Shown here: one piece after another, positions 1-64,000 of the stretch
Layout of the letters: each line of letters starts with the position of its first letter
Position numbering within the stretch: position 1 is the first letter of the stretch
NCBI GenBank assembly: GCA_015039465.1
Contig: MU130553.1
Location: 461,676-525,675, forward strand
DNA: 64,000 nucleotides
Direction: 5' to 3'
Source of the DNA: Phlegmacium glaucopus
Taxonomy: Eukaryota; Basidiomycota; Agaricomycetes; Agaricales; Cortinariaceae
Notes under the pieces: model-generated
The model's input: the letters and a program-made list of their open reading frames with translations, nothing else
The model's database searches: none
Told to the model about the DNA's origin: nothing
Program-made: the position numbers and the translations under genes

Positions 1-1701
1 CCGATCGCAAAGAGCCAACCGCATTTTTCTTCGTCATATTTGGTCTTGTTTTTGAAGCCCTAGCTACTGCATCATCGGATGCCTCTCCTGAAAGCCGATC
101 AGGAGTAGTTTCAGCACTTCAAGCTCTAAAATGCCTTGTTCGGCCTGAATATTCTGGGCAGGCGATCATGGAACCAACGATTTTTGAAGAATTTATCAGT
201 CTTTGTTATCGGATGGGTATAACAGAGACTGCTGGAATTCAAATTCATTTAATTGAGATGCTCGCTATTTTCGCGGCCGCTCAACAAAGTTCTCGATCAG
301 CGGGATTGGATGTGCTTTCGTTGACGTCTCCTCCTGCGCATTGTCTGCGAATATGTTCTCATATTCTCAAGCAAGCCACATCGCCTTCGCGTGCGAGTAG
401 TACTCGTAAGTTCAGTCATTGGTCTCTATTCATTGCTACGTGACTGAGAAGTACCCACAGAGAGCCAGCCCTCAGATCGCATCGCTGTTATCTCCAGCGC
501 TATAGCTGCTTTCACATCAATCGCCAATTCAATAAATTCATCTCAACGAGAGGATGTTCGTAGCGTGGCTGTTCTCTTATATACCGGTAAGAAAGAAACC
601 ATTTTCTTCCAAACAAAAACTTGGTTTTCTAATCTATTTATTTAGATTTGCTTAAAGACGAAACCTCTGAAATTGATTTAGTCGGACCGACATTCCCTGC
701 TCTCAAGGCTTTACTCAACCTTCCAGTCGCACCAGGCTCAGGCGATAAAGAGAGATATAGCCGTTTAATACATGCTTTGCTTTCTACTTGTCTTCGTCAT
801 ATTGATGGTATGCGGTGAGTTTTTGCTGATCCATTTTTGCTGATGCGAAACCTGGTTGAGTTTTGAGCATATCATCCTAGAGGTCGAAATGGTGCCATAT
901 CCACAAAGAAGATTAAAAACAACATGCTTGCAGCAGTTCTCGTCTTAACTGTTGTTCCTGTATGGGTCAAAGTCGGAAGGGCGGTGATTGAACATTGTTG
1001 TTTCTTGATCTCGCAGAAACTGTTAGATGCTGACGATGTCAGTTCCATATTTTTGATCCTTTCACCGCATTGCCGTGACTCAGATCTATTCACCTTTTTT
1101 CTCTAGATATCTCTGACAGCAGCACACTGCGCCAAAACATTGATATTAGCGTCCTCTTCTGGCAGTCCAATTCTACGACAATGTCTACGGCTTCTCATCC
1201 CTGGTTTAATCGAATTTGTAGCGAAGATGGCTCCGGTTGTACATGATGGTTCGATTATAGAATCGCATGCTGCTGCTGTTGGTGAGGTATGGAGAGCATT
1301 TGCAGCTTTGTTCTCGATTACAACGGAAGAGCATCGTGAGTTTCTTTTTACCTGGACCATCGTTGAAATTCTTATTGAACCGTGTTTTGTTCGCAGGACC
1401 AAGATTGTTAGGTGTTCTACTCCCAACCGTTTCTCTGCTCTTATCCAACAACCCGACATCATCACTACCAACAACACCAGCAGCAACCTCAATAATGACC
1501 CAAACGACCGCCCAACTCCTCTCCTTCGCCACCACTTCGCCCAGTGCTTTCAAAGAAGCAGCTGGGAAATTAGATACAGGTACTAGAGAACTTTTAGAAC
1601 AGTCTATTAGGAAAGCTATGAGTGGTGCTGGAACTGGTGGGTTTGGTATTGGAGGAGCTGGACAGGTTGTGAAACCTCAGATATCGTTGAGATCTTTTTG
1701 A
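1..1701 (+). CDS. HEATR5/Laa1-like HEAT-repeat protein, C-terminal part
   Basis: The window opens inside an exon and the gene runs to a TAG at 1699-1701. Exons separated by canonical introns (about 406-460, 587-645, 815-880, one in 1037-1106 and one in 1337-1397) give helical HEAT-like sequence, for example the segments around LVRPEYSGQAIMEP and IQIHLIEMLAIFAAAQ. It ends in a Gly-rich tail (GTGGFGIGGAGQ). This matches my recollection of the C-terminal region of HEATR5/Laa1 proteins, which assist AP-1 clathrin-adaptor traffic at the trans-Golgi network. Family members are about 2000 residues, so most of the protein lies to the left of the window. The identification rests on sequence character rather than a search; another large HEAT-repeat scaffold is possible. 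Confidence 0.7.
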
Positions 1702-1784
1702 TCTGGTTCTGTGTTTCGCTTTTCTCCTTTATTTTAACTTTTTTCTGTGATTTTTTTTCAGTATTCTATGTTGTATTATTTACC

Positions 1785-2030
1785 ATACGCCACAAGTTTC
1801 GATTGTGCGGCGGGCCCTTGCAAATTCATTGAAGTGAAGTCTTTTTATTGCGTTGAACCAAAAACCCAAATACCCAACCTAACTATATTCTTAAACCGTC
1901 TGTCGTGTGTTCATACAATCAGGTATTATCTAAAAGATCAAATGAGACAAATAAACATAGAGAAGAAAATCCCGAGAAAAACTCATTAACCTCACTATAC
2001 TTGGGTCCACCACCTCCTTTTGGAACTGTC
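1785..2030. repeat. Duplicated copy of the 3' end of the ETF-QO gene
   Basis: About 245 bp here match 6034-6296 in the same orientation with roughly 85-90% identity. The match runs from the shared 'atacgccaca' through 'aggtattatctaaaagatca' to the antisense of the codons for [10 protein letters not shown] near 2000-2030. The 6-kb copy contains the true last codons and downstream flank of the oxidoreductase gene, so this copy is a detached gene fragment rather than a gene. Confidence 0.85.
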
Positions 2031-2547
2031 GTGACGTTAGCGCGTCTACCTCAAGATCGTAGATCTTGACGTTGTCATGGCAGAATCTGCAGATTTGTCT
2101 GCACTTATGGCGTGCTTCTCAAAAAACGGATGATACGAATGTCACACTGGTCATAGTATTTTTACACGATACCAACTATTTATGGGGTTTACAAAGTTTT
2201 CTCAAGTACAATCAATCAACAATTCAGCACGTAGAAACTAAAGGAAAAAGAAAAGAGGATGGCAATGGGTTTTTTATCGTTATATTGAAGATGTCATACT
2301 GTGAAGCTAACAAAGAATCATCAGTCCAAGTTAAAAATCAAAGGAATAGTGCCATAGGTAGGCAACTTACATTCACAGACTGCCATACTCAAGCCATACT
2401 AGTAGCACGGCTCGCTGGCATCGCAGTCGGCGTCCCTTTGACAATATACGTGAGGTTCGATATAGCACCAGGGAGTCTCCGGGGCGCGCTTAGTAGTCGG
2501 TCCGGAATTGGTTATATACTTCCAGCATGAACGAGGTAGACTCGTGA

Positions 2548-2598
2548 CCAGTCGGAGAATGAGGATGTGGTGGAGAGAATCCTCGATTCTCCGACTGG
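2548..2598. repeat. Hairpin-forming inverted repeat
   Basis: The arm CCAGTCGGAGAATGAGGAT (2548-2566) is nearly the reverse complement of 2579-2598, with one extra base, around a loop of about 12 bases. It abuts the left end of the TIR element and may belong to it or to its target site. Confidence 0.7.
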
Positions 2599-3344
2599 TA
2601 CAGCTGAGTTTAAAAGGGGGGGGTAGCGACTATGATCGGACACCTGTCAGGAATTGTTCGAAAGAGTCTCCTTATATAGTATGATACCAATTGAAGTAAT
2701 CGATATTCTGGGATCTCCAGCCTAAAAAGAAAGTCGCGTCTCTTTCAATGAAAACCGTGTTTTGATAGGTTCAAAATTCACCATTGCTCTGTATAACCAA
2801 CATAAGCAAGTTGACAATGGTCATTTTGAGGTCCTGGAGATCCTGGAGGACTGTCAGAATTGAAATTTTTCGCAGGCTTCTCAGTTTCCGTTGACGTCCA
2901 CTGGCAGTAAAATCAAGAAAAAAAGTGGGGAATCAGAGGGATTAGAGAGCTCGCTTGTTGACGATGCGGTATCCCTTGTTTTCACTGCTAAACACACCTA
3001 CCATTCTTTTTTTTTACATTTTTTATGTGAACAAATTGAATGATTTGGTATGCTATTGTCCTATTCTTTCGATCTTCAAACTTCAAAACTCAAGCTCCAA
3101 CAATTCGAGCGGGAAGGCAGTAATGTTGGCTGCAGATCAGTGCTCCAGCTGCAATGTATTCAAAATTCAACAGAGGTTTGCAATGCGAGGAAACGGTCAC
3201 ATGATATGCTGCTTCCTTTTTGAGAAATTGAGATTTTAAGAACTACGTGATTTGGTATCCTGCTTTATTAGGTTATTCTTTCGAACGATTCCTGACAGCT
3301 GCTCGATCATAGTCGCTACCCCCCTGTTTTAAACTCAGCCGTAC
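2598..3344. mobile_element. Non-autonomous TIR element (MITE-like), about 747 bp
   Basis: The left end (2598-2696) and the reverse complement of the right end (about 3244-3344) share about 95 bases. These include GCTGAGTTTAAAA, GGGGGGTAGCGACTATGATC, CTGTCAGGAAT and TTCGAAAGA. The right arm is also partly repeated internally (3047-3078 resembles 3249-3280). There is no transposase ORF inside. I could not define a convincing target-site duplication, so the superfamily is open. Confidence 0.7.
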
Positions 3345-4109
3345 AGGTCCCTCTATCGAGGTTCTGCGCAGCCGTCACATCATAGAGGGAACGGTCACAG
3401 GTCTATGAACGAGGATAGAAAGTTGTTCCACAGTGGGCTATGTCATCAGCGTGCAAATCTCCCAAGGGGACATCACTAGATGTAGATACAAGAGACTTAT
3501 GAACAACGAGAAACTGGGTGAATTTAATATATCACATACTGACTGGCGGGTGTGGCCACGTCGGCGACACTGTTGGCATCATTGACATTGGGTGCAGCAA
3601 ACGCAACATCGCCGGCAATGAAGAGTGCGACAGCGACAGCACGGAGGATGGTAGAGATAGTAAGTATTTGAAGTAGAAGATAGAGCTCGAGTGTCTGAGT
3701 GTATGAACGGCTGAGGACTGTTCTCGTCGAGGCTGTTACTACTTCTTGCTCATTCATTCCACAGTATTTATAAGTTTTCGATGAATAGTTGCCGCCATTT
3801 TTGGCCATACTCATGTGACAATGCTAAAGTCTTATGGTGCGGTTCAATTTGCCCGAGGGAAACAAAATTATATGTATGCCGAAACTAATGGGCGGGACGA
3901 TATAGCGCCACAGAAGCAGACCATTCAACTTCAAGAGTAGCTAGCATATTTCATGAGTCATGACTAATTACGATGAATTTTAGCTTGACACAGTTTTGAA
4001 ATGGTCAAGCACTCAAGCTCAAGCTTCAAGCTCAAGAGACGCAGCGGCACGCGCTCATGCATCCAGGTATTGCACCAAAAAAAACACTGGCAGAATCTGC
4101 TATTACAAA
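3345..4109. other. Spacer, one doubtful small ORF
   Basis: An ORF of 96 codons on the minus strand (3524-3814) has a hydrophobic, signal-like stretch (residues ~50-75) but no homology I recognise and no supporting introns. Otherwise I see nothing. Confidence 0.3.
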
Positions 4110-6000
4110 TACCACTCGGGCAACATTAACATCGATTCCGAGCCAGAGTCTACACCCTGCTAAATTGGCCTTAAATTCTTTCTGAAACTCATCCAGTTTT
4201 GCTTGTATCCAAAATCCCTCTAGCACACTTAACCCTATCATCACAAGGAGTCGTTTCATAAGAACATGAAATTCATGGATTTTTGGGTAAGCTTATCCAT
4301 TATGCAAACTAAGTGGTGGCTGGCACGCTTCTCTAATTGAAATAAAACATATAGGTTTTTTCGGTTCAATGCCCTCTTGATTTCTTTCGGATTTTCTCCA
4401 AGTTACCGGTACACGATGCGGTCCAGAAAGTAAGATCTCATTACGGACTTGGTTAGGATTAAGACTTTCTGAACGATGTGTTCAGCCGTGAATGGTAAGG
4501 TTCACTAGTGGCGCTTCGGCACGTCGTTGGCGGGAGCCTCACGAATCACGGCAGACTCTGACTTCCATCGAACATCCAACATTCCGAGTTCTCAGTACAT
4601 CTTCAGAACTCGGTCATTACAACCTGACCCCCCAAAATCGAACGAGTTTTAGCCGGTCGGCTTCTGAATGGTTCTCAGATTTGCATCCTTTTATTTCAAA
4701 CTCAGCTGAAATGCCGACGTTTGGTTGGCCTGTCGAACCAAAAAGTCCAAGGGTCTGTCCGCCATTTTTCATTCCACAAAATCTCTCAAAACTAATAGGC
4801 GTCATCTACGGAGCTAGGGATCCAGTTAGAAAGCTTCCAGTCGATTGGAGGAGCACGAACAACCCCCACCCACAACTGCGTGTCCCTGGATCAGCTTTAA
4901 AATAAAAGTCATGGGGCAAGGAATATGTGGATAAGTGAGCTCTCATAATATTATCGTAAAATATTTGTTCGGCACTTGATCTGACAGAAATCGGATCTGC
5001 CGTGCTGAAGGCAATGGCCCACTCAGACCAGTTTCCAATTTCCTCTACGAGTCTTCCCGGCGAGTGACCTTTGAACATAATTATTGCCAAATGGCAAAGT
5101 CTGAATCTGACGATATAGAATTATACATTAGTTACTGGCATTGACATCGATTCCGAGCCAGAGTCTACACCCTGACTAATAACTTATCCAGTTTTGCTTG
5201 TATCCAAAATCCCCCCAGCACATTTAAACCCCCTCATCGGAGTCGTTTCATAAGAAGAACAAGAAATTCATGGATTTTTGGGTGAGCTTTATCCCTTATG
5301 CAAACTAACCGCACCATATGGCACGCTTCTCTAATTGAAATAAAACGTAAGTATAGGTACTTTCGGTTCAATGCTCTTTTGATTCCATTTTGGATTTTCT
5401 TCAAGTTACCGGTGCACGATGCGGTCCAGTCTTCAGAAAGTAAGAAGATCCCATTACAGACTTGGTTAGGATTGAGACTTTTTGAATGATGTATTCAGCT
5501 TCCGTGGACTAGCGCTTCGGCCCTGCAACGAAATTTGTAAAGCAAGTCACCTTCTCAGCAGTCAATGGTCCAATCAACATCGTTGGCGGGAGCTTCACGA
5601 ATCACAGCGACAGACTCCGCCATCCGCAATCGAACATCCAACATTTCCAATTTCCTCTGCCATTTGATGTCTCTATACTACGGAATGCTTCCCAGCGAAC
5701 GACAACAGAATTGTTGCCAAATGGCAAAGTCCGACGGTATAGAATTATACATCAGCTAGCTATTGGCTGTTATTCATCTATTAAGTATTTTAATAATGCT
5801 CGAGAGAAACATAGTACAAATTTCCCAAATGAAAATCAAGGCTACGTAGTAGTCACGGTAATAGTATTTTTAAATAAACAATAAAATTACAAAATAAAGC
5901 GAAAATCCGAGTTGGTCAGGAAAGTAAGAATCCTATCACAGATTTGGTTAGGACTTTTTGAACAATGTATTCGGTCCCATGAATAGTAAGGCTCATTCCC
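4110..6000. repeat. Degenerate tandem repeat block
   Basis: About 390 bp at 4110-4500 recur at 5140-5500. Shared landmarks are 'atcgattccgagccagagtc', 'gtttcataagaa', 'cacgcttctctaattgaaat' and 'cgatgcggtccag'. A third partial copy of the end lies near 5915-5990. A second pair, 5036-5137 and 5649-5756, shares 'ttgccaaatggcaaagtc' and 'tatagaattatacat'. The block has no coding potential and looks like decayed repeat sequence. Confidence 0.75.
4560..4810. repeat. Dispersed repeat, inverted partner at 39.2-39.4 kb
   Basis: Read on the minus strand, this segment matches 39180-39415 read on the plus strand. Both encode similar out-of-context peptides (GFETFGGMKDGG versus SFERFCGMKNGG, then FGSTG) and share the pair of GAACTCGG motifs at one edge. 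It is a decayed dispersed element of unknown class in opposite orientations. Confidence 0.7.
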
Positions 6001-6181
6001 AGTCCAAACCGGTATTCATGCTGTCTTGTTTCTAATACGCCACACACGTTTCGATGGTGCAGCAGACCCTTGCAAATTCATCGAAGCGAAGTGTTTTTAT
6101 TGCGTTGAACCAAATACCCGAATACCTAACCTAATCTATATTCTTAAACCGCCCATCGTGTGTTCATGCATACGATTGCAA

Positions 6182-8585
6182 TCAGGTATTATCTAAAAGA
6201 TCAAATGAGACAAACGGACCATAGAGAAAGAAAAAATCCCGAGAATAACTCATTAACTCACTATACTTGGGTCCACCACCTCCTTCCGGAACTGTCCATG
6301 TTATATCTTGAGTTGGCACTTTGATATCACATAATTTACAGTGAATGCAATTCTGGAAACGTCAAAAAAAAAAAAAAAAAAAGAGCGAACGTGAGTCCAG
6401 TCAAAAAAGACAGACAGAATACCGCCCGACCATACCTGTGAATTAATAACCAATTTCCGTCCACCCCAACCTTCCCCTTCCCCTCCCTTCCCACTATCAG
6501 ATTCAGATTCATCAACAACATACTCATAAACCCCAGCAGGACACGCTCGACCCAACAATCCAGCATATTCATTCTCGTTGACACGAACGTGTTTTCGTCG
6601 TCTATCAATCTCTTCTTGAACCGCCTCTTCAACTATGTCTTTCCTCTCTTCATCTTTTTTATCCTCCACCTCAGCTCCAGCTACATTCCTAACAGCCTCA
6701 ACACCCACACCAACCGCCCCATTCCCATTCCCCCCTTTCTCTCCCGTAACTTCCTCTAAGTACCTCTCCATACCAACAACTCTCAAATGGACAGGTTGAT
6801 CTTCTCCATGATTCGTACCCGTCAGTGATACGCTAGTTAATAAATCTGTGGATAGAGGCGGTTCATATGGCGGGTAATTTATTGGTTCGTGAGATGACGA
6901 AGGTTGAGTGGCGGATGAGTCGTGAGAGAGGGAGGGGGATTGCGGGTGCTGGGGAAGAAACGGACAACGTCAGAAAGGCGAACGCGTGTGTGTGAGAGAG
7001 AGGAGAGTAGATGACTCACATCCGATTTCTTTTGATGTTTAAAAGTCCAAGGAACTCTTCCCTTCAAAAACAAACTATCAATACCTGAATAAAGTATTCC
7101 ACCCCATATCCCAAACGGAGTATTGAATGAAGGTCTTAAATTACGGATTTCGTAGAGGTCTGAGTGGATCCATGAATTGAATAAGGACGTTGTGTATGAT
7201 GATAGGTTTGGAACTGATGTTGATAGGGTCGGTTCGGGTATTGTTGAGGAAGAACTTGAAGAAGGGTGAACGGCTTCCCAAGCAGCTTCAGCAGCCAACA
7301 TCCCACTCTTCATAGCATTATGAGTTCCTTTAATCTTCCCAACATTCACAAACCCAGCTGAACAACCTATAATCGCGCCACCTGGGAAATGCAGTTTAGT
7401 AGGTACGGATTGAAGACCTCCTTCGTTTAAGACACGAGCGGCGTAGGAGAGACGGGAGGCGTTAGGGGAGGATAGGAGGGATCGGAAGTAGGGGTGGTGT
7501 TTCATTCGCTGGTGGATATTAGTTTTTAAAAAAATAAGGAGAGAGAGGAGGAGAAGAACGCACTTGGAATTCACCATAAGGACTTAACCAAGGATTCTTA
7601 TAATCCAACCCAACAACCAATCCTAAGCTAACCAATCCACCATCCATATGATAAACCCATCCACCGCCATACGTATCCTTACCCAAAGGCCATCCCATCG
7701 TATGAACCACCTCTCCAGGTTTATGCTGCTTCGGATCAACTCTCCATACTTCTTTTAAACCAATAGCGTATGTTTGTGGTTGAGCATCTCGACGAAGGTT
7801 GTAGATTGAGTAAAGTTGTTTGGATAGAGAACCGTGTGCGCCTTCCGCTATTAAGGTGACTTTGGAACGAAATATCATTCCTGGTTCGAACGTTGATTTT
7901 TTACGATAAGTTTTGGATAGACCGACTTCGTTTGTGATGATTCCTCTAACGCTCTTCACTTGCTTTCTGTCGTCGAACGGATCTGGAGAATCTTCATGTT
8001 CGCTCATTAGCAATCCTGCACCTGCGAAACCAGGATAAACTTCGACGCCAAATTCTTCTTCTGCGATATTTCCTAACCATCTAGTGAATTGGCTTAGCGA
8101 GACGACGTAGTTCCCTTTGTTTCCCATTTGTGGGGGGTGAGGGATTGGGATGGCGTAGTTGGGAGTAAGGTAAAACATGCGAGAAGATGTTGCCGGTTGA
8201 GTTAAAGGGTGATTCGGTAGAGAAGACCAGGAAGGAAGCAATTCGTCTAATGCGCGTGGTTCTACCACAGCACCAGAAACGATGTGTGAGCCTAAGTATA
8301 CGCGTTGTCATTAAATTATGCCTATTTTTTAGAAAGAACGCACATACCAATTTCACTACCTTTTTCCAACACAACAACTCTAATATCTTTACCCTTTTCT
8401 TTCTCAAGTTGTTTCAATCGAATAGCAGCACTCAATCCAGCAGGTCCGCCACCAACGATGCATACATCTACTTCATCTTCGGGTCGTTCGATTTTGGAAG
8501 GGTTGAAAACTTCGTTGAGAGTTTTTGAAGAGGAATGAAATAATCTGCTTGAACGCCGTAGTACGATTCTCTGGCATCGAAGCAT
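6182..8585 (-). CDS. Electron transfer flavoprotein:ubiquinone oxidoreductase (ETFDH/Cir2 type)
   Basis: Mitochondrial inner-membrane flavoprotein that passes electrons from reduced ETF to ubiquinone. Five exons (8585-8348, 8291-7564, 7508-7020, 6948-6436, 6352-6182) join in frame to 712 codons. I used the ATG at 8585 because the Arg/Ser-rich start ([18 protein letters not shown]) looks like a mitochondrial presequence; longer readings begin at TTG. The FAD-binding [13 protein letters not shown] lies near residue 45, followed by SHIVSGAV and the [10 protein letters not shown] region. The 4Fe-4S cysteines are present in CPAGVYEY and CIHCKLC. Oddities: about 60 extra acidic/Gly-rich residues between HLRV and the cluster region, and a roughly 20-residue extension after [10 protein letters not shown]. 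The last intron contains an A18 run on the plus strand. Confidence 0.93.
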
Positions 8586-9334
8586 AGACGAAAGAGTTAA
8601 GTCACCCTGATTACATAAATTTCGCCTTAACTGGTACGCTTTCAAAGTCAGCGATCTCTACCGACCATTCTATGTCTACACATATGCATCCAGGTGGCTA
8701 ACATGAACTGACCTACGTTCCCATCATGGATTCACAACCGCCAAGAGGGTTTTACAATTGCCGGAAATTGAATCAATCTGTTGGAATCCTGATCACCAGG
8801 ATCACTGACTAAAACGTTGTGTGTGTATAATAACTTAGGTTCGGAGCAAGCCCTTTCTCCGGTCCGGGAACCGGACACCTTCGAAGGTGCAGCGGAGCTC
8901 CAAAATCCGCCAAACATTGCACCTGTTTGCACGGTAAACATTCACCGGCAGAAGAACGGCGGCTTGGAACGAACCTAATAATAACAGATGGATTTGCCTT
9001 TGTTTGGTTTACATTTTGATGACAGTTTCTACTGTCGGATGAAGCAGCGCACTGGTTTTAGGAGTCTGAATTTTTTCCTTTGGTTTTCGCTGGTGTCTGG
9101 TTTCCAGAAACCAGGAGAGGAAATTTGGAACAAAAATCGTACTGTAAGTGTCAGTATACCTGAATTAACCCTGCAGACAGGTTTCCAAGCTTCCACGTTT
9201 TCGGGGTTTCACCGGGGTCGCCCAGGTATAAATATTGATGCCACAGCATTCTTGAACGACAAATCCGTGATTTAAAGCCAGGAGAAACTGCTACAGCCAC
9301 TCCCAACTTTTTCTCCTTCAATTTTATCGAATCA
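8586..9334. other. Intergenic region between divergent genes, with a dispersed repeat
   Basis: Probable shared upstream region of the oxidoreductase (-) and glycosyltransferase (+). Bases 8892-8974 match 24092-24166 in direct orientation (shared 'ggagctccaaaat', 'gcacctgtttgca', 'ccggcagaagaacgg', 'ggcttggaacgaac'), so a short dispersed repeat sits here. No gene seen. Confidence 0.6.
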
Positions 9335-11483
9335 ATGCCATCGACAAATATTTCTCACTTGCTGCTTATGCCTTTACCGGCTTGGGGTAAGATTAATTAT
9401 TCAATCACTCTTGTATTCCCTTTTGATATCACTTGGAATATCCAACAGGGCACGTCAGGCCTTTCACCGTTCTGGCGACCCGCCTCGTGTTTGAACAGGA
9501 AAACGTTGTAGTGACTTTCATAGTTGCTCCGCACATACTCGAGAAAACTCGAGCCGAGATATCACGGCACTTTCGCGACGAGTCTTTAGAAAATTCCAAC
9601 GCTCTCCAACGCATTAGGTAAATGCTCAAAGTTGTACGCGCATCACCATCCTCTTATACTCTCTTTACCTCGAACTTGAAAGGATCCTCTCTCCGTACCG
9701 ATCCAATGACGGTGAAATCTTCAACGCAATGAAAGCCTTTGCCGAAGCATACCCTGCAGCATACCATAATCTCTATCAGGCCAAACCGATTACATGCTCT
9801 GTAACGGGTACAATTTTTAACGCTGTTCCCGCACCTTCTGCGGTCATCCTAGATGCAAGTCTGCTAATGTGTAATGTTCAAATATTAGTGATACTAATAG
9901 ATCGAGATATTTTTTCCCGTTTTTGGCTTCCAGTTCTTTGCACTCGCTCAATTGCGTATGACTAGAGAGATTAGCGGTCATTCTATACCGATAATAGCTT
10001 GTGTGGCAGCTGGTGCTGCGGCCCTTATACGTCTCTTTGGTCCGGAATCTATCGGTGGTCTAGGAGATTTCGGTGCAAAAATTGACGCAGAGGCTGCTCG
10101 TACCGGGTTGCCCACCGAGGAGATTGGTGAAAAGGTGGGATTTTTTGTATCATATTTCTGGACTGACTAACGAGTCTTGTATCCAAAAGATATTTAAGCA
10201 TACAGAAGGAAAGCTCATCCGTATTGCTGGCCTTCCTGCAATGTACGACTACGAATTCTTCCCGCAGCAGGTATGAGGTATTTGAGACGTACGGGGCCTA
10301 TCTTAAACGATTGCGTGAGCGTTTAGCTTCCCTTTGACAAACCCACCCACATTATCGTAAGAGGAGGTTTCACGTAAGGATAAAATTTCCTCCGTTCCAG
10401 TTATCTTATTCAATGCCCCACAGCTTCTTCAAGGAATGTGATGCGGTGATCGTGACTACCTCTTCAATCTACGAAAATGTGTCCTTGGACGCAGTGAGAC
10501 GGTGGTTCTCCGACACGCAGAAGGAAGTTCATGTTCTTGGACCTCTTCTGCCTCCTAGTTACGGCACTGAAACTCAAAACAGTGAAGAGGTGACAAGCAG
10601 CGATGTCGAGGTGTTCCTCGGGGAAATGCTAGTACAGCATGGAAAACGATCAGTATTCTTTGTAAGATCCTTTGCTTTCTGGTCCCCAGTGAGTCTCAAA
10701 CTGATCTGCACTCAGATTTCCTTTGGAACTATCTTTTGGCCCACGGTTTCAGATTATATTGACGAGTTGATCGACGCCCTCGTTGAAAAAGAAACACCAT
10801 TTGTATGTTGACATTTGCTTAAAGCTTTTCATGATTGAAGGCTCACCATTGAACCAAGATTCTTGTTTATGCGTCCCCACATGCCAAAATATCAGAGCAA
10901 CAGGCAACAAAAATCAAGTCATCAGGTCTGGGGATGCTAACTACATGGTCCCCGCAGCAGTTTGTTCTAAATCACCCGGTTATTATTCTCTGCTTTTTAC
11001 TTCTTTTTCCCTCAATACTTAGCAATAAAAAAAACTCCACAGGCAACCGGATGGTTCGTTACGCATGGTGGTTTCAATGGCATTATTGAATCTCTTGGGA
11101 GCGGCATCCCCTTGTAAGGTTCTCCTATAATCTACAACTTCATCTTGGCATTAACCTTTTTATGTAGAATATGCTGGCCCTTTGACGCCGACCAGCCAGC
11201 TGCTGCTGCACACCTCACAGAAAATCTCAATGTAGCTTTCGAACTCTTCCAAGTAAGGACCGGAGAGGGTCTCAAGCCCATACACAGGAGTGGACTTGTC
11301 CCCAAGGGAACACGGGAAGCAGTGGGCATCGAACTGCGACAAACTATTGATCTATGTCGTGGTGAGAAAGGACAGGAGTTGAGAAGAAACGCCGAGCAAT
11401 TCAAAGTAAATTTCGCGAATGCATGGAAAGAGGATGGCATTGCCAGAAGAGAGATCCGTAATTTTTTGCGCAAGTATACTTGA
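9335..11483 (+). CDS. UDP-glycosyltransferase, GT1 family
   Basis: Predicted to transfer a sugar from a UDP-sugar to a small acceptor. Eleven exons (9335-9386, 9449-9617, 9683-9854, 9934-10134, 10190-10270, 10327-10356, 10401-10661, 10716-10802, 10859-10978, 11043-11113, 11168-11483) join to 519 codons with every phase matching. The N-terminal LLLMPLPAWGHVRPF is the usual acceptor-side start. The donor-binding half carries SFGTIFWPT, TWSPQQFVLNHP, THGGFNGIIESL and WPFDADQP. The third intron uses a GC-AG border (GC at 9855). The canonical HCG triad is HGG here, and the usual NS of this motif is NG, which may affect activity. The acceptor is unknown; no clustered biosynthetic gene suggests one. 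Confidence 0.9.
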
Positions 11484-12694
11484 GCTCGGAGCTTCACGGT
11501 CAATAAAAATGTTTTTAGGACTTGACTATCTGCAGTTCTCGTGCACGTTGAACAATTTGAATCTTGGTTTGACCTAGGCTGAGTTGACGACGATACGTAG
11601 ATGTAACCCCATTGACTAGTACTCACGTTTGAATGATTCAATAACTTGTGAAAAGCCTATGATCAACCATCATCACGTGCAATCGCGGAAGTTACCGGAC
11701 ACTCAAGCGTTACCTTAAAAGTCCCGCTTATAAGAACGAGTCCTAGGCTACTAAAGGGGACTCGTAATTGGCAACTTACCGCTGCTTTCATAGCGGACTC
11801 CAACATTTAGAGTCCGCTTTGCAAGCCGGAAGCAACTGGGAGTCTCTCCCCTTCAATGTCCTTTAAAATCAAATTCCGACTCCGACTAAGTGTGTATTTT
11901 TAGCCTTTAGGCCTATCTGAAAACATGGGGAGGTGACATGAAAAATGGTTCGATTAGCTTTTCGGCCCATACTCGCTATATTCTCTCCTACTCGGCTGAT
12001 ATGATTTGATATGTGTGCTAATCATCTCTAATCTTATATGGAAAATTTGTGATAGGTGACAAAGTATGGGTTATCACAGTGGTTAAGATAGAGTTAACTG
12101 TAGTCACGCGGACTGCAAATCGGAAATTGAAAATGAAAGTCTGGACTTGATCTATTTACAAAATTTCGTTGCGCAATGCCAGTAAGCCTAGCATTCATAC
12201 TTAGGACTTTGAATAAATTCTTCAAAAAGGTCCTAACCGAATCTAGGATGGGATCTTACTTTCCGGATAGACCCGCAGTGCATGGAATACTAAATAGACG
12301 CGAATACAATGAAATCCTTGAGCACGAGGAATAGATCAAAAAAGATGACTGCCGTGACAAGCTAATTCTGTAGCGACATTATAAAGGCTCATCTTTTCCC
12401 GGTAAGTGCTTGTGCCCTGCTCTTTATTATTAGCTTTACGCCGAAACTATTGATCACAAACAAAAAAAACCCATTAATATATTTAATCAGACTTCTAGTA
12501 GTAGTGAGTACCAAAAAGAAAAAACAATATCGACAACACAGTACATATATAGCGAAACAAGAGGGAAAGTCCATGAATATCATGTTTAATAAATAATCAA
12601 AACGCGAACGCAGAGAAAGAGGTATCAGGGAACAAGGGTGCCTTCATCAAGGGACTCCAAATGACGTCAGCCTCAACGAAATGAGGTCATCACT
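11484..12694. other. Intergenic, no gene seen
   Basis: Contains short palindromes near 11740-11770 (CGAGTCC...GGACTCG) and 11791-11815 (GCGGACTC...GAGTCCGC) and a weak match to the 4.4/5.4-kb repeat near 12235-12260. Nothing coding is convincing. Confidence 0.4.
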
Positions 12695-13410
12695 TTAGGA
12701 TGTATAGTATCTGTTTGCGGGTGGCCTCATATGTGCCCCACCACTACTCCTACCACCATGACACGCAACATCCCATTCCTGCAACACCCTCACAAACCCA
12801 GAGTTTGGTTTGATACAAGCCCGTTTACGCTTAACCAATGCGTGAGCTGTTTCGAAGGACATTCCGTGGTTGTGGATTAGGTAGGCGATTGTTATGGATG
12901 CGCTACGAGATATACCCTGTGTGTATTTTTTGTTAGAATGGGGTTTAAAAGGGAGGAGAAGAAAAGAATGATAGGAGAGAAACGAGAAATAGAAAGAATG
13001 GGACGACGGCTGCTGACCTGATGACAGTGAATAAGCAGATTCCTTCCACTCCTAAGCGTCCTATCAATAAAGCCACAAACGTTCTTCAAGTGACGGCCCA
13101 AATCCGCCGTAGTCTCATCCAAAATATCGATTCTATACGAACAAACCCCATCTTTCCATACACTCTCCTCCGCGACGTTCGAAGGAAACCAATAACCATC
13201 ACCTAAAACATGTACGACATGTGTAATATGATGTTGTCTCAACAAATCTTTATCTGTAGCAGCGCTCAACGAGCCGAGGTATAAAGCTCCAGTCGTAATG
13301 CTATTTCCATGTGATGGATGGGAGGGGAGAGTGGTAGGAGCTAGGATTTGATGCATTGGTGTACACATTGCTTGCATTACTTCGGGTGGGAGACTGTCGA
13401 ATCGGATCAT
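12695..13410 (-). CDS. Dual-specificity protein phosphatase
   Basis: Two exons (13410-13018 and 12916-12695) join to 204 codons. The product is a compact single-domain phosphatase predicted to remove phosphate from Ser/Thr/Tyr residues. After a ~40-residue lead come GALYLGSLSAATD and THVVHVLG. The signature HCHQGISRSAS, split by the intron after HCHQ, supplies the catalytic Cys and Arg. The AYLI helix and the KPNSGFVRVLQEW segment that closes the DSP fold follow. The conserved general-acid Asp is probably in DILDETTAD. Length and order match small fungal DSPs. The substrate is unknown. Confidence 0.92.
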
Positions 13411-16400
13411 TGTAGATATTTGTTTGTGGGCGGAGGGAACTTGATGGAGTGGAACACAGTTGGAGTAAAGTGAGTCGAAAGGTGAGTCGACAGCTAGTAG
13501 ACCTCAAGACGCTTCGGGTGCACACGTATCCGAACCCGACCGATCAGATGAAAGGTGGAATCGATTTGGTAATAATACCGCGAGGGGGTGGAGCGAGAGT
13601 TGGTAGGGATTAAAAACGCAAGAGCAAGAGATGGACGTCGACCTCGGCAGGGGCTAGTGAGGTTGGAGGTTGGAACTGGAGTTTTGAAGTTGGGTAAGTG
13701 CAAGCTGCTGCAGTTCGAACAAGATACAACCCGCACTTTATATACCCATTTTCAATTTCCTAATTCTAATTTGCTTTCTTCCCTTTCCACAGATCTACAT
13801 TCCCACAATTAGTAAGGCCTAGAGTAAGGGCCCACCGAAAAGAAAGACTTTCCAACAAGGAGTTGTTCATCTGCCAGCCTGAGGTGCCAGGTGCTCGTGG
13901 CTCGATCTGGCTTGATACGATTCCACTGCTATGGGCTTATCATCTGCCGAAGCCGTCGCCGATGGCAGCTAATTAACGTTGAACGTTGAACACTCAAAAG
14001 AAATGTTGGCAGCAAGCTCGGAATGTACCTTTAACCGCGCGCTCGTTATAATTTTGGTTCCAGGCACACCTCAAGAGATCAAATACGTTCCTGAATATTG
14101 AATCCTTGAGGTTTGTTCGATCCCTGAAGTTGAAAGTGGACGGTTGTGTGCAGAAGAAAATGCCTAATGGAAAAGTTACATAATCGGGATCATTAAAATT
14201 ATATTTAAAAAACAAGGAAGGCTTGCGGTGCCAGCGCGTGAGTCTGTTTCGCGCTACGTCGAAATCGATTTGTTCCCTCCTATGTAATTGAATCCGACAA
14301 CATGGATAGGTTTCATTCCACTATTTTTGGGCGGGAATTTCAAAAGAATCCAGTTCCAACCCAAGTTCTGAATTGTGAACGTAAACTCTCGAGCTGGAGC
14401 CTGGAGGAGTCCTTTTGAAAACATTCAACATTCAACATTGAATGTTCCCTTTTTTTTGGTTTTTACTCTGCTTTCGCATTAACCCATTCAAATGTGGCAT
14501 CGTTTCAGTACGCCAAATGCTAATGCCAATTTCTCATATGTGCATAGCATAAATCCAGTCCATACATCCAGTCACTTCACAATGTTCACATGTCCATGTC
14601 ATTCAATTGTCACCCTTGTTCAAAGGTCGCGTGAACATCTGATGCCACGTGCCCCCAATCTCGAGCCGGATAACAAACACCTCAAGCCTCAAGTACAAGG
14701 TCAAAGGCCAATCAAAGATTTTTAAAGCTTGGTGGACCCTTTTTCAGATTGTCATCCACGTCAACTGCCAAGGCAATGTCCCAGACTCGCGATATAGTAA
14801 TTTTTTCCCATGTAGCTCTTTGTTGGAAGTGATTTATTGTTGATGAACAACTTCTTTCTTGATGAACAATACGTTATTTTATTTTATCACCACACAAACG
14901 TTTGAGCAAAAAAACAAAAAGAAATTAATCAGTTTGAAACTGTACAGCTTGAACTGTAGGTTTTGAAAGTTATTACGATTGACTTTGTACGTTTCAGTTT
15001 TCAATTTTCATATATACATATTGATATATACCCATCCCCCGCTGTGCCAGTGCCAGCGCTCTATCAGAAAGGGTACTCAACGTAGTACATAACCCTTGTA
15101 TTTCGGACTCGAATATCATAATCTGTGCTATATGTGTAAGTACTTGCACGCACTTAAGACCTCACCGCTTTGTACCTTTGTCAAAAATTTAGTTGTTGGT
15201 GTTTTACTGTACTGTACTTCCAGGAACACCGAAAACTGAGGACCACGTCTAGGAGTGTCTAGGCCAGGGGTTAATAACTATGATGTGTTGCAGGGTCAAC
15301 TGGGCGTTCGATGACGATTGTTTTTGGATAAGGATGAACGAGGACGGAGTGGGGAACCGTTGACGGAGAAGGTTGACGGGTGACGGGCTGTTCATGGCAG
15401 GGGACCGTGGTGCTACTTACAAAGTTACAGCCGTTTGCATAGAGGAATGGCAGTCACATGCGGAAGACTCGCAGTTTTTGGTACTCCGAAAACGCCTAGT
15501 TCAAATAACAGGATTTCTGAAGTTAACCTCAATCCTCAGCGTTCGAAGCTTGTCTATTGCTCTATGAACCCACAGGCATAACTGCTCAATGTCTTATCGA
15601 AACTACTCCCGAATCTTCCCACACTTATCTTCATCACTGCTTTCTTCCGTAATAGAGTTTCGTAATCTCGGGGAATGAGATACACTTGTCACGCCGTAAA
15701 GTACTTTATCATAATCCCTTGTACTTAACACCACGCTCGGTGTGGCTAATTTTCCTTATAAGTTATAACCACTCCTTTTAAGAGTCGCATGCGCAATCCC
15801 TTTTGTACCTTTGAATATTTACACACACGGACGTCCCTTAGTGCCGCTATATTTCAAAGCTTCATAGGCAAGGTAAGTCATGCCACCAGTGCACAGCAAG
15901 GGCGTAAAGAACGGAAAGTCCTTCTTGACTGTATGATATTTAGGTTTCCAAGCGAAAGGTACCTATCCCGCTCATCGTTCTCGTCATCAATGTATCGTGT
16001 TGACAGCCCCCGTTCAAATTGAATCAGTTCCTAACCTGTTCATATGATAAGAACTATTGGCGGTTCCGAGTGAGAGGAGTCGGATATTTTTCTTTTTTGA
16101 AGGTCGTGGTTAATTTCGTTTCATTTCTTGTATGTCCGTGTAAAAATTATCAAGAAAAGGCATATATATATAACACTATCCATGCTGCTGACACTGCCAT
16201 CCTTGTCAACATTATGTTCCCATCATTAGATCTGAATTCAAATTTCGGCCCGTCGAGCTTCGATTGATTTCCAAAAATAAACAAGTACCTCCCTGAGATA
16301 TCTCGTTGAAATAGTATCTGATTGCCAGCTCGCCATTGACCTGTTGACAGAATTCGGGACTCCAAGTCGGCGTTTCATATTATAATTTCAAAAATCACAT

Positions 16401-17329
16401 AATTTGAAGACGAGAACAAAAAACCTTCGGAAGAGGATAATATAATATGGCTTGCGGACAATGTCCAACAATCGCTTTCCACACTTTGTTTTGATGATGA
16501 TGATGATGATGATGATGGGAAGGAGACATCGGCCACTTTAAAAAAAAGCAGTGATTCGGAAACAAAACACCAAATTTCACCGCACTCTGGAACGATATCA
16601 ATGAGGAAAGCTGAAACCCACCTTTCTTAAAAAAACAAAGCAAGAATTCACCCTATTCCACACAATCAGCACGGCGGCCCTTGGCATTTGGCATTTGGCA
16701 TCTACGGCGGGCTGCATTTTTTTTAGATTCTGGCAGTGTACTCATCACCGTTTCGTCCATTTGAACAAATTGCGGCTTTTAAGTTATGATAAATGACCGT
16801 GGGTTCATATCACATAGGTCCGACTACATAAATTATAAATAAGCATCTGGATCAGTGATGTACGTTGTTAGACGCCTTGTACTACAGATAGCCACCTGTA
16901 TATATCTCTTGTCCGTAGTTTACAGCGAAACCGACTCTACCCTACCTGCTCGAATTCAAATTTTAAGTTGTCAACGGAATGCTGGAAATAGCTGGTATTT
17001 GATTAATCAAAAGATATCAAAAAAGATAGGGAAGATATTTATTTTTGGAGATGCTTACGCTTCAATGTCCTCGAGTCGAACACTTGACGGATGGAAATAG
17101 TATGAATTCAGATCCGATGATATCGAATGAGTGATTAATATCTCTCTCCATATTTGAAAGGTTGGCAGCGGCAGTCTGGAACCCTAAGGATGCTATATAT
17201 ATATATACTCAATTTCGAGGATGTTACGGTCAACCCTGAAGAAATGAAAAGAAACGGAGATATACAGATTTACGCGGGTTCGAACAATAAATAACAATAT
17301 ACAAAAAAGTATCCGAACATCCGAGTCCG
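13411..17329. other. Gene-poor AT-rich spacer, 3.9 kb
   Basis: Short ORFs (for example 15373-15567 and 16855-17100, the latter with a signal-like start) have no recognisable features. There is an (ATG)n microsatellite at 16494-16516 and an (AT)n run near 17195-17210. I see no supported gene. Confidence 0.5.
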
Positions 17330-19222
17330 TCAGTGTTCGCAGAGTGAGAATTCGTATGCTTCGAACGCTCTATCTTGTTTTATCGTAAAAATCTTTCTCT
17401 CATCCATCAATTCCAATCTCAGGTCTTTAGCCTCATCTAAACCGAAAGGGAAATCGTCTGTGACCCCATTGAACACCGCGTCTTGCAACTCCACAGAAAG
17501 CCGGTTCAAACCCGTACCAAGTTGCCCAATATAATCGCGCCACCAATCTCTCTGCTGACAAGGCACATTTGCCGTACTCAAAATAGGTAGGTTCGGATCG
17601 ACCAGAAAGAGAGCTAGGATCTTGCGATGTCCTGGTTTCGTTGGATCAGCGAGCGAAAAAGGTTGTACTTGATGCTGAAGGATGTTTGGGAACGTGAGGA
17701 GACGACCTTCACGAGTCTCAACACTTCCAACTACTTGTACACCTGGCCCTCCTGATTCACAGCCGAAAATGGCTGGAAACCAATCGTGATAGTCCTGTTC
17801 GTATTCCATCTCGTAAATCGCCTTGGTGTTAGACTGCTGCCGGAAGGCGAGGTTACTGGGTTCTATGTTCTCGTTGGAATAGTAATACAGCGCCGTCGCA
17901 CATATGTGCTCGTTCTTAACAAGGTGTGGATTGATTTCCTCTCCGGAAAAAGTAAAAAGTGCAACTCACCAGTTGGCCACATGCCAAGATCCACCTTCAT
18001 ACGAGGGATTCTCCGGTGTGAGATGAATATTGGCGAGTTTGACAATGATCTGCAAGCCACTCGTAAGGTATTTCTCCTTCAGGTTGATTATCGGGTCTGG
18101 TTCAGTCGGAGGTTTGAATATATCGGGTTCAGGTTGCTCGATCAAATCCCCATAAGATCTGTGATAGTGGATCCTCAAATAGCTAGACCAGTCAAAAAAC
18201 TCGAGGGGCCCAAGCGTCAGATTCCATAACGGAATAGCAGCGTCAATTACGCGCTCAATAAGTCGATAGAGACCTTTGTATCTGACTGGATGAAGATTGT
18301 TGATGTAACTCGTGATCCTAAGAAAGGAAGCGATGAAAGACATTAGATGTTTGGACCCGGAATTATTAATACACATACTTGGAATACTCGCCAGAGATAT
18401 CGACCGTACAAGGAAGCCACTGGAAATTTCGACTGTAAGGACTACCGACCGCACGAGAATACTCCCAAACTGGAATTAAGTCTGTTGCGACTGTCTCTGT
18501 CTCTGGAGGGATTTGAGTGGTTTGTCCTTCCCCACATCTCGCGATACAATCTTCAAGAGAAGTCCTTCCTGTTTCCAACACCTTCGTACGACCATAAACT
18601 AAAGGGTGAAGTGAAGGATGGACCAGATCCAAAACTTTTCCATCAGATCCCGGATGCCAATCTTTATGCTTGTCTGGAACATCCTCCAGTTCGGCCACGG
18701 CAGCTTGTAACTCGAGTTTGAGTGATTCGGGGACGACAGAGTCCGATTTAACAACGTGACCTGTGTAGACGGTAGCAGCTCCTATATCTTCGTGCAACTT
18801 TGCTTTGTATCGAAGTTCTCCAATGACCCAGTCCATCATTGGACGGGATATGTCTCTCCCTGGCATTTCCGATACCTCCCGCTTCCAATTGTTTGCGATA
18901 TCGTCTGAAAAAACCTATTGATCTCATAAATTTGTCGATATTCGAGATAGCATATCCGCTCACCTTATTGCGCCAGTCTGGCATGTCGGTTATATAATTC
19001 ATAATATGCAACATAGTGAATTCGCGAAGGGTCGTAAGCGCAAACCTGAAGTAAGTCCGTTGAGCCAACCTTCGACAGAGAAGAGTGCTATAATTACACT
19101 GTACGCTCTTCTCTCATGTCGGTTGGGTTGAGGGCGTTGGGGAAAGCATCAAGATTTTCATGTTTCTGATAGTAGTTTACAGGACGTCCAAATCCAGGAA
19201 GTTGAATACGGGTGAGTTCCAT
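17330..19222 (-). CDS. DUF4246 family protein, one exon junction out of frame
   Basis: Fungal protein of unknown biochemical role. It starts at MELTRIQLPGFGRPVNYY (19222), and a GTAATT...TTCAG intron leads to FALTTLREFTMLHIMNYITD. Later exons carry MPDWRNKVFSDDIANNW, then DISGEYSKITSYINNLHP across a well-phased intron, then LQIIVKLANIHLTPENP and GGSWHVAN. The last exon carries NEHICATALYYYSNENI and ends in ILSTANVPCQQRDWW and EFSLCEH. This order matches the family as I know it. The junction between GGSWHVANW and NEHI does not close: the GTGAGT donor leaves phase 2, while every nearby acceptor gives phase 0 or 2. Either one base is lost (young pseudogene or sequence error) or splicing is non-canonical. 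Confidence 0.82.
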
Positions 19223-19759
19223 CACTGGCAGTATGAGCTGTTGGGAATTTATATCTTAGAAATCTGGGATTGGTAGGACAGGTTATGCATTTACGAGTCC
19301 AACAGAGATATTGCAGTTCAATATGGTAGAGTCCAAACAAATTCCCACACCCAACTGGCACCAAACGTCACGTGAATCGCTTTATGCATCGCCAGCCAAC
19401 GTCCGACTGTAAGCCAAATTTCTTGATATCGCGATTGCAGCTTATCCCATTCCTAAGGCAAGAAAACCTCAAGTTATGCAGACTATCACCTCTCGTCTAA
19501 AACTGTCAAGGGAACACCCCCTAGAGATATTTTTTCTCTGAACTTCAGCCGGGTCCGGGAGAGGGGATATCATCCGGGACTTGAAGCTTTTATGCAGGGA
19601 TCAGCTGGTGCGTTTATATTTTGTAAAAAGTGATAGTTGATTAAACCTTTTGTAGATTGTAGCTCATGATACTTTTCGACTTTGATGAATTTATCAGATT
19701 CGCCGTTGCTGATATCCTCTCTGTCCAAAACACGCTAATTTAGAACTCACACTCCATCC

Positions 19760-20725
19760 TAGCCGATCTCGCAGAGATGTTGCCATCGACTCTAACAGCA
19801 TCATCAACTGTTGCTCTACTCTCTTGTCCTTCAAGGTCTCAGTTATTACAGACTCGAAACTTTCAAATTCGCTATATACTACATATTCCCGTTGTGAATC
19901 ATGTCCAGCACCTGTGCCATATCCGACGGCAGAAAGTAGAGAAGTGCGAACGTTACCACTGCTTGTCGATGCTTTCGTTCAAGATTCCCAGGTAGTGATC
20001 TATCGAAGCGATCACGCAAAGCTGAGCTTCACTTCTTGGCTAGTGTGTTCGCCAACATGACAGTGGTACGGATTTGTCTATACTTCGAAACCGTTGTCTC
20101 AAAGGGATCATTATGATTATCTCCAGTCGCCAACTGGAAGAAAATTGCCTTTCTCCTCATCTGTGGATGTTCTCAAAGCTGACAGCAGCTTGAAATATCC
20201 TCTAGCCAAGGTCGTTTCCTTCACCGAGCACGAGGACAACATTCGGAGGGGTGGCGTTGCATCTACAATTAAGTGCGCTCACTCCCCTACCCAACAACAC
20301 TATTCATAACGACTTTTCCAGAAATGGCTCATTTCACGCTCCGGGACACAGGGCTATTCTCAGTCCTGAATCCGTAGTAGTCTCGGCTTCACCATAGGAG
20401 ACAATACCAGTAGCGCCTGGTATTGATGCACTTCCGTATTCCGTACGTTTGTTTCCACTTCCAGGATCTGAAGAATTTGACTTAGAGATGTTGTTTTTCC
20501 CTGCTAAAAATCAGGCGCTGCCTGGCAACATTATATGACCAAGAAAAGTTTCTCGAGCCGCTACAATTCTTGCCTCCAGCCAAAGCGTGTGAACCTGATG
20601 CTACTGGGGACTCTTTTGTTACTGTGCCATACACGTTGGGGCCGTGACTATCAGCGGCAACATGGAGTATACGAGATTGGTACGAGCGACTGATGAACAT
20701 GAAACAGTGGACAAAGTTTGTTTTA
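19760..20725 (+). pseudogene. HGH1-like gene relic, multiply frameshifted
   Basis: Fragments of an HGH1 (armadillo-like, DUF383/DUF384) protein appear in order but in changing frames: DLAEMLPSTLTASSTVALLS, then LLVDAFVQ, then RKAELHFLASVFANMTV, then VSFTEHEDNIRRGGVAST, then LEPLQFLPPAKACEPDAT, then TLLLLC with GRDYQRQHGVYEI, then VRATDEHETVDK. At least four frame changes and a lost segment before LEPLQFL rule out a working protein. HGH1 helps fold translation elongation factor 2 in yeast. A functional copy is presumably elsewhere in this genome. Confidence 0.82.
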
Positions 20726-21760
20726 CTTTCCTTCTACGTACACAATATGCCCCACTAATTAGTCAAATACACCCAAGCTCCGTAACCCCGTTACACAGGA
20801 TCCCTCGTTTCCAGCAGTTACAGTAAAGATCAAGTCCACCGCTCTCTATTTTAATCCATTTTGCCTTGTTACAATCCATTTCTTGTGTCCATACCCTCAC
20901 ATATTTTGTATTTGAACACTAAACAAGAAAGGTACATTTTATTGATATTGTTTCTCCTCCATTTTCTCTTTCATAATATTATGATATAGGCTCTATTACT
21001 GTATCTACCGTGTTACATAACATAATTTTCTTACATGACTCATTCTAGCTACTCGATAGTATATATATACGGTCTCTCTGTAGTTCGAACTCTGGTTGAG
21101 TTCTATCGCCTGAATATAGCCGTTCCCCTCGGCCTCAACTCACAAAGCGTATTCAGAAATTTCGTCGTCTTTCTCAATGTCCATTGTCGTCTCCATTACC
21201 AATAGTCCAGCAGTCACCACTACCAACCACCGTCCCTAGCCCCGTCGCCATCGCCCTGCGTGTCGCTCATCCCTTTTATATTATTTTTCCTAATCTACAT
21301 ATCATATCTACACATTACGCAGCGCGGAACCCTCTAGAAAGGAACCCCATTTATCTCAACCAGAACTCGCACGGTTCAACACCACTACAGAGGGCAAGCC
21401 TTGTAAGTTCTCTGAACTTTGCAAATTTGTCTAACATCGTACTAACCTGCCATCACCACCATCAAGATCTAGAAGAGGAAAAGGACAAATTAACCACGAA
21501 CCACGACACAAATTCGCAAAGCCTGAGCGCCTTGAACGGGCGATTGCAAGGATACAGGTCATAACTAGTAAACATTATCGTTCATGATTTTTGTGGTAAA
21601 TAACAGCGAATCATGTGAATCATGATATTGAGTAATGGATGTATATAAAACATGGAAACTTCGAAGAAGAACTAGACAACACATCGGTGGGGGGGCTGCT
21701 AGGCTTGTTAGGGGAGATAACTTGACTCGGAGCGACTCAAAGTATACGTGAGGAGCTTCA
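20726..21760. other. Spacer with possible promoter and unproven ORF
   Basis: A TATATATATA stretch at 21061-21071 is followed by pyrimidine-rich sequence and an ATG at 21177 that reads only about 20 codons. A 126-codon reading at 21184-21564 begins at TTG. An internal GTAAGT...CAAG intron could join segments near 21320-21405 and 21470-21560, giving a hydrophilic tail (DLEEEKDKLTTN). I do not recognise it and cannot support a full gene. Confidence 0.25.
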
Positions 21761-23978
21761 TCAGACCATCTTCCCAATTGCCTTGTCCAATACAGATAAC
21801 ACATATGTGTGAGTGAGTGGTTCAGGATTCCATTCCGATGGCAATTTGGACCGCGTCAGCCAATTATCTAAATTATGCAAGAGCTCCACCATTGGCGCAG
21901 AGATGAGAGTCGGGAAAAGGTCATGAATTGAGAGTGGTTCTTGTCCTTTCCTAGAGGTCCAAATGTCATAAAGCTTCATCCGCCCAAATGTGGAATAGAA
22001 GAATTCATGGAGGTTCTTGCGCATCTCCCCATCTAATGATCTAGACTCGAGAACTGCCCTTCTAGCCAGGCTATAAGCAAGGACGTAGATGAACGACTCG
22101 ATGTCATGGCGAGGCTCATGCTCAATACCCTTCTTTGTTACGATGGCCCGCAAGATCGGTGCAGCTGAACTGGGCTGTTCCCTATGGTTTAGATATTATT
22201 TAGAAGATAGACAGCATCGTGGCAGGGAGATAAATTTACCGTCATCGCTGCGCCACGCATTACATCTGGTCCGAAGACAGTATATGACCTTACAGTGGGA
22301 GCAGTCATACCACCACCGGGCCTGGGTACAGGAGGGACTGTTATCGTTTTTATGGTGTCAAGGGAGGGGCGTTCAACACGAGCAAATTCCAAATCCATCA
22401 AGAAACCCTCCGCGCATGCCTGGGGTGGCATTTCCACTGGGAGCATAATGTTACCAACACTTATGTCGCGATGCAGAATACCCTGATTACAAAGGAACTC
22501 ATGTGCTGGACACAATGGAGTTATTCAAAGAAGTAAGCGACAATATGAAGGACATGTACCACTGAGTGTTGCACGTATTCCTTGAAGTAACTCTTTTTCT
22601 GAGCGATACTCCCAAAGTGGCCGCCCACGACTTTTAAGGAGTAATCAATGTAAAAAAATGTCTCCCTCGAGTTTGTCATCTAGGGCTGAGCTACGCAGAT
22701 TATAGGTTGTTATATATTGTCGCTCTCCAGCAAAGAGAACATCTGCACCTTGGTGTAGTTTCACCAGGGCAGGATGGTTGCCATGGATTGACCCATATAT
22801 CATGGATTCAGAGACCCGAGAAGCACTCCGCCACGTATTTTTCAAAACTAACACTGGACCCGCACCGTTCTCTTGCACCAACCAGACAGATGTGCCTCGC
22901 CCAAGCAAGGAGACCGAGGTCCAGATTGGGAGGCCAATAGTGTACCAGGAAGTACCGCTAAAATCTCCCATTGTAATCACAAAGGTTGGGAAATCTTTGG
23001 GTGCCTCACGACCCAAATCTTTTGTTTGATTTCTCCACATTTCATGCTGTTGATCAGGTAAAGTAGTGACTGTTGGGTCTTGACCAAGCTCTACGGATGA
23101 CAAATGACAAGTCAGGGACCAAATGACGCGGATGAATATCTCAATGTCCTTCCATATATCATGAATGGGAGAGAATAGAACTCCAGCGCGGTCAAAGATG
23201 GCGACACAAAATTCAGAACCGAAAATGAGGAGCCCAACTGAGAACAGCTGGAAAGGTCGAGCAGAGAGATGAAGTCGAGCATAATCTGCAGCCTGACAGA
23301 CCACTGGTTTCACGACTCTGGGGTCCCTAGATTTTGGCCCTTGTTGGAGAGTAGGCTTTACTTCGCAGAAACCCCCCGTTTGACGGCAGAGAACATGTTT
23401 CGCTCCAGAGGCGATTACAGTTGAGGACGAACGCTCAAACATGCCAGAATCGGGACTGCCTTTGGGAAATCCCCAGGTACTTGAATCTGACTTCAGAACT
23501 GTCGAGTCTGTAGACTCGAAAGAGTGTTTGGGTAGAGTGCCGGACGAATCCTGGAAATTTTCCACATGTTGAAATATGGATCTCTATTCCGAATGATGGT
23601 TAACAATCCTCTCAACTGTGATGATCAATGACGTACCAAGGGTTTATACATCTTTTTTTCCTCAACCTTCTTCTTTACCCTCCTAAACCCAACAGAATCA
23701 TCAACCTCGTCATCTGCCTCCAGCTCTGCAACGGGCCTGCCGATTGCCGCAGTAGTTATCCTGTCAAGTTCGCGTCTGGCATCAAGCAAGTCCCGATCCG
23801 TTGCGAATGCCTGCGAACAGCTGACAACGAATTGATGAGAAACACGGTCCAAAGCCAAGCGATTGAATACTCGAGGATCGTCGAACACGAGCTTGCCGAC
23901 GAGTTCGTCTTTGAGGGCTATGCGACTAGAACGAGCGTCCGAATCAGGAGATTCTAACGATATGAAATTCTGCAACAT
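21761..23978 (-). pseudogene. FunK1-type fungal protein kinase, probably frameshifted
   Basis: FunK1 kinases are a large Agaricomycete family with unknown substrates. Exon 1 (from the ATG at 23978 to 23637) joins in phase to the N-lobe exon starting at 23583. An apparent GC-AG intron follows near 22690, then a GTACAT...CCAG intron leads to the catalytic loop ILHRDISVGNIML and the metal-binding GFLMDLEFARV (DLE in place of DFG). The C-lobe segment HEPRHDIESFIYVLAYSL follows. After MTGTAQF (near 22180) the reading frame must shift by one base to reach AAPILRAIVTKKGIEH, and no intron explains it. Either the gene is a recent pseudogene or the base is a sequencing error. Without that change it would be a full-length kinase ending at 21761. 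Confidence 0.75.
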
Positions 23979-26959
23979 TCCGACACCACATGAGACCACA
24001 TGGTTGTGGGGAGATTTTGAGAAAAAAAACAGGAGCTGTCGACATTTGTTGTTTTACGTTGTCATGATTTAATATAAATAAACACAATACCGGAGGAGCT
24101 CCAAAATCTGCACCTGTTTGCATGGCAAACATTTACCGGCAGAAGAACGGCTGGCTTGGAACGAACATGCCACTAACTTCATGTCATCGAGACTCGCTCA
24201 GTGTTGGGAGTCAGTCTAGCCCTCGACCTCACCAAAGAAAAAGCCGAAATCTCGGATTATCCAATCCTACACTCAGAGTCATTGTCCGTCGTTCGTATGC
24301 CCGTCCAGTCGCGAACAACCAAAAGTCGACCAACAAAAAATAAACCCTTTTTTTAATATCTGCGGAAAACTCAAGGAGTCTCCCGCCAAAATTTGAACAC
24401 CAATGCTAACGGTCCTTTTTTCGAAATCGGAATGTTGGTCCCTCCCGTTCCTCTCCAAAAAAAATCATCTAACGTCCCACTATCCACCACTTGACATGCT
24501 AAAGAAGTGTAAGAAGCTCGAATGCAACATCTCAGGCCTTCGAAATCAGCCTCCGGCGAGACAACCGAAGACAACAGAAGGTCTAAGACAAAGTCTAGAA
24601 GAGCGTGGATGTGGCGTTTCGTAAATGCGTGCAAAGCACAAACGTATCTATCTATCCATGGGAGAATGAGGGAGAATGAGCAAGCGTTGTATGGCTCGAC
24701 TGCTCAGCAAACAGGGATGATTTTTTTTAACTTAGAGACGGCCGGGCACGATTGCCTTTTCCTAAGGTATCACTGCGAGCTTAATCCCATCGAGATGGTG
24801 TGTAGTTCACTTCCTCATATTTTCAACTACTTATGATTACACAATTTACAGTACTGAGGATGGGTAAAGGTAAAGAATACATTTGATGAAACAAAGCAAA
24901 CGGGTTTCAACGCACTCGATTCGTGGGCCTGTAGAGGTAATCCGGAAATTTATTGGCGATTCATATCGGCCTAAAGAGGAAGGCGCAGTGGCAGTACTGG
25001 GCTTCGGAAAAGAAGGGGCACCGTACGGGTGTCGTGATAAGGTGCAATGATTTCACTTGGACGCAATTATTAATCCCGCACGGAGACGTCGGACCATCAT
25101 GTCCACATCTCATCACCTAAAATATCGTTGATGAGGTCAAAATTTTGGCCAATCAGAACGGCTCGTAGGAAAAACTTCGGGATAGTGAACTCTGAAACAA
25201 ATCTCATCAACTCGGATATATCCATCAATTTTGTTGACTTTGCTTGTCCGCCACTGTACCGTCAAAAGGTAGGTCTTTAAAGCTTTGAGCTTTAAATGTA
25301 TGGCCCGACGGTACGGCACGGATACCCGTACAACATTCATATTTACACGATTACGGTGAGCGTGGAAGTCTTCAATAGTTCTAAATATATAGAGAGGGCG
25401 GCAAAAACGGGCGCGAATTCAGATCTGGGCGGTTGTGCATGCAAGTGAATGTGTGATGGTAGCTGATAACTTTCAGCCTTGCGGATAATATGAACACTGT
25501 TTACTAAGCTCATACTGAACAGAATCTGTTAAAGGTTAGAATATATTCGCTTATATGTATATATACTACTATGGGAAATTTGGGATATTCAATGCTAATT
25601 TTACAGCTATGGTTAAGTAGACGTCGAAGATGAAGGTCTCGGGGTTTGTGCGCAGATAACTGGCAGATAACTAGCAGATTTGTAGCAGATAACTAGCAGA
25701 TTTGTAGCAGATAACAACAACCCAGCACTATGGCGAGGTAAACCATATGGAAACCACAGGCACCCGATTTCTTTTATAAATACTCCTTTACTTGAACAAT
25801 GGATATTTTGTTTAGATCGATAGGGATTTGGACGGATAAGATAACGATCATTATATTTATCATCTATGCAATCTAACGTTAATCTACTGTGTGCGTCAGG
25901 ACTCAGTTGAGATGTCTACTTCCTTGAACCGAATCTCTAGACTTCAAATTAGGCATCATTGGTTGTGATACTGGAACGGTAAACCTCACTATCTGATACA
26001 TTGTGGTGGTCTCAACGGAGTTGAGCACTTTTTAAGTAGACTCGCTTACATTACCACATAAAATCTAACTCATTAGATCTGATAACGTCAAAACTTTTAG
26101 AACCAATTTGACTACCGTCCAAATTGGTGCCGCATCTCAGGAGGAAAAGCGAACATCGTGTGAATGTTAGAGTCATGGACTTTCCGCAATGCCAAAAACG
26201 ATTATCAGATTTTTTAGCCTTGGTGATAGATGGATGTTGTGCAAATGCAGAAACACGACATTTCACATGACTTTCACACAAAAATAACATAACATCATCA
26301 GAAACCTGTCAACATTCACACAAGAATTCGGTTTTTTGCCGAGTATGATGCTTCTGACAACGTTCAAACGGAGTGAATCATTGACATTCCGCCGGCTTCC
26401 GTAATTTACCTGGCATACCTGTCAGTTATTGTCCCACGTCAATGTCGAACACATGGTCAACACTTTCACACCATTAAAGGAGAGGCTACGTATGTACTTA
26501 TCAAAGTGACTCACTCCGGAGGCGTTTTGAAGTCGTAAAGGTGTCCCGCAAGTGCCCAAATTTTCCAACAAGAGAAGTTTCCAGTTATACATCCCAACTT
26601 TGGGCTATGGCTACCCTAATATACATAATACTAACCATTGTCAAATATAAACCTTGAACGTTTGAAACCAAAAATTACATATTGTTATCACCCCCACATG
26701 GTGAATAAGTAGACTCCCTGGATCAGCCGTCTTTCGCAACGACGTTGGGCTAATAAAAAAATCATCAGTAAATTTCAGTTTATTGGAAATATCGAATATA
26801 CCTTGAACTGTTTATTCAAATTCAAATTTGTTAGCTTTTTCAGCAGCTTGAAGCACTGCTCTTCTCAACAAGGTGTTTCCTACGTATTTCTTCGTAGTTT
26901 TCTTAGAATTCCTAACTATGGTCAACTGCACCTCCATGTAAATTGTTCAGCATTCAGGT
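23979..26959. other. Spacer with repeats, no supported gene
   Basis: Holds the second copy (24092-24166) of the dispersed repeat at 8892-8974. There is a short tandem array at about 25655-25715 built on AGCAGATTTGTAGCAGATAA. Minus-strand ORFs at 24371-24634 and 25137-25340 are unrecognised and lack splice support. Confidence 0.45.
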
Positions 26960-28219
26960 TTACACAGAAAAAAAACGGACCATGACACTTGTCATAGCAG
27001 ACATTGCCATATCGTCGAAACGGTTGAAGTCGGCCTCCGGATCGAAAGTGATATATCGCATGGCACTGGTTATGACTAATTCCCTCTTTTTATCATCGAA
27101 AGCTCGCCATGTTGTCTCCACGTCGTCCACATATGTTCTTGGAAAGAAGTTTTGAGTACCTCTACACTGATACACATATGTCCGACTTACGATGTGCTCA
27201 ATTGATGCGCGAATCGGTCGGCGGACTCTCTCAACTTCTGGTAGTAATAGAGCTCGGTTACAATGGTTGGAACAGTCTCGGATGGCAGCGCTTCATCGAT
27301 AGGAGCAGGTTCGGTTGGAAGTTCATCATCGATAGAAGCAGGTAATGATGTTGCACAATCCAAGACAGTTGACACCGTGACATGTGAGTTGTTTCCAACA
27401 TCTAGAGGTACGGCAACGATGGCATCCTGGGAGGTAGAGTCTTCAGACATTTCCCAAGGCTTGAGATGTGGCCACAAATGATTGGAAGCTAAGGCCGATG
27501 TTGGTTGGTGTGGCAAAGAAACTGGGCGGTCCGGATCCTTCCTTTACCCCACACGCTTCCAGTGCCGATCAAACTCCTAATTATGTAAAACACACGTGTT
27601 AACACTCAAAATAGGGCACAAACGTCATTTTTCTTTGGACAAATATTTAAATCAGGGTCTTTGCTCTTGTAACACGATTCAACGTATTTAAAGTACAGTA
27701 GTTATTTGGTATCAAGTGAATACCATTGGTTAATGCGGGGGTGGAGAAGGGGAAGGTGACTGATTGGATCTTAAATGGTTGGCCTGATAACAATAATGTG
27801 GAGTCAATTGACACATCTCTGACTTTGAAAAATGGAACTTACAATGGTGTCCGACAAACGTCTCGAAGCAGCCGATCTCAAGGCTGCGATACTCGATTGT
27901 CGCGCAGAAGACCCCGCTTCACCTTGAGGATCCCAGTCGTTCCACAATGACCTCCGAACTGCAGTCATCAAGAGATTTCGGCGGACAACATTGGTGTTTT
28001 TCCAATAGATTGCTTCAGTGCTCGACTGGTTTCTAAGTGACGAGGAACGTGTTAGTAGATACTAGGATGCCACAAAAAACCGGTGTTTAATATGGATAGG
28101 TAAAAAAAAATTACCGTTCCATTAGTGTGTCCGATGCAGCTTCGATGGCCCGCACGATCAGACGATGCTTCATATCCTCAAACTGCTCTTCTGCAGTCTT
28201 CTGCGCTGAATAACTCATT
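26960..28219 (-). CDS. Unrecognised spliced gene
   Basis: A chain of exons with mostly compatible phases begins MSYSAQKTAEEQFEDMKHR (28219). It continues RNQSSTEAIYWKNTN across a GTAATT...CTTAG intron, then SARQSSIAALRSAASRR and EFDRHWK. After an uncertain splice it resumes in the HLWPHLKPWEMSEDS exon, rich in Thr/Pro/Glu. A clean GTAAGT...TGTAG junction leads to GTQNFFPRTYVDDVETTWRA and the end at 26960. I do not recognise a domain. The product of about 300 residues is hydrophilic with no membrane segment. The weakest point is the short intron near 27580-27520. Confidence 0.5.
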
Positions 28220-28676
28220 GTGGGTAGAGCTGAATGTTCTAAGTGTGTCGATGGTGTTGGACAGAGAGGGAACCGATGAGGGATAGTTGATAGTGATCAT
28301 GGCCCTCTTTTTATTCCACTACGTACCTGTGGCCGAGGCTCGAAAGACTATTCATGGAAGTCCGCAGCACGGGGCACGGGGTCATGTGGACGATGATAAC
28401 ATTGGACAGATGACTCAAATAACTTGACCCTACGGTCGGCGGTTGCTACCCAATCAAGTCTAGATGCTTAATCGATGCGGGTAGTTGGCAGTAAATGACA
28501 TCGTGGGAAGGTAGGTAGCGATCAGCCTGGTTATTAGGTGACCATAACCGCAATTGTACAGATTGTTAGTGACCGTAAGTTAAAACCTTGTATCACCATA
28601 AACAGGAATTACAGTGAACTAGACAAGGCAAGTGGCAGAAATAACGCTACAGCTCCGGAGAGGAACGATCACGCGC

Positions 28677-30912
28677 TTAAAGGGATTCGTTCCGTATGGC
28701 CTGACGTTCCTCTCCAAGTGTAGCTATTTCTTTCAAATCAATCACTTTAAATATCCAGTTGTACCAGCTACCGCCACTCCGGTGAATAGGTAAATACATG
28801 TCTTCTAAAAGTTCATCAGCCGCTTGTGGCCATCTGCACAAAATCTGAATTAGGAACAAGAGAAGATTTTTGGACAATACCTACGTCCAGAAATCCAGGC
28901 TTCCACTGTAACTCTCGTTGGCCCAAGCGGCCATGTTAGGGTAACGAGATTTCATCCAGGCAGACTGTATTTCCGCTTGTGCCATAGCTTCGTCCGCCGA
29001 GGACGGGAGACGCATCTTGTCATTTTGGAAGTAGGAAGAAATCCAATGAGCTGCTACTTCGAAAGAATATCCTGGATTGGCAGAAAACTTTTGGAGAACG
29101 TGATGAGTTTTGAGAGACGCTCTGTCACCTCAATAAGAATCCCATACCATTGCACCGGCTATTGCAAAGTCCCGTTTCTCGATATTCTTTGCCGGGACTA
29201 TGCCTCGATATACTGACGTCACCCACTTTTCGTTTTCAGGTCTGAGTGCAGGCGCATTTTCCAAGGTCTTGTAATCCCATTTCACCTGGACTTTGGTTTG
29301 AGGAGCATGTCTATCAATTCCAATCTCTTCCGCCACTTCCTCTAATAAAAGGTTAATGCAATGAGAACCAATGAAAAACCGTGGAAAGAAGATAAATTCA
29401 ACTTTTAAATATTTTGGACCAGGAGGACTGATAGCCAGTTCCGAGAAGGACACATTTCGTGGCAAAAATGCGTCCATTGCTGAGAACCACTGACTTCCCG
29501 TCGTCCGCATAGCCAACGACTCGGGCCGGCGCAATAACATCAATCTTACCAGAGATAGCAAGGCTATGGAAATTGGTAGGGCACGCACACCCTTCATCGC
29601 TCACCCTCACACCCCAATAAAGCGAATGTGATCGACGTAGAGGCGAGCCTTGCGGAATCTTGAAAGCATTAAACTAAATGACAGGGTGTATAATGAGAGA
29701 AGTATTGGATTATGAAGAAGTTTAATGTTATGCACCGATGTCTCTGTCATTGATTTCCAGAAAAAGTTCGTAATCGCACTTCCCACAGTAGTAGTGTGCA
29801 AAAACCGTCTATTAAACGTTTTAGAAGGTCAGAATTATTGTTAGAGCTTATTGCTCACTCCAGACGAGTATTCAACTTGTAATACGGCGTGAAAGCGGAT
29901 AGAAACCTGTCAATGATATATAGCTTCAGGTCGAACATAATTCGACAATGTGTAAAACGAACCTTCCTTTCCGGATAAACGCAGGAGTAGGGCTGGTAGA
30001 AGCAATGAAAACATCTGTAGTTTCGAACACTATTGCCACCTTCCGGCCTTCAAGTGTCAACTTCGTAGCCATACTAAATGTGGAAATATCCTGATGAGCA
30101 CTGGCAGTACGTATACAGATGGAATGTTGAACGTTACTAACTCTTGAGCGGACTTTCCTCCGCCGACAACGAGAATAGTCTCACTATCATCTGGGCTTCT
30201 AATAGGCTTTACGGTGTCCAGGATCTTATCCAGATGAGCAGCAAACTGGGAAGAATGAAGGACAATCCCACGAAATTGCGCTTTCTCTGCGGCTGGTTGA
30301 GATAGTTCGGCTGGTATTTTCGGATTGCTGCATCCCTTGAAGATGGAGTGGTGTTATTTAGATAGGGAAATGGTCTTCCAAGATTGAAGATAGATATACG
30401 ACGTACTCCAGTCGCTAATATAATGCGCGAGAATGTCAAAGTTCTCAGAGACTTTGTAGGTAGGTCTTCAACTGCAACATTCCATTTTCCATTGCCATCT
30501 CGCTCGATATTCAGGACTTCAGTTTCTAAATGGAACTTTGCTTTTCCAATCAGGAATTCTTCAGTAAACCTCTCCATATAGTTGCACATTTCAAGACCTG
30601 AGAGACGGTCGCCCCTTTCAGCCGCACTGTCTGGGGGAGGCATTTCAAGAGCAGAGAAGCGATATTCTCCATGAACACTGGTGATATAATTTGTTTCAAA
30701 ATGACATCGTAAAAAGCGTCATCATCTTACTTATTGATGTGAAGACCAGGATAGACACGAGTTCGTGCCCAGGTTCCGCCAACAGATTTATCCCTCGTGA
30801 TGAGGGTCACATCTTTGAATCCATCTTGAAGTAGTACGTGGGCATTGATGAGACCTGCAACGCCGGCACCGATTATACCAACCGGGTCTTGAAGTGTTTG
30901 AGAACGGCTCAT
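28677..30912 (-). CDS. Flavin-containing monooxygenase-like protein, copy 1
   Basis: Predicted FAD/NAD(P)H-dependent monooxygenase. The Rossmann FAD motif GIIGAGVAGLINAHVLL is at residues ~12-28 and the NADP-type motif ILVVGGGKSAQ follows mid-protein. GGTWARTRVYPGLHIN resembles the usual region after the first nucleotide-binding motif. Exons begin 30912-30731, 30677-30407 and 30335 onward, with matched phases and short introns. Later exons carry KCVLLGTGYQSSW, the WVTSVYRGIVPAKNIEKRD segment and the tail ending IDLKEIATLGEERQAIRN. The substrate is unknown. It lies directly downstream of, and on the same strand as, a close paralogue (copy 2), with matching exon structure in the parts I compared, so the pair arose by tandem duplication. 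Confidence 0.88.
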
Positions 30913-31597
30913 GCTTGTGTGAAAAAGAACGGTTGAGTCTCACGAGTGTTCTTCTGTGGCTCCATCATGTATCATTTTTATAAGGCCTTCGCGAGCATTT
31001 GCGACGTGGCGAGATGTTTGATTTCTAAAAATATGTGTGGTGTACGCGAAGGAATACTCCGAAGGGTTTAAACCTAAAAAGGCAACCCTGCCGTTATCCA
31101 GGAACTTGAACCGCACTTATTTTTATTAAATTTTGATAAATTCCATGTAATTCTCATTGAAAGTATCACCTCAGTTGTGTTGAGCTAGAGATAGGGCCAC
31201 ATAAATGGCTTTGTGCAGCTTGCGGGGCATCCGGGCAAGCAAGAGGAGGGAAATGCCTGCCAAGTGCTTGCATCGACATATAGGGTCTGCGAAAAAAAAT
31301 TGATCTAGGATTTTTTTTCCGACAGTTTAGGCTGGACTAACCCCTTTGGTTATAGGAATGAATTTCGTGCCTTATATATAATATATAAGCTCTTAATAGT
31401 ACCTCTTATATAAAATTTCCGATACATAGTAATAACAAAGTGAGTTTGAAATCATAATGCTCGTAGAGCCTCTATTTTAAAGCATAATTTGATAAAGAAG
31501 AAGGAAAGAATAACACTATGGTGCTAATGGTTTTTAAAGCGTCTAGATACTATACTATAACAGGGAGCAGGCGGCTTGACAGAAACAATCACAGAAA
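30913..31597. other. Intergenic spacer between the paralogues
   Basis: AT-rich, with a TATATAATATATAAG stretch near 31372-31388. No gene seen. Confidence 0.4.
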
Positions 31598-33861
31598 CTA
31601 GTGAGATTTTATCCGTCTGGCCTGACGTTCCTCTCCAAGGGTAGATATTTCTTTCAAATCAATCACTTTAAATAACCAGTTGTACCAGTTACCACCACTC
31701 CGTAGAGTAGGTAACTGCATGTCTTCTAACAGTTCATCAGCTGCCTGAGGCCAACTGAACAAAAAAATGAATTAGAAACGAAAGGTAACCGATAGAAGAA
31801 AGACTTTTGAACAATACTTACGTCCATAAATCCAAGTTTCCACTGTAACTCTCGTTGGCCCAAGCTGCCATGTTAGGATAACGAGCTTTCATCCAAGCAG
31901 AGCGTAATTCGGCATCTGCAATGGCTTCTTCTGCCGATGATGGGATGCGCATCTTGTCGTTTTGGAAGTAGGAAGAAATCCAATGAGCTGCTACTTCGAA
32001 AGAATATCCAGGATTGGCAGTAAACTTTTGGAGAAACATGATGAGTTTTGACAGACGCTCAAGTTGTCAATAAGAATCATCATACCGTTGCACCGGCGAT
32101 TGCAAAGTCCCGTCTCTCGATATTCTTTGCTGGGATTATGCCTCGATATATTGAAGTAATCCACTTTTCGTTTTCGGGCTGCAGTGCAGGCGAATCTTCC
32201 AAGGTTTTGTAATTCCATGTCGGCGTGATTTTCTTTTCGGAAATATGCTTATCGATTCCGATCTCTTCCGCCATTTTTTCTACAAAAGGGAAATGCAATG
32301 AGACCAATAAAGGTGGAGAAGGAAGAGAAATTCAACTTGGAAAGATATTGGCCCAGGAGGATTGATAGCCAGTTCCGAGAAGGACACATTTCACGGGCAT
32401 GACGCGTCCGTTGCTGAGAATTACTGACCTCCCATCGTCCGCATAGCCAACAAGTCGAGCCGGCGCAATGACTTCAATCTTACCAGAGGTAGCAAGGCCG
32501 TGGAAGTTGGTAGCGCTTGCACATCCTTCATCACCTGTCCTCACAGTCCAGAAAATAGAAGGTGCTAGACGCAAAGGCGAGTCTTTCGGGATGTTGAAAG
32601 CTTTGTACTAAGTGAAAGGGTTTATAATGAGAGAGGAGTACTTGGTTATGAGGGACGATAATGTACATACCGCTCTCTCTGTCATGGTTCTCCAGAAAAA
32701 CTTGGTAATCACGCTTCCCACCGTGGTAGTATGCAAGAATTGTCTAGCAATCAAACATTCAATTAGTTAAGCTCAGGATTATTGTACAATTTGTTACTCA
32801 CTCCAGGCGAGTATTCAGGGTGAAGTATGGCATGAAAACGGATAGCAATCTGTTAACGATATAGATTCAGATTAAGATGATTTGATAGTGCCAAAGACCG
32901 AACGAACCTTCCTTTCCGGATGACCGAAGGGGTACGGTTATTGGAAGCAAGGAAGGCATTGGTACTTGCGAACACTATTGCCACCTTCCTGCCTTCTCGC
33001 GTCAACTGTCCAGCCATGCTGAATGCGGAAAGACGCTTATGAGCCCTGGAAGCACGTATACATATATAGATGAATGTTAAACCGGACTAACTCTTTAGAG
33101 GACTTTCCACCACCTACAACGAGAACAGTCTCGCCATCATCTTGGCTGCTATTGGGCGAGGTAGGCTTTACGGTTTCAAGGATCTTGTCCAGATGAGAAC
33201 CAAACTCGGAAGAATGGACGACAAGTCCACGAAAATGCACTTTCTCTGCCGCCGATGGAGATATGGCAGCGGGTACCCTCGGATTGCTGCATCCCTTGAC
33301 GATAAAGTGGAATTATTCAGCCTGGGAATAGTTTCGAAGATTGTAGATATTGACTTACTCCAGTCGCTAAAATAATGCGCGAGAATGTTAACGTTTTCAA
33401 AGACTTGGTAGGTATATCTTCAACTGCAATATTCCATTTTCCACTACCGTCTCGTTCGATATTGAGGACTTCGGTTTCGAAGTGGAACTTTGCTTTCCCA
33501 ACCAGGAAATCTTTGGAGAACTTTTCCATATAGTTGCACAAGTCAAAACCTGAAAGACGATCACTGCCATTCTCTGGGGGAGGCATATCAAGGGGAGAGA
33601 GACGATATTCTCCGTGAACACTGGTCATAAATTGTTTTTAAACGACATCATCAAAGGTTAGAAGAAAGGCCAATCGTACTTGTTAATGTGAAGACCTGGA
33701 TAGACACGATTTCGTGCCCAGGTTCCACCAACAGCTTCATCTCTCGTGATGAGGGTTACATCTGAGAACCCATCTTGAAGTAGTACGTGAGCATTAATGA
33801 GGCCCGCGACGCCTGCGCCGATAATACCAACTGGCTCTTGAAGAATTTCAGAGTGGCCCAT
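31598..33861 (-). CDS. Flavin-containing monooxygenase-like protein, copy 2
   Basis: Paralogue of the 28.7-30.9 kb gene with the same features: GIIGAGVAGLINAHVLL near the start, GGTWARNRVYPGLHIN, VLVVGGGKSSKE, VKCVLLGTGYQSSW, KWITSIYRGIIPAKNIERRD, and the tail IDLKEISTLGEERQARRIKS. I take the ATG at 33861; an in-frame GTG extends a few codons upstream. Divergence is mostly conservative, and the VHGEYR, ERDGSGKWN and AWANESYSGNLD blocks are shared, so both copies probably encode active enzymes of similar specificity. The reaction is not determinable from sequence. Confidence 0.88.
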
Positions 33862-35576
33862 GTTTGTGTAGAAAAGCACGGTTGACTCTAACGAGATTGG
33901 TGTTCCTTACCGGCTGCATTTGAAATGTTATATAGGCGTTACGTTCGACGTTTCTAGACCCAGAGTTCGATAACATCGGAGACCTCCCGAGGAGTTCTGG
34001 ATTCCTCCTAGATCAGAGTTGTTACGACCAGTGTATTACCATGTGTAGCCATGAATGTATAGAATGGAAGTCGATGTGGGGCTGTGTGGTGGTATCCCAA
34101 ATAAAGAAGGCGGTCTGGGAATTTCAAAACCACAAAGTTTATCCTCTGTAAAAGCAATTATGCAGTGCTGCCAGTGGGACATCGGCAAAGTTTCTCCGAG
34201 GAGAACTTGTGCTAATGTCAAGTTACCCGACAGCATTTCCTTGACCATACCAGCAGATCGCTGTTCCATTGATGAGGTTGCATCACAGGTTTTCGGGTTT
34301 TACAAATACATTAAATTATGTAAATAAATTATATCTTTTATACTAGACCATGAGGAAATGTATTGAACCGACGCAGTCTTGTAAATGCCGTCTGATTCAA
34401 TCCTAACTGCCATCATCGATCATCCGCATAGGTGCTATGCTTGTGCCAACCACGCTGGGCATCCCCTGATCTTGATTGTCAAGGAGGGTTATGAAAGTAG
34501 TAGGGGAATTTGGAAAATATTTCCAATGCAAACCACCAACTGCCCTCGAGCTTACAAAAATATACCTATTACCATGGTCCATCCCAATGAGCACTCGCAG
34601 ACACAGTTTATGAGTTTGGGGTCCCTTTGTTTTCTGCCACGATTCACATTACCATAGTAATACTTCCGCGGGATTTGCGCCGTTGTCGCGCTTCCGGATA
34701 GCTTTGCTATGTACACAATGTTAGATCGCTTTATAGAAACCCAGTGGAGATCCCCAACTTGTTCAAAGATTACCCGCGGTAGGAAGGGATAAAACTATTG
34801 CCAAGCCCCCTTTCTCAGGGAAAGAAGGGGTTTTTAAGCGAATGTCGTGTATATATTGCGATGCTGTGCAATGATTGTGTGACTTAAAAAAAACTGCCTT
34901 TTGAACTTGGCTTGCGGGCCGACAACTTCCAGAAGACCTTGAAGATATTTAATGTGGTAAGACAACATAGATCGCATCGCACGGGACTCCAAAATTCAAA
35001 AGATCTCTGAGGAAGCCCTCTGGTAAGATGCAAGAGCCGCAGTGAATTCTCGACTCTCGACTGCTATCTGTATGCACAAAAGCGCATATCAGTCCTGGTT
35101 TTAGTTTTAGTTGTGATAAAAATTAAATTGTCGTAGCTATAGAAATCGGGTACAAGTCAAATAATACAGCATGAAATTTTCAAAATTCCCTCACGGGCCG
35201 CCTTGCAGCAAAGTACGTTTGTCAGTCTGTTTTCTCTGATAATAACCACGTTTCCCACCTCTTCTACTTCACGTTCAGTGGTTGTATCGGGCGCTATCGC
35301 CTTCATACTGATGGACCCTTGAAATCAAATTTTCGCAACATTTTGCGGAAGGCATGCACTTGAGAGGGGACCGCTACTGTCGGCTGATGGTAGATACAGC
35401 GTCTTTTGTTAGATTTCTCGTGGCAATTGATGGCGATATTCCTGTTGTTACTTCTGGGATCCCGGTATGGGGTAGGAGTGGGGTAGAACTGGGACTGTCA
35501 TATCTTTGAATCATCTCTTTGATTACCTCGTGCAATGATCAGAGAAGCTGACCCCATTGAATTCCGGTTGGAGTCC
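33862..35576. other. Spacer, no supported gene
   Basis: Two open stretches near 34036-34269 and 34403-34594 (-) have no recognisable motif; one contains TLLDNQDQGMP, which faintly recalls transposase-like sequence. I would not annotate either as a gene. Confidence 0.35.
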
Positions 35577-36575
35577 TTATCCCTTCTTCTCCAGATGCGG
35601 AGGATGCGGAGGATGAAGAAAACGAGGATATATGCGGCTGCTTATAGTTAGGAAGCCTAAGACGACTATGGCGGCGGTGGCCCAGTGAGGGAAAGGTGGT
35701 TGAAATGTCGTAGGTGCTGAACGTTTCCTGTAGGGCAAAATAACTGCCACTATAACATCATGAACGAGTGGGGCTGTCAAAAGGAATTTAGGTATAAAAT
35801 AAATAATAGACATGGCAGGACAAACCCGTGAGTAGAAGAGTAGGCGTCATCGCCCTCTCCATAGCTTCACGATACCGAGCATAATTCCCATGTTCACTGA
35901 AAAAAAGTGATCCAAATGGCGATATCCTGCTTTACTAGCAATGGGAACATTCTAAATAATAAACAGTGGGTGATTTTACTGAGGTCAATAACGGTTCAGG
36001 AATCTCGTCGTCGGATTCGGCTCCCCAGTATAGATTGAGCCAATCAAAGATGGCTTTGGCGACCTGAATGCGAATGATTGAGGTATTGGTTTCCCAGACG
36101 CGAGCTTGATCATCGGTGAGATTTGCAGGTGAGACTTCTCGTATCGCTTCGCTAGCTCTTGGAAAAGTAGTATGGGAGTAGTGAAGCACCGGAAGTATGT
36201 GTATACAGTAGTCGTCAATTCTTGATCAATGATGCTCTGTCTAGAGGTTAAAACAGTGACGAGTGCTGGAAGGGATATCTGCCTTTTATCCTGCCTTCTG
36301 CCTCGATGGAAAAGGCAGCAGCTTCTCCGGTGGGCATTTGCATCACAACGTCCGATTCAGGGTTCAGAGGAACGTTTGGATAGAAGAGAATGGAGTGATG
36401 GATGCCGCCGTTCGGTGTGGAAGGACGAGAAGGCTCATTGTTGGCGCGGAATGAAAGCTTGATAGGGTTAATAACGTCAGGTTGCACCGATGTAGCAGAA
36501 CCCTTCGAAGTCAACGACTTGATCAACTCGAGGAGGAAAGATTTAAGATATCTTGCGCTTGAGAGGCTTGGAGTT

Positions 36576-36621
36576 CTTGTCTTTGAAAACGTGGATCGAC
36601 ATCCACGTTGTCAAAGACAAG
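36576..36621. repeat. Near-perfect 21-bp hairpin
   Basis: Left arm 36576-36596 (CTTGTCTTTGAAAACGTGGA...) pairs with 36601-36621 across a 4-base loop (cgac) with a single mismatch. Weaker complementarity continues outward. Confidence 0.9.
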
Positions 36622-36668
36622 GAATCAAGTTTGTCAATTCATCAGCTTCCTCTAAGGATGAGAGACAT

Positions 36669-36723
36669 GATGAAGTGAGGCTTTTGATGGTGGACAGTCC
36701 ACCCTCGAAAGGCTCACTTCATC
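36669..36723. repeat. 27-bp imperfect hairpin
   Basis: Left arm 36669-36695 (GATGAAGTGAGG...GGTGGAC) pairs with 36697-36723 with four mismatches and a one-base loop. It lies 48 bp from the previous hairpin. Confidence 0.85.
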
Positions 36724-37381
36724 GACAACCTGAAGGGTGACCTCTGGCAGTAAGTCAGGCAGAGGTTTGGTCTTGAAGGTACTTCAGACATAACCATACA
36801 ACAGTCTCACGAATGTTTGAGGCTCGAGACGGATGCTACAAAGTAACCACCAACGGATACCAGTGATTTGAAAAAAAAAACAATCTGCCTTTTGAACAAT
36901 TCACATTTAAGGTTTGGAAACCTGTTGAAAGCGCCACCTGATACCGGTATCCATACGGCACTTCGGCAAGGGACCCTGTCAGTGGTTTAGAGTCGTCGAC
37001 CTTGTGGAAAATCACCAAAGAATCTCCGATAATCTCCTTAAAAGAATGCGGCTCGATGAGGTGAACGCCTGAGTTGCCGTCCTATTAATGCTGCTTTAAT
37101 CGGTAAGGCGGCTCACTTGCAACTGGTGATCGATGATCTCCGTGATGCCCGGTACTGTAGTTGTGACTCCATAGCACACCCTGCATTTGCTGATGCAGGC
37201 TTGTAGTAGATAACAATCTACACATGCCTACCCCAGGTAACCGGGTATTGCACCACTTACAGGTATATAAGTACTAGACAGAATGCTAATATACTTCTTG
37301 GATTTATATCTAAGGTAATGTCCGGAGAAAAAGATGTCTCTGGCGGCACAAGGCCGGGATCTGGCGCACTGTTCCCTGATC

Positions 37382-37545
37382 CTATGGAGGCTCACTGCCC
37401 CCATTTTCACACTCATTTCCCCCATGCACAGGTACACTCTTTTTGGATGGGCATTTCTGAGCCAAAGTATAATAAAGTGAAAAGTCAGGGCTGCTGAATG
37501 GCTCAATGAGCCCAGCGAACGACGTGATAATCTTCAGGAATTCTT
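37382..37545 (-). pseudogene. Remnant of the middle of the large membrane protein, copy 1
   Basis: Reads EFLKIITSFAGLIEPFSSPD and SLYYTLAQKCPSKKSVP, then a short Asn/Glu/Gly run and a stop. This corresponds to residues 338 to about 392 of the intact paralogue at 44195-47257. It is separated from the first 309 residues (37843 onward) by about 300 bp with no counterpart in the paralogue, so the gene was interrupted. Confidence 0.85.
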
Positions 37546-37842
37546 GGGTTCATATATTGAATAATACAACTCAGTCTCGAAGTAAAAGACTATATTCATT
37601 TAAGTTGTACCTATTGAATAATACAACTACTGGTTGTTAATACTAAAGTTGAATGGCGAAACTAAGAACTACTAAGCTCAGTCTCGAAGTAAAAGACTGA
37701 GGTACTAAATACGAAGGGCGAAAGAAATATATACCCGAGAGCAATGGTTTCATGTGATGTACAATCATGAATAAAAGACAACAGAATACAAGGAATTAAC
37801 AAACGGAAGAAATGAAGAAATCAGAACGGCGTACGGTTTGTA
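37546..37842. other. Insertion-like sequence with internal direct repeats
   Basis: Occupies the break in copy 1. Contains two copies of 'attgaataatacaact' (about 37554 and 37611) and two of 'ctcagtctcgaagtaaaaga' (about 37569 and 37678). I see no terminal repeats or ORF. Confidence 0.5.
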
Positions 37843-38787
37843 TTATTTCCTACAATCATATTCGTCCAGTTTAAGTGTAATCTCCAGGGGAGGCGCCTCA
37901 TCCCTCTCCGGATTCCAAGCCCAAATACCCAATCGCATTAAAGCAAGCCCAGCTTCCAAGCAGAGCCAACTAACAGGACCGAATCTCGATTTTGAATTTT
38001 GAACCAGGAGAAAACATCCAACATACCCCACAATAGATGCTATGATACCGAGAAGGAGGAGAAATAGCAACAGCCATGTGAGTGCATCTGTTGGATGTTT
38101 CTTCGTGTCGCGAGGCTCAACGGCCGCCTCAATATCTGTATTAGGTGGCTGGCCTTGTTTGACAAGGTATTGGTCGGAAAGAGTAGTTATTCGTCGTTGT
38201 ATGAGTAGCTGAATGAGCGTGGCCGTGATGAAGCCTCCAGTAGCGCGCAGAATTGGGAACGCCCATCGTGTACTGTGCTGCAGGTTGTTGGCCCCCCGAT
38301 TTAAATAGATATATGGAGCAATACTGAAAGCACATAGGAGTGCAGTCGTGGCCATCATCTTGACATTCCAAGAAGCGGACCTGTGGGATACCCCAGTTAT
38401 CCGGTTTTCGTCAATGTTGAGTTCCTGGATCAATTCGTCCATTCGAGTTTCGATGATGTAGCGCCCATTGTTCCCCCCTTTACCAGTGTCAACCATTATC
38501 AACGAAAGGTTCTCTCCCCGCGGCTCGAATCCCATATTCCCAAGCATCTTTGCTCCTTCAATATCCCCGAACGAGAAACAAGCGACCAACGTCTTGAATC
38601 CCGCTCTGACCAATCCCAGACTTCCGAACATAGACATAGGTGTCGCTGCTGCGTAAAGATATCCTCGTGTGAGTGCTGAGCTGACTTGGACTTCGCATTG
38701 CTCTGTACCGAGCAGTGGTAGAATCGCTGCAAGATTTTGTATTCCCCCTGTGAGAGTCGAACCGATTCCTCCACTACTGAATGACAT
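37843..38787 (-). CDS. Truncated paralogue of the large membrane protein
   Basis: An uninterrupted 314-residue reading from the ATG at 38787 (MSFSSGGIGSTLTGG), the position equivalent to the intact paralogue's start; a longer reading starts at TTG (38898). It matches residues 1-309 of the 1020-residue paralogue closely (for example LPLLGTEQCEVQVSSALTRG) and then ends abruptly with EYDCRK. Four predicted membrane segments are retained and the whole ~700-residue cytosolic-looking region is lost. It may be a pseudogene, or a short membrane-only protein that is still expressed. No domain is recognised. Confidence 0.65.
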   Translation of the reverse strand: MSFSSGGIGSTLTGGIQNLAAILPLLGTEQCEVQVSSALTRGYLYAAATPMSMFGSLGLVRAGFKTLVACFSFGDIEGAKMLGNMGFEPRGENLSLIMVDTGKGGNNGRYIIETRMDELIQELNIDENRITGVSHRSASWNVKMMATTALLCAFSIAPYIYLNRGANNLQHSTRWAFPILRATGGFITATLIQLLIQRRITTLSDQYLVKQGQPPNTDIEAAVEPRDTKKHPTDALTWLLLFLLLLGIIASIVGYVGCFLLVQNSKSRFGPVSWLCLEAGLALMRLGIWAWNPERDEAPPLEITLKLDEYDCRK

Positions 38788-40690
38788 GGCAAAGATTTGT
38801 TGTCGTAGGGAGTTCTTGATGAAGAATGGCCTAATAGATCGTGAGAAAGGTGGCCTCCAGGTATGTCGAACATTATACCGCATAGCCCTAAGGCACAATT
38901 CACTATGTCAGTTACGATTAACATACCATAAGTGAGTTATAAAAATAGAAGACAAGTTTCATCGCAATCGAAAAGCACACAAATAGACAACGCCATCGTA
39001 CCTCTAACCAAAATAAGAGGGATGAAGAGAGAGGATGAGTATGTGGCAATGCCTCGGCCGGATATCTATCCCTGCTGGCAGTTCTCGTTATCGCTCCAAA
39101 TCCCAATTTCGTCCTAGCTGTTGGTACTGTTGACACCGCTGATATTCCATTCACTGATGCTGTAAAAAAAGAACTTGAGCAGCGAATTAAGGGACGGTGG
39201 GTCATCTATTGGTTTCGAGACATTTGGTGGAATGAAAGATGGCGGAGACCCTTGGGCTTTTGGTTCGACGGGCAGCCAAATGTCGGCACTCCTGTTGAGT
39301 TTGAAATATACGATCCGAGGACTATTCAGAAGCCGACCGGCTAAACCCGCACGAATAGATGCCACCGTTCGATTTTGCGGGCCCAGGTTGTAAGGACCGA
39401 GTTCTCAATACTGAGAACTCGGAACAGGTCCGGGAATGGAATAGGGTCGTAGTCCGTTACGATTTTGCTTTGTGAGGCGTTCACAGACAGACCCTCAATG
39501 ATAGTCACAGGCATGGGTTGAGAGGTCGTGAGGCAGTTCGAGGTGAAAGTGTGAGTGAGCTGAGGAATCACAGCAATTCAGTGAGTTCAGGTGCATAGAA
39601 CTGCAGCCTTTAGATCGGTGGGCAGAGGGTAACCGTCCTCGGCGTTGATGCTCAAAATATCAACCAACGTTCAGCTTGTGCGTATTGATTTATTTTCCAT
39701 TACTGCTTACCCAAGTTTCTTCTCTGTCTCTTCCTCAGTGATCAAGCGACACTTTCTTTGGTGCTCCAGTGACATTTGGCATCGTTCACAAAGTAAAAAC
39801 AAGTCCAAAAAGAGAAATGCGCACTATTGAAGAAACAAGAACAACCTACAGAGTAAGGTAGGGGAGCCCCTGTTTGACATATCGTCAGTATGAAAGAAAC
39901 TGGATACCGCAGATATACAGTGTACTTGGTCAAGGCATTCTTGTAGCGGATGTGTATCGGTACAATGTACCCATCTATCAACGAAATAATATGCCTTTGC
40001 CTATTCATCTTTGGAGGCAAAAATAGACAGACGTATGATTCTACGCCCAGATTCTTGTTCGGCTATTGGGGACTGGCATAGGCCTGGATTTCAACGAAAG
40101 CATCCAACCTCACACATCCCCATCTTTATTTGCACCATAAAACTCGAAAGGTTGTAGAGCATCGTCTACCACAAACGTTGACTTCCATATGGGCTCTTCA
40201 AGTTCGGCTCCCTGATATATGACACGACAAACGCTCCATGACCATTCGTCTGTAAGTAAGTAAGCGTTCCTAGGTAGAAATCGGATACTTTTGTGGTGAG
40301 GGTTAGTCGGAAAATCGATTTCCGAGGGTGCGAGCGCTTAAGTCACGTGACGTGATATACGATGACAATTAAATGTAATCCGTATTGAGATTCGAGAAAT
40401 AGTGCAGTAAAGAGATTTTTAAGGTCCCTTTATGAGAATGAGATAAGAACTTGAGCTAGCTAATGAGGGGTGATTTTCCACTGCCTCTCTACAGTAAATA
40501 CGAGCTGCTTTTATATGTACAGAGAGAGGAAATTTTAAAATGAATTTTTTACCAGCGCTGTTGATCCTAAGAAAATTTATCCTGTTTAATTAATTTTTTA
40601 GAACATTCTAACTCTCTTTAGATGTTTTCATTCTTCATTTTTCTTGTGCGAACCCGGTCCTGCCCGTGCCCTTTTGCCTGCCCGCGTCAC
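38788..40690. other. Spacer containing the inverted dispersed repeat
   Basis: The upstream flank (38788-38930) is still similar to that of the intact paralogue (47258-47436). Bases 39180-39415 are the inverted partner of the 4.56-4.81 kb repeat. A 39742-40020 minus-strand ORF is unrecognised. Confidence 0.5.
39180..39415. repeat. Dispersed repeat, inverted partner of 4560-4810
   Basis: Plus-strand sequence here corresponds to the minus strand at 4560-4810. Shared features include the GFETFGGMKDGG-type reading, 'ttcgacgggcagccaaatgt' versus its partner, and the adjacent GAACTCGG pair. Confidence 0.7.
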
Positions 40691-41600
40691 TTTTCCAGAA
40701 CGGGAAAAGTCACGCGTGACTTATTGCTAAAACGGGATACGCTTGCGAAATACGCGTCTGAACGATTTCCGTTCCTTACACGTCCACTGAACGAGGTCAG
40801 ATGACTGGTAATCCAAGTTCTTTCAAGATCAAGTCTAGTGGGACCGGTTGCTTGAAGAGACCCATAGCCTCGTAGAGGGCTATCATCTCGTCGAGTGAGA
40901 AATCTGCACATAGTGTGATTTAGTGGGAAGGGTGATGGGTGACGAATCTAGGAGTATTGTCTTTGAACTGGTAAATCTTGTGAGCCTTGCGAGACGTTCG
41001 TCGATGTAAGTTCATATCTTGGACTGGCTGTACCGAGAGCTTGTCCGTATCTGTATGCAGACCAAAAAGAAAAGCGTATGCGTCTGGATAATCTCAATAG
41101 GATGGTAGTGAGACGGAAAACGTTACCCAATTCCATAACATTTATCTAGATCGGCACAATATTCAAATTGAGCGAATTCCACTTATGAGAATATGCCGCA
41201 GGAAGAGCTCAAATAGCGTGTTGTAGCTTCTGCGGCGAGGTTGGCACCGGGTCAAAGGATCGGCGGTGGGAGCACTGTATATTGGGTGCCAAAGATCGGT
41301 CTGTGCATCGGATGAACCAGCCTTTGGGTACATTTTGTCATCGAGGGTATCACATTCGGCTGTCGAAAACGAAGGTGATGAGTTGGTTTGTTTCAAAGTC
41401 GTTCTAGAAAAATAATTTACGTGTTCTGAAAGGATTACTGAAAGGACTGGATTATATGCATAACAATTAGCGATGTGAGAAACCTTAGAAACGGTCTCAG
41501 GCCGAGGACAGAAAGATACGCACCCAAAATATAATTGAGGAGCTGAATCAACTACACAAGTGCCACCAAGCGATTGAACGAAGGAGGATTGGTTTTTCAA
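40690..41600 (-). pseudogene. Histidine acid phosphatase-like gene relic
   Basis: Blocks typical of the fungal histidine phosphatase (phytase/acid phosphatase) C-terminal half appear in order but in different frames. They are GSSDAQTDLWHPIYSAP, FEYCADLDKCYGIG, YIDERLARLT, LLDSSPITLP, FSLDEMIALYEAMGLF and LERTWITSHLTSFSGR. At least three frame changes occur, one between the ALYEAMGLFKQ and ERTWIT blocks where the two readings overlap. The N-terminal RHG catalytic region was not found, although the upstream sequence to about 42 kb may contain more remnants. Normally these enzymes are secreted and hydrolyse phosphomonoesters. Confidence 0.75.
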
Positions 41601-44194
41601 GATCAGACAACGAGTTACATTTTTTGAAAGTATCTCGGCCAGCGTCTTGAGATCTGTTCGAAATAACTACATGAAGAGGATAGGAAAGTATCCACGTACG
41701 AGCTGAAAAACGGAACCCAAGTTAATTGCTCCAAGGGTGTACGTATCGTTGGTAAGAAATGCTAACCGAGGGAGCAAACAGTTGGTACAGTACTGGCCCT
41801 CAGTTAAGTCTCGAGCGAGTCCTTCCAGAGTTTTGGACGACGACGATGGGATTCAGACGAAGGATAATGAAAACAAAAAACAAAAATAGCCAAGAGTTGA
41901 AGCTAAACGATAACTTCAAGTCGGCACTGAGCTAGTTGGGTGAGCATAATGTGTCGCTTAATGATACATCATGAGTTGAAGAGATATTTAAATTACTGGA
42001 GAAAAAACAGACGTACCAATGAAGCCAGGATAGCGACTTGAACGAGGCTGAAGCTGAAGCGCTGAAGCTTGAACTGTTATTGCATGTAAGCATGCCGTTT
42101 GTGCGGAGCTGAGGAAATTCAAACTCCGATACGATACTCGAGCTCGTATCAGTGGCTTTGCAACGCTAGATGATGGCCGCTTGGTTTTCGATTGCTGCTA
42201 CCCTCTATTCGAAATTAAGTCCTGCAACGTGCTCGTTGAATTATAACATTGCAGCTTGGAGTGGGAAGGGAGAAGCGGTTGTGCAGAGGTGCATTAACAA
42301 TGTTGAGCGTTGAAAGTTCGATGGAGAGTCTAAGTTACCGCCGGGGCATCCTTGTATGAATAATTTTTGATATTCTGCTTAGCATCTGGATAACGTTCAG
42401 GAGTTCTTTACCTGCATGTATAGCGTACGTGCGTTTTCCTTTTCTCCTCAGATTCTACCGCTTAAACTTACTCGTTAGATTTTCCCTGCAACTTTATTGT
42501 TCCTATTTTGGATTATTTAGATGAAGTTGGATAGAAATATCAGGTGTTTTGTCTGCCTCTCTCTGAGGCTCGTAATACGTATGTGTTTTTGTTTTCTCTT
42601 TTATGTAAACTTTAGCTTACATTTTTTATTTTAGATCCTTGGTTCAAATCTGCAATGTTTACCTCGCTCTCGATACCCCCAACTTCAAGCGCTCACTCCA
42701 CCTTGCATCTTTGCCGTCACAACACCCAGTCGTAGATGACTAAGATCCACAATTCCAGACTTGCCCTTAGATTTCGTCTAGCATACATACGCAACGAATG
42801 AAATAGCCTAGCGAGGATACAGGCGTCGATAGGACAGTTAGAAATGCACGCAACGAAGGCACGCTCCACTTAAAGGGGGCACAATTAGATAGGATCAGAG
42901 AACATGGCCAGTCTTGGCAGTCGACCGTCCTCGCCCCTCTCGACAAGGGGAAAAGTATATTTTAGCTCTTGCAAATGGAGGTGTGTACCTATTTAATCTC
43001 TATTCTCGACCTGTTGTTATCTCTTCCCGTTACTCTAAAGGTAACCCTTCTCACGACCGTCTCTGTTCCGATGTTAAAACCCTAACTCTTGTTTTCTCAG
43101 ATATTAGAAGCTGTGTGGACATGTATCATTGAGCTCGAGGATGAACCGGCCCAATAGCCGCCAATGAAATGTGCTCGAACGAGCATTGCGCCTGACGCGT
43201 CAATACTAGCTGCTGCCAGACCTTCTGCTGCATCGATTAAAATGGACGAAAAGAAAAGAAAGATGCGGTATTTGATAAGTGCCAATGTTTTCTCTCTTGA
43301 GATCTGTTCGTTCGCTCAACCCTTTTAAGCTGAAAAAGGAATGCAAATCCGAAGCCGTCAAGTTCCAAGGCTCTCCCTCAAGTCCATCAAAATCGATAGG
43401 GTGTTATTCTGACGCAGAGTTTGACCTGCTGTTCAGCGGGAAGGGCTTTTGATTCATACAATTATTCATTTCCCAAGTCCACAGTCATCCACCATTATGT
43501 TGATTTAGGAGCACATTGTTGATCACTTTGGTAGAATCCTCAAGCCCATATTGAGTCATCCTTCGTTGACGAATTCAAATCATTGAAGGGCAGCTCGTGA
43601 GTCATGGAGCAGGAGCGGTGCGTGTTGATTCCTTCCAGGCCAGGGACTCATGGTATCAAAATGCCTATCAAGCGAGGAAAGGACAAGACTGGATCCGCCT
43701 GGCTTTGATGAGTGCAAGAAGAGGCCAATTGCCAATGTTGTCTGAGCCGTTCGATCATCTCTGCCATTCCATCAAACTTGATCCCAGAGACGCTACTTAG
43801 CGCAGGTGTCCTTCACATGTCAACTTACTCTACTGTCCCTCGCGTCTTTGAATAAGTTGAAATTCAGTCGAGTCACCCTCTATCCTCATGCTATTCATTT
43901 ATGTGCTAGGTATCAGCTTTTTACAATACTTCGCCATGCTCAACGATTAATTTCATCTTCCTTTAGCTATACAAGACTATCGGAAGCCCTTGTATCTCGT
44001 CCTTGGAAGACCAAGGGATAATTCAGAAGTTTCAAGTGTTTGTACGCTGATTCCCAAATTGCCTAAGTATTATAATTCGTACTTGAGATGTCATCGAAAC
44101 AAGTAAAACATTTTAATAAATATGCATTCGATCCAGTGTCGCTAGAAAACTAGAACAAGTGGAAAAATGTATGGATAAAGAAGCAGAATGTGGA
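41601..44194. other. Spacer, no supported gene
   Basis: Short readings at 42914-43132 and 43597-43800 lack recognisable motifs. The left part may hold further decayed exons of the phosphatase relic. Nothing else seen. Confidence 0.4.
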
Positions 44195-47100
44195 CTACTT
44201 CTCAGATCTTCCAGATCTTGGATATAATGGCATACGGTAGTGTTTTCCAGCTTCATCAAGTAACTTTATGTCATGTAAATGACCATTGTGGTCCTCGACT
44301 GTTCCTCTAAACTGGATAACAGTGTCATTCCGGATCCCTGGCTCAAACGAAAGGTGATCAGATTCAGAAGGACCAGGAATTGGATGGAGGGTTATATCAT
44401 CAATCGTGGGTGACGACTTGGATGAGGGGTTAAGTTGAATTCTAGTTGATCCTAGGGTGACTTCGAGAGGCCCAACTTCTTTGCCGGAATGTTTGAGCCT
44501 CAGTACAAGACTTTGGCCAGATGTTGGAGCGACGAATGAGATTAAAACTTTTGCGTTACGTCCAAGTCTAACTGGATCAGAATACGTGTTAAAGCCGTCA
44601 GCGTCCGTGAAAATATATGTTGAAAAAGAGTCCAACTTGGGTTGAATTTCTTTCGCGAATGTGATTAAATCATTATTGGGAGATTTGATAAATAGGGGAT
44701 CACGGTGGATGGCAGGGAGAGGTGCAGACCAACCCCGAGATATCGAAGTCACCCATGGTAAATCATAAATTGTAGCCTGAATCCAGTTGACATCGGAATC
44801 CGAACTGAAAGTGATGTGGATGGTGTTTTTGTTTCCTTTGAGAGCATGCGAGTAGGTTTCAAGTGGTGCACTCAGACGAGATGTGCTGAGATAGAGCCAC
44901 TTCAACCGAGAGTACCTGCATTCGAAAAGAGTATCGTCATCCCAACATTGATCGAACTGTCCCAATTCAGATCCACGATTCAAACGAAATTTGACATCTT
45001 CAATCTCCTTTTCAATTCGTAGATGGACCTCAACCTTAGATTGGGCATCTCTGGTCCGAAGAAATTGCATCTCTCTGCTCAATACGGATAGCGCTTGTGA
45101 ATTTCGTGTTTTGACCCCTTCAAAAAATTGGCGGATTAATGATGCCCACCCTCTCTGCATCTTTTCTCTTCTACGATCCCAACGATTGCCTTTGTCGAGG
45201 TCGGCCAACCTTTTCTCGGCTGCATGCATCTGTGGATTAAGTCTCTTCCAGCAATCGGCCCTCCACTCCCTCGTCAATCTTTCTTTCTCCTCCACTCGGT
45301 CGTTGCCAACCTGGTCCAGAACATTTTTCAACTTGTTCCAGAAGAGCTGTTCCCATTCCTCCACCTCGTATACCAGCAACAGCTCCATCAAATAATGTTC
45401 CCAAAACAGCCGCTCCATCTCTCTCTCTGATAATTCTGTTGCAGGCTTCTTTTCAACTGCTTGCTTGTCAACTCGATATTCCACTCCCATTTCACCTTGG
45501 TACCTCTCCTTTGCCTCTTTGGTTATCATTTCCATTCTCCGTGCAATCCACTTAACACGTTTCTCATCCAGCAACCGCCGCTCTCTTTCAATTGACGAGT
45601 GCATGAAATAAGCACATATAGGCAAAGATTCTTCGTTTCTCTCCTTCTCTTTCCCCTTCTCAACAGCCGTCTTCCAATCGTCTCCATTTTCTTCCTCCCT
45701 TAACCTCTGGAGCGCACTCATAGTATCCTCCACTTTCATTGTCCAGCTGTTCTCTATAGGATATGCTTTTCTTTCGTTGGCAGCTCCTAGTCGATACTGG
45801 ATGTGCTCCAAGATCGACCGATGATGTTTTCGAAGTGAATCCATGTTGTTGCTATCGCTGCATACATGGTCAGCTTTGGGATCAATTTTGGCCCGAATTT
45901 CTACTTCAAGTAGAAGGTGTCCGATATCAACGAGGGGTGCATCTGAATTTGTTGAGTAGAAAGGGTCTATTTCATTGTCTCGGGTGTAAACTCGTGTCGT
46001 ACGCTCCTTGTGATCGAAAATCGTGATATATAGAATCCTTTCTCCGAGTTTGGGTCTCTCCGCATTCTCAGGCTCACCGTCCCCATTCTCAGGCTCACTG
46101 TCCCCATTCTCGTGCTCATTCTCCCCATCCGCAGGTACACTCTGTTTGGATGGGCGTTTCCAAGTCAAAGTATAATAAAGTGAAAGGTCAGGGTTGCTGA
46201 ATGGCTCAATGAGCCCGGCGTACGATGTGATAATCTTCAGGAATTCTCGTGCTCGAGTGAGAGGCAGCACCTTGTATTGTAAGATTTCTTCGTTGTCTTT
46301 GTTGCAAGTGGGAAGAGGTTCATGCTCGTCCAGCTCCAGAATAATCTCCAGTGGAGGCGCCTCGTCGCTCTTCGGATTCCAAGCCCAAATACCCAATCGC
46401 ATAACAGAAAGCCCAGCTTCCAAGCAGAGCCAACTCACAGGACCGAGTTTCGATATCGAATTCTGAACAACGCTGAAACATCCAACGTACCCTACAACAG
46501 ATGCTAGAAGGCCGATAAGGAGGAGGAATAGCAACAGCAATGTACGCGCATCCGTTTGATGCTTCTTCGTGTCGCGAGGCTCAACGGCCGCCTCGACATC
46601 TGTATTAGGCGGTTGGTCTCCTTTGACAAGGTATTGGTCGGAAAGAGTGGTTATTCGTCGTTGTATGAGTAGCTGAATGAGTGTGGCCGTGATGAAGCCT
46701 CCAGTAGCACGCAGGACTGGGAATGCCCATCGTGTACTTTTCTGCATGTTGTTATTGGTGGCAGCCAGATTTATATAGATATATGGAGTGATACTGAAGA
46801 CGCATAGGAGCGCGGTCATAGCCATCATCTTGACGTTCCAAGCAGCGGACTTGTGGGACACCCCAGTTATCCGATTTATGTCAATGTTGAGTTCCTCGAT
46901 CAAATCATCCATTCGAGTCTCGATGATGTAGCGCCCTTTGTTCCCCCCTTTACCAGTGTCAACCATTATCAAAGAGAGGTTCTCTCCCTGCGGCTCGAAT
47001 CCCATATTCCCAAGTATCTTTGCTCCTTCAATATCCCCAAACGAGAAACAAGCGACCAATGTCTTGAATCCCGCTCTGACCATCCCGAGACTTCCGAATA

Positions 47101-47257
47101 TCGACATAGGTGTCGCTGCTGCATAAAGATATCCTCGTGTGAGCGCTGAGCTGACTTGGATCTCGCATTGCTCTGTACCGAGCAGTGGTAGAATCGCTGC
47201 AATATCTTGTATTCCTCCTGTGATAGTTGAACCGATTCCTCCACCACTGGATGACAT
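44195..47257 (-). CDS. Large multi-pass membrane protein of unknown family, 1020 residues
   Basis: A single uninterrupted ORF, which is unusual in this intron-rich window. It starts at the ATG at 47257, which also fits the paralogue at 38787. Residues 1-140 form a globular, partly hydrophobic domain with GTEQCEIQVSSALTRGYLY and the ENLSLIMVDTGKGG motif. Hydrophobic segments lie at about 143-166, 176-198, 239-263 and 273-293. A Glu/Asn/Gly-rich linker (about 378-402) follows, then a long charged region (about 500-760) rich in Glu, Lys and Arg that probably forms helices or coiled coils. The C-terminal third is β-like (for example TLGSTRIQLNPSSKSS). No catalytic motif is visible and I do not recognise the family. 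A truncated tandem-like copy 6 kb away shows local duplication. Confidence 0.85.
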   Translation of the reverse strand: MSSSGGGIGSTITGGIQDIAAILPLLGTEQCEIQVSSALTRGYLYAAATPMSIFGSLGMVRAGFKTLVACFSFGDIEGAKILGNMGFEPQGENLSLIMVDTGKGGNKGRYIIETRMDDLIEELNIDINRITGVSHKSAAWNVKMMAMTALLCVFSITPYIYINLAATNNNMQKSTRWAFPVLRATGGFITATLIQLLIQRRITTLSDQYLVKGDQPPNTDVEAAVEPRDTKKHQTDARTLLLLFLLLIGLLASVVGYVGCFSVVQNSISKLGPVSWLCLEAGLSVMRLGIWAWNPKSDEAPPLEIILELDEHEPLPTCNKDNEEILQYKVLPLTRAREFLKIITSYAGLIEPFSNPDLSLYYTLTWKRPSKQSVPADGENEHENGDSEPENGDGEPENAERPKLGERILYITIFDHKERTTRVYTRDNEIDPFYSTNSDAPLVDIGHLLLEVEIRAKIDPKADHVCSDSNNMDSLRKHHRSILEHIQYRLGAANERKAYPIENSWTMKVEDTMSALQRLREEENGDDWKTAVEKGKEKERNEESLPICAYFMHSSIERERRLLDEKRVKWIARRMEMITKEAKERYQGEMGVEYRVDKQAVEKKPATELSEREMERLFWEHYLMELLLVYEVEEWEQLFWNKLKNVLDQVGNDRVEEKERLTREWRADCWKRLNPQMHAAEKRLADLDKGNRWDRRREKMQRGWASLIRQFFEGVKTRNSQALSVLSREMQFLRTRDAQSKVEVHLRIEKEIEDVKFRLNRGSELGQFDQCWDDDTLFECRYSRLKWLYLSTSRLSAPLETYSHALKGNKNTIHITFSSDSDVNWIQATIYDLPWVTSISRGWSAPLPAIHRDPLFIKSPNNDLITFAKEIQPKLDSFSTYIFTDADGFNTYSDPVRLGRNAKVLISFVAPTSGQSLVLRLKHSGKEVGPLEVTLGSTRIQLNPSSKSSPTIDDITLHPIPGPSESDHLSFEPGIRNDTVIQFRGTVEDHNGHLHDIKLLDEAGKHYRMPLYPRSGRSEK

Positions 47258-47436
47258 GGCCTCGCGATGAAAGATTTATTGTTGTAGGGAGTTTTTGATG
47301 AAAAATGGCAGAATGGATTGCGAGAACAGCCGCCTCGAGGCACGTCAAACATTATACCGAATATACCTAGAGTATACCATTCATGATGTCAATCTATTAT
47401 TGTAATCAATGTTATTTTTGTCACGATTGACATACA

Positions 47437-48231
47437 CCACCAACCCTGCTTGAGTTCCTTATGACCTCTTGCAGATGATGTTTCTGAGAGGAAACGTAGA
47501 AATATCGACTAGATACGAAATTGATGTTCATGTGAGATTTTAGCTGTTGGTATCTGTGTGACGTTGTGATGATACACACTTGAGGTTCTAAGTTGATATC
47601 TGGCTGACCTCAATATCGAATATGCCTTTGACCTGGTTCGCGATGTCCTCAGGATGTATGCACAATTCTCCTCATGCCCACTGGCTTTGTTAACCATAGA
47701 ATATCTGGCTGGACATCCTGTCCACCATTGTCAAGGTATAAAATTCTTTTGGATAGGTGGTTTACTTTGTGACTGTTATTTTAAGCATGGGTCCGGGAGG
47801 TTAAATGTAAGTTACAGGTCGTGCTGACAGTTCGTGTGTTTACACTTGGGTGTCCTAGGTGAGCGGTTAATGTCCTCGCGGTCCTTTGGTTGGCGCATTA
47901 AGCCAGTTAACACGTATTCCTGCTGTGGTTGAAGTATTAGTTAAATGTACGGGAGGTGTTACGCTGTAATAATGCCTTTAAGGAAGGGTCTATATACTGT
48001 CACGGAGCCGGTGACAAAGACCTAGCAGCGTTTGCGAACCTACTTGACCCCCAGTTTTAATGTCTCGTCTACGACCGCTTCTTCCGACGGTGTTGACGTT
48101 TTCGTCGACTCTGTGTTTTTTTCTTATTGGTCCGGTTTCGACGACGACGACGACGTTTCCGCCCACTCCTTCAACTGTTGTAACTGTTACGACTCCCACT
48201 TTGCCAACCTCCCTTCGCTGTTTCTGCTATC
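47437..48231. other. Mirror-encoded gene A: C-terminal part, read as complement left to right
   Basis: In the complement (not reverse complement) the frame includes LGRTQGILENVYYKDSPLH near the left edge. After an acceptor near 47617 it includes KLDQALQESYIRVKRSTGDR, VVTVPYFKKTYPP and FTFNVQHDCQAHKCEPTG. From about 47791 one continuous frame carries VHKDDTNFIINLHALHN, LRKFLPRYMTVPRPLF and LDRRKRLDELGVKITEQMLA. It ends with an Ala/Lys-rich tail and GGKRQRR, TAG at 48229-48231. The composition and the HDCxxHxC pattern faintly recall transposon-associated fungal proteins, but I cannot name the family. The joins on the left are uncertain. Confidence 0.7.
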
Positions 48232-48257
48232 ATAATAATAACACAGATGGTAGTCTT

Positions 48258-49220
48258 AATTTATAAGTCGACTTTAAATACCCATCGAAGGGATACATGT
48301 CGAAGATTGAAGGCTCGGAGGTTGGAGGCACGGAAGAGAGCAACTTCGACTTACCGTCACAAGTATGGTAACTGGGTTCGATCCACCTTACCTAGAACTC
48401 CTAAACCCAATTTCCAAAGTACCGGCACGTGTGCTTCCTGAAGTACCTACTCAACATGGCACTCGCGCAGTAGTCTACCGTACTTCAATCCGTTCAATTA
48501 ACTAAAATTGAGGACCTAATACAATCTTGCTCAGTCATTTCAGTTTCACGTCCTAAGTATGGTGGACTATACGTCGACGAGAAAAGAGTAAAAGGAGCGG
48601 GAGTTACCGGAGGGCCTAGAGGAAGGAAGCGTTGGTTTCAAGCACCTGTTCGCGACGGGCGTCTACCTTCATCAGCCGTATCCTTAGACCGAGTAGTACC
48701 TGAACATCTACCTCTAACTACTCTAGGGACTGCTATACAGCCGTAGACCGTAGTAGTGACCCAACGCTCTAACCTTCAACCTAAGACAGATCTTAGATTT
48801 TCTTATTCATCACTAATAATTGAAGTTGTTAACTCTCGTATCTTACGCGGTATGAACACTATATTTGTCGGCCGCGACGAGTTAAAAGTATTCGAGTCCA
48901 ACGAAACACAGAAGTTATGACAACCACGGCTGTGGTAACAAAACTCGCAGTTTGAGCAACAGACTCGGACCACGACCCTTAAACATTTTTGCTCCTAGAA
49001 GCCTCATTCTCCGAACTCCGGACCTTCTGATCTCTCTCCCACGAGTCTACACTCTACTATTGTTCTCCGGTTTCGAATGGAACCGACCACCGACCACGTT
49101 CAGTAGGAGTGACTAGTTTTTCGGTTCGCTCTGTAGGAGATATCTGTAGTGCCCACTCCTTCCTTCTCAACAGTTACCCGACCCTCCCATTCCGGTCTAG
49201 CAAAGACCTCTTAGACGGTA
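48258..49220. other. Mirror-encoded gene B: complete 266-codon gene, read right to left uncomplemented
   Basis: Exons in printed coordinates are 49220-49080, 49028-48855, 48795-48565 and 48512-48258. Each is an exact multiple of three and all introns are phase 0. Intron 1 reads GTAAGC...CTCTCTCTAG and intron 2 GTATGG...CTTTTAG. Intron 3 is GTGGTATG...AATCCAG; its donor may instead be the GTATGA three bases on. The protein starts MADSPETIWPYPPSP, continues SEDPRFYKFPAPGSDNEFD, HIVRDLINLHLQVHDEPD, HLRAALVHELWLRRKEI and LTVQLIHEVLRVHGHE. It ends in REATHKFQLNI and TAA (48260-48258). It is a hydrophilic helical protein of unknown function, convergent with gene A and 26 bp from it. Confidence 0.8.
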
Positions 49221-49261
49221 TTGTAATTCTAACTAGTTATTGCTATCAAAACATTTTCGGC

Positions 49262-49286
49262 AAAAAAAAAAAAAAAAAAAAAAAAA
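49262..49286 (+). repeat. A25 homopolymer followed by AT-rich microsatellite
   Basis: 25 consecutive A, then TATATTATTATTATT. It marks the approximate right edge of the mirror-image segment. Confidence 0.9.
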
Positions 49287-50956
49287 TATATTATTATTAT
49301 TCTGTTGTGTGAGACTATTCAAATATCTGGTTCTAGCATCAGATATAAAGGGACTAAGGCTGCCTCAGGGATGCTCTCAGGTTGCCTCAGGACACTCTTA
49401 GGTTGCCCCAGGACATACCCAGGACATACCCAAAACACCCTCTGAGTTTTCAAAAAAAAAGACATTGGAATACTACCTTCTTAGAGCACTCTTGGAGCTC
49501 TAAGGCTCTAAGAGCTCTGGGGGTGTCTTAGAGTATTTTAGAGTGTCCTTAGACTGTCCTAGGGCAAAAGTGTTTTTCCTGATCTAGTAGTCCTGGAAGG
49601 ACAGGCAATTCTCTTCTTTGACTTACTATTTTCTGGAAAGTGATCCTTCAGTAGTGTGTGAACATTGGAATGGTTTTTCAGTCCTTTTGAGCATGAAATA
49701 ATGCCTCAGAAGTAAAGCTGCGAACTGCCAAACCGACAGTCCCAAAAAGGGGAGGCTGAGCATGTGACGAGCACAAAGTGAGCCAGCCGGGATGCCACCT
49801 GCTCTCCCTCGCTCTCTTCGCGGGCCCAACTCGGGGGTCCATCGACACCCTGCACCCTGCACCCTTCCCATCTGCCAAACCGCCTGCAGGACCCTGCAAG
49901 CAACCCACGAGCCAGCACCTACCTATACGAGCCACCCAGGACTCGGATCCGAACAACGCCAACCGCCGCTAGTATCAAACGCTGCGTTATCGGAAAGATG
50001 GGTGCTGGCACGCAATCTGTTCAGCATTCCCAGCCCCTCACATGCCCAGCCCCTCACGGACTTCAACTAGACAAAAATCTGAATTGAACAAACTCACCCA
50101 GGCGGCGCTGATATGATTGAGTTTTGCTTTGCTTTATTTGGTAATCAAAGGATTACTATTTTAGGAATTGTCTACAACAAATCCAGAAACCAGTAACTTT
50201 AATGACCAACAAACTCTGTTTTTGTGCAAGTTGGGGTTTCCTTGAAAGTATAACCAGTATACTCTTGAATAAAACAACAATACACTTTTAAAGTCCAAAT
50301 GTTCTAGACTATGATTCAAGTTTAAAGTCCAAATTTCTCTAGACTATGATTCTGATAACAAGTTTATAGTCCAATTTCTTAGACTATTATATAGTGCTTT
50401 TTGATAGAACAAAGGCAAGTCCCTATAGGATTTAATATCCTTTGTCTATATGATAACCAATTTTGGTAGTACAAAGACAAGCCCCTTTAGGGTTTAATAT
50501 TCTTTGACTATCCACAACAAATGATTTAAAGTCCCTGAGGCAGACTGTGAGACAGCTTTATAGTACAAGGATTTCTCCTCAGACTCTGACAAAGGATTTA
50601 ATATCCTTGCTTCCAAGACAAGTCCCTAAAGGATTTAATATTCTTGGTTTACACAGAACAAAGGTAAGCCCCTTTAGGATTTAATACCCTTTGAACTGAG
50701 TGAAGCAAAGCAAGTCCACTTGTAATTCCAATTCTAACTTGTGCCAATTCAGAGCGCTGAAACTTGGGAAAGAAAGGAAGAGTGCAAATTCACTAATTTT
50801 ACTGGTGCTTTCTAGCTACTTTTATACATAAATGAGAAACAAAATTAGGTAAGAGTCTGTGATGTCATGTCTATGTTTTATGATTACTGATGCTATTTTA
50901 TGATGTCATGTTTTGTTTTATGATGTCATGTCTTGTTTTTGGATGATAAATCCTTG
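49287..50956. repeat. Non-coding repeat-rich region
   Basis: Bases 49340-49570 carry short degenerate repeats (GCCTCAGGA, CCCAGGACATA, TCTTAGAGT). Bases 49740-50080 are GC-rich with overlapping ORFs on both strands and no recognisable protein. Bases 50290-50710 hold several degenerate copies of a 40-55 bp unit built on CAAGTCCCTATAGGATTTAA followed by TATCCTTTG, and copies of AAAGTCCAAATTTCTCTAGA. This could be the regulatory part of an LTR or another element. Confidence 0.55.
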
Positions 50957-51215
50957 TTTTATGATGTCATGTCTTGTTTCTAGATGACTGATCATTGTTT
51001 TATGATGTCATGTCTTGTTTCTAGATGACTGATCATTGTTTTATGATGTCATGTCTTGTTTCTAGATGACTGATCATTGTTTTATGATGTCATGTCTTGT
51101 TTCTAGATGACTGATCATTGTTTTATGATGTCATGTCTTGTTTCTAGATGACTGATCATTGTTTTATGATGTCATGTCTTGTTTCTAGATGACTGATCAT
51201 TGTTTTATGATGTCA
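50957..51215. repeat. 41-bp minisatellite
   Basis: Six near-identical copies of a 41-bp unit (starting TTTTATGATGTCATGTCTTG, ending ATGACTGATCATTG) start at 50957, 50998, 51039, 51080, 51121 and 51162. Partial degenerate copies lie at both sides from about 50860. Confidence 0.95.
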
Positions 51216-51224
51216 TATGTTTCA

Positions 51225-51350
51225 TAATGTCACAAAATGTGACAAAATGTTACAAAAATGTTACAAATGTCACGAAATGTCACATGATGTCACATGGTAT
51301 CACATGGTATCACATGATGTCACATGATATCACATGATATCACATGCTTC
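51225..51350. repeat. Short tandem array of ATCACATGRT-like units
   Basis: Continues from the minisatellite as degenerate 10-12 bp units (GTCACAAAAT, GTTACAAAAAT, then ATCACATGGT/ATCACATGAT). Confidence 0.85.
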
Positions 51351-54087
51351 ATTATTAGGACCTTTTATTGATATTTGATTTACTGATGTTATCCTTAGGA
51401 CTTGTATAACAACTAGCGGTCGACTTCGTCGACTGAAACCTTGCTGAGGTACTAAGCGAATTCGATACAATCGATTTTACGCATAAGCAGACTAGGTTGA
51501 AAATAAAATAGAATAAAATAAAGTGATGACATCGTCAAACACTACATAAGAAAATACTATTTGTTTTCTTTTTCTTTTTCTTTGAAGGTTTTTCGGCGAT
51601 GGTGGTCTCGCCGTCAGTTGCGGTAACCTCTTCGTCTTCATGTATTGCCCTTTTTTCCCATCTGCCTTCGAACAGACTTGCTCCCGTTGAGAGGGATCAT
51701 GCATAAGTTGATAGTTCGCCTGACTCGTTTTGGTATTTAAACAGCCTACATTGGATGCGGTTGCGACTGCTGTTAAACTTAAAATCAGAAACGCAATCCG
51801 AGGGTTGCATTACCTGGGTGGAATGCATTGACGGCACTCATTTGATCTTTTTTTTTGCTGGGTGATTGGGGAAGGAAGGTTGGTCCCTTTAGCAAGGGGA
51901 CGGACGGTCAGCTGTGCGCTCAAGGATCTTGATTTGAGTAGAAATAGTGGTAAAGGTGTTGCTGGTGATCGCATTCGTCCTCTTGTCCCTCATAGCGTTA
52001 GGGTAGTGTCTTAATTCAAAATAGACGAGAACTAACGAGCCTCTGAGGGAGACCCCGAGATCATGGACATTAATGAACTTGCGGTTAGTATCGAAAGCGG
52101 GTAATTAGATATGATGTTGTCAAAGCGCATGACCACACATGCTGGCATGTGTTTAGCTGTCTTCATGAATTTGTGAATACACGGGCAGTTACTTGAAAAG
52201 CTTGCTTTTTTTGCTGCGGCCACATATAGATCGAGTGCCCTATTTAGGGGACAACCCCCTGGGGTCTGTAGGAAATTGAAGAGGAATGCTGGAAAGGAGA
52301 TGGTGGGCGGCGTCTCATTATATACCTATTGGGCGGGAAATGGGATGTTGAACACGAGCTTTGCAACAATGAAAGGAAAGCCACGGTTACGTGGGCATGG
52401 GAATCAATCCAGAAGCGCACACGTGCCCGCACGTGGTCGTCGATGATGACATTTGCGTCAATATATGAAGATTTCATAAAGCAACTGGAGGATTTTGGGG
52501 GTGTGAGTATGTTTTAAGGCCACAACCTTCATTTTGGGTTGTAAGAACATATACAATGAGGGGGGATTGTACCGTAAACCAAGAAAACAAACAAGTACAA
52601 AGGGTGTTTCAACATTTCGGAAGCTTTTGTGAGTTTCGACCAGGAAGAAAAAGTGGAGTGTTTATTTGTATTGATTCATGAGAACGTGACACAACAAATG
52701 TTGACTTTAGACCCAGGAGAGACCTTGCTTTACAGCAAGGTGATCCTTCATAGTTGTAGACTTTGATAGTTACTTTAGATTGCAAGTAGTTCATTTGACC
52801 ATTATGGATTTTGTATGGTTAGAGTCTGAACTTTTTGTAGTGTTATTTAACAGTATGATAAATAGATCAATTCAGATCATAGTTATCTGCTGCTTTAACA
52901 TTTATTACTATGCAATTTCCAGTTTAATCAACAAGTGTAGTCAACACTTTTGACCCTTACAATATCAATTTGTAGATTAATTCATGGTTGGGTTATTGAT
53001 CTTGTTGATTCAATTGAAGAATAATATTATGAAAAATTGAATAATCCATAGGTATTCAACTTTCAGTCCTATCAGCGCCAGCCTCGATATTGCTTGGCTT
53101 CCTTCTTTAGTAGTGGAAGAGCTTGTGCCGATGCACAAGTAACATCCTGGTGAGTCCTGCTTGCCCTGATTGATTGGATCATGGATGACCTGAGGTAGGA
53201 CACCGTTTGAACTCGGGGAGAGATAGACAAAGACTGAGAGGAAGGGGAAGGAACAAAGATGGTGGGTGGAAAATCGGTCTGTTTCTTATTTTATTCAGTT
53301 GATGAAGGCTCTTGCTTAATCTCCCTCAATTTATTGTTCTTTTTTGACAGGGAACAATTATCTCGTATTCGGGTGAGTTTTACGTCTACACACCACAGGT
53401 TGCAGTACGAACAAATTCATTATTAAATGAGCCAGGTAAGCACATAACCCATCCGCGTGCAGATCTGGACTGAGGACAGTCCCATGCCTTTGGATACAGG
53501 GTATGCCATCAAACTGCGAAGCCAGAGCGAGGTTGCAAACTGACGGTTGCAAGGTGATTTCTTTCACAACCTGACCATTTTTTTGCTGATAATAAACAGT
53601 CTTTTCTGTGATAAGGGACAGTCCTCCTTTATCAGCAACAGTCGTCCAAGATCATCAACCGTTCTCGCAGACCAGCCCCCATCCCAGACCCTTACGTCTC
53701 GTCTCATAAACACATGTGGCACCTCGCCCTTTCTTTCTCATCCCACCCCCACCACCCCTCCTTCAATACTGGCGCTCCAAAGCTGCACTCACAGACCATA
53801 CCCATCCCATGCCCTTACATCTCATCTCATAAACATGTGCGGCAACTTGGCCTTTCTTTCTTGGCAATTCCACCACCACCACCACCACCACCACCACCCA
53901 TCCCTCCTTTGGTACTGGTGCCCCAAAGCGACTGCCCTGTGCCTCCCACTATGCTAGTTTACGGTGTGTAAATTGCATAGCACCATTTCTAAGTAAGTCT
54001 TACATATTCTTCGGGTAAGCGCAAGGTAGCTGACAGGAACTTTTTAGCATAAAAGCTTCCCCGTCATCTCCAGCCACCACTATCACC
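51351..54087. other. Spacer with possible Harbinger-type transposase trace
   Basis: At 51815-51856 (+) the reading WVECIDGTHLI resembles the block around the second catalytic Asp of PIF/Harbinger DDE transposases, but it stops soon after and neighbouring frames are broken. Bases 53660-53970 are Pro/His-rich low complexity including a (CAC)n run. A 62-codon ORF at 52329-52517 is unrecognised. Confidence 0.35.
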
Positions 54088-56082
54088 ATGTCTTCCTCAT
54101 CCCATAACCTCCAAGGCAAAGAGTTCTCTGGCCTCCTAGGTGTGCTCACAGCTGCTGAGGCAGCCAGAGATCATCCCAACGTGTTGGCTGATATAGAGGG
54201 AGAGCAAGAAACCATGCCAGCCCACGCCAAGGTGGACGACAATGGCAATGACAGCCTCAGTGATCAGGAACATGCCATTGGCCAGCTGCCTGCACAGTGG
54301 AAGGAGACAATGGCCCAAGCAGCAAAGGGTGTGACGGACAACACTCATCGCAAGTATCTCCGGTATGTCATGTCCTTCATGGACTCTTGCATATTCATGG
54401 CTATAACCTTGGTTTCCAGTCTCTCAGAGGCCTGCGCCTCCTTTCTCATCGCCAAGAAGCATATCACCAAGCAGGAACAGTTCCTTTCATGCATGCCACT
54501 GCCCTCTTCGGATGAAATGATGACTGCCTGGATTATGGACTCGTAAGTTCTTCTTTCTTGTACTCAAAGTTTAGCCTCATCCCTTTCACAGCTGTGACAC
54601 GATCAGCCTCGATGGAAAACCACCCACCACCCCCCACAGCTCCTACACCCATGCTCAGAAAATGCAAGCGAGCATGACCCATGTATTCGGGCGTGTCCTT
54701 GGCATTGGATCCCAGCCATGGAAGCAAACAACCTCATCAGATGGTGAAGTGCGTGTAGAAGGGAACCCATCAATATCCGAGAAGGTATCAACTTACATGG
54801 TTAGCCTCCGCCGTCGCAAGGTGAGTTATGATAATTTTATTTAGGAGGATCTCTTGCTTATATCCGTCATGACTCATGTCAGGTTCAAGCAGGCGAGACT
54901 ACGACAAGCGCTCGTGCTGTAACTCCTGTAAGTGTTACTGGATGACCTTATTTACCTATGGTGCTAACATTGGTCAGGAAATCATGGAGGCGCTTTATGA
55001 CTTCAACCACCAGCTTGCGAGGTGGGACATCAACAAAGGCATGACCTCGACACGTCAAGACGGACCTGATATTCACCGGTGGGGGAGTCCAATGCATCGA
55101 CAAGCTGTCCAGGCCATTTACACGATCGCATTGTTGAATTTAGGCCAATAACAGGTAATAATGTCGAGAGCGACAATAGAATGGAGGCTTAGGACGGTTG
55201 GTGTTAACCAGATAAGACACTAGTTATTCGACTAAAGAACTACTCTAATTGTAACTAGTATTTATACAAGTACAGGAATGATAACAAAAATAGTATTCTT
55301 ATCTTTGACCTCTGGCATAATGTTCTCTTTATCAGCTTATCTACCCGGAGTGAACTCGACACTTCCAACACACATTCCTATGTATGCTCCGCATTGATGA
55401 AGTCTTGAAGATTCAAATGTATCACATCGAGTTCAAGCCTGGCAAAAAAATCATCCTTAGCCTTCCGTTTCGTAAGACTCATCAGTTTGGTGGTGAGCTG
55501 CCAGTCTCTCCCTCCTCCTTCTCTTATCTGCCACTGAAGCTCATTGAAGACATCAAGCCTTTTGTTCTCCACATGCTTCTGGAGGAGGAGGCCTACCTCT
55601 GTCCTGTTTGTGCCCTCGCTGACTGGATCTCTGCCTCTAGTATCACCTCTGGCTACATCTTTCAGAGGATGGCCGCTGGTGACCGCCCTGTTGCCAACAA
55701 TACACCAATGGTAAGTTTACTCCCATATTAAATTTTTTTAAAGATTTTAACCAAGCTTGTTTACAACCACTACAGACATCTGAACAATTGCTCGAAATGT
55801 TCCACAACAACCTGGTTGACATTGGCATCGACCCTTCTCCCTATGGCACCCATTCCTTCCGTCGTGGTGGGTGTCAGTACTTTGCCTCAATCTGACGATG
55901 GAAGCTCCGACGTATTTGTGACTGGGGTGGGTGGAGCACGGGATTTTCAAGTTTGACCATTGTAAAGTATTTGATATCTTGGAATGACGAGCCTGAGGAG
56001 AGTCGGGACAATTTTTTAAACCCTGAACAAGCCCTGAGTGTACTCTGTCCTCATTGCGGCAGGTCTTGCCCCTGCGCATAGG
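54088..56082 (+). pseudogene. Crypton-like tyrosine recombinase gene, interrupted by a solo LTR
   Basis: Exons from MSSSSHNLQGKEFSGLL join through GTATGT...TTCCAG, GTAAGT...CACAG and GTGAGT...GTCAG introns to the N-terminal DNA-binding-like part (SISEKVSTYMVSLRRRK, EIMEALYDFNHQLARW). The catalytic part follows: AIYTIA | LCMLRIDEVLKIQMYHIEF, YLCPVCALADWI, then YGTHSFRRGGCQYFAS with the HxxR of tyrosine recombinases, and ICDWGGWSTGF with IVKYLISW. The tail CPHCGRSCPCA ends at 56082. Two lesions are visible: a 239-bp solo LTR inside the AIYTIA/LCMLRID exon, and an in-frame TGA at 55893-55895 just after CQYFASI. Such genes mobilise DNA by site-specific recombination; this copy cannot make a full protein. 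Confidence 0.85.
55132..55370. mobile_element. Solo LTR, 239 bp
   Basis: Begins TGTTGAATTT and ends CTTCCAACA (TG...CA with TGTTG/CAACA ends). Flanked by CGCAT (55127-55131) and CACAT (55371-55375), a 5-bp target duplication with one mismatch. Removing the insert plus one target copy restores the recombinase reading ATIA-F-LCMLRID in frame, which fixes the borders. Confidence 0.88.
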
Positions 56083-56251
56083 TAGTTCATCATCATCAGC
56101 TTAGATGTAGTAGTTTTATTAGCTTGGTTCTATTTCCTTACTTTGTAGATTGACCCATTTATGTGTACCTCCAAAGACGAGTACATTAATATTATAGTAT
56201 TACGATGTAGAATTTATAGGAAAGGAAAGTAATCAAGTATTCTAAGTACCT

Positions 56252-58177
56252 TCAGTCAGAGTCAAGGTCCATATCCGACTCAGCGAAATCAGCAATGGCT
56301 GTGGGCGGCAGATTCTGCTTCTGCTTAGCTAGCTCTTGTCGGAACTGCTTCGCAATCTCACAATCCTTTGTCTTCACGAAGAGCACACCACTTTTTTTAT
56401 AAAAAAACACGTTCTTGAACTCCTCACCATAGTGTGCCCTCGCACAATCTGCCCATTTCCTATCCTCCTCCTTCTGAAGTTGGCTGAGACGGTCGACAAT
56501 TGAGGTATATGAGAACTTGTGGCCAGAGGCATCCGAAAACTCTTTCCAAAACTCTTCTTCAGAGCTCTGACGCCATTGCTTCACAATAGACTAGGAGGAT
56601 AGTAGCCAGTAATCAGAAACAACATACTCAACTTGTCTTTAATATAAGCTCGCTTACCTTCCATTCACACCAGCTTCCCTTGGCTCGCTTCCAATGACCT
56701 TGTTTCCAGGATCCTCCAGATTTTGACCGAGCATAGACCTCCTTCCAATATACGATGGGGGACACCTTTGATCACAAGCACTGAATGCCCGTCCCAGTAT
56801 TCGGAGGTGTCATCCCACATTCTGTTGAGCTGTGGAAGGTCATTTGCAAATGAAATGGCAGGTGGTGGGCCGACATTGTCTGCCGTAAATTCCACATGCC
56901 GTGTCCCATCCCCGAGAATGATGGTCCAACTCCTCAACTTCAGTTTTCCACCAGTAGAAGGCACTGGCACTGGCACCGGATTTGGATTTGGATTTGAAGC
57001 AGGGGCAGTAGGAGAGCTGGTGCCAAGTGGGGTTGGGGCCAGCAATGTGAAGGTGGAAGGGATGGAAGGGGGAGCAAGCGACGGTGTGATGCCACCAATT
57101 GATGACATGATTGACAACGAGGTTGCTATCTGATCTAGCCACACATTCGTGTAGTCAAGAAGGTTTGTTGGGTTCGTCGTCGAAAAGGTGACCTGCTCAC
57201 AGAATATCCAATCGTCGGAAATCTGGAGGAGAGGGGCACAATAAGACAAGGACTTACCTGATGGGGTGCAGCCACAACCCTCCATAATCGAGCCTTCCCA
57301 GCCTCAAGACAATCCTCCTTGCTGAGGTAGGGGTGTGCGGTCAAGATTGCTCTGGCCTTTGAGATGCAGACCGGTCACTATAAGGATGATAAAAAAAAGA
57401 TCTAATTGCAATAAAAACTCACCCATCCAAGGATAGCTTCAGACTGAGTGCGTGTAGTGGTCGCCTCCTGGGTTGGTAGATGGTTTGGAAGGTGGGGAAC
57501 GAGTTCGTTCAGCCTCGATGCAGAGTTGAAGATCTCCTCGGCGCGTCGAGCTGATTGCTTCACTGACTTTATTTTTGCAACTTTTCCGGTCTCTGGACCA
57601 TGATGCATGCGACGAGGGGCTGGAACGAGCCTGTTAAAAATGAAAGGACCCAACATTCAATGAATAAGTACAGAGAGAGGTTGATAGATAGTTATTCACT
57701 TACCTCTGCCATTCCTCTCGGTTGGAGCTGAAGGCTCGCTTGCGAGCCTTCAGTTCGTCCTTGTTCCCAGAGATGCCCAGCCCAAATCCACGGCATAGGT
57801 CCTGCAATCCAGGTTTCTTGGGTTTATCGCTGCCCGGCCCCAAGAGGTGAAGGCAATCAGAACAAAATAGAAGAGGCTGAGGCACGAAAGGAGACGACCC
57901 ACATGTTGAAAAATCTTGTCGCCATCTTTCCATCCACCATTCCACCAGGGAACGGAAGCCCACTGTTGTTGTCTGCAGTGCTGGGGTCAATGTCCATGAT
58001 GAGTGGCAAGAGGTGGTGGCGTCGATTGACAAGGCAGCAGAGCAAGAGGAGCACAACAACGAGGGCAGCTGCTGCCAGCACAGTGGCTGCGGCATTTCCC
58101 CTATTTGGGAAGCCAAACAGGCCCCCGATCGTGTTGAGCAGCGACAGCAGGCCGCCTGGGGGCCAGAGGTGCTCCAT
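56252..58177 (-). pseudogene. SAP-domain protein gene next to the recombinase, frameshifted
   Basis: Minus-strand exons carry a SAP-like segment (LQDLCRGFGLGISGNKDELK, near 57790), PAPRRMHHGPETGKV with QSARRAEEI, AHPYLSKEDCLEAGKARL, and a Ser/Pro-rich linker. Then come KLRSWTIILGDGTRHVEF and WDDTSEYWDGHSVLVIKGVP, and the last exon RWQRSSEEEFWKEFSDASG-like to 56252. I recall proteins of this layout beside tyrosine-recombinase genes in Agaricomycetes; a role in that element is inference. After VIKGVP (about 56765) the natural continuation IVYWKEVYARSKSGGSWK lies in another frame, consistent with one extra C in a CCCCC run. The start at 58177 is uncertain because the first exon begins with an unusual hydrophobic stretch. 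Confidence 0.6.
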
Positions 58178-59231
58178 ATTTTTGACTGATCTGGAGGTGA
58201 GACCTCGTTAGCGCTCACGGAACGAGGCAATTGGCAGTGGGAGGCGAAGCCTTCTGAACCAAACAAAGGCACGGCATGGCACGGGGCTGGCAACAGTCCT
58301 TTCCTGGCTTGCCATCATTTGGCGTGGGACAAGCCGCCACGTGACCTCCCCGACCGCCCATTGATAGGATCCATATAACCTCTAGGTTCATAAACTGGTT
58401 ATTTTTGTGATTTAACAACTTCGCAGTATACGCAGATGCCTCGTGGGTACCAACCTCATTCACACTCTCACTCGCGGTTCTCGCATATCCTTCGCACCTC
58501 ACATAACATGATATAGTACTCACATAACCTTCGCACATCACTTCTACAACCTTCATGACTATCCAAAGCACCCTAATTCCTCTTCGCACTTCATATTTCG
58601 ACATATCTTCAGTTCCCTCAGTCAATATTGGACTTAACCATTTGATTCCTTCACAACCACACCTTCACACAGCCACTCTCTAATCTCGCGGTCTTTCACG
58701 GTTTCACATATGCATTCCTTACCTCTCCGAGCATCCTTTTCATTGGTATTATCATGGTCCGTGTTGTTTTGCATGTACTTTCTTTCATCTTTCCATATAT
58801 ATAGTTTTACCATTCTTTCGAAACAGGAGGTCATTCAACTGACCTCCTTACTCATCACCTTTATTTTTACTTTATCTCCTATCCCTTCAATTACCAAACT
58901 ACTGGACCCATGTGACTTTGCATTAGCTCAAATTTTACATTACTGTTTCACATATCCGCACCTGGTTAGTATTTATTACTCTTGTATTAAGTACCTATAG
59001 CAAGTAGGAGGCCAGGGAAACAAGAGACGGCCAGAGTTTTGATCCCATAAACTTTGCAGCAACGTTCTAAGTCAATAGTCTCATTCTTTAAGCTACTTCA
59101 CGCACTGCGTTCTCGTTCGCAAACTTCGCTATCTTCACAACCTAATTCTTCTTGCATATTTCAATACTGCGAACTTCTCTTTAAATTCTATCAAGGAAAA
59201 CTACATTAACCCCTCTGAACTATGTTACTAC
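58178..59231. other. Spacer before the gag fragment
   Basis: Contains a short perfect inverted repeat GGAGGTCA...TGACCTCC at 58827-58849. It may include the 5' LTR or leader of the Gypsy element, but I could not find a matching second LTR in the window. No gene seen. Confidence 0.4.
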
Positions 59232-60593
59232 TTGCGGTCTGATCCCACTGCTGGTACATCAAATTGGAGCCCACCGCGAGGGGTTCTTGTTCATTTTTCC
59301 TCAAAAATTCCAGTCTCTACTTGTCTCACAAAGCGGTCACCGGAAGCTCAACTGGTTACTACAATTTCTTCACCAGAAATCATCCCAGAGGACAGGTTCT
59401 CTTCGCACCCAATAGGTGAACCCACGGCATTCAAGTTAACCCAATCATTCTTGGACAAGCCTATTCCAACGACTGTTTCATTGGTTGAACCTGCTATATC
59501 ACCAGAGCCGGTTATGCCTTTAGCGGTGGTTTCACCAACTCCAGTTACGCCTGATAAACCAATCGCCAAATTCCCAGTTAAACAGCCAATTTCAGACTCT
59601 TCCACGCCAGTACAAGTTCCTGCAGCTTCGTTTGTTTATCCCACAAATATATTGGACTTATCATTTATGAATTCGCAACCTGACGAATACATGTACCACT
59701 CTCGAGTAGACATGAACACGTCCGCAGAGGCTGGAGATTCACAGCATGTTTCTCATCAAAACAACGACCTATATTTGCTGCTCCCAGGCAAATCTACGGC
59801 ACCATTCTTCAATAAGACGAAGCCTCACGAGTTGTCTCACTTTTTCGAATATTTGGAGCAGTTGTATGCTAAGTTTGGAGTGAGAGATGAGAGGAGGAAG
59901 AAGGAGTGTATGGTGGGGTATACAGATTGGGAGACGGAAGGTTTTTGGAAAGTGTTTGAGGAGTTTGGAGATCCTGTAGCCACATATAACGACCTTAAGG
60001 CCACTGTAATACGCATGTATCCTGGCAGTAACGACAGCGACCTCTACACTGTCCGTGATATGGATTTCCTAATTGGCGAGAGGCAGCGTCTCGGGATAAT
60101 GACTAGGGATGAGTTGGCGGACTTCCATACGAAGTATATCATATTGACGCAGTGGCTTATCAGCAAAGGCTATATTGGCAAGCACGAACAACAGCGCGGA
60201 TATATGCAAGCTATACCACATGTCCTGATTCCTGCAGTAACCACCAGACTTCAGATCACTCATCCACATCACAATCCTTTGTTACCCTACGGAGTGGGAG
60301 AGATCTTCGAAGCTACACAGTTCGTGTTACAAAGCTCCTTGAATTTCTTGCCGGCGTATTTCGCGCAACAACAACCGTCCCAGCCAGCACAGCAGCAAGT
60401 TGCTACCGAACATACCTCGGTTTCACAGCCAGCAGGTCCCGCAGAAGGGGGAGAACTTGGCACATTATTCGCGGAGCTTCGCGGCCTGTTGTCAACAATG
60501 AGGTCAGGAGGTGGATTTTTAGAATTTTTCCTTCAGAAATACTTTTTGTGTTTTCATGAGAAAAATTATTTGGAAATGACAAAACATGTCTAA
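59232..60593 (+). mobile_element. Gypsy-type retrotransposon gag fragment
   Basis: A 453-codon open frame that starts without an ATG (first in-frame Met near residue 92). A Pro/Ser/Thr-rich N-terminal third is followed by capsid-like gag sequence: FFNKTKPHELSHFFEYLEQL, GYTDWETEGFWKVFEEF, RDMDFLIGERQRLGIMTR, DFHTKYIILTQWLISK and LPYGVGEIFEATQFVLQ. This matches the gag part of Agaricomycete Ty3/Gypsy elements as I know it. After MRSGGGF the frame runs into unrelated AT-rich sequence. No zinc knuckle, protease, reverse transcriptase or integrase follows, so the element is truncated. Confidence 0.8.
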
Positions 60594-61029
60594 AAATAAG
60601 TTTTTCTAAGGGAAACACCACCCAGTGCCAGCAGTGTGTGCCGGTTTTATACCTTGTCCCTTTGACCCACAACACCCTCCCCAAAGTGGTTAACAATATC
60701 ATCTGTAGTTTGCAGGGAGATTAAATTACTAGGAAAATGTATGTCTGCCAGCATGTTTAACAAGTTCTTTAGTTGCATATTATCTTCTACCTATATTTCT
60801 GTTTCATGCACCGTATAACTCTGAAAGATTTTGTTGAATGTTTTTTTTTGTTAGTCTGACCCTGGTCTCATTCCTTCTTGAGCAAAGATCATTTCGTGAG
60901 TTATTTGTTCATTGCTTAGAGCATCATTGGTTGACCTTCCATTGTTGGATACTTTTAGAATCTACTTCTCAACGAACCCACTGGACAGATTGCGCAACAA
61001 ATTGGGGTACATTTTTTGTGTGGTTGTGA
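60594..61029. other. Spacer left of the hAT-type element
   Basis: No gene seen. It ends in the 8-bp target site GGTTGTGA (61022-61029). Confidence 0.5.
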
Positions 61030-62690
61030 TAGGGATGCCGAAGTTCAGTTCAGTTCGGTTCGGGACCCATTTTCTCAGAACCAGAACCAGAACCACTTAG
61101 GAAAACTAGAACCAGAACCAGAACCAGAACAGAACCAACAGAACCAGTTCTCTTGGTTTGGTTCTGGTTCAGAACCAGTTCAAACCATAAGAACCAGTTA
61201 AAAATAGACTTTTGTTAGGATATCACCAATTAGACAAGAATTTTTCATTTTAAGTTTTATTTTCTAAAATTACACCTTATTTATAAATATATCTTAAAAG
61301 TTGAGGCCAGAAGTTTGTAGTATTGGTGTTATAACCATGCCATCACTAATAGCAAACATGAAAAGAAAAAGTACTATTGTTAGGGAACACTCAGTTTTCC
61401 ATCCAATCAGTCCAATGACTTTCAGTCTTTCACATGAACACCCAGACCCAATGAGCTTCACACCCAAACCCAAACCTAATTCCAAAACTGTGAATTCCAC
61501 CTTACCAACAAACTTAGTTCCCCTCTCATTTCTACTCCTTCATTTTCATTTGGCCCCAACTTTCACCTGAGTACCTGAACATGACCAGTTCAGCCCAAAC
61601 TCTAAATTATTTTTTATAAAAGGTCTAAATTGGTTACCTCTTATTCTAGATAAATCAGTGAAAGGTAAAACTAATAATATTAATAATGAAATACAAACTT
61701 GTCATTTTTCATTTATTCTGGTATTGTACCACTTATCATTTTATTATTTTCACATGACACTATTTGATTATTTATTTTCCATAACTCCATCATCTCTATA
61801 TTAGTACTTAAATCCCCCCTCACTTTAGCAGGGATCCTTATCCTTTCCTCTTTGGATCCTCTGCTAGGTGACAACTATAAATTGGATTCTTGCAATATGA
61901 GTATATTAATAAAACGGTAAACCTGAAGTTATAAAGTAAATGAGACATGTTATTGATTATGTACTATGCCAGACCAAAGAATGATGTACTTCTGATTGGA
62001 AATATATAGTGTTGGTGACTTGGATAAATATTTTCATTATAGATACAGGTACAATGTGTCATTTAACATGCAAATAAGTAGATATCCTTAAGTATTTGCC
62101 TTGGGATAAAGTGGTTCAGAACTAGGGAATGTCACGGGTTTACAAACCCATACGGGTTGGTACCACGGGCGCCTGCGGGCACGGGCACGGGTTGCAACTT
62201 TGTAACCCCTGCCTAACCCGTACCCGTGACACGGGTTTGATGGATGTCCCGGGATTTGCCGGTCAGTGTGATTAAGTCACCTGCGGTTGATTTACTACCA
62301 GTAAATACAAAGTAAATAATAAATTAATAATTAATATTAATTATAATGTCGGTTTTGGACATGTACCCATCCACGGGTTATATACCCTCGGGTTTTTGCA
62401 AAACCCTCACCCGTGCCTGTCAAAACCTGCACCCGTGGACGTGGGTACGGGTTTTGATGGGTACGGGTGCGGGTTGCCCTGGAAAACCCCAGGGTAGCCC
62501 GTGACATTCCCTATTCAGAACCGGTTCAAACCGGTTCAGAACTGGTTCTCAGATTTCTGGCCAATCCAGAACCAGAACCAGAACCAGATGGCTGGGGGTG
62601 AACCAGAACAAGAACCGAACCAGAACTGCGGTTCGGTTCAGCTGGTTCTGGTTCTCTGGACTGGTTCAGAACTGAACTTCGGCATCCCTA
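61030..62690. mobile_element. Non-autonomous hAT-type element, 1661 bp
   Basis: Left end TAGGGATGCCGAAGTTCAGT (61030) is the inverted repeat of the right end, ACTGAACTTCGGCATCCCTA (62671-62690). The flanks carry an exact 8-bp target duplication GGTTGTGA (61022-61029 and 62691-62698). Subterminal arrays of (CAGAAC) at 61075-61195 and 62515-62660 are in inverted arrangement, as in hAT elements. No transposase ORF is present. Confidence 0.92.
62123..62513. mobile_element. Nested hAT-type MITE, 391 bp
   Basis: Inserted inside the larger element. Ends are TAGGGAATGTCACGGG (62123) and CCCGTGACATTCCCTA (to 62513), with an exact 8-bp duplication TTCAGAAC at 62115-62122 and 62514-62521. The interior is built of CACGGGTTT/ACCCGTG subterminal repeats around an AT-rich core. 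Confidence 0.95.
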
Positions 62691-62698
62691 GGTTGTGA

Positions 62699-63814
62699 TG
62701 ATGGACATATGGAAGGAGCTTTTATTTTTTTTGATAGTTGCATACAGTGAAACTTGTGATGAAAGCATGGAATGATAATCCTGTGAATGGTACACTAATT
62801 GACAGAGGATGTTCTTCAATACTTGTACATCTCTCATCCACCCTCCTCCTTCTCAACTAACCACAACCTTCCAACCCCAGATTCCACCCTGACTTCCACC
62901 AACCCCCAATCCCAAATCCAACGTGAAATGATGCAATGTGTGCGAGACTGGCCCTAGGCCTCCAGAGTACCCAGCCAACTTGAACACTCGGTTCTTCAAC
63001 AACTCAGGAAAGAATTGGTAAAGAATCACCAGAATGTGAGATGTGAAGGTGAAGGTGGCGGTGCACCGGCTGCTCAGGGATCATTTGCGGAGGGACAGGC
63101 TCATCATAATCCTCTCCTCATCCATATAGAGGTGGCGGTGGAGGCGGTGGATGGTAAAAAGTTAAAAAGCCTTGAAAAATCTTCGTGTACAACAAGTTAC
63201 GAGGGAAAATAAAGTGTACTGTATGTATATATAATACTTTGTCCGACGTAGTTTTCTTCTCTGCCTTTCTAAATTTGTACACTGGCAATACTACTTTTAT
63301 CTTTCACTTCCAGGTTTTGATGACTACATGTAGTTCTTCCAAGTTTCAGCGGCCTCCAAGATTGTGATTGTGAGAAGAGATATTAGAAGCTGGAGATAAT
63401 GATATCGTTGACCATTTGTTTGTGGACCACAAGGCGACGACGACCGACAACTCAGCTGAGTCTACATCAGTGGTACCTAGTAAGAATATAGCTTTAGACC
63501 TTCCTCTCACCCCCTCCCGCTCTTGTTTCCTTTCAGATACACAGTATGGCTTGAAAGTTGCCGAGCTTCTTCATTCCATCGTTGTTGATGATGGTGTTAC
63601 GTTGATGAGTACATGTCGGGCAGGACCAAACTTGAAATTTGCACCGAAACAAAGTACTGAAAAAAAAAACAACAAGAGTACACGGGACATATATATGAAG
63701 CTGCATGCAAGAGTCTTTCATGAGCCAAACATGCTGTAATTCTGAGCATTGCAGCTAAGCTTGATCGTATCAACTCAGTCTTCATTAATTCATCCATCCA
63801 CTACAGCACAAAAA
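62699..63814. other. Spacer, no supported gene
   Basis: A 107-codon reading at 63416-63739 (+) is unrecognised. A (GGTGGCGGTGGAGGC)-like stretch lies near 63130. Nothing else seen. Confidence 0.4.
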
Positions 63815-64000
63815 TCATGCCACCTCCCAAATGTCTGGACCGACAAGCACATGTGGCTTAGCCCACTCGATTGACTCATCAACAACAATCTCCTTCTCCC
63901 TCAAAGTCTTCTCGTCCTGGCCTGCTTCAAGGACGATTATCAGTGCGAGATGACCGTCTTCCATCGGATCGGCTGGTGGATTGTGTTCCTTCGCTGCAGT
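63815..64000 (-). CDS. C-terminal fragment of an unrecognised gene
   Basis: The minus strand is open from the window edge to the TGA at 63815-63817, giving 61 codons: TAAKEHNPPADPMEDGHLA..., then LREKEIVVDESIEWAKPHVL and DIWEVA. Composition is protein-like and acidic. No family is recognised, and the gene continues to the right of the window. Confidence 0.45.
   Translation of the reverse strand, partial: TAAKEHNPPADPMEDGHLALIIVLEAGQDEKTLREKEIVVDESIEWAKPHVLVGPDIWEVA

Follow-up and report, generated by a model that had tools for sequence, protein, structure and literature searches.

Can a stretch of fungal DNA be printed backwards – its letters reversed in order but not complemented – and, if so, does the reversal belong to the organism or to its assembly? 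This question is raised by a 64,000-nucleotide stretch of Phlegmacium glaucopus DNA (hereafter the window), which corresponds to C195:461676-525675 in an assembly of 60.5 Mb and 259 contigs (C-numbers are contig labels used here). An earlier note, made from the letters of the window, had described about 1.8 kb at 47437-49261 as mirror-image genes. It preferred a fault of assembly, scaffolding or data handling as the cause and left open both a deliberate alteration and a real mirror insertion.

We found that the backward letters have a counterpart elsewhere in the assembly. String-reversed without complementing, window 47751-49260 corresponds to C167:98700-97191 (minus-strand reading), with 1507 of 1510 positions identical, three mismatches and no gaps – an identity beyond chance. 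Immediately to the left, 47437-47750 (plus strand) is a normally oriented copy of C167:99015-98702, identical at 100% over query bases 1-314; the alignment with C167 in normal reading runs over 47426-47750 at 99.4%. The mirrored part consists of 1510 bases reversed in place, directly after this normally oriented 314-base anchor. The mirrored string reported earlier is indeed present, and its true limits are 47751-49260, since the first 314 bases of the reported interval match C167 normally. To the right, a single C at 49261 separates the tract from a run of A, and C167 has a T between its own two parts. Correcting the string of the tract yields continuity with the C167 sequence.

In normal reading, C167:90001-106000 matched the window only at 47426-47750 and at one 86-base piece elsewhere. 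A search of the assembly with C167:97202-100515, which covers the source of the mirrored part except for 11 bases, returned no second normal copy of that part (nine of nine candidates scored). A chromosomal inversion, too, would turn round the order of a segment held between two fixed points. The product of a real inversion is always the reverse complement; the tract matches the reversed, uncomplemented string of its source and not the reverse complement, and this candidate was rejected.

The mirrored letters interrupt a gene. Consistent with the earlier note, the reversed, uncomplemented strand holds a four-exon frame (141+174+231+255 = 801 bases, 266 codons and a stop) in which all exons are multiples of three. 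A protein search matched a single entry, which belongs to the gene itself: BYT27DRAFT_7339984, a hypothetical protein of P. glaucopus (292 aa), encoded on the C167 copy. In the annotation, translation does not start at the codon proposed earlier; exon 1 of the NCBI protein (47654-47735, plus strand, 82 bases) is normally oriented, and from it the protein jumps to 49213. Exon 2 (49080-49213) can be read only backwards without complement, and exons 3 (48855-49028), 4 (48565-48795) and 5 (48258-48512, with the stop) are likewise mirrored; at the 3' end of exon 4, before the third intron of the earlier model, the NCBI protein carries one more residue (V). Because annotated exon 1 is normal and the rest is mirrored from 49213 downwards, the mirror edge cuts the gene inside its first intron.

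A second open frame, in the complement read forwards, was also recovered; it spans 154 codons at 47767-48228, and its normal counterpart is C167:97207-97668 (+). Frames in the ordinary six readings are short here, as had been said, with a maximum of 90 codons from stop to stop in place of about 70. The suggestion that genes are hidden from annotation holds only in part for the window, whose gene is annotated normally on C167, and it does fit another tract, C195:84744-87037, where the gene for ribosomal protein uL23 was found in mirrored form only.

Pfam gave no family for the mirrored gene, for the complement frame or for the neighbouring C167 open frames that were tried, except PF17667, and Rfam gave no match within 47200-49500. 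The PF17667 frame, a fungal kinase, adjoins the normal gene copy on C167. We considered whether the complement frame may be part of a KDZ-type transposable element, a reading to which Pfam lent no support and which we set aside. Three copies of a segment on C167 (88074-89512, 99052-100515 and 126148-127587) are 91-92% alike, and the one at 99052-100515, next to the normally oriented gene copy, falls within the PF17667 fungal protein kinase frame.

The run of A that follows the tract, with one base in between, occupies 49262-49286 and is exactly 25 bases long. Scanning five stretches (the window, C195:1-200000, C167:90001-106000 and two small pieces) for homopolymers of at least 20 bases returned two, both exactly 25 A. 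Counted over the whole assembly, there are 157 isolated 25-A runs on the printed strand against one on the other strand, a split with a one-sided chance of 4e-46. In natural sequence neither strand should be favoured. Because of the 157:1 strand bias and the exact length of 25, we read these runs as gap placeholders that were turned into A; the run at 49262-49286 would then be a converted 25-base placeholder and not a poly(A) tail. Another such run, at C195:6473, is flanked by normal sequence on both sides and has no mirrored neighbour. A run of 19 A at window 6364-6382 is the only other homopolymer of at least 11 bases in the window.

A duplicated C167 segment followed by 25 A is also what a retroposed copy with a poly(A) tail would look like, had an ordinary inversion of the twin-priming kind rearranged it. 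Such an inversion yields the reverse complement; the match found here is an uncomplemented reversal, and the orientation of the match refutes this explanation. The segment also keeps its introns, and its A run is one of 157 of the same exact length that share a strand bias genome-wide. We consider that a retrocopy has practically no chance of being correct.

Two further mirrored tracts were found at gaps on the same contig. Within C195:1-200000 there are two runs of N (87038-90881 and 150007-154390), and the sequence to the left of each is mirrored, at about 84744-87037 and at 147888-150006, both tracts ending exactly at the N. Together with the two 25-A runs, this makes four gap sites scanned; the left edge is mirrored at three of the four and the right edge at none. 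The second of these tracts carries its own counterpart, in that the reversed string of C195:147888-149489 equals 154391-155993, directly right of the same gap, at 99.4%. When C195:147888-150006 is reversed in place, it runs into the right flank, and retroelement matches (counted if longer than 250 bases) cross the left join, in the best case growing from 608 bp to 1425 bp. In-place reversal of C195:84744-87037, with the edge at 84744 taken from a mirrored match, lengthens a repeat-rich stop-to-stop frame from 385 to 566 codons; with the edge placed at 84772, as given by a 4-mer score, the frame does not lengthen. In-place reversal repairs the joins of both tracts beside N gaps, with the 84744-87037 case depending on the edge chosen.

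The tract at C195:84744-87037 contains the gene for cytosolic uL23, visible only in the mirrored reading (exon peptides: PF03939, 2.8e-25; PF00276, 4.3e-13). When the assembly was read in its six normal frames, the uL23 exon peptides had no match, a search in which no positive control responded and which alone shows little; PF03939 likewise had no match in those frames, and as none of its controls responded this too shows little by itself. PF00276 did respond in the six normal frames, at one place (C4:392173-392355, 32 bits). A mirrored uL23 exon alone reaches 49.9 bits for PF00276, above the C4 match, which probably represents the mitochondrial homologue. A comparison ribosomal family, L15e, was readily found in the assembly. 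To our knowledge cytosolic uL23 is indispensable in eukaryotes, and a eukaryote with no readable uL23 gene cannot live. Since the gene was found only mirrored and is indispensable, it is simplest to suppose that the real sequence of this tract differs from the one printed; a second, normal uL23 copy may lie inside an unfilled gap.

Mirrored sequence recurs well beyond C195. A 25-base word from a dispersed repeat occurs 406 times in normal reading and 42 times read backwards. An 811-base mirrored query gave at least 41 matches including itself, 99 to 811 bases long and on at least 30 contigs (40 of 67 candidates scored). The reading in which this query is itself the normal copy was dropped after the word counts of 406 against 42. 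Among the 24 mirrored-repeat matches on C1-C184, the contigs on which they were compared with the positions of 25-A runs, two (C144:196450 and C176:123849) adjoin such a run from the left, ending no more than three bases away from it. Two matches are instead found on the right side of a run, at distances of 488 and 552 bases (on C183 and C176), so the rule seen on C195, in which mirrored sequence is confined to left edges, may not be general. Other mirrored stretches lie where neither N nor a long A run is present: at C237:3351-7050, 13 of 15 pieces of 250 bases score as mirrored, and on C148, near 4234, reversed-string matches stop and normal ones start. The 4-mer score of the left part of C148 is not negative and does not support the mirrored call there. 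We assume that the C237 and C148 stretches are gaps that were fully closed.

This distribution bears on whether the window was altered deliberately, as a planted test. A string reversal is easily made by hand. The mirrored sequence is nevertheless in the assembly itself (C195:509112-510936), dozens of mirrored places occur on many contigs, some of them at N gaps well away from the window, and neither an end at a 25-A run nor a 157:1 strand bias is what one would expect of a planted edit. We judge a planted alteration to be very improbable.

The mirrored character of the tract also emerges from a score that needs no alignment and compares each 4-mer with the same word reversed. With a model trained only on C195:1-200000, the window minimum lies at 47737, with a score of -42.1 (mean 15.4, sd 10.8 over all 1.5 kb positions). 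In a second model the tract scores -41.3, against a mean of 23.6 (sd 12.1, minimum -11.1) for 173 other 1.5 kb pieces, most of which were included in the training set of that model. Two other stretches of C195, 35293-36307 and 163332-164453, have low 4-mer scores and no adjoining gap. Neither was confirmed as mirrored – the former had two normal matches and no mirrored match, and the latter no normal match and one mirrored match – and unusual composition may lie behind their scores.

A real mirror-image insertion, the alternative that the earlier note had left open, would require 1.5 kb to have been copied in the parallel and not the antiparallel sense. It would take the printed sequence at face value, and it could draw on the many recurrences, some of which have no visible gap. 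We know of no polymerase or recombination reaction that yields mirror DNA. Mirror DNA of this kind should be independent of gaps and leave essential genes readable. What we found is that the mirrored tracts on the contig sampled end at gaps or at a placeholder, that cytosolic uL23 appears only mirrored, and that in-place reversal restores continuity, with some mirrored stretches remaining that have no visible gap. We therefore reject the insertion on the grounds of the gaps, uL23 and restored continuity, and regard its probability as minute.

The mirror tract is almost certainly an assembly artefact that apparently arose during gap filling – not a biological feature, and not a source of new biology. 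We conclude this because of the mirror identity to C167, the strand bias of the 25-A runs, the recurrence of mirrored tracts at gaps, the in-place geometry and the presence of uL23 in mirrored form only. The cause that the earlier note had preferred is borne out by mirrored tracts that recur in the assembly, that on the contig sampled sit at the left edges of gaps or of a 25-A placeholder and that, in the two cases beside N gaps, join up with their flanks when reversed in place.

A sequence of events can be proposed for the window. The contig, part of a JGI genome, would have been interrupted by a gap beyond about 47750, and a gap-filling step would have extended the left contig with plausible sequence – either the next part of C167 or a near-identical second copy. 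The 1510 added bases would have been written reversed instead of reverse-complemented, and a 25-base placeholder would have been left, later becoming the 25 A at 49262-49286. Other gaps of the assembly would have been hit by the same fault, with leftovers remaining as N or as a minimum gap of 25 bases. The faulty step was probably flank extension by a gap filler. That the N were turned into A after the filling is a more tentative part of the proposal.

Gap-fill errors usually take the form of wrong order, duplication or reverse-complement orientation. Cortinarius glaucopus is, we take it, the older name of P. glaucopus. A genome study that includes C. glaucopus describes JGI genomes built with ALLPATHS-LG from Illumina reads, with PBJelly used to patch the hybrid assemblies, and others made with Falcon or Celera (PMC7550596); the C. 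glaucopus assembly of that study is probably the one analysed here. In the description of PBJelly, a gap is a run of at least 25 N, and flanks are extended into gaps that the program is unable to close (PMC3504050). Misassembly of this type resembles what we observe in that contig edges at gaps gain new sequence, the smallest gap of PBJelly is 25 N and leftovers stay N (PMC3504050); it differs in that the letters here are reversed without complementing. PBJelly may be the program concerned, which we offer as a plausible lead and not as proven. Counting against the gap-fill explanation, the tract has no indels in 1510 bp, cleaner than expected of raw long reads. The literature searched, including the available portions of PMC7550596, PMC3504050, PMC8480192, PMC6733440 and PMC8081667, contained no description of reversed, uncomplemented gap fills.

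An apparently impossible biological claim thus becomes a checkable assembly fault. The P. glaucopus assembly contains backward stretches on many contigs, 157 strand-biased runs of 25 A that pass for sequence, and a uL23 gene that is unreadable at one gap, so that analyses of gene loss, repeats and divergence that use the assembly can be misled. The fault can be looked for with two cheap tests: counting 25-A against 25-T runs, and searching for a repeat word backwards without complementing. It is conceivable, at somewhat less than an even chance, that an undocumented reversal fault of one pipeline has put mirror sequence into public assemblies on a large scale, leaving real genes (here cytosolic uL23) out of reach of genome searches and false divergent copies present. 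If so, the 25-A strand bias and mirrored edges at gaps should also be seen in other products of that pipeline.

Within the artefact explanation, we asked which sequence the fill represents. Either C195 has a true second copy of the C167 segment and the fill was merely reversed, or the fill was wrongly recruited from C167; we hold a second copy to be an even call. Three substitutions and a differing junction base set the tract apart from C167, and 47437-47750 is joined normally to C195, as a second copy would have it. Wrong recruitment is favoured by the search of the assembly, in which the mirrored part turned up in normal form just once, and the three substitutions could also reflect the two nuclei of a dikaryon.

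The flanks were examined at the join between the left flank of C195 and the C167-like piece, which lies at 47433-47437. The matches of all five left-flank paralogues examined end at or before 47435: three stop exactly there, one at 47424, and the paralogue within the window at 47391. An empty site was looked for among them; none of the five resumes beyond the 25-A run, and they do not show one. A search with the right flank (best 40 of 494 candidates) returned, besides the place itself, matches only from query base 822 onwards.

Both flanks carry repeated sequence. On the left, window 44195-47257 (-) is a 1020-aa open frame with no Pfam family that belongs to a dispersed gene family, and window 46400-47436 has at least 47 DNA matches including itself (40 of 55 candidates scored), with clusters on contigs that include C186 and C232. 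On the right of the placeholder, a dispersed repeat occupies window positions from about 50083 to 51412, with copies that are 87-99% identical among the best 40 of 494 candidates.
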